From the NCBI GenBank assembly GCA_956465555.1, contig OY101116.1, positions 434,001 through 498,000 on the forward strand: a stretch of 64,000 nucleotides of DNA. Direction: 5' to 3'. This document shows positions 1 to 64,000 of this stretch, one piece after another. A program made the position numbers and the translations under genes. Position 1 is the stretch's first letter, and each line of letters starts with the position of its first letter. The notes below the pieces were generated by a model that was not told where the DNA came from, ran no database searches, and worked only from the letters and a program-made list of their open reading frames with translations. This DNA is from Nitzschia sp. pyKryTriq1 (taxonomy: Eukaryota; Bacillariophyta; Bacillariophyceae; Bacillariales; Bacillariaceae).

Positions 1-93
1 TCATTCATTCCACACACATCCACACACACACATTCATACAACATGTATATTCAGTATACAAGTACGCAGTGTATTCGTACAGATAGTACTTAC

Positions 94-475
94 TCGTTAC
101 AGGATTCCCCGTCAAACTGAGAAATTCTAGTTTGGAAGCCGCCTTTCCGAGATTCGAAATCTCCAGCAGCGATCCTATTTGATTGTAGCTCAATTCCAAG
201 TACTTGAGATGGGGCACGTTTTTGGATAGATTGGCGTGATCCAACGAGTCGATGAGATTGGAGCCCAACAACAAACTCGATAATCTCAAAAGTCTTGGAA
301 AGTTTTCGAGGCGTACGAGTCGATTGTCGGTGAAATCCATGGAATCAAAGGCATCTCGAGTGACCCCCAAGTGTTCGAGGGCTGGAATGGCGAGGCCCCG
401 CAAGACCAGCTCGCGTTCCCCCAGCGGATTGGTCCGTTGCTCGGACGATCCTAATAACTCGGCTGATAATCTCAT
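94..475 (-). CDS. SNRPA1: U2 snRNP A' protein (U2A'/Lea1), 5' exon only
   Basis: U2A' is a leucine-rich-repeat protein that pairs with U2B'' on stem-loop IV of U2 snRNA in the spliceosome. The N-terminus starts MRLSAELL and continues with the ERELVLRGLAIP and DFTDNRLVRLENFP blocks. These align with the first LRRs of human U2A' (RELDLRGYKIP, DFSDNEIRKLDGFP), and the exon ends on the family's TGNPVT segment. The reading frame continues into nonsense after that point, and a GTAAGT donor sits at 93-88, so the exon ends at 94. The rest of the gene (LRRs 4-5 and the C-terminal cap) lies beyond the left edge. Bases 1-93 are intron with a CA-rich run. The gene is head-to-head with the capping protein gene at 958. 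The identification rests on family recognition over about 127 residues. Confidence 0.85.
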
Positions 476-957
476 TCTGAATGAATAAGTGTTGTGTGTG
501 GATGGAGTGTATTTGGATTGGCCCCGCTGTTTGTGCCTACTGGATGGTGCACTATGGCCTTTTGTCCTACCGTATTTTATCGTTGGCCATGGTCAGACAA
601 GCACCTCCGATGAAAAAAAGAGAGGATGGATCGAGCGATCGCATCCGCCCATCGTCCGATCGCGCGGCTGCGGCTGAGCGGAACTCCTCCCTCCGATCCT
701 CACTTTTTGCGATTCCACATTCCCTCCGCTGTGCGAGCTCGCAGAGACCTCGCAATGCCTCGCGATCTTGCCCACGAGACATTTTCCGTCATTTTGAATT
801 TGACCATGATGACTGCATCAAGCAGCTGTGGAAAGGAGCGCAAGCGAGTGGGCGTTGCTCTCGGAATTGTGCCTCTTGTTTTTGCAACAAGACCACTGCA
901 TAATGCACATCACACATTCATACAATACGCACTGCTCGTACTATACTGATCGTAACA
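476..957. other. Spacer between head-to-head U2A' and CAPZA genes
   Basis: This 480-bp spacer must hold both promoters. It has a CpG-rich patch at about 630-690 with several GATCG/CGATCG words. No TATA box or known element could be assigned, and the ORFs inside look like chance. Confidence 0.5.
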
Positions 958-1728
958 ATGACCGAAGCTGCTACCGCTCAACTCTTGCATTCGTCCGCTC
1001 CCGGACAGTTTGACGCCATTGTGGCACAACTTGGACCCATCATGGGAGGCAGTAGCGTGGATACGTCTCCCTTGAAGCACGAGTGGCAACTCTCTCAAGG
1101 GATTGGTGTGGCTGGTACGAATGCTACTGTGGGTGCTGCGAATCCACTCGCCGCCGAACTCAAAGACAAGCTCCTCCAGTACCATCAAAATGCCTTTTCG
1201 GGAGCCGGTGGAAGAGGAGGGATCGCCAAAAAGGTTACCTCGCGAGTGTGGTTGCTGCCCGGTGCTGATGCTGGCCCCTCTCAATTCCGGCTATGCTCCT
1301 ATGCCGAAAAGTTGGATGCACAAAATATGCAAGCAGGACATTGGAAGTCGACGTGGACGATTACGCGTACTTCGGGTGCCGCCGAAGCGCGCGTAGAAGG
1401 AACGATTGATGTGCACACGCACCTGTACGAAGAGGGAAATACGCAACTGCAACTCTCCCAAACCTTCCCGGGAGAAGTTGTGAAAGAAGCGAAAAGTGAA
1501 ATGTTTGATAATCGTCGAGGAGGTCCTCCTACTTTAGCAAATGGAGTCTTACTCCGGATTGTGGAGTGTGAACATCAAATCTTGAGCATTTTGAAAGGAT
1601 TGCATGATTTGTCGGCGGACAGTTTGAAACAAATTAGACGCGTCTTGCCAATTACCAAGACGAAAATGAACTGGGAGGTGGAAGCTCAGCGTGGAGTCAA
1701 ACATCTCAAAAAGACGGCCAAGCGATAA
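958..1728 (+). CDS. CAPZA: F-actin capping protein subunit alpha
   Basis: This is the alpha subunit of the CapZ heterodimer, which binds barbed ends of actin filaments and blocks monomer exchange. The intronless 256-residue ORF is slightly shorter than the human protein (286). Recognition rests on the C-terminal half: a GHWKSTWTI block matches the family's GRWRSEWKF, IDVHTHLYEEGNTQLQL matches IQVHYYEDGNVQLV, and IRRVLPITKTKMNWE matches LRRQLPVTRTKIDWN, with the basic C-terminal tentacle after it. The N-terminal half (SAPGQFDAIV) matches the APPGEFNEVF block, but the middle is shortened. The beta subunit is not in the window. The gene runs tail-to-tail with the signal peptidase gene, with 142 bp between the stops. 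Confidence 0.92.
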   Translation: MTEAATAQLLHSSAPGQFDAIVAQLGPIMGGSSVDTSPLKHEWQLSQGIGVAGTNATVGAANPLAAELKDKLLQYHQNAFSGAGGRGGIAKKVTSRVWLLPGADAGPSQFRLCSYAEKLDAQNMQAGHWKSTWTITRTSGAAEARVEGTIDVHTHLYEEGNTQLQLSQTFPGEVVKEAKSEMFDNRRGGPPTLANGVLLRIVECEHQILSILKGLHDLSADSLKQIRRVLPITKTKMNWEVEAQRGVKHLKKTAKR

Positions 1729-1870
1729 GTCAATACATAAATATATACCGGTCCTGTACAATGGAATGCCAGAAGTGGACCTAAAAATGTAGAAAGGGAT
1801 AGACCGCCAATAGATACTGGTTTCTTTTGTATTCGTAGATTAGCTACTCCCCAATATTTCATGTCTGCTC

Positions 1871-3151
1871 CTACTTCCCACTCCTCGACTCGACACTATC
1901 GTTGTCATCACGGACCTTCTTCTCGTCATTCTCTTGTTTTTCTTGACTTGAAATCCGATAAAAGTTGAAGGGTTTGCCCAAATACTCTTCTGCCGTCGCA
2001 AAAGGTTTCGGCCGCGGCATGCTACGAATCCATTTCGACTGACGACTCGGCATTCCTTCGAAATACACATTGTCCGTCCATGGCCAAAGTCGCAACAGCA
2101 AACGTCCACAAATCCAAGCCATGGGAATGGGACCATATTGTCGAGAATCGAGCGAAAAGGGGGGACAATCTCCTTCGAGCCAAACATGGTGAGGCGGAAC
2201 CACCAAGGTTCGGCGCACAGCTGTAATATCGTTGGGGGAAAGATCCCAAGAATCCGTATCCTTTGTAGACTGATGATGATGATGGTCATGTGATCCATCC
2301 CGGGCATCATCCACCTCCCTTTTGGCGCTCTTTGGCCAGACAATCCCATATCGATTCCGACTGTCGGTTTGTTGATTTGGTTGCGGTTCTTGTTGTTGAT
2401 CGTACAATTGGGCATACTCTCCATAACGCTGGACGACATCCCCGGGCATGCCAATAATTCGTTTGCACGAGATTCGTCCAGTTTGTGTATCCTTCCACAA
2501 GACGACATCTCCAACTTGTAAATTCCAAAAGGAGAGTACGTTTAAAGCTCGACACCAAGCTCCCGTTTCCACCAGCCACAAATCTCCAATGAATTGAATC
2601 GTTGGCAACATGCTGGGGCCTAAACTGGCTTGGACGGTATACGGAGAAATATCCGGATTGGTCAGAAGATACCCAAAGACACATGCCAGAGGCAATCGAT
2701 AGAGAAGAAGAGTCCATAAATGATCTTGATTCAGACGTTGCCCACTGCCCAAAACACGAATATGTAGCAATTCTCGGAGTCGCCGTTGCAGCCCCTGCAC
2801 CATACGACTGGCCGGGGTTCTCACAGAAGACAAAGACGACGACGATGATGATTCAAGTTGCTGTTTCGCTTCAGCTTGTTCTCGTCGTCGTTCCTTGTTG
2901 CGTTGTTTGCGCTCCAAAGCACGTCGTTCGGCTCGTGACAGTTGCTGTTTGTTCAAGGAAGGAACTCGGGTAGAAGAATGAAAGGGGCGTCGTCGTGCCG
3001 GAAGAAGTAGCACTGGTATTCGGGCAAGAGGTTTTGCAGTAAAAGTAAAAGTACAAGTAGCACCGGTGCTAGTTCTGATGGTGGTCGAACTCGTAAGACT
3101 ATGTATGCTGCTTGTGCGCAAAAGTATTGTTCGGAAGCATTGTCCTCGCAT
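1871..3151 (-). CDS. Mitochondrial inner-membrane-peptidase-like S26 signal peptidase (IMP1 type)
   Basis: This serine-lysine peptidase of family S26 would remove sorting signals at the mitochondrial inner membrane. From the first ATG at 3151 the protein has 426 residues. It opens with an Arg/Ser/Thr-rich, acid-poor region typical of a mitochondrial presequence, followed by a basic stretch. The catalytic part is clear: GPSMLPT (nucleophile Ser about residue 180), VGDVVLW, ISCKRIIGMPGD (general-base Lys about 230), then a 60-residue His/Gln-rich insert, and HVWLEGD plus DSRQYGPIP, the box E signature of IMP1. The usual IMP1 is about 170 residues, so the long N-terminus and the insert are unusual. 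A plastid thylakoidal peptidase is the main alternative, but the CKRIIGMPGD and YGPIP details favour IMP1. An open frame continues upstream to 3307 without another ATG. Confidence 0.85.
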   Translation of the reverse strand: MRGQCFRTILLRTSSIHSLTSSTTIRTSTGATCTFTFTAKPLARIPVLLLPARRRPFHSSTRVPSLNKQQLSRAERRALERKQRNKERRREQAEAKQQLESSSSSSLSSVRTPASRMVQGLQRRLRELLHIRVLGSGQRLNQDHLWTLLLYRLPLACVFGYLLTNPDISPYTVQASLGPSMLPTIQFIGDLWLVETGAWCRALNVLSFWNLQVGDVVLWKDTQTGRISCKRIIGMPGDVVQRYGEYAQLYDQQQEPQPNQQTDSRNRYGIVWPKSAKREVDDARDGSHDHHHHQSTKDTDSWDLSPNDITAVRRTLVVPPHHVWLEGDCPPFSLDSRQYGPIPMAWICGRLLLRLWPWTDNVYFEGMPSRQSKWIRSMPRPKPFATAEEYLGKPFNFYRISSQEKQENDEKKVRDDNDSVESRSGK

Positions 3152-3830
3152 TTTTTCTCTACTGTCTGTAGACAAAATGATTTCGCCGGCAGGCACCACG
3201 TCGGGATGGGACCAAATCCATCGGATAGGTATGATGAATGTTCTGGTACAGTAAACTGCGAGCGGGAGAGCGGGAGCGATAAACGCGATTGTCCACGATG
3301 CAAACACTCACACCCCAACACATTTCAACATGGGTGATCGGTGGAAGATGATGTATTGGAATGGCCGGGACACGTGTAGGGTTTGCGGTTCGGCTGTGTT
3401 TTTTTTTTTACCCCACGCGATCGCGATGTTTGTGCGCCGGATCGTATTGGTATTTCGCTTGTCTTCATGGATGGATATTATATAAAAATCTTTCGTTCCG
3501 ATGCAGGCAGAAGAGTGCACATTGAATATAATATAATAATATTATATTACTGTATATAAGCCTCGACATGACTAATCAGACTGCTAAACATGATGGACCT
3601 GCTGCTTGGTTGGACAACAATAGTGAACTGGGGCAAGGGAACTAACCTACAACATTGGTGTCGAGTATCTCTACCTGGGCAGAACAACAACACCAAGACG
3701 GGCAAGATCTATTCTGCCAAGGTTGCACAACAAGGGATCCGAACGATAGATCTGTTAAATTTATCAAGGAGGGGGGTATCAGTGGAAAGATCCCCAACAA
3801 CAACATCTCTCTTTTCATCTTACTATAACC
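3152..3830. other. Spacer between divergent genes
   Basis: This AT-rich spacer separates the peptidase start and the ORF at 3831. It has a T9 run near 3400 and a TATAATATAATAATATTATATTA palindrome-like block at about 3527-3549 that could melt easily. A short unsupported ORF (3590-3877) overlaps the next gene's start and resembles nothing. Confidence 0.4.
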
Positions 3831-4556
3831 ATGTCGTCATCTTCTTCACCCTCTCCATCAACGCATGTTGTGTCTGATTTGCTGCAGTTGCACGAATCTC
3901 CGCATGTGGGAGAGGAAAGAGACGATGGTGACGTTAAAAAAAACCCCGCCAACGACAGCCACTACCCGAGCACGGTCGGTATCTCACAGCCAAAGTCCCC
4001 TTGGGAAGGCAGTGAGTCCAACCACGTGTCTTGTATGACAGGGTATGAGGTAGTTGATGGCAAACCTTTTTATTCCTTGTTGCCTGTCTCCACATGTGAT
4101 CGTATTGGGAAGAAGGATGCCAAACCATGTAAAGACAAAGTGAAGCCTTCCATCAACTTTGGAAGAAAAGTTCAACAAATTGAAGATCGCGTAGGTCTTG
4201 GATTGCCGATGACATGCGGATACAATTTGATTGGTGACACCACTGGATGGAATCCACTGGTGATGTTTGGTCTCATGGTTTTCGCTGTGCCAATTGAACA
4301 TCAAAGTGTTCATCACTTTTTTGGGTGGGCATTCCACCACTACACAGCGGTACCAATGCTGGTTTCAAGTGAAGGGCAGGTGCGTCTCTCAAACAATGAC
4401 ACATTGTACATTAAACCCTTTATCGTTGGAGCCTGGGGAGCTTTCGGAGGTTCAAAAGAGGCCCGCTTGCGACAAGAACGCCTCCAACAACTATCGCAAC
4501 CAGGGACTAAACCAGTCAATTATTTAGTCAAAACAGTCAAAGTTCTAATCAGATGA
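3831..4556 (+). CDS. Unrecognised protein, 241 aa
   Basis: I do not recognise this protein. The ORF is intact from an ATG at 3831 in the context ACCATGTC, which suits initiation. The first about 60 residues are Ser/Pro/Asp/Glu-rich and likely disordered. Then comes a compact block with Cys and Gly residues (YEVVDGKPFYSLLPVSTCDRI; LPMTCGYNLIGDTTGWNP). A hydrophobic stretch follows (PLVMFGLMVFAVPIEHQ, about residues 141-158) that could be one membrane segment. Next are an aromatic/His-rich piece (HHFFGWAFHHYTAVPM), a Gly-rich GAWGAFGG and a charged tail. Composition and codon use look like those of the neighbours, so I treat it as a real lineage-specific gene. Confidence 0.55.
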   Translation: MSSSSSPSPSTHVVSDLLQLHESPHVGEERDDGDVKKNPANDSHYPSTVGISQPKSPWEGSESNHVSCMTGYEVVDGKPFYSLLPVSTCDRIGKKDAKPCKDKVKPSINFGRKVQQIEDRVGLGLPMTCGYNLIGDTTGWNPLVMFGLMVFAVPIEHQSVHHFFGWAFHHYTAVPMLVSSEGQVRLSNNDTLYIKPFIVGAWGAFGGSKEARLRQERLQQLSQPGTKPVNYLVKTVKVLIR

Positions 4557-5168
4557 GTCAATGGTCAATGGTCGATGGATCTTTTTCGTTGACGATGATG
4601 ATGCGATGATTCGCGATCTCGTCTCTGCGGGCTGACGGCCTGACGCAGTTGTCAACTGGGCGACTCCTTCGACTTCATCTGCATTCACGAGGTCTCGAGA
4701 CGGAGCTCTCGCCGTTGGCGCACTGCGCAGAGAGCGAGAGACGCGGTGAACGGTGAAAGGCAGGTGAACGGGACGCGTGATGAGACGCGAGACAGCAAAA
4801 TGAGAGGCGACAATGGCGAGTGAGCCGAGAGATGTGGCGTGTGAGATGTGAGATGATGAGGAGCTGTGGTGAGATGTGAGAGGTATTAAAATAAACGCCA
4901 ATAATCCATCACATACAGTCAGCACTCCTCCTGTGGCCTACCTGTACATCCACAACTGCAGTACAACTGTGTTCCTTCCACCACCGAAAGCAGCCCTTTC
5001 AGTAGATTGATACCGGTACAAGTACTGCACTTGGCGCGTTATTGGAGAGAAGGAAAGCACAAGCTTGTTGCTGTTGAGGACCAAGAAGTGTAAGTGCCTT
5101 GACGACGACTCTTGACTGGCACCCCTGGCTGTGGATCGCAAACACCGATCGGTTTCCACCCCATCATC
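4557..5168. other. Spacer upstream of TAF5
   Basis: Purine-rich on the plus strand, with the word GTGAGATGTGAGA at about 4838-4880 repeated twice and many GAGACG/GCGAGA words around 4690-4800. An ACCGGTAC-AAGTAC motif lies at about 5011-5026, of the type seen in many spacers here. Apparent upstream coding frames start only at non-ATG codons. Confidence 0.4.
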
Positions 5169-8100
5169 ATGTCTGGAGTGTCATCTCCTATGGGTGCCAC
5201 GCCGATGGATACTTCCGGCAGTGGCATGACTCCTACTGGCAATGCACCATCCAACAACGTCATGGATACCAGCCAGTCTTCGCAACGATCGGCGGCGGCT
5301 GCTAGTAGTGGCAACCCTCCCGCTGCGGGCGGTAGCAAATACAATCCCACTGATCAAGCCGTCTTGGAGTACTTGAAATCCAAAGGCATGGGAAGTGCTG
5401 TTTTGGAACTGCAATCCAAACTCAAAGACGATCAAGGCGACGATCCTAGTACAAAATCATCGGCTAGACTTTTGAAAGAACAGCTCGAACAAGAAGAAGA
5501 CCAATCCCGCAATCAACGATTGGCATTGACCAAAGCGACCGGCGGAGGATTTGGATATGATCTCGATGCGGCCGCACCCATTATTCAGTGGGGTGTTCCG
5601 GACACGCCAGCTCCGGTCGCCCCCAAGGGATTGGGAGTGCACGAAGCCAGAGCGTATTTGGATGCCTTTTGTGCCTTGCAATTATGGGTCTTGAATCTAC
5701 CCGACGATTCTCTAGGCGGAGGCGTCAATGCGCAATCGCAGTCCTCGGATGCCATTGCCAAGGCCAAGCAACTGATTGAGCAGGGACAAGAAGATCCGAC
5801 TCAACAAGTATCCCTGACGACACTGATTGAGGAAATCTCCAAACCATCCGCCTCCTCCGAGACGGGAGCGGCTGCAGGTAGCGGCAGTAGTGCGAATAAT
5901 GTGCAGAGCTTTCAACTGCCACCCTCGGCCAAGCCAGAGTTACTGGCTGTTACCTTTGCCTTATTGGTGCATACTTACTGCGAATTGCTGGAAGTGGGTA
6001 TGGAAACGACGGCACATGTGCTGAGGGATGCCTTTCGTCCCATTTATGAACCCCTCTATGGGGAAGCCATGAAGGATCTCTATAAATGTTATACGACGGA
6101 AGATATGGTCAGACTCAACACCCACAACAGTCAACACATGGAAGCTTTACAGGGACTCAAGAGTATTCTCGTTCAGATTGCTTCTCTCCAACTCCGCCGA
6201 GAAGAAGTTTCTCTCGCCAAAGTCTCGGATCCTCAACAGCAGCAAGCCCAAAAGGCCAAAATTCAAGAATACAATCAAACCATTGCCATTCTACAACAAA
6301 AACACAGTGAATTATCCAAACGTGCTTCTCAAGCCTTTGATCGCATGTACGATCTTCCCTTTTTAAGGCGGGCCCGAGCCGTCCGATGGCAACTGACCAT
6401 GTCGACCGCCTCGTACGGTCTACTTGCGGCCTTTCTCAATTCGACCAGTCTGCAATCCTCACTCTTGGCCATGAGTACGTTGTTGCAAACCAAATGTGAA
6501 TTGCATGTGGAACGACGAGAGCCGCTGCCCTTTACTCCCGCCATTGTCTTGGACGACAATCGGGACAAGCGCCATCCCGACTTGAACGAGACTGCCTTGG
6601 TCAATTGGGCCACTCCTGTCCCTCCTTCGGCACTCAAAAGGGAAATGGAGTTGACGGAACCAGAAAAGCCATTCCCACCATTTCATTTGCAAGAGGAATA
6701 TGACGATGAACGGTCGGCACGACGAGACAAACGATCCGTCGAATTTAATCGGGCCTTGCTGATTCATGGATTCCGACGACTGGAAGCGCTGGAGCGCAAA
6801 CGAGAATTTGATGTCATGGCGCATCCCAATTCCGAAAAGAAAACAGGCGATGGTACTGGTGGCGACGAGGAAGATAAGGATAACGAAGAAGCGGTGATCA
6901 GTCGATCGTATCAGCTGGCCAATCCCTTGGAACCAAGTATCCTCTTGTTGACACTCTGTGCCAATGATGTTAAAGACGAGGGAGGGAGCAATAAGACAAG
7001 CAAGAGGCGAACCACCTCGACGCTACCAGATGGCCATTCTTCTTCGACTGCAGCAGGACGCAAACCCACCATGTCTACTTCCTTGTGGGAAGAAGCCGGT
7101 ATTGGATTGACCTGTGCCAAATTGGCCCCTCCGGATGGGCGTCGGATAGCCGTGGGATGCGATGATGCGGCCGTGCGTATCTGGGACTTGACGAAAGACA
7201 AAGAGACGAAGGGGGCTTCCAAAGAAGTCTGCCAAGTTTTGTTGGGACACAAAAATGGATTCCCGGTATTCGATGTCAGCTGGAACAAGGATGGACGCTC
7301 ATTGTTGAGTGCGGGCGGGGATGGTTCGATCCGATTATGGGATACCATGGCCCAGGGACCGTTTGGACAGGTATATGACGATCCATTGACACCTCCTTCT
7401 TCCAGCACGTCGCCCAAGAAATCATCAGACAACAAACCTCTAACGAATGCCATTGCCAAGGAAGCGTTGACCAAGTCGACGGCGGCATTGCAAGAAGCCC
7501 GCCACCAGCCGGATATGAGCGTCCCCGGACTCAAACCGGAAAGTACCTCTTACCAGAGCGGGGCCGCCCTAGCTGTCTATCGGGGACATGCGCCGAATAC
7601 TCCCGTCTGGTCCGTTGCCTTTGCTCCAAGTGGATATTACTTTGCATCAGCCGGAGGAGATGCGACAGCCCGATTGTGGACGACTGATCGGCCCACTCCG
7701 GTTCGGCTCTTTGCAGGGCACACGTCGGATTGCGTTCATTCCGTCTGCTTTCATCCCAACACAAACTACATTTTGACGGGAAGTGAAGACAGGACGGCGC
7801 GTCTCTGGGATATTCAGACTGGCCGATGCGTCCGTCTGTTGAACGGGTGCAAAACTGGAATCCATAAAGTCCAAGTAGATCCTACTGGCAAATACGCAGT
7901 TGGGGCGGATGCGATGGGAACGATTCACATGTGGGATTTGGGCACGGGCAAGAAAGTGACCGAATTTCGAGCCAAGAACATGTCGGCCGGAGCCTCGCGC
8001 GATACCAAGAGCAATTGGGGAATGCTTCATGCCATGGCGTTCAGTGCATGTGGAACCGCCTTGGCCACGGGTGGGGACGATCAGTGTGTTCGTATTTGGG

Positions 8101-8270
8101 ATATTCAGCAAGTGCTTCGCGGGAAAAGCCCGGTAGTGGAATACCCTCGAAAGTCCTTTCCGACCCGACGCACCATGATTTTGGACTTGGAATTCACCAA
8201 ACGGAATCTACTACTGTCGGCGGGAAAGTACATTTCGGCCGTGCCCCTTTTTAATCCCATTTCGGACTAA
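5169..8270 (+). CDS. TAF5: TFIID subunit TAF5 (NTD2 + WD40)
   Basis: TAF5 is a scaffold of the general transcription factor TFIID (and of SAGA in animals). The first ATG is at 5169, giving 1033 residues against about 800 in human or yeast. Domains in order: a disordered Ser/Gly/Met N-terminus; a LisH-like helix (TDQAVLEYLKSKGMGSAV, about residues 60-80); and the TAF5 NTD2 helical domain (from FCALQLWVLNL to GEAMKDLYKCYTTEDMVRL, about 170-350), with low-complexity inserts. Next are a linker and at least six WD40 repeats from about residue 640, with clear ends SIRLWDT, TARLWTT, TARLWDI, TIHMWDL and VRIWDI. The extra length comes from linkers and an insert between the second and third blades. 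No intron is needed. The gene is convergent with the methyltransferase at 8424. Confidence 0.93.
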   Translation: MSGVSSPMGATPMDTSGSGMTPTGNAPSNNVMDTSQSSQRSAAAASSGNPPAAGGSKYNPTDQAVLEYLKSKGMGSAVLELQSKLKDDQGDDPSTKSSARLLKEQLEQEEDQSRNQRLALTKATGGGFGYDLDAAAPIIQWGVPDTPAPVAPKGLGVHEARAYLDAFCALQLWVLNLPDDSLGGGVNAQSQSSDAIAKAKQLIEQGQEDPTQQVSLTTLIEEISKPSASSETGAAAGSGSSANNVQSFQLPPSAKPELLAVTFALLVHTYCELLEVGMETTAHVLRDAFRPIYEPLYGEAMKDLYKCYTTEDMVRLNTHNSQHMEALQGLKSILVQIASLQLRREEVSLAKVSDPQQQQAQKAKIQEYNQTIAILQQKHSELSKRASQAFDRMYDLPFLRRARAVRWQLTMSTASYGLLAAFLNSTSLQSSLLAMSTLLQTKCELHVERREPLPFTPAIVLDDNRDKRHPDLNETALVNWATPVPPSALKREMELTEPEKPFPPFHLQEEYDDERSARRDKRSVEFNRALLIHGFRRLEALERKREFDVMAHPNSEKKTGDGTGGDEEDKDNEEAVISRSYQLANPLEPSILLLTLCANDVKDEGGSNKTSKRRTTSTLPDGHSSSTAAGRKPTMSTSLWEEAGIGLTCAKLAPPDGRRIAVGCDDAAVRIWDLTKDKETKGASKEVCQVLLGHKNGFPVFDVSWNKDGRSLLSAGGDGSIRLWDTMAQGPFGQVYDDPLTPPSSSTSPKKSSDNKPLTNAIAKEALTKSTAALQEARHQPDMSVPGLKPESTSYQSGAALAVYRGHAPNTPVWSVAFAPSGYYFASAGGDATARLWTTDRPTPVRLFAGHTSDCVHSVCFHPNTNYILTGSEDRTARLWDIQTGRCVRLLNGCKTGIHKVQVDPTGKYAVGADAMGTIHMWDLGTGKKVTEFRAKNMSAGASRDTKSNWGMLHAMAFSACGTALATGGDDQCVRIWDIQQVLRGKSPVVEYPRKSFPTRRTMILDLEFTKRNLLLSAGKYISAVPLFNPISD

Positions 8271-8423
8271 AAGGGTGCAGGGGAATGAAAACGATACTCA
8301 ACGATAATAGTAACTGATACGCTCTAATTTCACCGGTACCTGTACTCTTAAAAAACAATTTCAAAGTCTTACTAGATTTCGTTAGAGAATGAATAGGTCC
8401 GCTGGAACCAAAGACTTTTCACA

Positions 8424-11012
8424 TCAGCGACATCGCCCGACGAGGACCGTATTCCGTGTTGAAAACTCGATCGGGAAGCGTTTGATCGAAACAGTTATTT
8501 GATCGGATGTTCGGTTGCAGGCGGCTTGGGCACGCACCGCACATATGACAGCAGTGGCTTCATTTGCCAAGGTGATGTCGCCCTGAACTTCAGCCAGTAG
8601 CTTGAGAGCCGACCAATCGTCCAATGGCAAACCCAGCCACTCCGAAACCGAAACTTGCTCCTCTTTTCCGTCTTGCTGGATAGGAATCTGTAAGTGAGGG
8701 TTGGAGTTGAAGCAACATGGGACGATGACGAACCCTGCATTGCGTTGAATTGCATGGGCCAAGGCTACGTCGGAAAGGTGTCCACAGGCGTGCAGGGCCA
8801 CGACCACATCCGCGGTCACGTCCAAAGCTTGACTCGCGTCCGCCAAGGAAAAGTCAATGGGTAGATTTAGCCGTTCCGCTTTGTTGGCTCCGTTTGTCAC
8901 CGCCCCTTCACAAATATCCACTACATGTATCTGGACATGTGTTTGCATTGCCTGGCCCAGGTAATGCGCCAGAGACCCCTTCCCTCCACCAATATCCAAT
9001 ATTTTAAGTCTCCGCCTGCCGTAGTCGGGATGGGCCTCCAAGACTTCCCGTATCTGTTGCCCCATCCACGCTAGTTGGGGTCGCTTCTTGCGCTGCCACT
9101 TGGTCCCTGGCATGCCCATTGGAAGTGGCTCCCGGACCATCCCGTTAGCTGGTTGTCGGGTCTCGGTACTACCTATACTACTAGTTTCGCTTGATGATTC
9201 AGGAAGCAGTGTCAGTAGTCCCTCCATTTCTTGGAGCGTTGTCGCATTAATCGGATATTTTGCGGTCAGATGTTGATAGTTGTCCAACACTTGAAGTAGT
9301 TTGGGGTCGACGAGGAGACTCCGAGAGCCGGATCGAGCAGTCGTCGGCGTAGCCTTGCTGGATCCCGTGGAAGCTGCGGCGGCATCCTGCAAGCGAATGG
9401 CTAGTTCATTGGCCTTCCACTGTCGCTGGGTCGTATCCATCTTCAAAAGGCTATCCGCCTCCTCCTCTGACGAAATCAGCAAAGCATTCATTATTTCATC
9501 TGAATTCAATTCTCCACCCTGCAAAAGATCCAAGACGTGCCGAATGGTGATGGAACGAGAGGACGACATTTCGAGACGAATCGAATCCACCCACAAGACC
9601 GCATTATTTCGAGGTCTGGCTTCCTCCTCATCACTACCACCACTCAATCGATTAGTCCCCACGCTTAGGAGTCGACCTTGTACTGTTACTTTGGCCCCGA
9701 CCGCTGCCAAATTGCGATACAATCCTGCGACTAGAGGTGACACCAATGCGGGATGCAAGATGGCCAAGACTCGTTGCCCTCCTTGACCTTGACCTTGACC
9801 TTGTTGTTGTTGCCTGGCATCCTGATGATGATTCACCTCACTCGGATCTTGTAACAGCAAGGATGCATAGTCGTCCACCAAGGCCAGCATGGTAATATTT
9901 TCATCAAATCGGCGTCGATTCTGGACCCATCCCATCACCGATATATAAGATGATGAGGCGTCGGTGGTGGTGCTTATAGTGTCTTGGAGGGCTGCCTCGG
10001 CCACCGAGAGCACAGTTGCTGCCGCTGGCTTCTCCCTACTACCACTAGTCTCGTGGTGTGACTTCGATTGTGGTAGCAATATTGGCGGAACATCTTTCCA
10101 CTCTGGTGGCGCTAAAGGAAGAACATAGTTGCCCTTTTTGGATAGCTCCACTTGGTCGGCAGCCTCGGGATAGTTGGGATCTTTGGGGAGGGCCTTCATC
10201 ACGTCTCGTGCCAAGGATTTGAGAAACTTCTTATTGTCGACTACTAATACACTACTGCCAGCGGGATGGCTCAGTACTGGTAATAGTAACTGCCGTAATT
10301 TGGAATATAAATCCGAATCCGGTAATGGTGAACCAGCCGCAGAAAGAATTCGATCGAAGGGTATCGTCCCTTCTTGACATTGTTGCAACAACATTTGAAT
10401 GTACTGAAGCTGTCGAGGAAATCCCAGAAATTCGACCGAGTGAATCAACAAGACAACATTTCCTGGGTTGCGTGTCGGTGCCGCGCTTCCCGTCACTCGG
10501 AATTTGGCACCTCTTAGCAATTGTTGACGAATCGGTGCCATATCTTGCTGCAAATACTCCTGCCGGAGCATGGCTTGACACTCGTCCCCTTGTTGATATT
10601 TGTTGTGCTGATCGTCGTTGTTGTCGTCACCAGTAGCAGCATCATCATCATCAGCAGCAGCAGCATCAATGTGGAAATCTGCAAAGACGAGGCCTTTCCC
10701 CAAGGAACGTTTCGACAATAAATATCCTTGGATGCTGATGAGAGAGGTATCGTTTTGGGCGAGTCTTTCTAACAAGAGGGACTCGAACGAATTACCAGGA
10801 GTAGTAGTAGTAGTAGTAGCAGCAGCAGCATGGTGGGCAGTGGCCACGCGCCTACTCGTACGGGGGAACGGGTCGTCGTCGCTTAATATTCTTCGCCTTG
10901 TCGTTGTTGCTGTTGAACATCTTGTCGTCACGCAGAACGCACCCACCAGAAAATTCAGGGCCAGGTCTAACGAGCAAATGATAAACAGGCAATGAAAACC
11001 ACGTCTTATCAT
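8424..11012 (-). CDS. Plastid-type presequence, two OB-like domains and a class I SAM methyltransferase
   Basis: The first ATG (11012) gives 862 residues. The N-terminus (MIRRGFHCLFIICSLDLALNF) is a strong signal peptide ending VGA-FCVTTRCSTATTTRRR. F after the cleavage site followed by a basic Ser/Thr stretch is the diatom plastid-import pattern. Two beta-rich OB-like segments follow (FRVTG to LIHSVEFLG, near residue 175; SVMGWVQNRRRF to VQGRLLSVG, about 355-450), like anticodon-binding folds of aspartyl/asparaginyl-tRNA synthetases. The C-terminal third holds a Rossmann methyltransferase: ILDIGGGKGSLAHYL (SAM loop), VHVVDIC, VVALHACGHLSD, and FVIVPCCFNSNPH. The last two blocks recall the GSTCD/TRM13-like family, which suggests an RNA substrate. 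The substrate is inferred, not shown. Confidence 0.75.
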   Translation of the reverse strand: MIRRGFHCLFIICSLDLALNFLVGAFCVTTRCSTATTTRRRILSDDDPFPRTSRRVATAHHAAAATTTTTTPGNSFESLLLERLAQNDTSLISIQGYLLSKRSLGKGLVFADFHIDAAAADDDDAATGDDNNDDQHNKYQQGDECQAMLRQEYLQQDMAPIRQQLLRGAKFRVTGSAAPTRNPGNVVLLIHSVEFLGFPRQLQYIQMLLQQCQEGTIPFDRILSAAGSPLPDSDLYSKLRQLLLPVLSHPAGSSVLVVDNKKFLKSLARDVMKALPKDPNYPEAADQVELSKKGNYVLPLAPPEWKDVPPILLPQSKSHHETSGSREKPAAATVLSVAEAALQDTISTTTDASSSYISVMGWVQNRRRFDENITMLALVDDYASLLLQDPSEVNHHQDARQQQQGQGQGQGGQRVLAILHPALVSPLVAGLYRNLAAVGAKVTVQGRLLSVGTNRLSGGSDEEEARPRNNAVLWVDSIRLEMSSSRSITIRHVLDLLQGGELNSDEIMNALLISSEEEADSLLKMDTTQRQWKANELAIRLQDAAAASTGSSKATPTTARSGSRSLLVDPKLLQVLDNYQHLTAKYPINATTLQEMEGLLTLLPESSSETSSIGSTETRQPANGMVREPLPMGMPGTKWQRKKRPQLAWMGQQIREVLEAHPDYGRRRLKILDIGGGKGSLAHYLGQAMQTHVQIHVVDICEGAVTNGANKAERLNLPIDFSLADASQALDVTADVVVALHACGHLSDVALAHAIQRNAGFVIVPCCFNSNPHLQIPIQQDGKEEQVSVSEWLGLPLDDWSALKLLAEVQGDITLANEATAVICAVRAQAACNRTSDQITVSIKRFPIEFSTRNTVLVGRCR

Positions 11013-11622
11013 TTTGCTTGGCTTCGTGGAGTGTAAAGAGACCAAACAGTGTGGTTATGGTGAGACGACGATGAGAGACCCATCACCCATCGTATCATAA
11101 TAATATGAAGAAGAAGGAGATGAGAGCGTCACCTCGCGGTCGGTGGTCGGTGGGAGAAAATCCAAAGAGCGCTGACCGGCGGGTCATGAGCTATGGTTGT
11201 CGTTGGTCGTTTGGATCGACTCACTCGACTTTCACGTTTCAAGCGCACAAGGGAACCAGGATCCCTCTTCCCCCGCTCAAAACCAATCCATTGCAATGTG
11301 ACTGTACAGGCACGAGGGATAGAGGAACTGTTGCGATGCCGCGAGCATGCGCGCATATACCATACCATAGCTTCTTTCGTTATGATTATTTCTCTCGCCG
11401 GCGCGATCGAAGATCCACGACGATGATGACATATGCTAGATGCAGTCGTTCGTGCGGTAAGCAAGTCAACGTTTCGGCAATCTATCGGTACTCTACTCTA
11501 GAGAGTAGTAGCGAGAGCTAGAGTAGAGGCACCCCTTCTCTCTCCAGAGGATTCGCTTACTCTATGATAGTCTACTCTAGAGAGTCTAATATTGAAACCC
11601 ATACTGTAACACAACACAAAAG
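11013..11622. other. Spacer between divergent methyltransferase and MAT1 genes
   Basis: Holds two copies of an ACTCTAGAGAGT-type palindromic element at about 11494-11506 and 11572-11585, separated by a TAGTAGCGAGAGCTAGAG stretch. No TATA box was recognised. ORFs within it are unsupported. Confidence 0.45.
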
Positions 11623-12987
11623 ATGGACGCCGATCAAGAGCAAGATGATTTGTTCCGGTGCTCCATCTGCGGAGTGGCCGAAGGAGACTCCTCCAATTTG
11701 ACCTCGCAAAGTTCCCTCCAGACAAATACCACCGTCCGATGTGGACACCAATTGTAAGTCGAATGGAATGATTGATTCATTGATTCATTGATGGAATCTT
11801 TGGTGTTGAAAGCAAAGTGATTGATTGATTGATTGATTCATTCATTCATTCTTTCGACTCAAAAAAAATACATTTCTTTACATTATTATTGCTTACATGA
11901 ACTCTACAGTTGCAACTCGTGCATCGATCGAGAATTGGCCCGGCGACGAGTAAGTAAATCCATTAGCACGGCAAACTGCTCTACCGGTAGTGACTGCCTC
12001 CAATGGTTTCGATCCAGTGCTCCCGCAACGTCGCTTCATAATATGATACATCATATCCAACGCTCACATCAACGTATTTCGTACGTACATACTTTCCCCC
12101 CCCAGGAATTTCCGTGTCCGATTTGTGAAACGCCCGTCAAAAAAGTGACATTGTCGACTCGAACGCTGGATGATGTGCAATGTGAAAAGGATACAAGTTG
12201 GCGGCGTCGAGTCATGAAGGTGTTTAATAAAATCGAAAAAGACTTTGCTACCTTGCGAGAATACAATGATTATTTGGAAGAAGTGGAAGATATCAGTGCG
12301 TTTACGTAGTAACAACGGAGCGAGGCGACAAATGATTATCTTGGGGCTTTTTGATGACTCACACAACCCTTTCTTTCTTTCTTTCTGTCATTGTCATTGT
12401 GTTTTTCGATGCGATGTATCTTAGTTTATTCCATTGTCAATGAGGAACCCAATGCCGAAGAATGCAAGACCAAGATCAAACAATACGAAGAGGCCTATCG
12501 AACAGAAATTGTGATTCGACAATCGCATCGAGCCGATGAGGAGCGTGCCATTCAAGATCAGATTGCGGCCGAACAACGCGAGGCGGAACGACAGAAACGA
12601 GACTACAAAGAGGGCGAGAAAGCGATTGCATTGGCGAAACGAAAATTCAAACAAGAATCGACAGAAGTCTTATTGGGAGAGCGAGAAGAAGTGAGTGCCG
12701 ACCTGGTGGCTGCTCAAATGCAGGGATATCGCAATGAACTCAAACGGCAACGAGAAGGCAAGGCAACGGCGACCAACTTTGTTTCACCACGAGTGCGAGA
12801 ACCCGATGGAGGACTTCTCAAGCGAGAAAAGAAACTTGATCGGGAATTGTACCGGAAACGACAGGCTGCTGGAGGTGGTATTCCAGCGGGCAGTCTGACG
12901 TCCCAAGAACGTAATTGGAACGAGACGGTATCGACGCTGTTTGAACGAATTCGGAATGGTGGTACAATACCCATGCAGACACAATAG
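11623..12987 (+). CDS. MNAT1: CDK-activating kinase assembly factor MAT1 (TFIIH subunit)
   Basis: MAT1 joins CDK7-cyclin H into the CAK module of TFIIH. Four exons fit: 11623-11753, 11910-11949 (only 40 nt), 12106-12295 and 12425-12987, giving 307 residues against 309 in human. Donors are GTAAGT, GTAAGT and GTGCGT, and every acceptor is AG. The spliced product opens with a C3HC4 RING finger (CSICG, CGHQFCNSC, CPICETP) whose halves are brought together only by splicing. The characteristic KVFNKIEKDFATLREYNDYLEE block follows, like the human [22 protein letters not shown]. Then come a long charged coiled coil and a hydrophobic C-terminus that would contact CDK7/cyclin H. Intron 1 holds a GATT/CATT microsatellite near 11818-11850. 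Confidence 0.92.
11818..11850. repeat. (GATT)n/(CATT)n microsatellite
   Basis: Tandem tetranucleotide run inside intron 1 of the MAT1 gene, about five GATT units followed by CATT units. Confidence 0.8.
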
Positions 12988-13082
12988 GTTTGTAGTTGGG
13001 GCCTGGCAAGTATGTACGAGTAGCTGCTATGACTTGGAGTCCATGCTTCTATAAATCACCTCTTCTATTATCTCTACTATTA

Positions 13083-15321
13083 TTAGAGCAAACGAACGTT
13101 TCCATCCTCTTCGTCGCTGTCTCCATCATCTTCATCATCTTCGTTGCTGCTGGCTTGTTCGCCGTCATCGTCGTCCAAAACAGCCTGGTCAGCAGCACTG
13201 GGGCCACCAGTCGGCATGAGGAGATCCTCCAGTGCCCAAACGGCATCTTCGGCGTCCGATATTCTGCTCCGAACCATGGTATTGTTCACCATGCCGAAAG
13301 TCACGTAATCATCATTGGAGTTCCTATGTGCTTTTCGAAGGTATCCAACGGCCGTCAGACCGAGACTCGTTTGGATGTCCTTGTCGGCACTTCGTTCCAA
13401 CAAGAACTCGCACGTTTCATGGCGCCTTTGATGATCATCACCACCCGCCCCAGAAACTGATGCAGCTACCATTAGAGGTGTCATTCCATCTGAATCGGGA
13501 TAGTTCACCGCCTTTTTTTCATGCTTTCTTCGGGGAATTTCTTCGGGGAAGAAATCGAGAAGAAGCTCAATATACGAATTCGCCATAAAGAATACACATG
13601 TATGAATCGCTTCTGATGCCAAAATGACTTCGGTGGGACTAGGTGTACTCGACAGGAACTCAGTCACCTCCTTGCGCACTTCGGCATCATGACTCTGCAG
13701 CTTTTCGTCACTTTCAGTCCTTCGACGGCTAAGCTCCTCCTGTAACAAACCCTCTGACTCCTGTAGCGTGCTCATGGCCATTTCCATGCATTGGCGAAAC
13801 TCCCCGATATGGTTGCGGCATACCAATAAATCAGGGCTTTCTTCCACTCTCGCCTCCATGTCCGCGAATAGATCTTCCACTCGTTGTATCTCGGATCGTT
13901 TTTGTCGTATGAACTCGTCCATTCTCCCTAGCACCTGTTGGAACTCTGGAATTTCTCTAAGAGGCCGGCGGTAAAGTTCGACACATTTGACCTGATCATT
14001 TCGTTTTGATGCATGTCGTCCGATCAATTCCTTGAATTTCTTTTCTTCGGCAGATTTTGTTGGTTTCGGCGGGGGCTTGACAATTTCCACCTTCAAAACT
14101 TCCTCGATGGACTTCATGGGCTCGTGGATGAGATTCGGACGTGTGTACACCCAGTATCTTGAAGCGTTTTCAAGGACCACAGGATCGCACACTTGACGAA
14201 AGCCCACTCGGAAAAACTGACGCATATCCTGCGCTAGCAAGACATCGGAACGATCGTCCCACTGTTGCTTTTCTCGGATTTCTTCTTCGGTCAAAGGGGT
14301 TTCTCGAAAAGGATGGGTACAATCCATCATGCGAAAATGCCATTCACTATCTTCTTCGGTAAATTGAGCCTTATGCCATGGAATATACATCGCAATGGAC
14401 CAACGATCTCTGAGTATCGTATCACAGAGCAACGATCGGATGATCAGGGGGCCAACGGTCGAAGCGACGGAGCGGTACTCGTAGGGGAGCTCGAAATCGG
14501 AAATGTAGACCAGATGTCTGTCGTCCCCCCCCTAAGAGTTCCTTGAGTGATGCAAGCCGTGGTTTCCCTCTGTTATTAAAAAAGGTGACACTCAATTCCT
14601 GGAGAGGGTCACTGAGGCTATCGCACATTTCAAAAAATCCTCCGTGGCGTCCCCAGACTTTTCTGGGCAAGAAGTTTACACTGAACGATTTCATCTTGAT
14701 TTCCTTTCCGTTAACAATGACACGAAGGTGTTCGAGAGTGTGGTCACCGTACTCTCCTTTGTAGCCGAGCTCATCGTATTGTTCTAGAAAACTTGTGTCG
14801 TCACTATGAAGACTTTTTTCATCATCCGAGTCGCCCAACCCCATTTTGTACTGTTCAAAGGGAGGGACAATCTCGCAGCGGACCTCAGCAAAGCCCAACT
14901 CACTACGTTCTTTGCGAAAAGCAATCGAGTCGACAATGTTGCGCAGTCGCTTGCACGTTTGCCGCAAAGCATCGTGATCTGAAGCACAGGTTCGGATCAA
15001 AACAGCCCGAAGAGCATCGTCGTCCAGAATATTTAGAAGCGTTCTCGTCGTTTCCTGGCGACTCGACGAAACCTTGGCCTTCTTGGCCGCCGGTTCTTGG
15101 TTTGTGCTATTTTCTTGGTTTTCCATCGGTTTTCCTCGACTGCAATCAAAAGGAGTGTGCCATATATGGCTTCCTGTAAGAAGCGGTTGATGGTGTAACA
15201 ATAGCCGAAGAGCAATACGCAATACAAGCAGATAGAGGAGGACGGTACCGGTATGGATCCCTGGTACCTTTGCTTTCGTGCCATTGCCGACCAAAAATCG
15301 CTTGCTGTCGGTGTCCGACAT
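13083..15321 (-). CDS. F-box-like/ankyrin protein with an apparent +1 frameshift in a G8 run
   Basis: Two open frames abut here on the minus strand. The upstream part (15321 or, more conservatively, ATG 15126, to 14422) has an F-box-like helix (LLNILDDDALRAVLIRTCASDH, then CKRLRNIVDS) and acidic patches. The downstream part (to 13083) has a predicted coiled coil (about 13740-13960), an ankyrin-like C-terminus (DSDGMTPLMVAA, LGLTAVGYLRKA) and an acidic tail. Between them lies a run of eight Gs (plus-strand C8 at 14525-14532). Removing one base would keep a sensible frame straight across: it would read GDDRHLVYISDFELPYEYRS and run into the second ORF, which itself lacks a convincing ATG. I read this as one gene broken by a real or sequencing slip. 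The far N-terminus (15321-15127) contains an ACCGGTA spacer-type element and may be untranslated. Confidence 0.6.
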
Positions 15322-15533
15322 CGTTCGTGAGTGTCATTTTTTGGCTGCTGCGGTGTGTGTCAGCGGAGTGAGTGAAAAGCGATGAATTTATTGATGCATG
15401 TATCTTTGAACCCGTAATAGCATCTTCGTTTAGGTTGTTGGAGTGAGGAGTCGTCGATTATACCGGTCCTCTGAACCTATCTACACTTGCTCTGCAGGCA
15501 AATATTCAGTGAGGTAGTCTACAGTAACTGGGG

Positions 15534-17369
15534 ATGGTAGAGATAAATCTGAAATCCGGGTCTTGGCATGGACAGGCCAAAAGTCGCTCATCCACCAAAT
15601 GGAACATCGCCGCCAATTGGAGCCGATGGACTGCCTACAAGTCAAATTTATACCGTCAAAGGAGACACCTCGGGTTAATTGCTTTACTAAGCGCGCTTTC
15701 ATTCGCTTGGCTCCGTACAGAGCGAGAGGCGGCTCCGCATTTCTTCCTAAAGAATGACTTTGTCGATGATGATTCTTCAACCCGTGTCGCGTGTCGGTAC
15801 CACGGCAACTGCCCAGAAGGTACCGCTTGTTCCATTGCGCGCGGCTTGTGTTTCCCTTATCATCAAGGCCTTCCACACAACAACACCGCGACAACGCCGA
15901 CTTCTTCAAAGGATCCAGCCCACCAGCTATGCGTCCAGACATGCCTGAAGGAATTAACTGTTGAGGAAAAATACCAATATAGATCGACCCCAGTGATCCA
16001 ATTCACGTCGGTAGCGGCCCCTCCCCATTTTGGATGCGTCATCCACTTTCAAAGGCTCCAAGAAAAGAAGTCGACATCACCTTCGAGTCCTCTTGATATG
16101 ACCTATCGCATTGCTCAAAGATTGAGGAGTGTAGTCAGGGTCGATTTTTCAGGTCAAAGTGATCGCTGGATGGCTCTTTGCAATCATCCTTGTCAGACGG
16201 ACCGAGATTGCCCTGTTGGCCTTGCTTGCCTCGGAAGGCGAGGTTACCAACCGTCCCCTGAAGAAGCAAATTGGACATTCACCAAAAACTGTTTACCGCG
16301 CACCAAACTCAAAAGTGACATGGTAGTTGTTACGGCTGCTGACACAAATTACTTTTTTGGCCTCGAAAATTTCGCTGCGTCGCTTCGGTTCTGGGCTCCC
16401 ACACGAAAACTTGTCATTTACAACCTCGGAATGACAGACGATGAACTCCGCTCTGCAGAATCGTGGCCAAATGTAGACTCGATTCGTTGGAAAGATGGCG
16501 TTCCAGCATCTTTTCCTCCGCATGTCGGGTCAAAACTAAAACAGTACGCCTGGAAAAGCTTGATCGTCAACGAAACAGTTCATGAATACAAGTCGATGTT
16601 ATGGTTCGATGCTGGAGCTACATTTGTGGGCCCGATTGAGCCAATTGAAGAAATCACGCACCAGCACGGCTTATTCTTGGTCAAAGGCCAGGACGACGAC
16701 ATGAAGCGTCTTTCGGAGCCAGGCAAGTTGAATGTTCCGAACCCCGCGATCTTTTAAAACTTCGGATCCACAAACAGACAGTATGTATGCATGCATGTAC
16801 GCTGACTTATACTTTTCTTTTTCATTTTTCCAGCGACCTACCAATGGTTTGGATACGACAAGGCGACCTACCAGGCGGGCCCCCACTATGCTGGAAATAC
16901 TCAAGGTATGCAGTGATAGTTTACTTTGACTGACTATATTGATTCGATCTTCTCAAAACGGCCCCCATTCTTTCTTCCAGGGTATGTTTACCCCTCTCGC
17001 TATATCGATAGCATAGTGATTCCGAATGCAAAATGTGCTTTGGATCCCGAATGCATTGCACCCACCGGGTCATGGTTGGACTCGCATCGTTATGACCAGA
17101 CATCTTTGAGCATATTGGCGCACCAACAACATATTCGAGCTCCGTCTTACACGGAATTTCTAGCCGGCGGTGCCGGGCAACTGCATATGGGTGGGGAAAA
17201 TTTGAGCGTTGCCTCCACTCCCTTCATCCTATGGACATCTCGATCGCGCTGCACCTATTATTCGAGATACTTTCGCGCCAATGGAGTGGATCAGAAAGCC
17301 CACCGTGCCTACCTAATTTCTATGACAAAAAACCTACGACGAAACTCGTTGAAGCTCCCTCTGGAGTGA
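15534..17369 (+). CDS. Type II membrane glycosyltransferase-like protein with Cys-rich stem
   Basis: Three exons (15534-16722, 16834-16905, 16981-17369) give 549 residues. After a basic cytosolic N-terminus comes a signal anchor (LGLIALLSALSFAWL, about residues 46-60). Two Cys-rich EGF- or dickkopf-like pieces follow (CRYHGNCPEGTAC, about 86-98; CQTDRDCPVGLAC, about 219-231). From about residue 260 there is an alpha/beta domain (DMVVVTAADTNYF; KLVIYNLGMTDDEL; MLWFDAGATFVGP) that resembles DUF1647/GT-A-like glycosyltransferases of the secretory pathway. WFDAG may play the role of the metal-binding acidic motif. The C-terminal RYDQTSLSILAH block fits the same family. The first intron uses a GC donor (CAG|GCAAGT), which alone keeps the frame. 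Donor sugar and acceptor are unknown. Confidence 0.68.
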
Positions 17370-18041
17370 ATGAATCACGCGGCATGATTCAATTGGCGAC
17401 GGACATGACTTGATTTGGGGGTTCTCACCGGATAAATCATCACACTTTCGGCAGGACGGGCCCAAGGTGTTACTAATTTTTGGTGGGATTACAACCTACA
17501 GTACTACGAGTATAAAGCGAGTACCGACGGCCGACGCAACCAAGTCTCTACTAGACAGTGGCCTACTCTAGGCTATGAGTATTCCATGATATCCAAACAA
17601 AGCTGCAATTATTGGAAGCAAGTTCGAATCACAGACCAGCAACAACGAACGACGCTCGATTATTTCCAGTAAGGTGGATTTTACCGGTATATATGCCCTT
17701 GCTGTCGTCGGAGGGACGTACAGACGAACAATATCCATGTCTGAACTTTCGCATGATTCGATGAATAATCGAATCACACCATCGTATGAAAAGGAGTCAC
17801 AGGGGCCGCATTGTACTCGTAATCTTCGAACGATCAACATCAACTCCTGTGGCGGATCTGTTGTTGAAAGAACCGGTGTCTTCGTACAGTGGAGTACCAA
17901 GTCTACGAAAGGACGAGGCCGAGTTTCCAAGGATTCTTTCGTTTTTCATCGATCCGATCTCGCTTGGGAAAGATCATTTTTTCTGAAGGTCGAGACTTTG
18001 CAAAGCGTTCTCGTCGGATTGGAAGTAAACTGTCAAGCGAT
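17370..18041. other. Spacer upstream of the cyclase-PDE gene
   Basis: No gene is supported. ORFs on both strands (17568-17930 minus, 17674-18045 plus) lack family features, and the first begins at TTG. An ACCGGTATAT word lies at about 17682. The frame of the downstream gene is open back to 17889 but has no ATG before 18042. Confidence 0.4.
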
Positions 18042-21000
18042 ATGAAGGTCATGATGGATACAAAGGACGAGTTGAACCTGTCCTTCATGGTGGACGAAGA
18101 AGATAACGTGAGGAAGGAAGTGGCTTTCAAGATGGAAGAAAGCCCGTCCAACGAAGAGGCGACCCTCAAGAGCAATCTGAGCGTCACATTTTCGGAAGGA
18201 TCCTCTTCCCTTCAACTCTCCGACAACGGCGAGACACCGGGCAACCTTAATGACGGTGTAGATGAGCAAGGACACCAGATGGGTCACGAAGACGCCGACG
18301 ACGAGCTGTCGGATGACGACGTGTCAGCGGCTGAGGCGAGTGTTTCGGATAGCGCTTCCAATGGAACTACTTCTACTCCTTCCGGCGATACCTACCAGCA
18401 TGGAAAGTCATTCCAATGTGACATTTCGACCACCATGAGCTGCTGCTTTCGTTTTGGACGCTTTCTTGGCTTCTGGCTGTTGGTGGCTGGCACCATCATA
18501 GTAGGAAGGGAGATGGTGCAATATGCATCCCTTCAGGAAGCCGAGCAGACGGAGGAAGAGGTACGTGCGAGTAGATCTGAGCTCACCATCGGGTGTCACC
18601 GCCACCAGAATCTACGAGTACTCCCACTAACGCTGGCTTTTTTCTTGCCGTCCGCTTCAGTTCTACGATCTGGCTTCCGAGCTCATTCTCACCGCCCAGC
18701 ATCGCCAACAAGCCGTACTTGATGCCTTGCAGACAATGAGTCTCACTGCTCTTTCCATGTCAACGGGACAGATCTGGCCCTTCGTGAAACTTCCAGACTT
18801 CGACCTCTGGACCAATCGATTTTCAATTGGTGCAAGAGACATCACTTTGGTTGTGTTGGCGGAGCAAGATGAGCGTGAGGCTTGGAACGAATTCAGCCGA
18901 ACCAACGCATCATCCTGGGCCGACGGTGCGGATTTGAGCAAGATGGTCCCATATGTCTGGAAGAAGAGCCAGGACATCACTGCATTTCCTACCATGTGGC
19001 CTGTAAACGAAGAACATATCATCAAAGATGAATGGGTCGGTAATGCTGCCATCTCTTGGCAGTCTACTACCCCCCTCGACCCTCAAGCGATCAATTTCAA
19101 CCAGTGGAGCAGCCCAGTTCTAGCGCCAGCTATTGATTGGTTGAGTGCGACCAAGTTGCCCATTCAGTTGTCAGCTGCTGCAATGCCTACCTCGACGCTT
19201 TTGTTGCAGCCAATCGCATCAAATGAAGTCGAACTGTTTGGATATCTAATGGCTCAGATTCCATGGCTGACCTATTTTCAAGGAGGAATGGACTTGGATT
19301 CCTTTTCCACACCGGGGCTCGTTTTGATCATTGAAGACGGCTGTGCAGGGCATGCCATCGAGTTAGACCTTTACCACGGAAGAGATGCTCGGGTGGTAGA
19401 TTCCTCCAGGGTCTCTGAGCTTGCTTCGAATGGTGCCCTGATGTTGGAAGCCCCGTTGAGTCCGTCCCAAGTTGACAGCAATAATCCCTGTGCCTCGCCG
19501 ATCATTGTCCAAGTCATCGCTACGGATGATTTTGCCGGATTGAATGGCGATGCTGTCTTGCGTGTCGAGCCTTCGAAACTGGCAATTGCTACTGGCCTGT
19601 TTGTTGTCTTGTTAGGAACCATTTGCTTCCTTCTCTACCACTTCTGGACCCAGCGTCAGCAAGCAGAACTAGCCAAGTCCGCCAAGAAAACCCTGGCTAT
19701 CGTTAACTCATTGTTTCCTGCCAATGTGCGCGACCGTCTCTTGGAAAAAGAAGAAACCAACCACAGTCTCCCACGCGCCCGGTCAATTGTTGGTATCAAA
19801 CGCACGAGTACGGGAGGCAAAAACGGCAAGAAAAAACTTGGACAGGCGAACAACAAAATCCAGAATCGCATCACGACAGTCTTTCAATCTATGGCGGAGA
19901 GTATGGCGCTGGGACATGACTCCACCGCAGATGACTTTTCTGATTCTGGAACTCCCGCCCATGTTTCCAAATCATTTTCCAGTAACTTGCGAAAGAGGAT
20001 GGCATCCAAGCCCATTGCTGACCTCTTCCCACAGGTCACCGTACTTTTTGCGGACATTGCCGGTTTCACTTCTTGGAGCTCGGTCCGGGAGCCATCTCAA
20101 GTATTCACATTGCTGGAATCCATTTTTGAAGCCTATGATGGAATTGCGAAGCGTCATGGGATCTTCAAGGTTGAAACCATCGGAGATTGTTACGTCGCCG
20201 CTGCTGGCTTACCGGATCCCCGTGCCGACCATGCAATCGTGATGTGCAACTTTGCTCGAAAAGCACTCCATCGTATGATAACAGTCGTCCGAGCTTTGGA
20301 CACCTATTTGGGCCCCGGAACATCCGAGTTGAGTATGCGAATCGGCATCCACTCGGGTCCCATCATGGCCGGCGTCTTGCGCGGAGAAAAGACACGTTTC
20401 CAGCTCTTCGGGGATACTATGGTACGTTCATTAGATCCTCGCTGCTTCATCTATCTTGCTCGAACCTGTTTCGCATTTCTCACAGCTCTACCTTATATTT
20501 AGAATACTGCCGCTCGTATCGAGTCCTCAGGGGAAAAGAAGAGAATTCATCTTTCGAAGCAAACTGCGGATCTCTTAATTGCTGCTGGGAAAGAGAACTG
20601 GGTACAGGCTAGAGACGCTCTGGTTACTGCCAAAGGCAAAGGTCAGCTTCAGACATATTGGTTGACGGTGAGCAGCAAGTCTTCCAGCACCGTTGCTTCT
20701 TCCAGCCACGGAGGTTCCATGGTATCCGTGAGCCCATCGGAGATTGCCAAGCCTTCGTCTGTTCCGAATCTCTTGGCGATCATGCCTTCTAAGCGCCGAA
20801 TGACACTTCCCGGAACAGGCGAAGCGCCGGGGGAGTCTGATGCTGGGGCTATACCACCGCCCTCTCCGTCCAAGGGCGACCAAATGAAGCGGCTTGTGGA
20901 TTACAACACTCAAGTTTTGGAGCGATACCTCAAGAAGATGGTTGCGATGAGACAACAGAAAGCCATGTATGCTCCTCTTGCAATGGAAGGTGTCGAGGCT

Positions 21001-22184
21001 TTGGTTCCGGCCAGCGTCTCTGTTGCTGGAAGCATTTTTGACGAAGTCCAAGAATCGATTGCATTGCCAACTGAACCGGCCAAGTACCTCCAGGATCCCG
21101 ATCAAGTGGTTCTACCTTCTTTGGTGATGAGTCAATTGCGTGATTTTGTTGCCAATATCGCCTCTATGTATCGAGACGTCCCCTTCCATTCTTTCGACCA
21201 CGCGAGGTAAGAAAAGTGTTTTGCTACCGAATATTTCTTCCGCTATCGTGTTCCGTCTAACCATACTTCTTGTTTTTCCAACCATGAACTACTCCTCTCG
21301 ACTCGACTAGCCACGTCGTCATGTCTGTCACCAAGCTCATGGCCCGTGTAGTCACACCGGAGACTATTGATTACAAGGATATGAGTTACAAGATCAAGGC
21401 GGCATCCTCTACGCTGCACCAGTACACGTACGGAATTACGTCGGATCCTTTGACTCAGTTTGCAGTAACGTTGTCGGCTTTGGTGCACGACGCGGACCAC
21501 ACAGGAGTTCCAAATGCACAACTGGTCAAGGAACAAGATGAAATTGCAATTACGTATTCCAACAAAAGTGTTGCGGAGCAACATTCGATATATTTGGCCT
21601 GGGACTTGTTAATGGACGACAGCTTCAAAGAGCTCCGTAGTTGTATCTATACTTCTCAAGCCGAGCTGGATCGCTTCCGAGCCTTGTTGGTGAATGCAGT
21701 AATGGCGACCGATATTGCCGATAAGGATTTGTCTGCACTTCGTCGTCGTCGGTGGGAGAAGGTGTTTGGCATGGGCGGCCAGGTGGCCCTCGCAGAAGAC
21801 CAAGAGTCGACGAATCGCAAAGCGACTATTGTGATTGAACATTTAATCCAAGCTTCAGATGTTTCTCATACGATGCAACATTGGCATGTGTACCTCCGTT
21901 GGAACAAGCGTCTTTTCAAGGAGTGCTACCTCGCGTATCAGTCCGGACGTGGCGACAAGGACCCCTTGGAATCCTGGTATCAAGGGGAGTTGGGATTTTT
22001 CGACTTTTATATTATTCCATTGGCAAAGAAGTTAAAGGAATGTGGGGTCTTTGGAGTGGCAAGTGACGAATATTTGCAGTATGCCATTGCCAACCGGACC
22101 GAGTGGGAAGTGAAGGGCCATGAAATTGTCGAGGAGTACCGCGCAGAAGTGGCCGCACCGCAGCGCCGCTCTAGTGGCAGCTAG
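18042..22184 (+). CDS. Membrane class III nucleotide cyclase fused to cyclic-nucleotide phosphodiesterase
   Basis: Four exons (18042-18560, 18661-20421, 20503-21206, 21311-22184) give 1285 residues. After an acidic cytosolic N-terminus come TM1 (FLGFWLLVAGTIIVG, about 141-155), an extracytosolic domain of about 320 residues (possibly CHASE-like) and TM2 (AIATGLFVVLLGTICFLL, about 480-500). The class III cyclase domain (about 628-806) has the metal-binding Asp in VLFADIAGFTSW, then FKVETIGDCY and LFGDTMNTAARIES. A Ser-rich linker leads to a PDEase_I domain (about 985-1270) with HSFDHASHV, HDADHTGVPN and the later ASDVSHTMQHW metal and active-site blocks. One protein can thus make and destroy cAMP or cGMP, with a receptor-like topology. 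The exon 3/4 junction falls inside the first PDE His motif and is restored exactly by splicing. Such fusions are known from algae and other protists; the ligand is unknown. Confidence 0.9.
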
Positions 22185-22328
22185 TGGCGAGTGCCATTTT
22201 TGTCGGGTTGGGGAATGCTGCAGATATCAAACGTTTCATAGCCAAAAATCACGTGCCTTTGGGTTCTGAAAAGGCATTGTGGAAGTACATAGTAGAGTTT
22301 TTTGTTGATGAAACATTCAATAGTATTA

Positions 22329-25011
22329 CTATTTTCGCCGCTTAAACTTGGACTTGGACTTGAACTTGTGGTGCGCCTTCTGCTTGTTCTTCTTCTTGCC
22401 ATCCTTGGCGGGATCGTGTCCACGGAAGTTGTAGGCGCTCGCCTGTACAGCTGTTTCACCATCGTCGCTCGATTTCTTCTTCGCGAAGGCCACCTTTTCT
22501 TCGCTGAAAAGGCTGCTGTCGCCAAGTGCATCCGAACTTGAAACTCCCTTGCGCTTCTTCTTGGCACGTTCCATGTCCTCGTCGTACACACTCTTCGTGT
22601 ACTTTTCTCGCGCTTTCTCTTCGGCCTCCCGTTTCTTCTCTCTTGCCACGATCTTTTGGGATGGAATGACAACCTCTTCATCGTCGTTTTCGTTACCCTC
22701 AAGGATCATTTTTGCTTCCCGTGCTCGGCGCTTCTTCCGCGTCATTCGGTGAGTTCCAGTGCCGACCTTTTCCGCAATCTTTCGGGCCTTTTCGGTTGCT
22801 GCTTCTTTTGTTTTCTTCTTCTGGCTCTCTGAAGCAAACCATTCTCGCTTTGGACGGTTTTTGATCTCATCTGAGTGTTCAATGATATTCTGTACCTTGT
22901 TGGCCTCCATCTCTGCTATGCGATCCATTTTTGCGACAGCCTCGGCTTGGCGAACTTCGTCGACGTGCTCTTCTAGAGACTCGATCTTGGCTACAAAGTG
23001 CGAAATGACAGCAGATGGAATAGACCGGGATCGAATAACTGCCGTCTGTACCTTCTTTTCGCTCTTGTTCTTATCAGAGGCATCTTTCATTATTTGCTTC
23101 ATCAAGTGACGTCTTCCTTCGCCGATCAGAGTGCAACTGCGACCACCTCTTCCAGCACGTGCAGTCCGCCCAATGCGATGGATGTAAGTTTCAACTTGAT
23201 TGGGCATCTCAAAGTTGATGACTGTCTCAACGCGACTGATATCCAAACCACGCGCAGCCAAGTCCGTCGCAAGCAAGATGTCGACCTCGCCTTTCCGGAA
23301 CTGCTCCAAGGCTTCGAGTCGTTGACCTTGTGTCAAGTTACCATGAAGCTCGGCGCACTTGATTCCACATAGACCGCACAAAATCATCATTCGATGGGCT
23401 TTGGCTTTGGTGTCGAAGAACACAATGGTCTGGCTCGAGAAGGTTCTAGTCAGAAGGGCCAGTAGCATGCCTTCTCGGTTGACGCCTTCGTTACCCGATC
23501 GAACACGTATGAATTCTTGTTCTAGTCGTGGTGCAACTTCGAGATCTCTCCCACCCCCTCCATTACCCTCTTTGTCGCTGACACGGATTCTTACTGGGCG
23601 TTTCATGCTCAGCTTGATCAAGTCATCCACCTTGGTATTCATAGTCGCACTAAACAGCAACGTTTGTCTTTCAATCGGACACGCCTTGATAAGCTCTGTC
23701 ACCTCCTCTTGAAAACCGAGGTCTAGTAGACGATCCGCTTCATCCAACACCAAAAATTCCACATCTTCCAAGGAAACACCAGTTGAGTTTGTCACATGAT
23801 CCAGCAAACGGCCCGGTGTTGCGACAACTAGCGATGGTCGAGCCCGCAGCTCTGCCATCTGCGACTTGATATTCTTAGAACCTCCGACGATCAAAGCAGA
23901 TGAAAGTTTTGTAAACTGTGAAAGTGTTGACATCATGCCAAGACACTGGGCTGCCAATTCTCGCGTTGGTGTCAACACTAACGCCTTGATACGCCCAGGT
24001 GAGCGATACAAAAGCTTCTCGAGTATAGGCAGTAAGAAAGCAGCAGTCTTTCCACTTCCAGTAACAGCACTAGCGCAAATATCTCGTCCCGCCAAGGCAA
24101 CTGGAATGACTGACGATTGAATGGCTGTAGGCTTCACGTATCCCATAGAGGCAATACCACGAAGCAATGGTCGAGACAGCGTCAATTGTGCGAATACTTC
24201 CACTTGATCATTGTCTGCCTCCTTTTGATTCTCGAAAAATTCGGCAGCCTTTTTCGCTTCTTCCTCCTCATCCGACTCTGGTCCACCCTCATCGCTTGTG
24301 TTGTCTTCCTCCTCTTCTTCGTCGCCGTCATCGTCCTCTTCATGGCCCATTCTCGTTTTGAGAACATCACCCTCCATGTCTTTTTCTGCATCGTCTACTT
24401 GATCGTCTTCTTCGTCTTCGCTTGAAGATGAATCACTTTCGTCGTCCTCGTCTTTTGAGTTGTTTTCTTTGTCTCCTTCCTCGCGGCCTTCCTGCTCATC
24501 ATCCTCCCTATCACTATCCGAAGAATCGTCACTTTGATCGCTATCATTCTCACCACCAGAAGAACCAGAAGTCTCTTCGTCTTTTTTCTCCTCGTCCTCT
24601 TTTGCTTTTCCCCCAGCTTTGAGACTCTTGCGTTTGGCGACGATCAAAGAAGCGACATCCATGCGGGGTGGCGCTAGGTTAACACCATTGCCTCGTTCCA
24701 ATTTGTCCAAGGCAGTTTGATACGACCAGCCTTCTTGACCTGGCATCAATGATGATCCGCCACCCCCATCTTCCCCCTAAAATTCAGGGACACATTATTT
24801 GTTTGTGTTAGCTTGGCGAATGAGTCGTGGTCAAGCGGCACAGAAATAATCATCAAGCATATTCAATGTAAGATGGTGGATCGAAACTTACCAGAATTCC
24901 GCCAAACGAAAAATCGCGATTCACTTCATCGTCTTCCTCTTCCTCGCTATCACTATTATTGTTGTTATTGTCTTCCTCTTCGGAAGACAGTGAAGGCAGC
25001 AATGATGCCAT
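22329..25011 (-). CDS. DDX27: DEAD-box RNA helicase DDX27/Drs1
   Basis: This nucleolar ATP-dependent RNA helicase acts in 60S ribosome assembly. Two exons (25011-24892 and 24776-22329) give 855 residues. The small first exon encodes an acidic start ending NRDFSFGGIL, and a GTAAGT donor joins it in frame to GEDGGGGSS. A very acidic 150-residue stretch follows. The helicase core has the Q motif (MGYVKPTAIQ), motif I AVTGSGKT, Ia PTRELAAQ, Ib TPGRLLDH, II DEAD, III SATM, V ATDLAARGLDI and VI YIHRIGRTARAGRGG. After the core, NIIEHSDEIKNRPKREWF matches the Drs1/DDX27-specific region (HEDEIRARPKRTWF), and a Lys-rich nuclear/nucleolar tail ends the protein. The gene is convergent with the cyclase-PDE gene. 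Confidence 0.93.
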
Positions 25012-25552
25012 GTTCGAACTTTATCTGATAAAGAAATGGACTAGACCATGTGTTTTGTCAAACAAAGCATGAACAGTGGCGGGAAAAAAGCAAATCCAAG
25101 TTCTTCTGTCGTTTTTGTTGGTTGGCGCTCCCCTTGCGACGTCTGTCCGTCCATCATGCGCGTGTGTCTTTCTGAGGGACAGATGGACAGGACGATGACG
25201 CTGTTTTGTGTTTTGTTGGTTTTTGAGTCGAAGGTGTCTTTCTTGCGTTGCTTTGACTAATACGAACAGTACGGTAGTTGGAGTGAGTGAGGAGTCGTCA
25301 GTCTACCAGTATCATTCGCTCTGCTGTACCGTGGTACAAGTACCTGGTACTCAAGAGAGACTACGGTACCCGGTACCAGCAACTCTCCTCTAAGAGCTCA
25401 AACAAAATCTTCTCTACTCTAGAGAGCAACGAGATCCTGAGATATTTGTTGCCTACATAGACACAATATGATGATCAACCAACATAAAATTGCTACCACA
25501 GACCGGCAGAGCACCCATGACTGACTTGAATAGGCTCAAGGCTATCCATCAG
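25012..25552. other. Spacer upstream of DDX27
   Basis: Contains the GTAC-rich block at 25326-25376 (listed separately) and, at about 25411-25424, a CTACTCTAGAGAGC element like those near 11500 and 28018. No gene. Confidence 0.45.
25326..25376. repeat. GTAC-centred palindrome cluster
   Basis: Six GTAC tetramers in 51 bp, including GGTACAAGTACC and GGTACCCGGTACC palindromes. It lies 315-365 bp upstream of the DDX27 ATG. Function unknown. Confidence 0.7.
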
Positions 25553-26095
25553 TCACACTACTAACTCATAATCCTGGTGAAACTTTCTCTGCAAAAAGTA
25601 TCGGACTAGATGATAGAAAAATGCGACCATGTTGATGATGGCATCGACTAGCTCGCCGTCCAAGTAGTCGCTGTCGGCTCTTTTCCAGTTGCGAAACATA
25701 CGAATAGAGTCACAAGTAAAGTAGATCGCAACCACCAGTTCCATCATGACAAGCCAAGACTCTTTCCAATGTTCATTGTCTTCTGCCCGTGCTAGCACTG
25801 TCAGTATAACTTCGGTGCACCAAACGATGGTCGTCCCGTAATTCCAAACGAGATACAGGTGACTTTCTTCAAGCTGATGATGCAGTCCATCCACAATCAC
25901 ACTATCCGAAATCTCAAGCACCAGTAAGAACGACCACAGAAAGAGCACGGCATTGATGATCCCCCATAATGTTGGTGCATTCAAAGGCGCGAACTTGGAA
26001 GCTTCTTTCGACCAGGAAGTCGAAGCGTCGTCGTCGAACGATGTTTCAATTGTTGATCGGTTTAGATTTGTATACGAGGATGCCGGCGGTGCCAT
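25553..26095 (-). CDS. Small multi-pass membrane protein, unknown function
   Basis: An intact 180-residue ORF from an ATG at 26095, not recognised. After a hydrophilic Ser-rich N-terminus (about 45 residues) there are probably four membrane segments. These are TLWGIINAVLFLWSFLLVLE (about 42-61), a weaker YLVWNYGTTIVWCTEVILTVL (about 81-101), WLVMMELVVAIYFTCDSI (about 113-130) and VDAIINMVAFFYHLVRYFL (about 148-166). Charged loops lie between them. The four-helix layout with acidic and basic residues inside or next to the helices resembles small transporters or voltage-sensor-like modules, but I see no diagnostic S4 arginine ladder. I leave the function open. Confidence 0.6.
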   Translation of the reverse strand: MAPPASSYTNLNRSTIETSFDDDASTSWSKEASKFAPLNAPTLWGIINAVLFLWSFLLVLEISDSVIVDGLHHQLEESHLYLVWNYGTTIVWCTEVILTVLARAEDNEHWKESWLVMMELVVAIYFTCDSIRMFRNWKRADSDYLDGELVDAIINMVAFFYHLVRYFLQRKFHQDYELVV

Positions 26096-26824
26096 TTTGA
26101 TTCACAGAGCACTGCCTGTTCTGATTTGTTGTAAAGACATACGGTAGGTTTTGACGAGTGCAATTACTGCAGATCTTTGATGTGTACTCGTATGTACCAG
26201 ACTAAAAATGTGAGAAATCAGAGGAATACTGTACCAGTATTACTCTTGTATCGTCATTCATCATTGTCGACCACAGAGATCCTGCGTCGTCGCTTTTTTC
26301 GCATTTCGAATTCTTCCACTTGGACGCGCGTTCGCCGCGCGCGCGACAGCGACTGACGACTCGACTGACTCGTTACTCTGACGACTGTCCGCTGTCCGTG
26401 TCACCGATATACCGTACCGACTGCGGGACGCGGGACCTGATGGATGGGATGATCATCAAGATCAATTATCATGACGACCTCTGCAACTGACGACTCGATG
26501 ACGACGACGACTCAATCTAATCTACCATCTACTCGCACTGTAGTTCTACTAGATAGACTCTACTAGACCCTTCTACCTCTGTACGTACGAATACTACAAG
26601 CAACAACTCAACAATCAATATCTACGATCGAAATAAGCGACTTGTTGTCCTACTTATTATTTCACCCTATGAGTACAAGTCTACTATAGCCTGTAGTATA
26701 ATTCGGTCGATCTTCTGGAGAGCGCCGAGACGCTGGTCTCTCGAAGAACTGTCCTCCGAAAGAAACAAGGTCCATCCAAATGTATATGTATCCCCATCCC
26801 GCCCCGTTCTGAAACCTTGAAAAA
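26096..26824. other. Spacer between the membrane-protein start and the Cys-rich gene end
   Basis: A GC-rich core at about 26325-26350 (GCGCGTTCGCCGCGCGCGCG) is followed by many GACTGACGAC/GACGACTC words to about 26520, then CTACTAGA-type words near 26540-26575. No ORF is supported and no RNA gene recognised. Confidence 0.4.
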
Positions 26825-27574
26825 TCAAGGTGTTACAAATTGTTCCATTCTTTCTCGAAAGTCAGTTTCGCAGTCCGGTGTTCGACGCGCCCTCTTGAGA
26901 GAAGATCGTTCCAGGCCGCCGACAATTCGTTCCTCCTCCACCAGATTTTGCTTCCTCTTGACATTCTTCTCGGGGCGATCTCCCACAATTCCTCTCAAAG
27001 AGGCTCGAACTGATTTGCTCTCCAAATTATCAACGATTGTCAGCAATAGATTGATATCACGTTGTCGTTTTTCGCATTCAGCACTGTCTCGGCAGAGCTC
27101 TTCGCAGGTTCGACAATAGCCAGGGTAAAAATTGCATCCGACATGATTTGGCCCACAGGGTAAATGTGTCGCAGAATGTCGCTCCCCACAACTCCTCAAA
27201 AAAGTACCGTCGCTCATTGGCTCATCCTCCTCCGTCGCGAAGGGGGTGTCCCCCCGTTCCTCACCGAATACTTCTTGAGCAGGACGCACGTTGCCGAGTT
27301 GATGGCCACCGTTTCGGGAGCATCCCGCACCGCAAAGCTTCAAACCACAACATTGAAACTGCGACGATGATTCCTGGACACAGAAAACGCAAATCTCCTT
27401 GCGGCATGCATCGCATTTTCCGTAACTCTTGCAGCCATCACACAGTGGTAGGAATTCTCGCTGGGCCTCCGAGCAGCAGCGACGGTCGTCACCACCGTCA
27501 CAGTCTGTCGGATCGGAGTAGCGATAGTACCCATCCAGCAACATTTCACTGCAAATGGAGCAGTAGTCGTACAT
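26825..27574 (-). CDS. Cysteine-rich, probably zinc-binding protein
   Basis: The ORF frame is open from 27856, but the first convincing ATG is at 27574 (MYDYCSICSEML), giving 249 residues. The first 100 residues have many paired cysteines: CSIC near the start, CC, CDGCKSYGKCDACRKEICVFC, then CCGLKLCGAGC. This spacing fits several treble-clef or RING/B-box-like zinc sites. A second Cys cluster follows (CGPNHVGCNFYPGYCRTCEELC, about residues 154-175). The last 75 residues are charged and probably helical. I know no family with this arrangement. Zinc binding and protein-protein contact are inferred only. Confidence 0.55.
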   Translation of the reverse strand: MYDYCSICSEMLLDGYYRYSDPTDCDGGDDRRCCSEAQREFLPLCDGCKSYGKCDACRKEICVFCVQESSSQFQCCGLKLCGAGCSRNGGHQLGNVRPAQEVFGEERGDTPFATEEDEPMSDGTFLRSCGERHSATHLPCGPNHVGCNFYPGYCRTCEELCRDSAECEKRQRDINLLLTIVDNLESKSVRASLRGIVGDRPEKNVKRKQNLVEEERIVGGLERSSLKRARRTPDCETDFRERMEQFVTP

Positions 27575-28095
27575 CTTTCTTTTGCTTTTACGTATTCTGT
27601 GGAAATGTTTATGGGGAAATGCAAGTTTTTGCGATGGGCGATGGAACAATTTGGAGAAGACCGGCCAGAGATGCCAATAGAAATTGCAACGAGCGTGCTT
27701 GATGGATTTTTTCGTTGGATGGCGGCGGCGTGGGTGTGGAAAAAAGATTATTGCCCTCCTGGGCCCTCGACGACCCTGCCTATGGGACCTCCGGCGTGCA
27801 TGCGCGGCTCGTCGCACGCAGCAGAGGAGCGATGATGCGGGTGGCGTTAGTGACAAACCACGACGGCACAGTGCTTGTCGTGCCCCCTTTTAGGATAAAA
27901 ACTACTTCGAACTCTTCTGGATCTCTCGAAAGACATGTCGCCATAAGTATTCGTACGAAGTAGAGCTTATAGATGCTTTGACAACGAACGCGATTCTGTT
28001 TTCAATGACTGGTTACTCTAGTAGTAGAGAGTGTTGTGGTCTACTATACTGATGATGACTGAGCTGGTTACTCTACTACTAGAAAGTGTTGTGGT
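27575..28095. other. Spacer with a 40-bp tandem duplication
   Basis: A GC-rich stretch at 27720-27840 is followed by AT-richer sequence and the duplicated block 28010-28103. No supported gene. Confidence 0.4.
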
Positions 28096-28103
28096 CTATA
28101 CTG
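28010..28103. repeat. Imperfect tandem duplication (about 40-bp unit)
   Basis: Copy 1 (28010-28050) and copy 2 (28065-28103) both run TGGTTACTCTA, a TAGTA-type core, then AGTGTTGTGGTCTA and ATACTG. A 14-bp spacer separates them. Copy 2 overlaps the end of the DUF6824 gene, so the duplication supplies its last codons and stop. Confidence 0.8.
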
Positions 28104-29214
28104 CTTCGATGGTGTTGCTGCAATAGTACTCCTTCATGACCCAGTCGTCGCGTCTGTTGTTTTCTCGAGGCCGACGACGATCGTTCTTTAATTCTTCGTG
28201 GCTTGGGGTTCGATAGTGCTCCTTGACTTTGGATCGTTCTTTCTTATTTAGGTCCAACGATGGCACCCGACTGGCACAAAGAGCCGCTGCAACCAGCGGG
28301 TCGCGGGATAGAGACGACATACTTCCAAAGGAAAGCCCGCCATCTGAGTAGCACAAGGAGACGTTCAGTGCGTCGTCGGCGCTATTTTGTAGTGAAGCCA
28401 TGATCTGGGACGGATTCATGTCGAGCTTTGATGTCAGCTTTCCGGGCACTACTGTGGATACCTTGGACGGTGTGGTGTCATGCTTCGATGCGGTGGTCGT
28501 GGTGGTGGTAGACGAGGGGACAGCCTCTTTCGGGGTAATCCTGACCCTGCCCTTCATTTCTGTTTTCGTCTTTTTTGTTTTCTTCTTGTCCTTTTGCAGG
28601 AATAAAGCATATTCTTCCGGGAAATCTTCTTTGGCCCAATCTTGAGCCCATTCAACGATATATTTGTCACGGAAGGCTTGTTGAATCTTATCAAGATAAG
28701 CCTGTTCGGGCATCTGGAACCACAACCCAGTCGACTTTTCCTTCAGCAAAAAGCGCCCCCCGCTTTCTTCGATGATTTTGTTTGCTACAAGTCGGGCAAG
28801 ATTCTTTTTATCAAAATCGGATTGCAAGCCCCGGTATGTGCTTCGATGAGTTAGAATCAAGTCCCAATAGGGCTTGTTTCCTGGGTGGTGGTTGGACTTT
28901 CCGCCTCTGCCACCGGTCACATCGACGTCTGTAGGGCCCCCCTCGATGTAGTCCTTATTTTCGGGGATAAATCGACGGGATCGTTTTGATTTTGCTTGGG
29001 TCTTCCTTGAGACGGGTAGTGTCTTTTTTTGCTTTGACGTTTTGCTCGGGGCTTTCTTGGCAGCAGTGACATCCTTTGAGACGGAGACTGCTTGCAGCGG
29101 CGATGAAAGCTCCCCGACGAACGCGCTCAAGGATGGGACATTGTCCAAGAAATTATAGCTGATACCATTCAGCGTATTGAGACTGTTAGTTGGTGAGTCC
29201 ACGAAAGCTGTCAT
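28096..29214 (-). CDS. DUF6824-motif protein, probably nuclear
   Basis: From the ATG at 29214 (MTAFVDSP) the protein has 372 residues. At about residues 103-190 it shows VTGGRGGKSNHHPGNKPYW, LILTHRSTYRG, a KKNLARLVANKIIEE helix, GGRFLLKEKSTGLWFQM and a YLDKIQQAFRDKY helix. This is the layout of the stramenopile-abundant DUF6824 domain (a GRGG-N-HPGN-ending loop, then helix, GGRFL-WY and helix). That domain is expanded in diatoms and proposed to be DNA-binding; I know no settled function. Flanking regions are Lys/Ser/Thr-rich with possible nuclear signals (KKAPSKTSKQKK; KKDKKKTKKTKT), including a Thr run. The C-terminus has another conserved-looking block (SFGSMSSLSRDPLVAAAL). Confidence 0.75.
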   Translation of the reverse strand: MTAFVDSPTNSLNTLNGISYNFLDNVPSLSAFVGELSSPLQAVSVSKDVTAAKKAPSKTSKQKKTLPVSRKTQAKSKRSRRFIPENKDYIEGGPTDVDVTGGRGGKSNHHPGNKPYWDLILTHRSTYRGLQSDFDKKNLARLVANKIIEESGGRFLLKEKSTGLWFQMPEQAYLDKIQQAFRDKYIVEWAQDWAKEDFPEEYALFLQKDKKKTKKTKTEMKGRVRITPKEAVPSSTTTTTTASKHDTTPSKVSTVVPGKLTSKLDMNPSQIMASLQNSADDALNVSLCYSDGGLSFGSMSSLSRDPLVAAALCASRVPSLDLNKKERSKVKEHYRTPSHEELKNDRRRPRENNRRDDWVMKEYYCSNTIEAV

Positions 29215-29936
29215 GGTGAATGAAAGTTTGTAGTGGGACTGTGATAAGCAACGAGAAAGAAAATGTCTTTCCGCTCTGTTCTTGTTGCGCTTTGTGTTGG
29301 CATGGATCATGGATGTTGGAGATTTCGGGTGCGGGTCTGGAATGAAATTTGGTGTTCGGCCGGCGCGTCATATAGCTTCGGCGGCTCACGAATAAAAACT
29401 GTGTGCAGGATTTTCCTCCTTTCAACTTTCGGGGTCACGGGTCATTACAAAGGTTGGGGGTGGGGGTGCGGGGACTGACTGACTCCCCCTTTCTCAATCA
29501 CTGTCCGCGAGAAGTATATCGTACCTGGTACCAGGTACCGGTACTGTACCAGTACCGGTACGGTAGTGCTCAACTCACTCTATCTCGTGCCGTAGTACAT
29601 ATCCACTCTATCTGAAACTTTTTACGGAAGCTAGCTAGAGAGGGCACCAATAGCGATGGAGAAAGCTACTCCTCAAGAGCCGAAGATTCTAGAGGCTGTC
29701 GACCAAAATTCTCTCTAGAGCATGTGGTACTTCTACCGGTAGACGCTATCTTCAAACTTTTCACTGATTTGTCATGTTAATATTTCCGTCGTGGGGGTTT
29801 CTCCTAATTCAAAGTCCCAACCAAACTTCTGTTTTTCCCCTTCTTGATCAGTAAGCTTCTCATGGATTGAAATATATCGCTCCATGTCCCCTGTCACACG
29901 AAACGACTACTGTCTCACGTTGCGATCCTTATTCGA
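29215..29936. other. Spacer between DUF6824 and PPIL3 genes
   Basis: Contains the densest short GTAC cluster (29521-29561) and GCTAGCTAGAGAGG / CTCTCTAGAGCATG words at about 29630 and 29712. ORFs 29263-29478 and 29403-29615 look like chance. Confidence 0.45.
29521..29561. repeat. GTAC palindrome cluster, seven copies in 41 bp
   Basis: GTAC at 29521, 29528, 29535, 29541, 29546, 29552 and 29558. The block contains GGTACC twice and ACCGGTAC twice, and can fold on itself in several registers. Confidence 0.8.
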
Positions 29937-30598
29937 CTACTTCTTTTCTGGTGGTCCATCTGGAGTCGGGTAGGTAATCCCTTCGTCTGCCAAGGGATTC
30001 GCATGAATAGTAATTCCCGTGATTTGGGGAGGGTCTACGGGAGTGGACTTGTCCTTCAAGGGGAGACGTTCCCACTTGTCAAGCGTATCGAAACCATCCA
30101 GGACTTGCCCAAAGACAGTGTGCAAGTTGTTGAGGTGTGGCTGCGGCTCGTACAAGATGAAAAATTGCGACTTGTTAGTGTTGGGTCCTCGATTGGCCAT
30201 GCTCTGTTTATTGAAAAGGAAGAAAAGAGACATACATAGTGAAAGGATGCAAGGGATGAGTTCGTGCGTTCGTAAAGTTGCGAAGAATCCCTAGATTTGT
30301 CGGTATATCTTCTCTACCAAGAAGCACGTACCAAACGTCCACGACGATCGTGCTTGTTGTTGGGATGAAATTCATCCGGAAAGGTGACTTCGTCTCCCCA
30401 AATGCTGGATTTCTTTCCAGTAACATGCGCTGTATCTCCACCTTGGATCATGAAGCCACGAATATTACGGTGAAATATGGTACCGTTGAACTTCCCGGCG
30501 GCCGCCAACGCCAAGAAATTGAAGGCCGTTCGAGGACATGTGTCGCAAAAAATTTCGGCCTTGACGTCGCCGTTTGTAGTGTGGATAGTAACCGACAT
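29937..30598 (-). CDS. PPIL3: Cyclophilin-type peptidyl-prolyl isomerase, PPIL3-like
   Basis: A spliceosome-associated single-domain cyclophilin that catalyses cis-trans isomerisation of Xaa-Pro bonds. Exon 1 is 30598-30332 and exon 2 is 30203-29937, joined over a 128-bp GTACGT...CAG intron to give 177 residues (human PPIL3: 161). Family blocks include [39 protein letters not shown] (catalytic Arg in the FHRN block), [42 protein letters not shown] and the terminal [10 protein letters not shown], which is specific to the PPIL3 group. The C-terminus carries a short extra Pro/Lys tail. Splicing restores the GRL-SMANRGP join expected from the family. Confidence 0.93.
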
Positions 30599-31096
30599 GG
30601 TTAGCTATTTTGTGTCAACTGACAATAGAACTAACAGGATAATAGCGTAGTGGGGATTGATAGTAAAAGCGGCTGATCACGTTCCAAATGACCACAGGTC
30701 GTGGTCAATGGTCATGGTCGCGGTCATGGGGTGGATCTTTGCATGCATGCATGCGTGGAGCTTTTGGACCTATCCGACTAAAAATGTATTGTCAGCAAAG
30801 CAGTATCACACTGTGCGTGTACTGTATAATAGCACTCGTAGAGAGGAACGGCGCGACGACGCGCGGCAAATCATCATCAGACATCAGACATCACGCATCA
30901 CGCCGCATTGAGAAGCGACGAGAAAGATCCAAGATCCATCGACCATGGCGGAATGCAGGCATCCGCTTATTCATGATGGGCGATGGGCGACGGCGGCCAC
31001 GCAGCAAGGACCATGTTCTGACACCATATATCATGCAGTCCTCCTCGCAGTTTCAAGTTTACGGTTTGTCTAAATCAGCTTCCCACCATCACAAAG
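30599..31096. other. Spacer between divergent PPIL3 and D-LDH genes
   Basis: Has a GCATGCATGCATGC palindromic run at 30741-30754 and ATCATCAGACATCAGACATCACGCATCACG at about 30868-30902. No recognised promoter element, no supported ORF. Confidence 0.4.
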
Positions 31097-32728
31097 ATGG
31101 CAACATTATCAACAGGAAGGTTCATTCACTGCATGAAGTTTCGACCACCTGTTCGACCATCACCGTGGAATTCAAATCATTTCTTTCGATGTTCAACATC
31201 GACTGCGACCACAGCAGTTCAAGTTCGTCTGCTGACGACGACCAAACGCCACGCTGCCACCACCACAAGCTCTCGACTGGAGTTGCTAGAACAGCTGCTC
31301 ATGAAATTATCTTCCGAGTCGGAGCTCATCGTAAACCCCTACGAGCTGGAGCGACACGGGCGAGGCGAATCGTACCATCCAACCGAGCGACCCGATGCCA
31401 TCCTGCGACCTGCTTCCGTGCAAGATGTGTCACAGATTCTTTCCTTCTGTCAGGAACATGTCATTCCTGTGGTACCGTTTGGGGTTGGAACAAGTGTCGA
31501 AGGTCATGTATGCTGCCTGCAAGGTGGTGTCAGCTTGGATACGAGTATGTTCCAAACAATCGAAACACCGTCGGACCTTATGGCAGCTCATTCTAGTGGA
31601 GAGGACAACGAACAAGTGTACGAAGAGTCGTCATCGACTATCCCGGACCCGATTGCTCGGGTAGGCGCTGGGGTGACTCGGATGACGTTAAACAATGCCC
31701 TGCGACATACAGGAATGCAATTTGTAGTAGATCCCGGAGCGGATGCAACGATTGGCGGGATGGTGGCGACGGGAGCTTCGGGTACCACGGCCGTTCGCTA
31801 CGGCACTATGCGTGAAAATATTCTGGCGGTCGAATGTGTCTTGGCGGATGGAACCATTGTCAACACTGGCACACAGGCACTGAAGAATTCCGCCGGGTAT
31901 GACTTATTGTCCTTACTTTGTGGCTCGGAAGGTACTCTAGCAGTGATTACCAAGGTAACGGTCAAACTCCACCCGATTCCTCAGCACGTCACGGCAGCTG
32001 TCTGCGTCTTTAACTCCTTGAAAGAGGCCGCGGAAGCAGTCGCCATGTTCAAAATATGTGATATTCCGGTACTAAGGTGCGAGCTGCTCGATGGGCCGAG
32101 TGTGGCGGCATTCAACAACTACAAAAAGGACAGCCCCGATCGCACCGTGGCGCCGACACTCTTTTTGGAATTTTCCGCGATTTCACAGGAAGCTTTGCAA
32201 GAAATAATACAAATGACAGCCTCTATCTGTGAAGACTTTGGAGGATCAGAATTCGAATTCACGTCGGGGGAAGAAGACCGGAAAGCGCTCTGGGCAGCTC
32301 GCCATACTCTTTACTATGCATCCATCAACCTACGACCTGGGGCAAGGGACGCTATTTTGACCGATGCCTGTGTTCCCATCTCAAAGTTTGCCGAATTGAT
32401 CGAGGCGACGGCCAACGATGTGAAAGAGTTGGGAGTGGTGGGACCTTGTTTTGGTCATGCCGGTGATGGCAATTTTCACTGCATTTTACCGGTTGTCGAA
32501 GGGGACTCAGAAGAATACACGAAGAATCTGCATGAGGTCAACAATCGACTCATTCAGCGAACATTAGCGGTAGGCGGGACGTGCACAGGAGAGCATGGAG
32601 TGGGTTATGGAAAAATCAAATATCTAGAGCAGCAATACGGGTCGGGGGCTGTCAAAATGATGAAAGCCATCAAGAAGGCACTGGACCCGAACAATATTTT
32701 GAATCCAGGAAAAATAGTACAGTGCTAG
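31097..32728 (+). CDS. LDHD: Mitochondrial FAD-linked D-lactate (or D-2-hydroxyacid) dehydrogenase
   Basis: An intronless ORF of 543 residues. The first about 55 residues are rich in Arg/Thr/Ser with few acids and end near TTTKRHAATTTSS, a mitochondrial presequence. The FAD_binding_4 domain follows: ILRPASVQDVSQILSFC, PVVPFGVGTSVEGH (PP-loop for the FAD pyrophosphate), VDPGADATIGGMVATGASG and SEGTLAVITKVTVKL. The C-terminal cap has FGHAGDGNFHCILP, EEYTKNLHEVNN, GTCTGEHGVGYGKIKYLEQQYG and DPNNILNPGKI. These are typical of LDHD, which passes electrons to cytochrome c. Algal glycolate dehydrogenase is a close relative, so glycolate oxidation in photorespiration is a possible alternative substrate. 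Confidence 0.88.
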   Translation: MATLSTGRFIHCMKFRPPVRPSPWNSNHFFRCSTSTATTAVQVRLLTTTKRHAATTTSSRLELLEQLLMKLSSESELIVNPYELERHGRGESYHPTERPDAILRPASVQDVSQILSFCQEHVIPVVPFGVGTSVEGHVCCLQGGVSLDTSMFQTIETPSDLMAAHSSGEDNEQVYEESSSTIPDPIARVGAGVTRMTLNNALRHTGMQFVVDPGADATIGGMVATGASGTTAVRYGTMRENILAVECVLADGTIVNTGTQALKNSAGYDLLSLLCGSEGTLAVITKVTVKLHPIPQHVTAAVCVFNSLKEAAEAVAMFKICDIPVLRCELLDGPSVAAFNNYKKDSPDRTVAPTLFLEFSAISQEALQEIIQMTASICEDFGGSEFEFTSGEEDRKALWAARHTLYYASINLRPGARDAILTDACVPISKFAELIEATANDVKELGVVGPCFGHAGDGNFHCILPVVEGDSEEYTKNLHEVNNRLIQRTLAVGGTCTGEHGVGYGKIKYLEQQYGSGAVKMMKAIKKALDPNNILNPGKIVQC

Positions 32729-34354
32729 AAGGCAACAATATTATCGCTGTCCTTTTTTGCTGTAGTTGTGCTAGGAAAGGTCAGTGACGAGTACCTCTAC
32801 TAGTTTTAATGTGTTGCATTTCAATAAAGTAGCGCTTGGCGATTCATACATCGACAAGCGCACGTCGGATGCAGATAAGAAATGTCATCCATACGCACTG
32901 GCACAATTCAGCTTCGTTTTCACGTCGACAAGCACAGCCCACATGAGGAGATTTCGATGTAGCAGTGGAGATTTCAACATTGGGAATCCAGCAACCTTGC
33001 AACTGGATCGCTCGGTCGAGGGCTAGTACTGATTTCTGTACTTTTGTCTTGATCATGTGTCGCTCTAATTAGTTGGGGTGGTATCGGCCACACATCGTGG
33101 AGTTCGGATCCTACTTCAACTGCTCTTGTCACTGGAAGTAGCGTCCATGAAACATCTGATGATTTTGCCACTGACGTACTTTTAATTGATGAGACCAGTC
33201 GTTCCGAGACCGAGGTAGGGGACGGGAAAATTGGATCGAAAACCTGGAAAGCTCCTGCAGGTGGAGTCGACGGCGTGCTTGAATTACCGGCATGCACAAA
33301 GGCGTATTCGTCGAGATCTAATGACTCAAATCGCGAACATGCTCTGCTCGACAGACGTTTCAATTCCATTGCTTGCATTTCTATCTTATATCGAAGACAA
33401 CGACGTTGCAGCCGATTGAAATTATTGCTTGGCCCTCTTTTTCGTTGTGAGAACCGGGGAGACAGGAATATCAGCTACCGTTGCATGAGAAGAGAAATAG
33501 TGGTGATGTTGATGGCTTCTTGGGTGTCAGGAATAGGAATGTCTCAATGTGGCTCCGAAGATGAAGTTATACGTCAAAACCCAGATTGTCTTTTTTTGGC
33601 CGTCGGCCTCGTGGATCTTTTCTAACAAAATACAATAGGCAAGGGGAAGAAGTTTCACCTTTCGAGACAGGCGGCAAAAAATGAGGCTAAACCTCCTAGT
33701 TTCACATGAAATGATATATACAGACTTGTATGATATTATACAGTATCAGCCATCTAAATAACGCCGACATCCGAAGCCAAAGAACAGGGAACCCTTTATT
33801 CGACGTGTGAAATGGTTGCGTCCAAAAGTCTCGGCATTGTGTTAACCGCCCGCGCCAAATCTAACTACGAAGCGTTATTATTTTTTGCACCATTACTGTT
33901 TCTACCGGTATTATTAGACAGAATTGTTGACGCCAGCGCGCGTCTGCCTCGGCCCAAAGTCGGCGAAGTCGGAAACTAACTCCGTACTTTGATGTTTCAG
34001 TAGTCCGGACAGGGCCTTAGGTTCTTTGTTTACCAAAAGTGCATCTCTCTTGGCACTCTCCCCTACTAGTGTATTCGTATGCCCTCGCCTGCAAATTGCC
34101 AGAGCTTAGCAGCGAAAAGAAGTGGTAGCTAGTAGAGTTATAGAAGAACTTTTGCTACAATCTCACTCAGCTAAGGCCTGCGAGAGGCTGCATCCTCTTT
34201 CTCTCTAGCTTACTCTACGTTGAGAATGACTCATCAAGGGTCGCGTTCTCGTCTGATCTAACTATTAGAATTGACTAACGCTGATAGCTCGAGGTCGCCA
34301 CTCTCGTCACCTCTTGGCATTCCAATTTTACATCAAATTCAAGTCTGAACCAGA
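32729..34354. other. 1.6-kb gene-poor stretch
   Basis: No gene supported. A 134-codon minus-strand ORF (33378-32974) has ordinary composition but no recognisable domain and a poor upstream context. AGAGTTATAG and CTCTCTAGCTTACTCTA words (34130-34215) resemble the CTCTAGAG elements elsewhere, and ACCGGTATTATTAG lies at about 33904. The left end holds the 3' flank of D-LDH. Confidence 0.4.
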
Positions 34355-35115
34355 TTACGAATACGACGCTATTACCCTGTCAAAGAGTGGCTGCATTGCC
34401 CCATACTCGGCTTCTGGCGTTTGCGCGGTGATGCTGACCAATACATTTCCGGCTCCATTTGCAGCCTCGGTTGCCAAAGCGAAGATTGTTCGAAAATGCG
34501 TCTCAGGCTGTTGGGGAACCTTTGTGACGTAATCGAAGAAATATGCTTGCTTTTTACTCTCGGCGCTCAACATTTTGCTCTCAACATCGTTCACTCCTGC
34601 AAGGGTGGTCTTCGGCAAAATTGTAGCCTGAGCGACCTGTATCGAAGAATCGAGTGAGGATACAGTGAAAACCCCGACACAAAATATAGTATGGGTCCAC
34701 TACGACTTACTTCGTCAACTGATCCAAAGCTTCCCAGAGATGTAAAATCCGAACGGACCGGTGAATATGCGACAAAAACAAAAGTTTTCTGTTCAGAACC
34801 CGGCTTCACAAACAAGACGATTTTGCGTCGATCCGGCAGACTCTGAACGGATTTTTCCCACCCGGACGGAACTTTTATCGAGAATTTGCACTCGGCATCT
34901 TGATAATCCACAAGATCTTCTTCTGCGAAGACATATTGAGGGCCGAGGAGAATAGGCGCTGTTGCCAATACGGCAGCCGATGCAGAAGACAAAAATCCTC
35001 GTCTCGATTCAAAGCCCGTCTCCTTCGACAGCGAGGACGAAACCTTGCAGCCTGGTGAGTATGACACCACTGGCGCAGACCATAGTAATAGGAGTAATAG
35101 AATCCGAATTCCCAT
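34355..35115 (-). CDS. Thylakoid-lumen PsbP-domain protein
   Basis: Exons 35115-34711 and 34636-34355 give 228 residues. The presequence is multipartite. An ER-type signal peptide (MGIRILLLLLLWSAPVV) is followed by SYSPGCK, a transit-peptide-like Ser stretch. A second, twin-arginine signal (SRRGFLSSASAAVLATAPILL) then ends near VFAEE, so the mature protein should reach the thylakoid lumen by the Tat route. The mature part has YQDAECKFSIKVPSGWEKS, KIVLFVKPGSE, SLGSFGSVDE, a KKQAYFFDYV strand, HFRTIFAL and VLVSITAQTPEAEY, the PsbP fold of photosystem II or PPD proteins. The intron (GTAAGT...CAG) restores SVDE-VAQATIL. Which PsbP paralogue it is cannot be told here. CRE-like sites lie upstream. 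Confidence 0.88.
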
Positions 35116-35642
35116 ATTTTGTCCCTCGAGTTAAAAACAAAGACCTTTCCTGTGCATTCGGAGCACTTGTACTTGTACAAGTAGTGTGTCCTCCACTCGA
35201 TCTTTCCGCATCATTGTCCTCTCTTGTTCCGTCATGCACGCGACTTGTCTTTTGCTTGAGCCTGAAGGATACGGGAAAGATTTTTTGGGGGGGCGCGGGT
35301 CCGCCGCAGCGCCGCCGATGTGACGTTGCATTGACGTCAGCACACTTACATTCGTACCTGTGTTGGACGGCGGACGGACGGATGTAGACCCCCTCGCTCG
35401 ATGATGATCATTTCGTCGACCTTGCTTCGACCATCGCTCGCTGTACAGTACAGTACAAGTACGCCGGCCGCTGGCCCCGTTCGACGGGGACGACAACAAA
35501 GTTTAGTAGCTCGATGATTCTCTACTTGTACTAGAGAGACTAGAACTACAATCCCATTTGTGAGATACTGGACTATTTGCTCATAGGAGAGTCATTAGTA
35601 GCATCGTTATTTCTGCAGTAGTGAATATTCACGAGCGAGGGT
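35116..35642. other. Spacer upstream of the PsbP-like gene
   Basis: Holds ACTTGTACTTGTACAAGTAG at about 35165, the CRE-like pair at 35321-35339, a CAGTACAGTACAAGTACG run at about 35446-35463 and TACTAGAGAGACTAG near 35530. No ORF supported. Confidence 0.45.
35321..35339. promoter_or_regulatory. CRE-like pair: TGACGT half-site and TGACGTCA palindrome
   Basis: TGACGT (35321-35326) and TGACGTCA (35332-35339) lie 19 bp end to end, about 205-225 bp upstream of the minus-strand PsbP-like ATG. TGACGT/ACGTCA words are the CO2/cAMP-responsive elements described in the diatom PtCA1 promoter. Use here is inferred from sequence and position only. Confidence 0.4.
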
Positions 35643-37112
35643 CTACAGTAGTAATAAACTGTCAAATGAGTCCCGCCAGGAACTACCACCAACTCGTAGC
35701 AACAGCTCACCTAGTTGCTTGTCGGAAGTAGTGACAGGATCTTCTGCCATGGATTGCTCCCAGTATGAATTATCTTCTTCTGATGAAAGAGGCCCTTCCT
35801 GAAGGATGCTAATTTGTCGTTCTAGGCAAGCCTTACCACGAGAATCAACATCGACACGGCTGGTTCGCCACCGCTTCAAAAATGACGCAACTTCATCAGA
35901 TGAATCACCGACAATCCCTACCACTATTTTGGGTCGTTTGGAGTAGTCATCCTTCTCATAGGACTGCTTGATAATCAAGTGACAATAAGTCTCCTTGGCT
36001 GTTTTTCTCAGCCACTTCTGGTAGCCCTTCGGATCATTCATGTGGTCGACATGAACCAGTGCACCATACGTATGGCACGCTGGTGATGTATTGTTTGTGC
36101 TGATGCTGGCACTGTCTGTCCCAGATTGTGCTGCTGATGAATGGTCGTATACCTTCATGGAAGTGCGAAAGAGTGCCTCAAGCCCCACCGTCCGGCAGTG
36201 CTGTGCCACAACCGACATATCGTCGACTTCCTGAAATTGATCAAATTTTCGGTGGGATGTGATGCTCTGCTCTACGGTTGATGTGGACGCCACGATGATA
36301 CTATCCTGTTGTTCTCCCCGAACTACCAAATACTGCCAATTCCAACCCCGTATTTCATCATAAAAAGCTAGACAATCGTCTTCTCGTCCTTCGATAATCA
36401 AAAGACCGGGCCATCCAATTTTCATGTATCCAGTGAGTTGAAATTCAGAAGCGAGTGACTTGATATCAGCTCGTTTGATCTTTGAAATGATGTGATGAGA
36501 GTATATCAAACGTCGACCGAAAGTAACAACGACGGGACTCGTATTAGTTTGTAGTCGTTGCTCGTCATCCTGTTTTCGTGTGGAAGAATAATCATCTTGC
36601 AAAACCTGCCGATAGAAATCGAACCATTCTCCCTGAAAAACCCATTCTTCGACTCGTGACAGGACCATGAATACTGCTTCCGCTCCAACATTGTCGGTTG
36701 CCACCCGCTGAGCAATGTCTATCAGCCGAGGAAGCGCATTCAGAGCGCATTTTCTTTGTCTCGTACGTTCAGTAGTAGAACAGCGTTCAGTAGTAGAACT
36801 GCTGTTCGAAGTCGAGCTTTCGTCGCAGAGTTGTGCTGAGACCTGCAGCGGTTCGTTGTCGCTGATTGGATATGTCTGCGGCATGGTCAAGGTAACATGG
36901 ACTCTTAGTGAACTACTGTCGTCGGTTTCATCTTCATCACTATTTTCATTGTCTTTCAGTGGCAATAGAAGTAGTCGATGCACCGTTGGATCCCCAGTCG
37001 CGTTGACGTCGTGCCATGCTTCTGTATGGGGATTGTAGGCGGCAGATATGAATTCTAGCTCTGCTTGACGCCTTTCACTGCACTCTTCCGCGTCAGCTGC
37101 TGCTTGGTCCAT
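35643..37112 (-). CDS. RWD domain protein with C-terminal DUF1115 (RWDD2-like)
   Basis: An intronless ORF of 489 residues. The N-terminal RWD domain starts with ERRQAELEFISAAYN and includes VHVTLTMPQTYPISDNEPLQV, the YP turn being typical of RWD folds. Next comes a charged linker, then a DUF1115 domain: FGRRLIYSHHIISKIKRADI, FQLTGYMKIGWPGLLIIEG, CLAFYDEIRGWNWQYLVVRGE. These match the IYSHHIYNKCKR and GKPGVVCVEG/LNWKRILIRH blocks of animal RWDD2A/B. The protein is longer than RWDD2 (about 290), with a further roughly 200-residue C-terminal part. That part contains HTYGALVHVDHMNDPKGYQKWL, which may be a second partial copy of the same fold. The cellular role is unknown even in animals. Confidence 0.8.
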   Translation of the reverse strand: MDQAAADAEECSERRQAELEFISAAYNPHTEAWHDVNATGDPTVHRLLLLPLKDNENSDEDETDDSSSLRVHVTLTMPQTYPISDNEPLQVSAQLCDESSTSNSSSTTERCSTTERTRQRKCALNALPRLIDIAQRVATDNVGAEAVFMVLSRVEEWVFQGEWFDFYRQVLQDDYSSTRKQDDEQRLQTNTSPVVVTFGRRLIYSHHIISKIKRADIKSLASEFQLTGYMKIGWPGLLIIEGREDDCLAFYDEIRGWNWQYLVVRGEQQDSIIVASTSTVEQSITSHRKFDQFQEVDDMSVVAQHCRTVGLEALFRTSMKVYDHSSAAQSGTDSASISTNNTSPACHTYGALVHVDHMNDPKGYQKWLRKTAKETYCHLIIKQSYEKDDYSKRPKIVVGIVGDSSDEVASFLKRWRTSRVDVDSRGKACLERQISILQEGPLSSEEDNSYWEQSMAEDPVTTSDKQLGELLLRVGGSSWRDSFDSLLLL

Positions 37113-37849
37113 CGTTCATCAGTTAGGAACGACGATTGTTAGCCTTCCTCACAATGTACCGGTAGGTCTAGAGAGCTCTCCCGGACTCTCAGACGCCCGC
37201 TCGATGAGACGCCATCTATCTTTGTACTTTGCTTTGTATGCATGCGTCATGCGTCATTGTCGACTGTCGAATTCGTTCATTATTATTTTTCTCTGTTCAA
37301 CCCATCAAGCAGCAAGCGTGACCCATTTCGATCCAAGGAGGAGTCGCGCGAGGAGTCGTACGTCGTACGTCATCATCTGGCCTCCGTCCGTACCAGAGAA
37401 CTCTGGGCCAGAACGCATCCTAAAACGTGCGACCGACGACGATGATGACGACGAGACCTGCAAAAAAGTCACGCTTCGTCAAAAAGTAACGAGTAGTATC
37501 ATACCCTCTCGATACCGGTACTGGTACCAGGTACCTGTTGCCAGTCGGTTGTCATCGAAACGTTTTGTCCAACATGATATGGGCGTTTCCTACTTCCATT
37601 GAAACCATGCGTCAAAACTACTGGATCGAAACGTTGCTCGCAACCGTGGCGATATCCTACGATGCGATGATTGATTGATTGATTGATTGATTGATTCCCA
37701 CCAATGATCATCATGATTCGCATGCCCGAGACGCCACACGGCAGATAGCAGATTCAGATTCATGCATTCATTCTGCCCACTTTCTCGTTTTGTGAACGAT
37801 TCATTCATCCATTCGTTCATTCAGTTGTGATATTTGCACTTAGAAGACC
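37113..37849. other. Spacer between divergent RWD and WH2 genes
   Basis: Contains TCTAGAGAGCTCTC near 37168, the ACCGGTACTGGTACCAGGTACC block at about 37515-37536, the TTGA microsatellite (37667-37697) and ATTC-type repeats at 37760-37825. No gene. Confidence 0.45.
37667..37697. repeat. (TTGA)n microsatellite
   Basis: About seven tandem GATT units in the spacer upstream of the WH2 gene. Confidence 0.85.
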
Positions 37850-39541
37850 ATGATATTTTTCCGCGGTATCAAAAGTCGTTCTACTAGTAGCAGTTCGACC
37901 AGCAAATCTAATAATAAAGGATCCAGTGGTGGTAAGCCACAAGAAGTTTCTGGCAGCAACAGCAAGGGAGGAGGCAGCTCATCCGAGGCAAATCACCAGC
38001 ACCAGCATGGCGGTATCAAGAAGAGTAATAACAGTACGTCGCCCAACAAAGAAGAAATTTTGATGCAGCAGGTCAACCACCTTCAGTCGGAAATGTCCCG
38101 TCTGAACCTCCAGCTTGCTTCCATGCAAGCTCATCATCATTATCATCATCATCATTCCCAAGGAAAAGAAGAACTTTCTACCCAGAAATCCAATCGAACT
38201 TTCTCCACAAAAGGGACTACGCAGCCAAATAATAATTATACGCCGGGCAGCAACATTTCAAGGTACGTTACGTACTCACGCTGAAGGCCAATGTTTCGTT
38301 GTTTCGTTCAACTCCTAACACTTGTTTCATTCTACGATTGCAGAGTCGCTAATAGTAGACCGGGACCCGAGGCTCGGATGCAAGACGAAATTCAAATTCC
38401 CCATTACCCGGAGTACGTCAGTTCCAAAGACCGCCCACCGCCAGTTTCGCAGATATTCATCCCAACACCAGCGACAATGGGTAGATCTGTCGCACGCTCC
38501 CACCACAGTCATAGTTCCAGCAATAGGAGTCCAAAGTCTCCGAAAGTTGTGACTAGTGGTATAGAACGACAGCAACGCGGCCATCAGCAGCAGCAGTATC
38601 CTCGGAGCGAAGATAGTGAACGTGTACCGTCCGAGCATAAGAGACACTCCAACAATAAGAATACTGCGCCACAAGCCATAGTACAGCGTCCCAAGATGAG
38701 ATCCTGGAGGAGTTTTCAATCATCGGTTGCTGGGCCTTCCAAGACGAGCCGGTCGAATTGCTCTTCCAATGAGAATGGTTCCAAAAGTTCTACTGCTCGT
38801 CGAGTGTTGTATCGAACTGTCAGGCGGATCTCGAGCGGTAGTACGCCTCGCACTCCTAGCATCCAAGAGGCGTCCTCTCCACCACGACCAGCTCTTCGAG
38901 GGAAAATGGCGTTGCAGCCCCCATGCTTGCTGCGTACTAGCAATGAAAGTGGTGGTCAGACACCTGCGAGCACGGTTGGAGAGGCACAATCGAAGAATGA
39001 TTCTTCCACAAAAGAGCACAATGGATCGAAGCCAACGGCTGGTAAGATCCGTGTTGTTTGGCCGCCGCCCCCAAAATCCAAGGACGCCAACTCGTTTGGG
39101 GAGGCCACATTTGCAAGGAACGAAGTCGACAAGAACAAGAAGGCCAGCCAACCACGACAACCAGCAGCACCTACTACCAAGAATGTTTCACAGTTTGTTG
39201 TTCCTCCTTCAAAGCTGAAAGGTGGTGGTAGTGGCAATCAAAACAAGTCGCTTTTGTTATCTGAAATCCGAAGGTCAGACGTGAAGCTTAGACCGGCTGT
39301 CGAGTGTTCCGACAATCATGGAGTAACTACACGTACCACACCAAATAGTGAGAACGACAAGAGTGGTTGGGGTGGGCTATTTGCGGCTATTCAAGGCGGA
39401 GTGGCGTTGAAGCATATTGATACCACTCGTAAAAATACTCCAAACTCACAAGAGTCTCCCACTGGTGCATTGCTACTCAAGCTGCAGCAGCGCAAGAAGG
39501 AATGTATGCGGCAGCAGCAACAACAGGGTGACTGCTACTAG
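37850..39541 (+). CDS. WH2-motif actin-binding protein, largely disordered
   Basis: Two exons (37850-38262, 38344-39541) give 536 residues. The N-terminus is Ser/Lys/Gly-rich. A short coiled coil (KEEILMQQVNHLQSEMSRLNL, about residues 68-88) precedes a His run. The middle is Ser/Arg-rich and disordered, with Pro patches (VVWPPPPKSK; VVPPSKLKG). Two C-terminal segments fit the WH2 pattern: LLLSEIRRSDVKLRP (about 442-456), and GLFAAIQGGVALKHI (about 484-498), followed by LLLKLQQRKKE. The helix-then-L-KK/LKxI layout binds G-actin in WASP/WAVE and related proteins. No acidic Arp2/3-binding tail or WH1/SHD domain is visible, so it may be a diatom-specific nucleator or sequestering factor. The family assignment is tentative. 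Confidence 0.6.
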
Positions 39542-39906
39542 TAGTCGACGGGTCCCCATACTCGGACTCCAATAATAAGGAGACAATAATGACAAGAAAT
39601 AAGTGCAGTTCATGATGTTAGTCAACAAATTGTGGCCTCTTACTCTACCAGGTACAGTAGCTAGGAGTAGACTAGAGCTAGAGCAGCTAATACTGTACGA
39701 GCGAGTACAAGGTGTAACAGTGATATTCGTAGAGACCTATGATTCGGATTAGTCAATCCTCGTATTCGTATGCGAAAGATCTAATATCTCTCGAGAAAAG
39801 ATACCGGTACGCGTATTGCGGGCATCAGCGTGCGTCAGTGAATTGAAAGATACTTTTCCCGAAAGATACCAGATACCACGGTTCGTACCGAACCCATCAT
39901 CCACCC
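39542..39906. other. Short spacer
   Basis: Has TAGACTAGAGCTAGAGCAGC at about 39668 and ATACCGGTACGCG at 39800. Nothing else recognised. Confidence 0.4.
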
Positions 39907-41793
39907 ATGCATCGATCGATCGCAAGCAATCATCTACGAGTATCCGCCCATCACAGCCCACTTAGGGAGGCATTGAGCGACAACAAAAAGCAGTCAGATC
40001 CAACCAAATTTCGAATAGCAATGTCGGCCCTGAGAAACAAACGAAATGGAGGCGGAGGGGGAGGAGACGAGAGTTGGATGAGTGTTGTCGGCAGGATTGG
40101 GGCAACGGCCACCGTAGTGATGGCCGTAGCCAAAGCTGTTAAGGTCGTGACAGACAGTCCTTCTCTGGTAAGCATGTGCTCTAAGGAACAAGATGACGAC
40201 TCGCCTCCGACCTTTTTGAAGCGTCAGATTCTGGCTGGCACTTCTTCTGTTCCTGCTTCATCCTCGTCGTGGTCCACCACCAAACAATTTCCTCGTACAG
40301 TACCGGAGCTGGAACGCATGAGTAAAAGATACAAGGATGAATGCATGGTAGCTGCCGAAGAAGGAAACTATGGCCGTGTCCAATGGCTGTGTGAGACTCA
40401 AAGTCAGTTGGCTTTGATCATAGAAATGCGAAAAGAGTTCGACAAAGCCCAGAGGGAAGGAGATTTTGAACACCTCCCCAACATCCTCTCAAAGGTCACG
40501 AAACTACAGCAGGAACTGAGCCAGCGATTGCAACAGGAGACCATCATGCTCAATCCCGGTCAAGAGGCGAACGCCACTACGGATGATGCGATGCTCTCTC
40601 CCATTGAAGTTAAAAGACTCATTGCGAGTCTTGGTAACAACATGGATGGAATCGACCTAGAAAGCCCCGGTGGAATCACCCAATGGCGAAAAACCAATAA
40701 ACGCAAGGAAATCCTCGTAAAAATGCAAAGTATTTATGAGAAAATGGAACAGAGCAGCGACGAGGATACTCTACGAGATCTGAGCCAGCAGCTCCATTTC
40801 CAGAACGATGCATTCACCCAGCAAATGGGAGAGAAACAAGTCCTTATCGCTCCAGAGGGAAAGCAGAAACAATCTGGCTTCCTTCAAAAAATTGGAGAAA
40901 CATTTGGTTTTGGTGGTACCGTCCCTTCGAAGAATGAAGGCTCAACTAGTACCAAGAGATCTTCGTCCAAGCGAAAGGAATGTCCCTCCTCGCTTTCCAA
41001 ATATCATGCCAATGTGACATCGGATGCCGGTCCTGCTCGACGAAGAAGCCCCAGAGCTGCTCAGAAACGTCCAAAGTATACGGATGATGGTAGTTCATGC
41101 CGTAGTTCTCCACCAAAGAAGGGCAACGCGACCTCAATTTCAGTGGCCGGCGGTGATATTATTGTGCTAGATGATTGCGAAGAGCTTTCTACCTCTACCC
41201 CTGCCAGGAATCTACGAAGCAGCAAAAGATCCTCCTTTTCAACTAGCCTCCTCACCCCATGGAAGGAAGACGTCCCCTTGACTTCAGTGGGTGGTGGGGA
41301 TATTTGCTTGGAGGATGATCTTGAAATGTCTCCCCCCACCATGTGTGGTACGGATATCCACTGCTACAACAGTGACGACGAGAGGGAGGAAGATGATGGA
41401 TCCATCAAGAATACCCAGTGTCAACGCAAGGAGCCTGTTGCCGAGGAAGAATCCGATCAGGAGAACGAAGAACACCAGCAAGATTCGCGTTCACCAGAAC
41501 CAGAAATCCAATGGCCCGACCAGAAAGATCTGGAATGGGGAACTTTCGTTGATTTTGATGGTCAAACTTTCTACGTTACGGACGATAACGAAAATCTATG
41601 GCAAGTTGTTCGGAAGAAGGTCCAGCGAGACTGTGACTTTCTGGGAGATAAGACTGCAAAGGAGATACTGCAAGCTATGATAGATGCCAACACAACTAAG
41701 TACGTCGAACAGTCGTTGCAGAGCGCCGAAGAGTTGAACCCCGGAATCCTTCTCTTGGTCCCTCATCCTAGAGATTGGCCAGCCAAAGAATGA
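39907..41793 (+). CDS. Unrecognised acidic protein with an internal GGDI-DD repeat
   Basis: The ORF has 628 residues from the ATG at 39907; the internal ATG at 40021 (MSALRNKRN) is an equally likely start. It opens with a Gly/Lys-rich part and a hydrophobic helix (RIGATATVVMAVAKAVKVV). A charged helical region follows (about 125-230 and 270-310), probably coiled coil, then a disordered basic/Ser region. Within it, SVAGGDIIVLDDCEELS (about 417-433) and SVGGGDICLEDDLEMS (about 460-475) are an internal duplication that is also visible in the DNA. The C-terminus is folded-looking: WGTFVDFDGQTFYVTDDNENL, then helices and GILLLVPHPRDWP. I know no family with these features. Confidence 0.55.
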   Translation: MHRSIASNHLRVSAHHSPLREALSDNKKQSDPTKFRIAMSALRNKRNGGGGGGDESWMSVVGRIGATATVVMAVAKAVKVVTDSPSLVSMCSKEQDDDSPPTFLKRQILAGTSSVPASSSSWSTTKQFPRTVPELERMSKRYKDECMVAAEEGNYGRVQWLCETQSQLALIIEMRKEFDKAQREGDFEHLPNILSKVTKLQQELSQRLQQETIMLNPGQEANATTDDAMLSPIEVKRLIASLGNNMDGIDLESPGGITQWRKTNKRKEILVKMQSIYEKMEQSSDEDTLRDLSQQLHFQNDAFTQQMGEKQVLIAPEGKQKQSGFLQKIGETFGFGGTVPSKNEGSTSTKRSSSKRKECPSSLSKYHANVTSDAGPARRRSPRAAQKRPKYTDDGSSCRSSPPKKGNATSISVAGGDIIVLDDCEELSTSTPARNLRSSKRSSFSTSLLTPWKEDVPLTSVGGGDICLEDDLEMSPPTMCGTDIHCYNSDDEREEDDGSIKNTQCQRKEPVAEEESDQENEEHQQDSRSPEPEIQWPDQKDLEWGTFVDFDGQTFYVTDDNENLWQVVRKKVQRDCDFLGDKTAKEILQAMIDANTTKYVEQSLQSAEELNPGILLLVPHPRDWPAKE

Positions 41794-42840
41794 ACCTTCC
41801 AACTGCTGCCAGTTGTAAAGAGTCACCATGATATACATAATAATTGCATAGGATTCGCATCGTAATAGTACTATCCTTTTATTTTCATGTTGTACTTGCT
41901 CTTCGTACGAACAGTACCAAGGAATATCGGTAGTACAGCAGGGCAGTGTTTTTGTTTAAAATATACTCGTAGTCCACTAGTTCTTTCATTTGGAAGACTC
42001 CTCTGCGTACGCACAGTCCACTTTCGAGTACCAGTACTGTAATCCTGGGAATACATGACGAGTAGAATAGTTGATACTTCTAGACTTTTGTACTGCCGGG
42101 TAGTATTAGTTGTTTCGGACGCATACATCAGGGGGTTGAGGTACAGTAGTGGCCCAGGGGTACCATTCTTGTCAGTACAGTACCAGTACCAGTACTGCAC
42201 GTGCACGGGGATGCGCGTCTCAGTCTTTTCTTTCGAGTTCTCCTGCGCGCGTCCGCCCGCATTTTTTTCGCCTTCACCCTTCACAACAACATCATCTTCA
42301 TCATCTCACAAAATAAATTCCACAAGAAAACAACTGTGCGTTGCATTGCCACAACCCTCTTATCCATCTGGAAACCACAACAACTTAATTTCTTACCGTT
42401 CACGAATATATGGTATGTTATTTTTACGTTATCGTTTGTCATCGTTGGGTATGGATAATATTGCAATGATGTGATGGGCGTCGACTTCTGCGAAATCGGT
42501 GGATTTCCGTGCCGCGCCCTCTTTCGTCGCACGCCGTCGCAAAAGAACAGGATTATTGATGCCAAGTCCTTCTTTATATATTATGCACACAGATACAGTC
42601 CATGCTACTGTTTCCGCGTTATTTGTTTCTTCGTCATGGTCGCCGGTCTTGGATTGGTTGCTCTTGCTGCCTTCTCATTGTGTCTTCTCGTGTCGGATGG
42701 ATCGTGAAAAAAATGATGAATGATCATCATCGAGAGCAAAAGCAAGATGCACGATTGGAGAGAAAAGTCGGAGTGGCGCTCCGAAAATGTTACATATTCA
42801 TTGTTGAGGAAATCATAAGCTAACCTTTTCGCACGTTTAG
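41794..42840. other. 1-kb spacer, probably 5' leader and intron of the NDR kinase gene
   Basis: CAGTACAGTACCAGTACCAGTACTG lies at about 42174-42198. A donor-like ATATG|GTATGTT at 42413-42419 and a GCTAAC branch-type motif 13-18 nt before the TTTAG that directly precedes the kinase ATG suggest an intron up to 42840. ORFs inside are unsupported. Confidence 0.35.
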
Positions 42841-42971
42841 ATGAAGCTATTCTCTCGCCCGCGCGCTCTACTAGCTCACACCGCCGCCAGCGCGTCGTCC
42901 AACGCAAATGCAATCCCACGCGGAAACCGACGACCCGACACAGACGGCCTCTGGCTGCTCCGCAAGTCCGC

Positions 42972-43006
<35 letters not shown>

Positions 43007-45162
43007 CATCTCACTTTGACGACGACGAGGCCTCGGCATTTCCAAACAAACGCAAGAGTAGTCCCGAACAGAGTCGTGAGAAATTGGAAGCAGTGGAAGC
43101 AAGAAAGAAGGAACTGTTGACTGCATCACCGACGAAAAAGACAAACAACAACAACAACAACAAGATCATGAGCTCTCGCCCCATGTCCGACGAAGAAGCA
43201 GTGGCCGCGGCCGACAAAGAGATGGAAGCCCGGGCCAACCGCGCCAAGGAGCTTTTATCGCAGCGATATGTGGGTCTCAAACGGCAACAGGTATGTTCTA
43301 GAGGTCGTTACTCGCTCGTCCAGCACAGTACAATGACTGGAATACTCACGGTGTCCTTCACTTCTCCATGTTCCTGTTTTTGTTTGACATTGCGACATTA
43401 AACGACTCAACGCTCTGCCAAAATCATCATATCATCAACACCTATCCCCACCTTACTGATGATGTAATTCACAGGAGGACCGCAAGAATCGCAAGATGCA
43501 ACTCGAACGACAAATGGTAGGCATGGCAGAAGAGAAGAAGCAGGATTTGCGCCGCACCTTGGAGCATGAAGAAATGATTGCCCAGAAGGATTCGCGCAAG
43601 AAGATTTCCACTGCCGACTTTGAATCTCTGGCTGTCATTGGAAGGGGAGCCTTTGGAGAAGTCCGACTGGTCCGTCATAAGGCGAAGGGAGACGGGAAAA
43701 TCGAAATCTTTGCCCTCAAGAGTATGAAGAAGGAAATGATGGTCATGAAGAATCAAGTCGGTCATGTCCGCGCCGAACGAGAGGCCCTCGCCAAGGCGGA
43801 CTCGAATAATAAGTGGCTTACGTCCCTGTACTACTCCTTTGTCGATGATACCCACCTCTATATGGTCATGGAGTATTTGCCGGGTGGAGACTTGATGAGC
43901 TTGTTGATCAAGGAAGATACTTTCTCAGAATCGGTCACCAAGTATTTCATGGCTCAAGCCGCGCACGCCATCAGCAGTGTGCACGCTTTGGGGTACATTC
44001 ATCGTGATATCAAACCGGATAACATGCTTTTGGATGCCAAGGGTCATTTGAAATTGACTGACTTGGGACTTTGCAAAAAGGTCGGAGAAGTTAGCCCCAT
44101 GGATGACCCTGAATACGTCCTGAAGATGATGCGAGAGCAGGGATTGATCACGGAAGAATCGTCGGGAATGGACTCTGAGGGCGACAACCCGAACAGCGCT
44201 GGCGGGGCAGGCAAGCATCGTGACTCGGGGGATGCCATGGCTATGTCGATTGATGATAGTATCCCCACTGCCCCTGCTAATCAGCCGCGCCCTCAAATGC
44301 CGACTGGCAAGGCTCGACGAGAGGTAAGAGGAAGTTACTATCGTGTCATTATTTATCATGTATCTATTGCATGTGTCTCAAAATCGTTTTCATTCCCTTC
44401 TTCTTTTTGTAGATGGCATATTCGACTGTTGGTACTCCCGACTACATCGCACCGGAGGTATTGGCTGCTCAAAATGGCGCTTCGGGCTACTCTTACACGA
44501 CGGCCGTGGACTGGTGGTCCTTGGGTGTCATTATGTTTGAATGTTTGGTCGGTTATACCCCTTTCTATGCGGAAGATCCCGTCACGACTTGTCGCAAGAT
44601 TCTGCGCTGGCGCCAGTGCTTGGAGTTGCCAGCGGATACCAAGGCCAACTTGTCTCCCGAATGTATTGACTTTTTGAGTTGTTTGTTGGCCGGCCCCGAA
44701 TCTAGAATTGGTTCGTCGAAGAATGGAACCGAGTTTGAGAACGGATTCAAACAGGTGGTGCAACACCCTTGGTTCAAGGGTTTTGATTGGGAAGGCCTGC
44801 CAACCAAGGAAGGTCCCTTGCTGCCTAGTGGAGCCCGAGAGTTCCCAGAATTGTTCGAATATCTCAAGTGAGTGGTTACTTTTCGGATGGACCTCGACGC
44901 GTTGCAGGTATGATGGTTCGTGCTAACTCTTTTTTCTTGATGTTGCTGCTCCTTGCCAAATAGAACGTGTCCCAAGACGGACCCTCGATTCCATCAACTG
45001 GTGACCCGAGTCACTCAAAACTTTGACACTTTTGAGGATTATGGAACCAACTTGGATCGACAAGGCAAGACTCGTGTAGTTCGTAATCAGTTGGATCAGT
45101 TCTATGATTACAACTACCGACGAGTCCGAAAGCCAAAGCTTCCCGTTTCCATTGACGAATAG
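42841..45162 (+). CDS. NDR/LATS-family AGC protein kinase
   Basis: Four exons (42841-43290, 43475-44323, 44413-44867, 44964-45162) give 650 residues. The N-terminus has Asn runs encoded by AAC repeats and a helical MOB-binding-like region ending [16 protein letters not shown]. The kinase has [22 protein letters not shown] (catalytic Lys), [14 protein letters not shown] and DLGLCKK (Leu instead of Phe in DFG). An activation-segment insert of about 85 residues then leads to [31 protein letters not shown] and the AGC C-tail. The final FYDYNYRR aligns with the NDR hydrophobic motif F-x-x-Y-T-Y-K-R, but the phospho-acceptor Thr is Asn. NDR kinases work with MOB proteins in cell shape and division. 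Confidence 0.9.
42973..43006. repeat. (AAC)n microsatellite coding for poly-Asn
   Basis: Eleven consecutive Asn codons in exon 1 of the NDR-type kinase. A shorter run lies at 43143-43161. Confidence 0.85.
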
Positions 45163-45351
45163 ATAGATACTGGCGCGTGGTAGATATTACAAATGACGCT
45201 GACTAGGGCTCGCCCCGAACCAATCGGGTGAGTGCATCCACTCGGCGGACCTAGTAGAGTCCTATACACCTAGGCATGATTGAGGAATACTGCTTTAGAC
45301 AACTCAGTATGGTACTAGCCAACAAAAAGCAATTCGACGCTATTAGTTACT

Positions 45352-47397
45352 CTAGTAAAGACTGTTGGAATTATCGTAGGTCGCGATGATTCCTGTCTCG
45401 GCAATAAGCTCTGCTGCCCTGGCATGGTCACCCTTCCCAAAGCCGTAGGAGAATCCATACACTTTGGCTATATTTGATGTGGGGCTGTAGTCGATGCGAC
45501 CTCCTCCAGTGACCGTCACCTTTTCGTATCCAGCGGTACGGATCCATTCCACTAGGTCCTCCGCCACATTCGCATGGTAGAGTCCTCCGCATTCCTTGGG
45601 CGAGGCACTTTTGACAAACGACAGCACGTCGCCAGCTTGCGTTTCGACCTTTACCAGAACGTACTTGTTCCGTCCCGGTGATAATTGAACAACTGGAGGA
45701 AGCAGCTCTGGTTTCTCCATTTCAATTTTAGAGTTGTTGGGAGTTGATGAGCTCAGGCTTTGTACTAGCTCCATATCTATGGACGAAGTGACGCTGCCGT
45801 CTGCACCTTCTTGTTCCAGAATGGGTGACCACCAGGCTTTGTCTAGAGAAATCTCGACCCACCGCTTTGACGGAATGCCCAAAGTTACATTCTTCCGTCG
45901 CCTCTGTTTCCATACTTCCACATAGTCGGCATCCCAAAAGCCAACGTGCGTACTTTGAAGCGCCAAGATCTGAGGATCATTATTAGTCGAGCCTGCCGTA
46001 GTATCAACGGGAATGGCGCCTCCGTACTGTTCGTCCCCCACGAGGGGAAATCCAAGCCGCGAAAGTTGCCCCCGTATTTGATGACTCCTACCGGTCTCCA
46101 ACTGAATGGAAACCTCACAGACAGCCTTTGTCGATTGAGGCATTTGAGCAGATGTCCAAAGCCGGCTGGATAGTGGATGGTGCTCGTTTGGAATTGGATA
46201 GATTCTGGATATTCCTGTAATTTTCAATCGGCATTCCAACCATTCTTTTACTGTAGAGTTCCCGGGGGCGTCCTCTTCTGTTTTGGATAGAATTGGCGGC
46301 TCGGGTTCAAATCGCAACGGCGCTCGATCAGAAGGCTCAAGATAATGTCGGATAGTAGTGTTTTGAAGACTCGATAGTCGCTGCCATGCTTTGATGACCG
46401 ATTCGTCTCCCTCGGAATGTGGTTGCAAACACACCAAGCACTTGTATCGCTTGGTAATGTTACTTTCTTCGTGCTTGAGCTGGGTTTTCCGACGAAGCAA
46501 TTCGGCAAAGTAGGCTGCAAATCTGGACTTCCGCGCCACTACCAATAGCCCGGAAGTGTTCACGTCGATCCGCTGCGTCGTTGCCACATAGTCAGCGTTG
46601 GGATTACCGGATGTTAGTTGATGGACGACATTTTCCACGGCGTTGTCAACAGTGGCATGGACGGGAATGAGTGGCGGCTTGTTGATGATCCAAAAATCGA
46701 GGGTAGAGTGGATGATAGTATACTGTGGTTCTGATATCGAGTCTCCGCTGGACGAATCATCCATACTTGTAGGATCCTTCCAGTCAAAATCATACACTTG
46801 AGTGAAACGTCTCGGCGTGTGGTGTATTCTCATGTAATCCCCTTCTTCTAGTATCAACGTCGAATTTTCCTGTGTGAGGCGCATCGGCTTAAACTTGGAA
46901 TTGGGTATTTCCAGCTCGTTGTGTTCGTACTGGTCCCTGGGCAAATACCAAATGGAACCTAACCGAAGTAGTTGTTGTGGCGTCAATAGTTGTCCTAATT
47001 CTCCAGGCAAGTGAGAACAATCTCCACTAGAAATCCTCTCCCCCATGGATTCTCGTATCGCATTTAGAACCGTGATGGGTGCATCCTTCTCTCCCACCTT
47101 GACGTGCATGGCATATTCCGAAAAAGGTGTCATCGCTCCATTCCATTTCCTGTCGCCATCGCCGTCAGCATTCGTTTGGAAGAGTCGTCGTCGTGGCCGT
47201 CGTCGTCGTCGTTGTTGGGTGGAGTGAGGACAACCAGAAGACGAGCCGAAGGGAAATAATGTCGAGCATCTCGCCCTCGACGACAGGCTTGGGACACGGA
47301 CAGTCCACGCGGAGCAAAACGCGGACATTACCAGCACTGCCGAAGTGGCTATCCGTGAGAACAAGAATCTCGTCTTTGTCGAAGATCTGCTTGCCAT
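45352..47397 (-). CDS. RluA-type pseudouridine synthase fused to a PHPT1/Janus-like phosphohistidine phosphatase domain
   Basis: From the first ATG (47397) the single uninterrupted ORF has 681 residues. The N-terminus has a hydrophobic signal (SAVLVMSAFCSA) followed by WTVRVPSLSSRARC, suiting plastid (or mitochondrial) import. An S4-like or adaptor region contains LEEGDYMRIHHTPRRF. The RluA core has FWIINKPPLIPVHATVDNAVE, QRIDVNTSGLLVVARK (catalytic Asp about 278), ITKRYKCLVCL and LETGRSHQIRGQLSRLGFPLVGDEQYGG. From about residue 578 comes a PHPT1-like domain: NKYVLVKVETQAG, YHANVAEDLV (candidate catalytic His about 608), VTGGGRIDY and AKVYGFSYGFGKGDH. These parallel human PHPT1 KYVLIRV, YHADIYD, GGGRI and VYGYSMAYG. 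Both modules retain active-site residues. I know of no described RluA-PHPT1 fusion. Confidence 0.82.
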   Translation of the reverse strand: MASRSSTKTRFLFSRIATSAVLVMSAFCSAWTVRVPSLSSRARCSTLFPFGSSSGCPHSTQQRRRRRPRRRLFQTNADGDGDRKWNGAMTPFSEYAMHVKVGEKDAPITVLNAIRESMGERISSGDCSHLPGELGQLLTPQQLLRLGSIWYLPRDQYEHNELEIPNSKFKPMRLTQENSTLILEEGDYMRIHHTPRRFTQVYDFDWKDPTSMDDSSSGDSISEPQYTIIHSTLDFWIINKPPLIPVHATVDNAVENVVHQLTSGNPNADYVATTQRIDVNTSGLLVVARKSRFAAYFAELLRRKTQLKHEESNITKRYKCLVCLQPHSEGDESVIKAWQRLSSLQNTTIRHYLEPSDRAPLRFEPEPPILSKTEEDAPGNSTVKEWLECRLKITGISRIYPIPNEHHPLSSRLWTSAQMPQSTKAVCEVSIQLETGRSHQIRGQLSRLGFPLVGDEQYGGAIPVDTTAGSTNNDPQILALQSTHVGFWDADYVEVWKQRRRKNVTLGIPSKRWVEISLDKAWWSPILEQEGADGSVTSSIDMELVQSLSSSTPNNSKIEMEKPELLPPVVQLSPGRNKYVLVKVETQAGDVLSFVKSASPKECGGLYHANVAEDLVEWIRTAGYEKVTVTGGGRIDYSPTSNIAKVYGFSYGFGKGDHARAAELIAETGIIATYDNSNSLY

Positions 47398-48037
47398 CAC
47401 CGCTCGGTGTCGTCGTAAAGAGCTTCTGTTAACCACCAATCCATTACCAGCTTGATACGACGGATTGAGTACTCGTATGATGCACTTTATAGTTTCTCAT
47501 GGTAGCATGGGAAGAAAAGAACTGCTGGTTTATTCGCAGATTTTACACTTCTTTTTAGTTCACGTTGTCATCGTCTATTTTCATCGGTAAAACCCGCATC
47601 AACCATCAACTATCAATAAACGGCGCGTCCCGTCTGTCGTCGTACGTACCCATACATTGTTACACGTGTAAGCATAGAAGCATTGAAAACTACGTCTGTA
47701 TGTCAGCCGTCCTTTTTTGGCGGGCTAAAGGGTCATTGATGACTCGTCCTCGCAGCTTTCTACGGCGGGTCGGTACACGTACCGTACCGGTATTACAGTA
47801 CCACAGTCAGTCGAAGTGGTTTTCAGCAGTTTTCAGGAAGGTTTTCTCGCGTCCCGCAACCCCGCACAAAGCCGATGCATAAGAAGATCTCATCATCGCC
47901 ATCACCAGATCACCATCAGCATCACAGGTCACATCCAACTTCCGAGTTCCATCAGAATCTTATTACTCTCTCCTTCCTGACCACAAGAAGAGATAACACA
48001 AATCTCCGAGACGTTATAGTCATAAACATCAATCACC
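47398..48037. other. Spacer between divergent RluA-PHPT and MCTP-like genes
   Basis: Contains CGTACCGTACCGGTATTACAGTACC at about 47778-47802. Two unsupported ORFs (47565-47882; 47875-48120 overlapping the next start) look like chance. Confidence 0.4.
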
Positions 48038-51000
48038 ATGGGGTTCTTTGGAGGCAGGAAAAAGAACAAAGACGGAGAGGAGTCGTCTGGCAAAACGAAG
48101 AAGAAAAAGTCCCCGATTGACGATGGATATCCCGCGGAAGGGAAAAAGAAGAAAATCAAAAGGCTGAAACTTCGTCTCAAGAAGAAGAAGAAAAAGAAGC
48201 ATAAAGATGAAGTCTATGGCGGCGACGTTTATGAAAGTAAACCTAGGGGCAGACGCGGTGATCAGGGACGAGAAAAGTACTACGAGGAAGAGGAATTCGA
48301 GGGCGACGGTGGTGGATTCCAGCTAGATAATGTCCACCCTGGTGGCCTCAAGCTCAACAATCGAGATTCAACTCGTGATGTAGGGTCAGTAGATGACGGC
48401 AAAAAGATCCGAATCAAGCCCCATCATGCATTCCCCACCCCGGTCTACATGACTGAAAATGAGCTCTACCAGAACATGATGCAGCCGTCGGACGAGTTTG
48501 AATTCTTGACCTCCTACTTGAATCCCTCTACCAAGGCAACGCGACGTGTAAAGGTACCAGACATGGTTCGCAGACACTTTGGGTCGCCGAAGGAAGATGG
48601 CCGGATCGGTTCGCTTCGAGTGGAGGTTCTGGGATGTGTTGGCCTTGACCGTGCCAAACCAGATGTCTCAGTCTACCTGGTGGTCGGAGACTGTGCGTTT
48701 GCCACGGATATCATCCAGGGAGCTCGAAGTCCCATGCTTCCATCCAGTGCCAAGCGGGCGGCAGTCTTCCCCCTTCACCACGCTTATGCTCGCTTATTTG
48801 TTGGTGTTTTTGATGTGAAGGAGCGAAAGAAGAGTGAAGCCGATCATTTCTCCGGCCGTGTTGCTATTGATATCCCTCCCCTTCGCCCCGATACCGAGTA
48901 CGATGTTACCTTCCCCATTCGGGCCTCTACATTCATCTATGATCGAAGACCTCGAGGTGTAGTTCGACTTCGCTTTTCTTTGCATTGGTTCAGCGAGCGT
49001 GCTGTCGTTATGTCGTATTTGAAACGCCCTCGTAACCCTTTGGCATTCTCAAGACAAGCCAAGAAACAACCGACGATCCCGTGTGGAGATCCAAAGACCT
49101 TCCGCAATGTTGCTGTGACGGTGCACGGTCAAGACTTTCCTGGAAAGTATACTCGTGGTGCATTTCGTGCGACGATGCGTGAATTCAATCTTTACCAGCA
49201 GAACGTCCGCTTCTTGACCAAGGTCACCATTATTGACTGCATTCTGTGGGAGAATCCTCTCATGAGTCTATATCTCTTTTCGACCAACATGTATTGTGTC
49301 GTGCAAAACTCGGTTCGTCTAGTGCCTCCATTCTTCATTGGATGGTTGATTTACTTATTGTATGAAAACTATCGGCAGAACAATGTTGCGGTTGCAGGTC
49401 ATTTGGGGTATCGTCCACTAAGTATCATGGAAATCTTCAATGGACTCATTCGAGACGGAAAAGGTGGAAAACACCACTTCAAACCTATCATCGTCAAGAA
49501 AAGACCCCGAAAGCAAGTACTGGGAGAGGATGGCAAGATGACCGATATCGAGATGGCCAACCATAGGGAATTTCCATTCTCGGAGCGGTTCACTTATCAT
49601 AAGTTTGCCGCATCCGATGCTATTGCCGCAGGTCCTGCAAAGACAGGAAAGAAGGGAAAGAAGGCTGGTGCAGCAGGTAGGTTTTTGTAGGGAAAATTTC
49701 CAACGACTGTTGTTTGAGTGTCCACTTCTAACTCAAAACGAATTTTCTTCCGTTCATGTAGCCGCCAAAATGGACGACCAAGGAGCACGACGTCTATCTA
49801 TCTATACATCTCCCGTGGAAGAACGTCCTGATAACGAGAGCGAAGAAGAGTCTTCTTCAGACGAGGAGGATAGTGAACACGAACGAGACGAGGAGGGTAT
49901 GATGGAACAGGGTGACGATGACGGATATGGGGATATGGCGGATAGTGACGAAGAAGGGGATGAAGAGGATGGTGATGCCCCTACCGGTGGCAAAGGACGC
50001 ATGTTTCAATCGGGGAAGGCCAGCACGACGCGTCGAATCCGCGTCGGCCCCGAACAGAATGCTGATAAATCTGGGCGAAAGCAGCCTCCTCAGGTGCATT
50101 TGTCTCGCGTCGAACATATGCTTCACAGAGCCAGTAAGAACATATCTGTCGAGCACGTTCATTTCCCTCCGCCTCACCTCCAGATGAATTTGGGCAAAGA
50201 TTACAATGCCAAAGGACCTGCATCTGATGTTATCACAGCGAAGGAGAAGCAAAACTTCGACGAATTCGATAGATTGCTGGGATTCCGCACCAAGAATCCG
50301 AATCCGATTCTGAGAATTACGTCTTCTTTTTTGGGTCCACTCATGCGTATCATTCGCATCGTGGTGTATGCGACACGAATTGGTTTCAATGTGACGGCAT
50401 GGACCGATCCTTATTTGACTTTTTGGGTGTTCTCATTTCTTGCGACGTTGGCATTCATTCTCTTCATCTTCCCATGGAGAACATTCTTCCTCCTTTCAAC
50501 TGTTATTCTTCTCGGACCACAGGTAAGTCGTGGAAAGCTGCAGTATTTTATACAGCTTTAAATGGATCTAATTTCGATTGCTTGCTTTTAGAATATTGCT
50601 GTCCGCAAGTATCTTGAGAGGAGAGCTCGAGAGAAGGAGGTCGAGGATCGTGAGAAGGCAGATCGCGAAAAAGAAGAGAACAAGAAGTTGGGCGTTGACC
50701 CTGCAGCCCAAGCAATGGCTGCTGCCAAGGCTAAAATCGCTGCTGAGGAAGCCTCGGTTGCCAAGTCAAAGAAAAAGAAAAAAGGTGGACTGTTTGGTAG
50801 CCGTAAGAAAGACGACGATGACGATGACGAGGAAAAGGAGATCAATGAAGCAGATTTATATAGATCACCTCGGCCGGCATTTTACGCTCATACCAGGCCT
50901 ACTCGGCGCACCCAAGTCCCTCGGGATGTGGCCGTTCCCTATTTCAGATTTCGCAAGGAACGTTTTTACGATTGGCCACCTGATCCAACTGTGTCTCGAG

Positions 51001-51140
51001 CCACGCCTTTGATTGCGGCCGCTATGGAACAGCGTGGTGATTTAGGCGGCAGTGTCCACGAAGGACGTCGAGAACGGTATCGCGAGGAGGAGTTTGAGGA
51101 TGAGGAATATTATGATGACGAAGAAGAATTCGAAGAGTAA
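48038..51140 (+). CDS. C2-domain, MCTP-like (PRT_C) membrane protein
   Basis: Three exons (48038-49676, 49762-50522, 50592-51140) give 982 residues. A very Lys-rich N-terminus (to about residue 62) is followed by an acidic patch. A C2 domain comes next (GSLRVEVLGCVGLDRAKPDVSVYLVVG, FPLHHAYARLFVGVFDVKE, GRVAIDIPPLRPDTEY). Then there is the phosphoribosyltransferase-C-like region that ends multiple-C2-and-TM proteins (FLTKVTIIDCILWENPLMSLYL), hydrophobic helices (VRLVPPFFIGWLIYLLY), a 100-residue acidic insert and the last helix pair (FWVFSFLATLAFILFIFPW...FFLLSTVILLGP). A basic then acidic tail closes it. MCTPs tether the ER to other membranes and sense calcium and lipid. Only one C2 domain is visible here, where plant MCTPs have three or four. 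Confidence 0.78.
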
Positions 51141-51260
51141 AGACGGAGGGGGTTCAATCCAGGGATCTATGGGTTAACGATGTAGAATTGCTCCATTAAT
51201 TTTTGGGCTACTTGACTACCTGTAGGAGCAGGTAGCAGCCATTACGCCGCTGTACCGTAG

Positions 51261-54163
51261 CTAGCAAACAGGTCGCACACGGATCAGTTTATTTTCGACA
51301 TGGATGTTCGCGTCGAAGAAATCGTTGCTTGGCACACATTCAACGACGTTGCCTTCGTCTCCCTCGATTTCCCTGCCGACATCTGTGTGGTAAATGACAA
51401 TGACAACACTCCCAGCACAAAATGCTTTGAGCTTGCCCATGACCAATGCCTTCGATCGGGGATCCAGCGGCGCCATAGTTTCGTCGACCAACAACACGTG
51501 CGGGCACTTGTCCTTTAGGAAAACTGTTCGAGTCAACTCTACTTTGCTTCGTTGTCCACCAGACATGTCGCTGAACCAATCTTCTTTCTCTTCAACAAGC
51601 TCGTTCATGATACCAAGTATAGTCTCTTCTGCTTGCCCTAAGTCATTGGACTCGTTCTTGTCCGCAGCTGACTGAGCAAACTCAAGAGAATGAAGTTCTT
51701 CCGCCACTCGTCTAATACGCCGTTGCAATTCGTCACCGGAGCATGTCTCTGTGACATGCTCTTGATAGATCCAATCGATTGGCTTTGTATAGAGTGGCCA
51801 ATAGAAGCTTTGACTGATCTCTACCACATGGGAAGAAGGCATGGTAATGGAGAGCCGTGGATGTGTTTCATTTACTGCAGGAAGTTTCGGAGGTTCTGAT
51901 ACAACTACTTCATCATCGTCTGCACTGCTCTTCTCCATTTCCTCGTCCGCAGCCTCACAGGATAGCTCTCGATCTATATCGTCCGTCTCGATGATTGCTT
52001 CGTTGGGCGTTGAGAGGACAATGCTGGAAGGCAAATCGATGCTCCGTTCGTTGGTATCGCAACTCATCAACACCCTAAATAGCGTGCTCTTCCCGCTGCC
52101 GTTGGCACCAGTCAAGGCGTAAATACCCGCTTGCAGTTCCAAATGGTCCACCCTCACAAAGGCGGTTCCACGAGAATACAAAAGGTTCCGAAGGATGATC
52201 ATGGAATTGTGGGTCTCGGCGGCATGTTCTACAACGGCTGGTGGTGCCACGTTACAATGAATCAGGTTTCGTTCCTTGGCATTGTCCCAAACCTCCGCCA
52301 GTTCTTCCATTTTGTCGATTTGTGTCATCATACGTGCCAGCTCCGCTTCCGACCGTGATTTCATTAGTACCATGTCAACCGCATCTTCAATCGCCCGAGA
52401 AAAGACAAAGACATCGGCGGCAACCAGTTTTCCCACGGCGATCAGGTGCGCCAAGGCACAATCTACTAGCACTGTAAAGACCCAGTTGCGCTGGATAAAT
52501 GCAAAGAACGCTTTTGTACGCGATATGAGATCTTTCACTACTGTCTTCATTTGAACTTGAACTGTCAATTCCTCCCATCTTCGACTCGTGAACTCTGTGG
52601 CCCCAGGACCTATTAGTTATAACATGGCGGAAACAGAGAAAGAAAAATGAGTATGACCGCTGTCGTACGTTCCATTGCTACCCAGAGACGACATGCATGT
52701 ACAGTATATAATGCACAATACGCTTACCAGCTCGCTGGAGCAGCTCCGCATTCTTTATATCAAAGGCTTCAACTTTAGATCTGATGGAGCTAAGCTCTTG
52801 AACTTCTTTTTGCAATTGTTCAATCCTACTTGTCATGTAAGACACTGCTCGCCCCTTGGCCCAATCCGTAAGAAAGATAATGGGGAAAATCTGCACCATC
52901 ATTTTGGGTTGCCGTGCCATGACCATGGGTAGAAGCATCACTTTGGGCAAGCTAAATATTTTTCGATTGAACAACTCGTAGGTAGTCGACACAATCGTAT
53001 CCATGTAATCAGCGTATGCTACAAAATGCAGCGATTAGTAGGTACAACGAGGGAGTGGGGGGAAAGAATGGTGAGACATATTATTCTCGTAAGATTGATA
53101 GAACCAATTGATTCTCGCTGTCGTGCTTACCTTCCGGTGAGGTTGCTGAATGCTCGGCCACAGCTACTAAATGACTATCATGTTCGAACAAGTCGTAAAG
53201 ACGAACCGTTCGGTGAATATCGTCCTTGAAACAGGAAAATGCAAAGGCATTGAGATTTCCATACGCAATGATCTTGACCATGTAAGGCACAGCCGCGTAC
53301 AAAATGAACGGTGCTGCAGTGCGCTGAAATCGTCGCGAATTTTCGAGACGACGATTCATGGCAGACTTGGAGGAGGAGGATGTTGTTATTTTCTCGGCAC
53401 CACCATTTTTGGCTTTCGTTCCTTTGCTACTACTATTCGTCGAGGTGGACGATTGGACGTCCTTGCTTGCGCTCTTTTCTTCTTCGTCGTCGTCTTCGCC
53501 TCCAGAAACATCCATTCTCACCAACATGTTTCGACGGTGCTGTTCCTCTTTCAGAAAGTCAATCCCGAGGTATCCAATACCGCATTGAATATGAAACGTA
53601 ACGAATAGAAGCCTACTGACTTGATATCTCAACAATCCAGGTTCCATTACGAAACGATCCAAAATATCGTAGGCGGCCTGTACTTCCTTGATGGGAAGAA
53701 ACGAGGAAAATCCCTCCGATATCGCCGAGGGAGTGCACCACTGAATCCATTGCAAGAGTTCTCCCGTCGCAACGACGTGTGAAACCCCCAACGAAAGAAC
53801 AGCACTGATAGCGATCAAAATGAGACGGAGAAAATTGAAGTACTGGGGCTGCACCAGACTCTTCCAGGGCAACAAAATCCAATCGGCGTGCAAACAAATC
53901 GGAACCGCGTACGAAAAGAGCTCCACAGCGGCAATCAACTCATAGGACTTGTTCGTGAACGCCAAGAATCCCAGCAAGACTCCAAAGAACCATCTCAGAG
54001 CTAATGGCTCCTGATTCGACGGCAGCGCTGGGATCGTTGTCCGGAACATGAGAACCGAAAAGGCAGCAATACCCAGTTCGTATGGAAACTCGCCCAATGC
54101 GACGCTGCGATTTCGATGCGTCGAAAGGGGAATTCCAAACAAACTTTCCTCTAGCTGCGTCAT
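51261..54163 (-). CDS. ABC transporter with one membrane domain and a divergent ATPase
   Basis: Three exons (54163-53131, 53018-52728, 52609-51261) give 890 residues. The N-terminal half carries about six hydrophobic helices (IAAFSVLMF, WFFGVLLGFLAF, FLRLILIAISAVLSLGVSHV and others), with a Ser/Lys-rich acidic cytosolic insert near residue 230. The nucleotide-binding domain has Walker A GANGSGKST, an acidic insert of about 110 residues, MSGGQRSKVELTR (signature, with Met in place of Leu), HVLLVDETMAPLD (Walker B with catalytic Glu) and VIVIYHTD (H-loop). The Walker A context STLFRVL recalls ABCD (peroxisomal/lysosomal) half transporters, but the signature does not. It would need to pair as a dimer. 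The substrate is unknown. Confidence 0.8.
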
Positions 54164-55137
54164 GTTGCTTGTTTATAGACTACGTATGGTACGTAGTGGC
54201 TGATTGCAATATGCAATCTGTATTGTTCACTACGAGTAGAGAATAGGGGAGTATTGTATTCGTTAGCAATAATGCTTTCGCCATCGTCGGTCATCGGCAC
54301 CACGTCTTGAGAGACGCGAGCGAGATGCGAGGCCTTAATGCTTGAGAAACTCGTCGAAGTTCTCGATACGATACAGTAGACCCACAACAACGGAAGCACG
54401 CACAACGGCACAATACCCGCCAGCAGAAGAGCACAAAGGGGTCATTTGAGTCGTCGTCGTACAGTATGAGATTTACGAGTATCCATACGCATCATACCGC
54501 AGCGGCACCGGTAGAATACCCGGCGGGGGGCAGGCAGGCGAGCGAGCGAAGTACGTCACCAGGTCACCAGTCACCACGCACAAGTGTTGCATGTGCGCGT
54601 GGTCACAGACAGACAGTCAGTCGAATGAATGAGCGATAGCATGGACCCCCGCGGGACCTCGTGATCTGAGGAGCACACGCGCCGATATAAGAAGAGAGAT
54701 GACGAGGATGATTATTGCTTGATGATGATGATTCTTCTTCTTCGAAGAGAGTAGCTACTCTAGTACCGGTAGCTAGACGACTCTCTCTACTACTAGCTAT
54801 AGTATCTCTACTAGTAGTAGAGAGTAGAGAGCTTGGCTAGGAGAGAAACCAGTAGAGTTACCGGGGTATCTGGTCTACTTTGAACTATCATACGGTACAA
54901 GTACTGCACACGAGTACTACGGTCGTCGTCGACTGCCGTAATAGTATCTTAGTATTTGTTGTCGTTAGAAGGAGTACGTGGAGGCTGCTGTAGTGGTCCT
55001 CCATGATAGAAGTAATAGTTCGTAGAGTAGTAGTAAACATATATTAAAGATGCTCTCTTCAATCCTTGTAGTAGCAGGAAGAGATGGTGTTGGATGTAAC
55101 TTCTTGTAATGATGAAGGTGATCATCATGATGCTTCC
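54164..55137. other. 970-bp spacer with an inverted repeat
   Basis: Contains the ACCGGTAGAATACC word at about 54506, the hairpin at 54783-54824 and CGGTACAAGTACTG at about 54892. No supported gene. Confidence 0.4.
54783..54824. repeat. Perfect 14-bp inverted repeat with 14-nt loop
   Basis: Arms CTCTCTACTACTAG (54783-54796) and CTAGTAGTAGAGAG (54811-54824). The arm sequence belongs to the CTCTAGTAGAG word family seen in other spacers. It could form a hairpin or be a short element end. Confidence 0.75.
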
Positions 55138-56010
55138 TCATTGTAGTTGACCAAAGAAGAATTGACGTAAAAAGTTGGTGCACTGGCGGTACGCCGAAAG
55201 TTGTGGTTCATCTCCTCGCTCAATTTCTTCCATGTCACTCCAAAAGGCATGACCAACTCCATCATATATTTGGATATCATTCTCAACCTGAGCAGCATTG
55301 AGCGCCTCTTTGAATTTCTCCAACAATGGCATGGGAAATTGGACGTCGTCTCGGCCAAAGATGCCGCACACTGGGGCTTCTAGTCGCTTCAAATCCTCCA
55401 CACTGGAGACGGGACTACCATAACACACAACAGTAGCGGCAGAAGGCCGTCTTTCTATCGTATATCGAAGGGCCTTTCCACCTCCATAACAAAACCCCAT
55501 AACCGCAACTTTTGTTGTAGAGTCGATCAAATCATTCTTGGAGAGATATTCGCAGACAGTATCCAGATCCTTGTTGACTCGATCTTGTGGAGTCGTCAAC
55601 GCCAGCCATATTGCCTTGGGAATAAACTCAGTCGATGTTCCGCGAAAAGTGTCCGGAGCCACCACAAGACAACCCAGGTCCTCTGCCAAGCCTTGGGCCT
55701 TTTGTCGAATCGACGGGCTCAAACCGAAGAACTCGTGAATCAATATCAGGACGGGAAGCTTCTGTTGTTTTGTCGATGGTCCTTTCAAGCTTGGTTTCGC
55801 AACAAAGGCGAGGATCTCGGCTTTGTCTTCATTGGTGGGTATGCGTGTGTTGGCGATCTCTTCCAGGGGCGTGAATTTCATGGGGGGAGAAAACATGTGT
55901 TCTACGGCATGGATGACAGAGGACGTCCATGTCGAGGCGGTAAGCCCCGCTGCATGGGGAAGAATCATAGCAGCGAACAATAACAACACTCTGCATATCC
56001 ACGAAACCAT
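55138..56010 (-). CDS. Secreted or organellar dienelactone-hydrolase-family protein
   Basis: An intronless ORF of 290 residues. A hydrophobic N-terminus (ICRVLLLFAAMILPHAAG) is a probable signal peptide, so the enzyme enters the ER and is secreted or routed onward. The alpha/beta-hydrolase fold of the DLH family is clear. VLILIHEFFGLSPSIR is the oxyanion-hole region. VAVMGFCYGGGKA carries the Cys nucleophile (about residue 174), IFGRDDVQFP the acidic residue (about 221-222) and YDGVGHAFW the His (about 254). DLH enzymes open unsaturated lactones, but many relatives act on other esters. The mature length (about 265) is near that of bacterial DLH (236) plus an N-terminal extension. Substrate unknown. 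Confidence 0.88.
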   Translation of the reverse strand: MVSWICRVLLLFAAMILPHAAGLTASTWTSSVIHAVEHMFSPPMKFTPLEEIANTRIPTNEDKAEILAFVAKPSLKGPSTKQQKLPVLILIHEFFGLSPSIRQKAQGLAEDLGCLVVAPDTFRGTSTEFIPKAIWLALTTPQDRVNKDLDTVCEYLSKNDLIDSTTKVAVMGFCYGGGKALRYTIERRPSAATVVCYGSPVSSVEDLKRLEAPVCGIFGRDDVQFPMPLLEKFKEALNAAQVENDIQIYDGVGHAFWSDMEEIERGDEPQLSAYRQCTNFLRQFFFGQLQ

Positions 56011-56589
56011 TTCGAGATTGGGCTATTGCTGTGTTGTATTCGCAGAAGATTTGTAAGTTGTAAGTACAATTGCGTACCGGTACATATACGAAGTACAGTA
56101 CAAGTATAATGAAGTATTACCGGTACTGCAAGTACCATGAGGGTAGTCCCTACCGGTAACCGGTACAACACAGACGGTACGGTAGTGGTGACAAAAATAT
56201 CTGCGCCCGAAGAATAGACTAAGCCTCTCACACGCACTTCATCAGGAGCAAAAATAAGCTACTACTACTCATTGCTCTCGACCGTCAGGGTTGTAACTAA
56301 ATTTGACAGTGCACTTTTTCGCTGCTTTACGATATACTAGCTAGTATTAGTAGTAGTAGAGAGAGAGAAAGAGAGCGCGCAAGGACTCGAAGTGGAAGGC
56401 TCTCGAGAAGTCTTGCTCGTAGATCAAATAATTCTATAGCTCTAGTCGAGTATCTACTACTTTGCCTATGATTATTTTCCTATAAGAGTCCCCAAACAGT
56501 AGCAAGAGTCCCCAAACAGTAGAGATAACAGCAATAGAAAAGCAATTTTTAAATTACTTTGGAGGAGTCTTTAGATTGACCGATATTAT
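56011..56589. other. Spacer with GTAC words and a 20-bp tandem repeat
   Basis: Between 56074 and 56190 there are several ACCGGTAC/GTAC words (for example ACCGGTAACCGGTAC near 56152). A 20-bp direct repeat lies at 56484-56523. No gene. Confidence 0.45.
56484..56523. repeat. Direct tandem repeat, 20-bp period, two copies
   Basis: AAGAGTCCCCAAACAGTAG at 56484-56502 and again at 56504-56522, identical. Confidence 0.9.
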
Positions 56590-58275
56590 TTATCTGTGTT
56601 TCATTTTCTTCTCTACGTGCATTTCGTTGGGCGACGATGACGCGGGCCTTTTTGCTTCCTCGATAGAGTTCTTTTCAAACGCGCTACCTGATTCTGAGCT
56701 TCCCATGCTGCCGCTCAAGCTTGAGGACGCTTCTCGGGGCAAGGTATCATCGTTGGAGCCGGAGCCACTGGTTGGGTCGTTGGTTGTAGTATCCACACCT
56801 CCTGCATCCGTAGACCCGGAAGGAGATTCAGTTGAATTCCTGAAGTCACTAACGACTGGTAGATTTTGTTGACGTTGAAATGGTGCCACGTACTGATGCT
56901 GAGGCGCCATTCTGCCTCGTCGATCTTGGTTCCCATCCTGGGGCCTTCCGTTGGTCCCGCCAGAAGAGCTTTCGCTCGGTCCAGAGGAGTCGCCGGAGCC
57001 GATGGTCTCACTGGATGAGTTCCATCCTGCCCCTCCACTTGCACCAGACCCAGCGCTTCCTTCATATGAGGACGATTCATTCTCATTGGATGCTTCATTG
57101 GATGCAGACGAGTCGTGTTGATCGTTTTTGCTGGGGGCATTGTTGTTGGCGTCCGATGAGTTTCCACCCGGATCACTGATTTCGAGAACAGCAAGAAGCC
57201 ACTTAGACATCTCGTCTCCTTCTGTGTCGAGAGGCCGTCGGCGAAGCAACTCTGTCCACCGCCTTTGTCTATCCACTTCGTCGTCGTTGCTGCTGTCGAC
57301 AATAGTCTCAGGATTTTGTCCAGTTCTGCGCTGGAAAACCAGGTTTTTCATTGGCGCCTCGTCACTTCGCTGCCCACCTCCTTGCTCAGAATCTCTCTGC
57401 TCAAAAGGGTTGCGTGGTGCATCACCATCCTGGCTACGAGGGCGATCGTGTTGGTGTCTTCTTCTTGAGGGCAGTTGCGATGCATCAGCGGCAGAAGCGT
57501 GGTTGTTGCCATTCGAATGTGGCTGCGATTTTCGCTCCTTTCCCTTGGAAATGGCCATGCCACCGCCATGCTCGTGTCGCTGACGGAAGTTCCGTTTGGC
57601 AACAGGAATACCGCAGACCAGACAGTAGGCAAACTTCACTCCCTCATTCCTGCACTGCGGGAATGAACAGAGGAGGTTCTCACCGTGCCTCACATCCCGT
57701 GCGATTTCAAATACCGCTGACTGTAACCGACAAGAGCAAAGTGAGAATCAATGTTATAAGACCGGTTCAAAATACCACCATGCCTCGAGTAAAGGAAGAA
57801 AGCTACTTACAGTTGAGTTGTGCTCCGGAGGCATGGCTCGAGCTCTGCATGGAACGATAGAATAAGTCCCTGGCATGGCTTTGTCGGAATGATTCTTTTT
57901 GTGGTGATCTTTCTCACTAGATCGATGTCCGCTCTTGCCATGGTCCTTGCTGTGCACTGCTGCGTGGCAGTTGGGTGGACTTGAATGGTTCGCAGTGTTC
58001 TCTGTTCCGGACCGCTGCTGTGCAGCTTGCTGCAGTCCCAAATGTTGAAGAAGCAACTGACCAGCAGCTTCAGCGGTGGAGTTCATGGTATGATGAGGCT
58101 GATGACCGTGTATTTGGGCATTCGATCTAGATGCAACGTCATGGTGCCCTGAGGCCAACCCCGATGATATCGCGCTAAGGAGCTGTGAGGCAAGTTGAAA
58201 ATTTACGGTCAAACCGTTAGTCCCAGCCCCCATTGCACCACTGTTTCCGCCATCTCTGTCGTTGTTTTGATTCAT
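56590..58275 (-). CDS. C4H2-motif protein, unknown function, disordered
   Basis: Two exons (58275-57811, 57720-56590) give 531 residues. The N-terminal 155 residues are rich in His, Gln, Ser and Asn with short helical Ala/Leu stretches (ASQLLSAISSGLASG; AAGQLLLQHLGLQQAAQQ). Just after the exon join, a compact motif has C-x4-C-x9-C-x2-C-x12-H-x-H spacing, from CSFPQCRNEG through FAYCLVCGIPVAKRNF to the RHEH end. It is a candidate zinc site. The remaining about 330 residues are Ser/Gly/Asn-rich and disordered, with RQRRWTELLRRRP a lone ordered-looking helix. I do not know a named family. The motif looks like one that recurs among diatom hypothetical proteins, but I cannot verify that here. Confidence 0.6.
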
Positions 58276-60545
58276 TGCTTCTGTCTTCTTTGTATTGTTG
58301 TTGCTAGTTTAGTCGTTGTTGTTGCTGGTCCTATTCACTGTTATTAGAAGACAAACTTTGGAATGACATGAACAACAACGTGTATGCGTGTGTTTTCGGC
58401 GTTTTTTATCGTATTAGATGAGTTTTACCGCATGATCATCGCGTTACAACCCTCTTGTGCGTGCAGTACCGGTACTGTCTGTAGCCCAGTTGTTCGGTTC
58501 TTGCACGTTGGTGACCCTCGATTTCAGCATCATCGACAACTCCGTTCCGCAGAACACATCCCCGGAATCCTGAAAAGCTGCTTATGGCACCGCTGATCAG
58601 TGACGTCGGATTTAACAAACGCGAATCTACAATAATTAAATCCAATTATATGAAATTACAACACATAAGGTGATTCTCACATCCAGCTCTTTACAGTACA
58701 GTACTGCATGATGCTGACGAGCGCGAGCAGACGGAGCAGATGGTAGATGCTTCCGGTTCTCTGAGATGCATGATGAATGATGACGCGAAACCGCGTGGGC
58801 CACGCGCGAGCACACCACAGAAGGCAGCACGCCTACCTTGCTGTGTCACCTCTGAATGAGTTTAAATTGCTCGACGTACTGTTCTCGTAAAGTACAGTAC
58901 TGGTCCTTTACTCGTATTCTGGTTCGCTCTTCGCCCCTCCCCGCCAGAGAACAGAGAACCCTACCCGCCGTCCGTACGTAGTACCGGTAGGTACGTACCA
59001 GCCACATAACTGAACGTTCGTACCGGTACACGCCACTGTCACGCCAAGTGCGCGCGTGCATTAGTGTGGTAGAAAATTCTGACTCTTGACTGAAACTGGA
59101 CTGGATTTTCATTCAATCATACAAGTCACCAGTCCATTCAAAAACATTTCCCTATTGAAAGATTTCCCTACAATACGCAATTGTATTTTGAATACCATCA
59201 ACTCTCTCTTCCTTCGGAATCACACGCGCAACAAGCAAAATGACAATGAGGAAAAACATATCATCAAACATCAAATTTTCGGTGCCTGTTTGGCAGTTGT
59301 AGTCTACTTCATCAGAGGCGCAGAATCGGCAGGATTGGCAGGATGTCCCCGATATTATTTATATAGTAGGCAGAATTCTCTTAAGACAAAACTTCAGATT
59401 TAATTAAGGTACTTTTTCTCTGCGAAATTCTCCAGGGAGCTTGCAAATTTCGCCTGCAGATTTTCTCTGGCGAATGCTCCTGGCTATCCCTCACTATCGT
59501 ATTTTTTGCCTCCCGCTACTCCATAGAAATCTCCAAGACCCCTGCTGAATTCACCAGTACATCAGTCAAATCTCTCCAACAATATCATGTCTTCTTCTAC
59601 CATAAAAATAATCAGGCGCCCTCCAGGACCGGTGCCAAATGCGCACGAGTCCTACCAGTCCAATTTGTAAGCACCGGTCCTTTTCTTACTGTATCATTAG
59701 GACCACCGGTGCCAGACCACTCTTTTTCACGAAACCACATATGTACGTAGAATAAGTGTGGATAGCACGCTGCAACCTAGAGATGGTGAATCGGTCACCT
59801 CACTCTAATTCACAATCAACAGCGAGCCATTAGGACCTTTTAAGAATTCGAGGCCCCTATGGGGGCCTCGAGGGGCCTCGAAAAAAACGTTAGAGGCCCC
59901 TACTATAGGGGCCTCGAAAGGGGGGCGATCGGATTGGCGTAAAGCTGGTATTTATGTGTTATTTTTACCCGACTAAATGCTCACTTGTTAATTCCCGCTA
60001 AACGTGTACCGGTACAAGTGGAAGTGAGCGAGACAGAGGCAGTGTGCAACGACTTCTCACTCACTCCTGGAAATAACGGGATTCAATTCATGATTGGCGC
60101 TCGGAACTATGGATACTGCTTCCAACACGCGTGGTGGGTATGTTGTGATTATGGCGCACGGAATAACACGAAATATCACTTGTGGTACTGTACTCAAATC
60201 GTCGTAGAGGCTACTCGGGTTCGCATCACGGTAAAAGCACGACATAATAACTGGTGTCTACCACCTTAATTCTAAATACCGGTACTTCTACTTCTAGTAC
60301 CTGGTACGGGACCGCATGCTGGGTCCGTCCACGCATAGCTGGTTTAAAAGTGTACCATTAGGGCATGGTACCTGGTACTTCAAGCGATGATTCCGGATTC
60401 CCAGCTATAGATAATGTAGACCTACCGTACCGGGAGCTCTGGAGTGGAGAGTCAAGGTACACTGAAGAGACTACGTTCGTACTAGCTACTAGTAGCAACG
60501 GCCGGCGGCTACCAGGAGCAGATTTCTTTACTATATGCCTCCCTC
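58276..60545. other. 2.3-kb gene-poor stretch
   Basis: Rich in short palindromes: ACCGGTACTG near 58468, CGTACGTAGTACCGGTAGGTACGTACC near 58973-58999, ACCGGTGC inverted pairs at 59620-59715, the GAGGCCCC cluster at 59849-59915, and ACCGGTACTTC...GTACCTGGTACGG near 60278-60310. A 94-codon ORF (59985-60269) begins at TTG and is unsupported. No RNA gene recognised. Confidence 0.4.
59849..59915. repeat. GAGGCCCC/GGGGCCTC palindrome cluster
   Basis: Five copies of GAGGCCCC or its complement in 67 bp, forming two near-perfect palindromes (59849-59870; 59893-59915) with a half copy (59871-59880) between. Strong cruciform or hairpin potential. Confidence 0.8.
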
Positions 60546-61670
60546 TTAGAAAAATGCAGGGAGTTCGGGGCTAACACCGGAGGAGAAGTAAGGGTGCTGC
60601 AGGGCTTGTTCCGCGGATATGCGCTTCTCAGGGTCCAGAGCTAACATCTTGGAAAGAAGGTCAAATCCATTGCCATCCAGAAAAGTTTGCCGAAAATGAG
60701 GAGGGGCATTGACTGGGAATTTTTTCGGGAGCTGGATTTCTTTGGAGGTTTTCCAGCGGAAGATACCAGCACCGGGCAATTTCGAAAAGCCGGGCCAAGT
60801 CTCTTCCGTTGGAACACCGACCATGGCAAAGATCTTATCAATCTGATCTAATTCGCCTTGCCCCTGCATAATCGCCTCTTGGCAAATCAACTCGCCAAAG
60901 ATACATCCAAGACTCCAAACGTCAACGGTTGGACCATATTTTGCCTCGCCAAACAAGAGCTCTGGTGCTCTATACCAAAGCGTTACGACCAACATCGTTA
61001 ATGCTCGAGGGGGGTCTTGATAACGTCTAGCCAAGCCAAAATCGCAGAGTGCTACTCTCCCAGATTTATGCACTAAAATATTGGAGGTTTTCAAGTCTCG
61101 GTGCAAAAACCATTTCTCGTGCATATGGCTGGTACCCGCTAGGATCTGTCTCATTGTCCCCTTTAATTCCGATTGTCGCAAGACGTTTGGGTATTGTCGC
61201 TTTTGCTTGATTGCCTCTTGCAAATCCAATTCAAAAAAATCCATCACCATGAATACCTTGTCGTCGCCACTTCCGACTACCATTTCCTTGACCGAAACGA
61301 TACACTCGTGATTGAGGGCTAAAAGAACGCTGATCTCTCGTAGTGCCGTGACAGGGAATCCTTGATTTTTTTGCTGGTCCGAGTCGAACTTGATTTGTTT
61401 GAGAGCTACAATTTCTTTGGTTGCCAGGTCGCGTGCTTTCCAAACGACGCCGTACGTTCCCTCGCTCACTCGTGCCAATCGCTCGTAGATATCATACACG
61501 CGTCGACATCCTTGGAGAAGTGGATTGTGTCTGGGGAAGCGTGGCGTTTCTTCTGCAGTCTTGTCCGGCCGTCGTCTGGCAACAAGGGAGGAATGGGAGG
61601 CTGCGCGATCCTTGCTTTTACGATCGGTTTCCTCGTCGGAGCTCGAATCCCATCGATCTCGTTTCGGCAT
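60546..61670 (-). CDS. CDK11: Cyclin-dependent kinase CDK11 (PITSLRE type)
   Basis: From the ATG at 61670 (MPKRDRWDSSSDEE) the protein has 374 residues. A short charged N-terminus is followed by GCRRVYDIYERLARVSEGTYGVVWKA, the characteristic CDK11 entry. The catalytic Lys is at about 91 (ALKQIKF). The PITSLRE helix is present as FPVTALREI (about 105-113). LHRDLKTSNILV, CDFGLARRY and TMLVVTLWYRAPEL (T-loop Thr about 225) follow, as do VDVWSLGCIFGELI and DQIDKIFAMVGVPTEETWPGF. The kinase pairs with L-type cyclins in pre-mRNA splicing and transcription. The long arginine/serine N-terminus of animal CDK11 is missing, so the protein is near the p58 isoform in form. A farther frame to 61937 begins in GTAC-rich spacer and is not favoured. 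Confidence 0.92.
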   Translation of the reverse strand: MPKRDRWDSSSDEETDRKSKDRAASHSSLVARRRPDKTAEETPRFPRHNPLLQGCRRVYDIYERLARVSEGTYGVVWKARDLATKEIVALKQIKFDSDQQKNQGFPVTALREISVLLALNHECIVSVKEMVVGSGDDKVFMVMDFFELDLQEAIKQKRQYPNVLRQSELKGTMRQILAGTSHMHEKWFLHRDLKTSNILVHKSGRVALCDFGLARRYQDPPRALTMLVVTLWYRAPELLFGEAKYGPTVDVWSLGCIFGELICQEAIMQGQGELDQIDKIFAMVGVPTEETWPGFSKLPGAGIFRWKTSKEIQLPKKFPVNAPPHFRQTFLDGNGFDLLSKMLALDPEKRISAEQALQHPYFSSGVSPELPAFF

Positions 61671-62629
61671 TTTCGTGGAAACTAGACAGGCCGGTTGAGA
61701 CTCGCTTTGCAAGCATACTATTTGATGCTGTGCGGTAGTGTGAAAGGCAATACTGGATACAACCGTGGTGGTGTGTTGAGTGATCGATGGTGGATGGAGG
61801 ATTTTCAATTCTTTTTGTCTCGTGCGTGCCCATTCGTAATCGTCCAGTATGTACCGGTACTGTACTGGTACTGTACTTGTACAACACCGGTATTCATCTA
61901 CCGGTATCTTCGTCATTATTTTTTGCGATTTCATCATTCGTTAATGATGACAGACGACGTACGCCAGACAGATAAAAAGATCTGGAAAAATCGAAAATGT
62001 GCCCTCTTGGCTGTTGCGTGGCGGTGCGCGCGAAAATACAAAAGGATTGGATGCGGTGGTGCTCTGTATGTACGTTTCATACCGTACTGTACCTACAGTA
62101 GTAATGCCGGCCGGCCCGCTCGCTCCTTCGGCAGTTGACATTATTGATACACTCGTAGACTTCGACTACCGGTATGTACTGGTACAAGTACAGTACTGTA
62201 AAAGTACCGGTATCAGGTACAGTACAAGTACCTTACCGGTACCTGGTCTACAGTACTGGGTACCAGGCACTGTACAAGTACTGCTACTGTAACGGTACCA
62301 TCGTGGGTGGCCGTGCGTGGAATGAAGCAGGCGAAGGGTGGTATACGTACAAACCGACAGACTGAGACGACTTGCGCAGGCTTTTACGGCCGAAAATTCT
62401 ACCACACATCCGGGTGTTCTCGCGGTCCTTCGCCTCTCACCTCTCACCACCGACGCGACGACCGCTCGCCTGTTGGCGGATTTTCTTCTGTTTCTGCGGC
62501 AGAACAACGACACGTTGGCCGCAGAGAAAAGATCGTCTTTCGCCCAGTATTTACATGAAGCGACGAACCTTGTTCGATTGAGACTTTACTTCTATTGTTC
62601 ATCAATTGTACAAGTTGTAGGCGTCGACA
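61671..62629. other. Spacer between divergent CDK11 and GOGAT genes, GTAC-rich
   Basis: Contains GTACCGGTACTGTACTGGTACTGTACTTGTAC at about 61852-61883 and the cluster 62176-62298. An ORF at 62338-62808 starts at GTG and overlaps the GOGAT start in another frame, so it is not supported. Confidence 0.45.
62176..62298. repeat. GTAC palindrome cluster, 14 copies in 123 bp
   Basis: Counted directly: 14 GTAC tetramers, many embedded in TACCGGTA, GTACAAGTAC or CAGTACTG. By chance about 0.5 would be expected at equal base use. It lies 330-450 bp upstream of the GOGAT ATG. Confidence 0.85.
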
Positions 62630-64000
62630 ATGATTTCGTCTTCATCGAGAACAACTGTAGCCAAGCAGGTGCTGCGACCAAATCGAAATGTGGTCGGCAG
62701 ACGCACCAACAGTACTCTGCTACGGGGCAACCGTCGGCTGAACCGGGCGATGGCTGCCGCCGCCAAGCAGTCGAGCTGGCGGGTGCCTTCTGTCGAGTAT
62801 TCGACTGAACAGATCTTGAAGCTCAGGGGAGCTACGGTCGATCCACAGGCCAAGCTTTTGTACGATGCCAACAATGAAAAGGACAGTTGTGGTGTCGGTC
62901 TCATCGCGAACCTCAAATCGATTCCTTCTCGGCGCGTTGTGGACGTTGCCGACGAAATGTTGGTGCGAATGGCCCATCGTGGAGGTGTGGGGTGCGACCC
63001 TTGCTCTGGTGATGGTGCTGGTAAGTTGTTTCAAGATTGATTGATTCTTATGAGTATGCCCGTTGCTGGATCCGTCTCAACGATCTCCCCACCTACACGT
63101 CTTGTGTTCCTTCGCTTCGCCTTCGCCTCTCAGGCATGTTGTTTGGAATGCCTGATAGCTTCATGCGACTCAAGGCAAAAGAAACCTTTGGCGTCGACCT
63201 TCCTCCTTCTGGAAAATATGCCGTTGCCAACGTGTTCTTCCCTCCTGGGAGTGATAGTAAGCCAATTATGGGCGACTGCAAAGCCATCATGGAACGCTTG
63301 ACTCACGAGCGCGGCCTTGAGCTCATCGGCTGGAGACCAGTCCCCGTGGATAATTCGATGCTCGGAAAGGAGCCGCTAGATTCGGAACCCATCACCCAGC
63401 AAATCTTTATTGGTATGGGAGGAAAAAGCTATTCTCAAAAGGAATTTGAGCAAGATCTTTTGCTGGTCCGCAAAATGTCCGAGGACGAAGCGGCGGACAT
63501 GTTGGGTCCTGAATCCGGATTCTACATTAACTCGCTTTGCAGCACTCACATCACCTACAAGGGTCAACTCACGCCGGAGCAGGTGTCTGAGTACTACAAG
63601 GATTTGAAGGATCCCGACTTCGTCTCCCACTTGGCGCTCGTTCACTCGCGTTTCTCGACCAACACTTTTCCCTCGTGGGAACGTGCTCAACCCATCCGCA
63701 TGATGTGCCACAACGGTGAAATCAACACCCTTCGTGGAAACAAGAATTGGATGTACAGTCGGGGAGGTATCATGGAGTCGCCCATCTTCGGGGACGATAC
63801 CAGCCACTTGTTGCCCGCCACGTCCGACAACATGTCTGACTCTGGTAACTTCGACTCCGTGCTAGAGCTCATGACCAAGGCAGGAGCCGGCCGTTCTCTT
63901 CCAGAGGCGGTCATGATGATGATCCCAGAGGCTTGGCAAGACAACCACAACTTGACCGATACCAAGAAGGCCTTCTATGAATACAATTCTTGCGTCATGG
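62630..64000 (+). CDS. GLT1: NADH-dependent glutamate synthase, mitochondrial, 5' part (cut by window end)
   Basis: Glutamate synthase (GOGAT) transfers the glutamine amide to 2-oxoglutarate. Two exons are seen: 62630-63020 and 63134 to the window end, with a GTAAGT donor and CAG acceptor restoring GDGAG-MLFGMP. The N-terminus is Arg/Ser-rich and acid-poor (about 55 residues), a mitochondrial presequence. Processing should expose the N-terminal-nucleophile Cys of KDSCGVGLIAN (about residue 87), the glutaminase active site. Further class II amidotransferase blocks are MAHRGGVGCDPCSGDGAG, LALVHSRFSTNTFPSWERA, MCHNGEINTLRGN and MMMIPEAW. The synthase and FMN/Fe-S parts lie beyond 64000. I call the NADH type from the presequence and diatom precedent; the ferredoxin type is the alternative. 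Confidence 0.9.

Follow-up and report, generated by a model that had tools for sequence, protein, structure and literature searches.

A single-frame fusion of an RluA-type pseudouridine synthase and a PHPT1-like domain, with a predicted plastid presequence, in a diatom genome

One open frame in Nitzschia sp. pyKryTriq1 joins the core of an RluA-type pseudouridine synthase to a C-terminal domain of the Janus/Ocnus (PHPT1-like) family. It occupies positions 45352-47397 on the minus strand of the window (the whole 64,000-nucleotide stretch of DNA that we analyzed), and its translation yields 681 residues plus a stop, with no internal stops. A search of the whole genome (40.65 Mb) located it at full length once, on contig C2. 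We consider it reasonably probable that this is a nuclear diatom gene for a plastid-targeted two-domain protein, pseudouridine synthase plus N-phosphate phosphatase, whose targeting, activities, substrates and coupling we infer. Its parts, all but the last in window coordinates, are as follows.

45352..47397, minus strand: 681-aa fusion protein, single open frame (translation and genome search)
47158..47397, minus strand: predicted bipartite plastid presequence, residues 1-80 (hydropathy, composition)
46699..47157, minus strand: N-terminal module with LGSIWYL and PRRF, residues 81-233 (motifs, Pfam scan)
46060..46698, minus strand: PseudoU_synth_2 (RluA-type) core, residues 234-446 (Pfam, NCBIfam, solved-structure and fold matches)
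45808..46059, minus strand: C-terminal part of the synthase fold, residues 447-530, ending near KAWWSP (paralog alignment)
45697..45807, minus strand: linker with many Ser and acidic residues, residues 531-567, about 37 in all (translation, coding statistics)
45355..45696, minus strand: Janus/Ocnus (PHPT1-like) domain, residues 568-681, with Lys578, His608, Arg634, Ser650 and His658 (Pfam, alignment, fold)
C7:1140264-1140581: free-standing PHPT1 of 151 aa elsewhere in the genome (Ocnus search)

Both domains score above their curated Pfam cut-offs within this one protein: PF00849 (PseudoU_synth_2) reaches 63.1 bits at residues 234-446 (cut-off 26.8) and PF05005 (Ocnus) 58.8 bits at residues 568-667 (cut-off 23). 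An earlier note, made from the letters of the sequence, had proposed just such a frame with an RluA core and a PHPT1-like domain; its coordinates were exact, and the first of the two outcomes that it had named as refuting the proposal, no significant Ocnus match, did not occur.

Codon statistics, trained on 20 other open frames of the same genome (8704 codons, from two silicon transporters and 18 synthases that include two near copies), were used to compare the fused frame with the other five frames and with 1000 shuffles per segment. The version that penalizes stops in the shuffles and the other frames inflates the contrast, and the result stands when the test is rerun ignoring stops. The fused frame was the best of six in four segments: the synthase core (residues 234-470; 0/1000 shuffles as good with stops ignored, 0/1000 penalized), the junction (471-566; 0/1000 and 1/1000), a narrower junction (520-566; 6/1000 and 3/1000) and the Ocnus part (567-681; 0/1000 and 1/1000). 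Synonymous-codon bias alone is slightly negative to near zero in the junction (-0.026), so the coding signal there comes from amino-acid usage. Residues 81-233 score weakly (10/1000, stops ignored), and the first 80 codons carry no coding signal (409/1000 with stops ignored; 441/1000 with stops penalized), which is what an unusual presequence may show. Because those codons do not score as coding, the exact start is set only by the ATG at 47397, the first of the frame, with a TTG in the same frame farther upstream (47439).

Together with the lack of a stop between the domains and a scan for splice donors, these statistics speak against two separate genes. That two genes have been misread as one, with an intron, alternative transcript or assembly error hiding the synthase/phosphatase boundary, seems to us very improbable, although Met560 (MEKPELLPP...) could begin a free-standing domain and codons 440-590 hold 62 candidate loose GT..AG pairs. 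The only GTAAG or GTGAG in the whole frame is a GTGAGG at codon 427, within the synthase core, and splicing from it would probably delete the synthase's GRSHQIR motif at 436; codons 428-681 were searched for such donors and have none, whereas the neighboring kinase gene has GTGAGT at 44868, an apparent exon end (by eye). A run of 211 open codons would arise by chance with a probability of 2.7e-5, and a product initiated at the synthase must traverse the phosphatase domain unless spliced.

As for the neighbors themselves, kinase matches fall within 43496-44871 of the window, and the kinase gene seems to extend, with introns, to 45162. The frame upstream of it (42841-43401, plus strand) contains asparagine runs. 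On the other side of the fusion and on the opposite strand to it, two adjoining frames (48038-49690 and 49605-50561, both plus) have no Pfam match at E 0.001.

The synthase half retains the family's recognizable features. RluA-type catalytic aspartates lie in the motif R-[LI]-D-x-x-T-S-G, and the QRIDVNTSG to which the earlier note had pointed is present at residues 275-283, agrees with that motif and makes Asp278 the candidate catalytic residue. The GRSHQIR motif is also kept, and the His that precedes RLD in many paralogous synthases of this genome (HRLD) is a Gln here (QRID). The best NCBIfam model is the RluA subfamily TIGR00005, at 97.3 bits under a cut-off of 192.7, and we therefore regard the protein as a divergent member rather than a standard RluA/C/D ortholog. 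By sequence, its best relatives with a solved structure are RluD and RluC; by predicted fold they are RluA, RluD and RluC (from a model that is poor beyond the core, with a mean pLDDT of 49.5). N-terminal to the core, a Pfam scan of residues 85-233 found no match; by eye, the genome's own paralog L023 has a similar LGAVW...PRRF region. Paralog ends also carry WW (PWWGS in L023, WWGEV in L014), and since by eye comparison with these two the fold reaches about residue 530, the synthase does not look truncated by the fusion.

In the C-terminal domain, the four PHPT1 matches claimed beforehand were all found: KYVLVKV starts at 578, YHANV at 607, GGGRI at 631 and VYGFSYG at 646. The candidate active-site His, said to be kept, is His608. 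The predicted structure of the domain has the PHPT1 fold, as had been anticipated, with moderate confidence (mean pLDDT 66.4). Lys21, His53, Arg78 and Ser94, the catalytic residues of human PHPT1, correspond to Lys578, His608, Arg634 and Ser650, and five of the six named active-site residues are kept (the positions of Lys21, His53, Ala54, Arg78 and Ser94); the sixth, human Ala96, is Gly652. Around them the pocket has changed: human substrate-site residues Glu51, Tyr93 and Met95 are Leu606, Phe649 and Tyr651, and Tyr52 alone is kept (Tyr607), although this set of four is a feature of human PHPT1 rather than a requirement of PF05005.

The genome has two Ocnus matches in a six-frame search scoring the best candidates, the fused domain (63.1 bits) and the free-standing protein on C7 (90.2 bits). 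By its match to human PHPT1 (E 1.7e-16), the C7 protein is an ordinary PHPT1. Over the domain, the two copies share 36-39% identity, with a Smith-Waterman score of 166 as compared to a mean of 28 and a maximum of 52 in 1000 shuffles; this similarity is far beyond chance. The C7 copy likewise has Tyr at the Met95 position. Relative to it, the fused domain has four additional residues directly before the active-site YH, and because of this insertion and the pocket changes the domain may have altered specificity or be inactive.

In animals a Janus/Ocnus-type domain takes phosphate off histidine. The fused copy might instead have lost its phosphatase activity and now act by binding or docking (to RNA, the ribosome or a partner protein), leaving the synthase as the sole enzyme. 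The altered Glu51, Tyr93, Met95 and Ala96 positions, the four-residue insertion and the presence of a full-strength free-standing PHPT1 in the same genome all favor this, but a pure scaffold would not need the conserved Lys21, His53, Ala54, Arg78 and Ser94 positions. Furthermore, Ala54 and Ala96 act via the backbone NH, so a Gly at the Ala96 position is harmless in principle. On balance we regard such a loss of activity as rather unlikely. For an active enzyme, the conserved residues suggest that His608 would be the general base, that Lys578, Arg634 and Ser650 would hold the phosphate, and that the domain would hydrolyze phosphate from nitrogen (phosphohistidine or phospholysine).

Among the genome's 25 PF00849 matches, we scanned the fused core and 17 other synthases with Pfam for other fusions. 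PF00849 was found in 18/18 and S4 in 3/18, with nothing else. The scan omitted L013, five rows without a locus and L007 (C1:4018134-4018736), which is identical to L006 (C3:2863863-2864468) at 487 of 489 residues. One scanned synthase, a 626-aa frame on C4 (L012:1093-2970; C4:469867), has a Cys/His-rich N-terminal stretch before PF00849 in which Pfam names nothing.

Other features of the genome may be recorded here. The L006/L007 pair lies 86 kb (C3) and 92 kb (C1) from a pair of HisKA genes with equal open frames of 572 aa (C3:2777758 and C1:3926513), and a large block is possibly shared by C1 and C3 through duplication. Eight matches to PF03842, the family of silicic acid transporters, all exceed its cut-off and lie on C1, C11, C13 and C17, four of them within 42 kb on C1 (275839-317295); such a set in itself makes a diatom very probable as the source.

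The earlier note had placed the protein probably in an organelle; the anatomy of the presequence narrows this to a predicted plastid location. Residues ~16-30 are hydrophobic and are followed by a candidate cleavage site, CSA^WTVRVP, with Trp31 at +1; the next 50 residues include 11 Lys/Arg, 12 Ser/Thr and 2 acidic residues. According to PMC12136025, the high-confidence class of ASAFind checks whether the +1 residue is F, Y, W or L. The hydropathy, composition and Trp at +1 thus fit plastid import.

If so, the RluA half would isomerize uridines of plastid rRNA or tRNA via Asp278, yielding pseudouridine, as its family membership suggests, and the fusion would carry the genome's second PHPT1-type phosphatase into the organelle. 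We infer a working phosphohistidine or phospholysine phosphatase from the sequence, and a plastid histidine kinase as its substrate. Its likeliest use would be in plastid phosphohistidine chemistry, for example with a chloroplast sensor kinase; PMC2677595 describes diatom chloroplast sensor kinases as retaining the phospho-accepting histidine. The genome has 29 HisKA matches, 27 of them over cut-off. The synthase half could then be the protein's place on plastid ribosomes.

The two halves may well be active but functionally unrelated, joined such that one presequence brings both into the plastid; this reading, which is compatible with our main explanation and to which we give a little less than even chances, is in keeping with the single presequence and with the linker of ~37 residues, in which Ser and acidic residues abound. 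A tighter link, in which RNA modification and phosphohistidine signaling are coupled within one plastid protein, is quite improbable; the phosphatase would then read or reset a His-phosphorylated plastid regulator (such as a diatom sensor kinase with its histidine retained) and the synthase would relay its state to the maturation of ribosomes or tRNA, or the signal would run the opposite way.

Searches for relatives returned little. Ocnus was found in 0 of 14 control genomes. The two Ocnus domains gave 40 pattern matches in prokaryotic contigs and 11 in viral contigs, with none confirmed in either set; for the fused domain, 3 viral pattern matches were found and 0 confirmed. P0001 had no pattern match in the viral contigs, and the synthase core had one confirmed match among 15 in prokaryotic contigs (L029, 23% identity). 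At the sensitivity of these scans, no close relative turned up in either set of contigs. In the open-access papers searched there was nothing joining Ocnus with a pseudouridine synthase, nothing on a phosphohistidine phosphatase in a diatom, and nothing pairing pseudouridine synthase, phosphohistidine phosphatase and diatom; the PHPT1 work in PMC4817053 and PMC11277029 concerns animal proteins on animal targets. With its own genome as the sole eukaryotic comparison, we class the fusion as a new arrangement of domains from two known families. If correct, a PHPT1-like copy on an apparently plastid-sent pseudouridine synthase would represent a pairing of domains that is new, and would imply turnover of N-linked phosphate inside an organelle that retains histidine-kinase signaling.

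Compared with E. coli RluA, RluC and RluD (PF00849), the fusion shares the core fold, the Asp-containing motif and the GR.HQIR motif, but has QRID rather than HRLD, reaches only half of the RluA subfamily cut-off (97.3 of 192.7 bits, NCBIfam), and adds a long Pfam-unmatched N-terminal region, a plastid-type presequence and the C-terminal domain. With PHPT1 and the Janus/Ocnus family (PF05005) it shares the fold and five of six named active-site residues; solved human PHPT1 chains are small (125-144 residues) and stand alone, as does the 151-aa C7 protein, which is nearer to human PHPT1 than the fused domain is, whereas the fused domain sits within a larger protein, has changed pocket neighbors and is predicted to be in the plastid. 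Fungal Rib2/Pus8-type fusions likewise join a eukaryotic RluA synthase to a second enzyme, but there the partner is a deaminase and here it is PHPT1-like.
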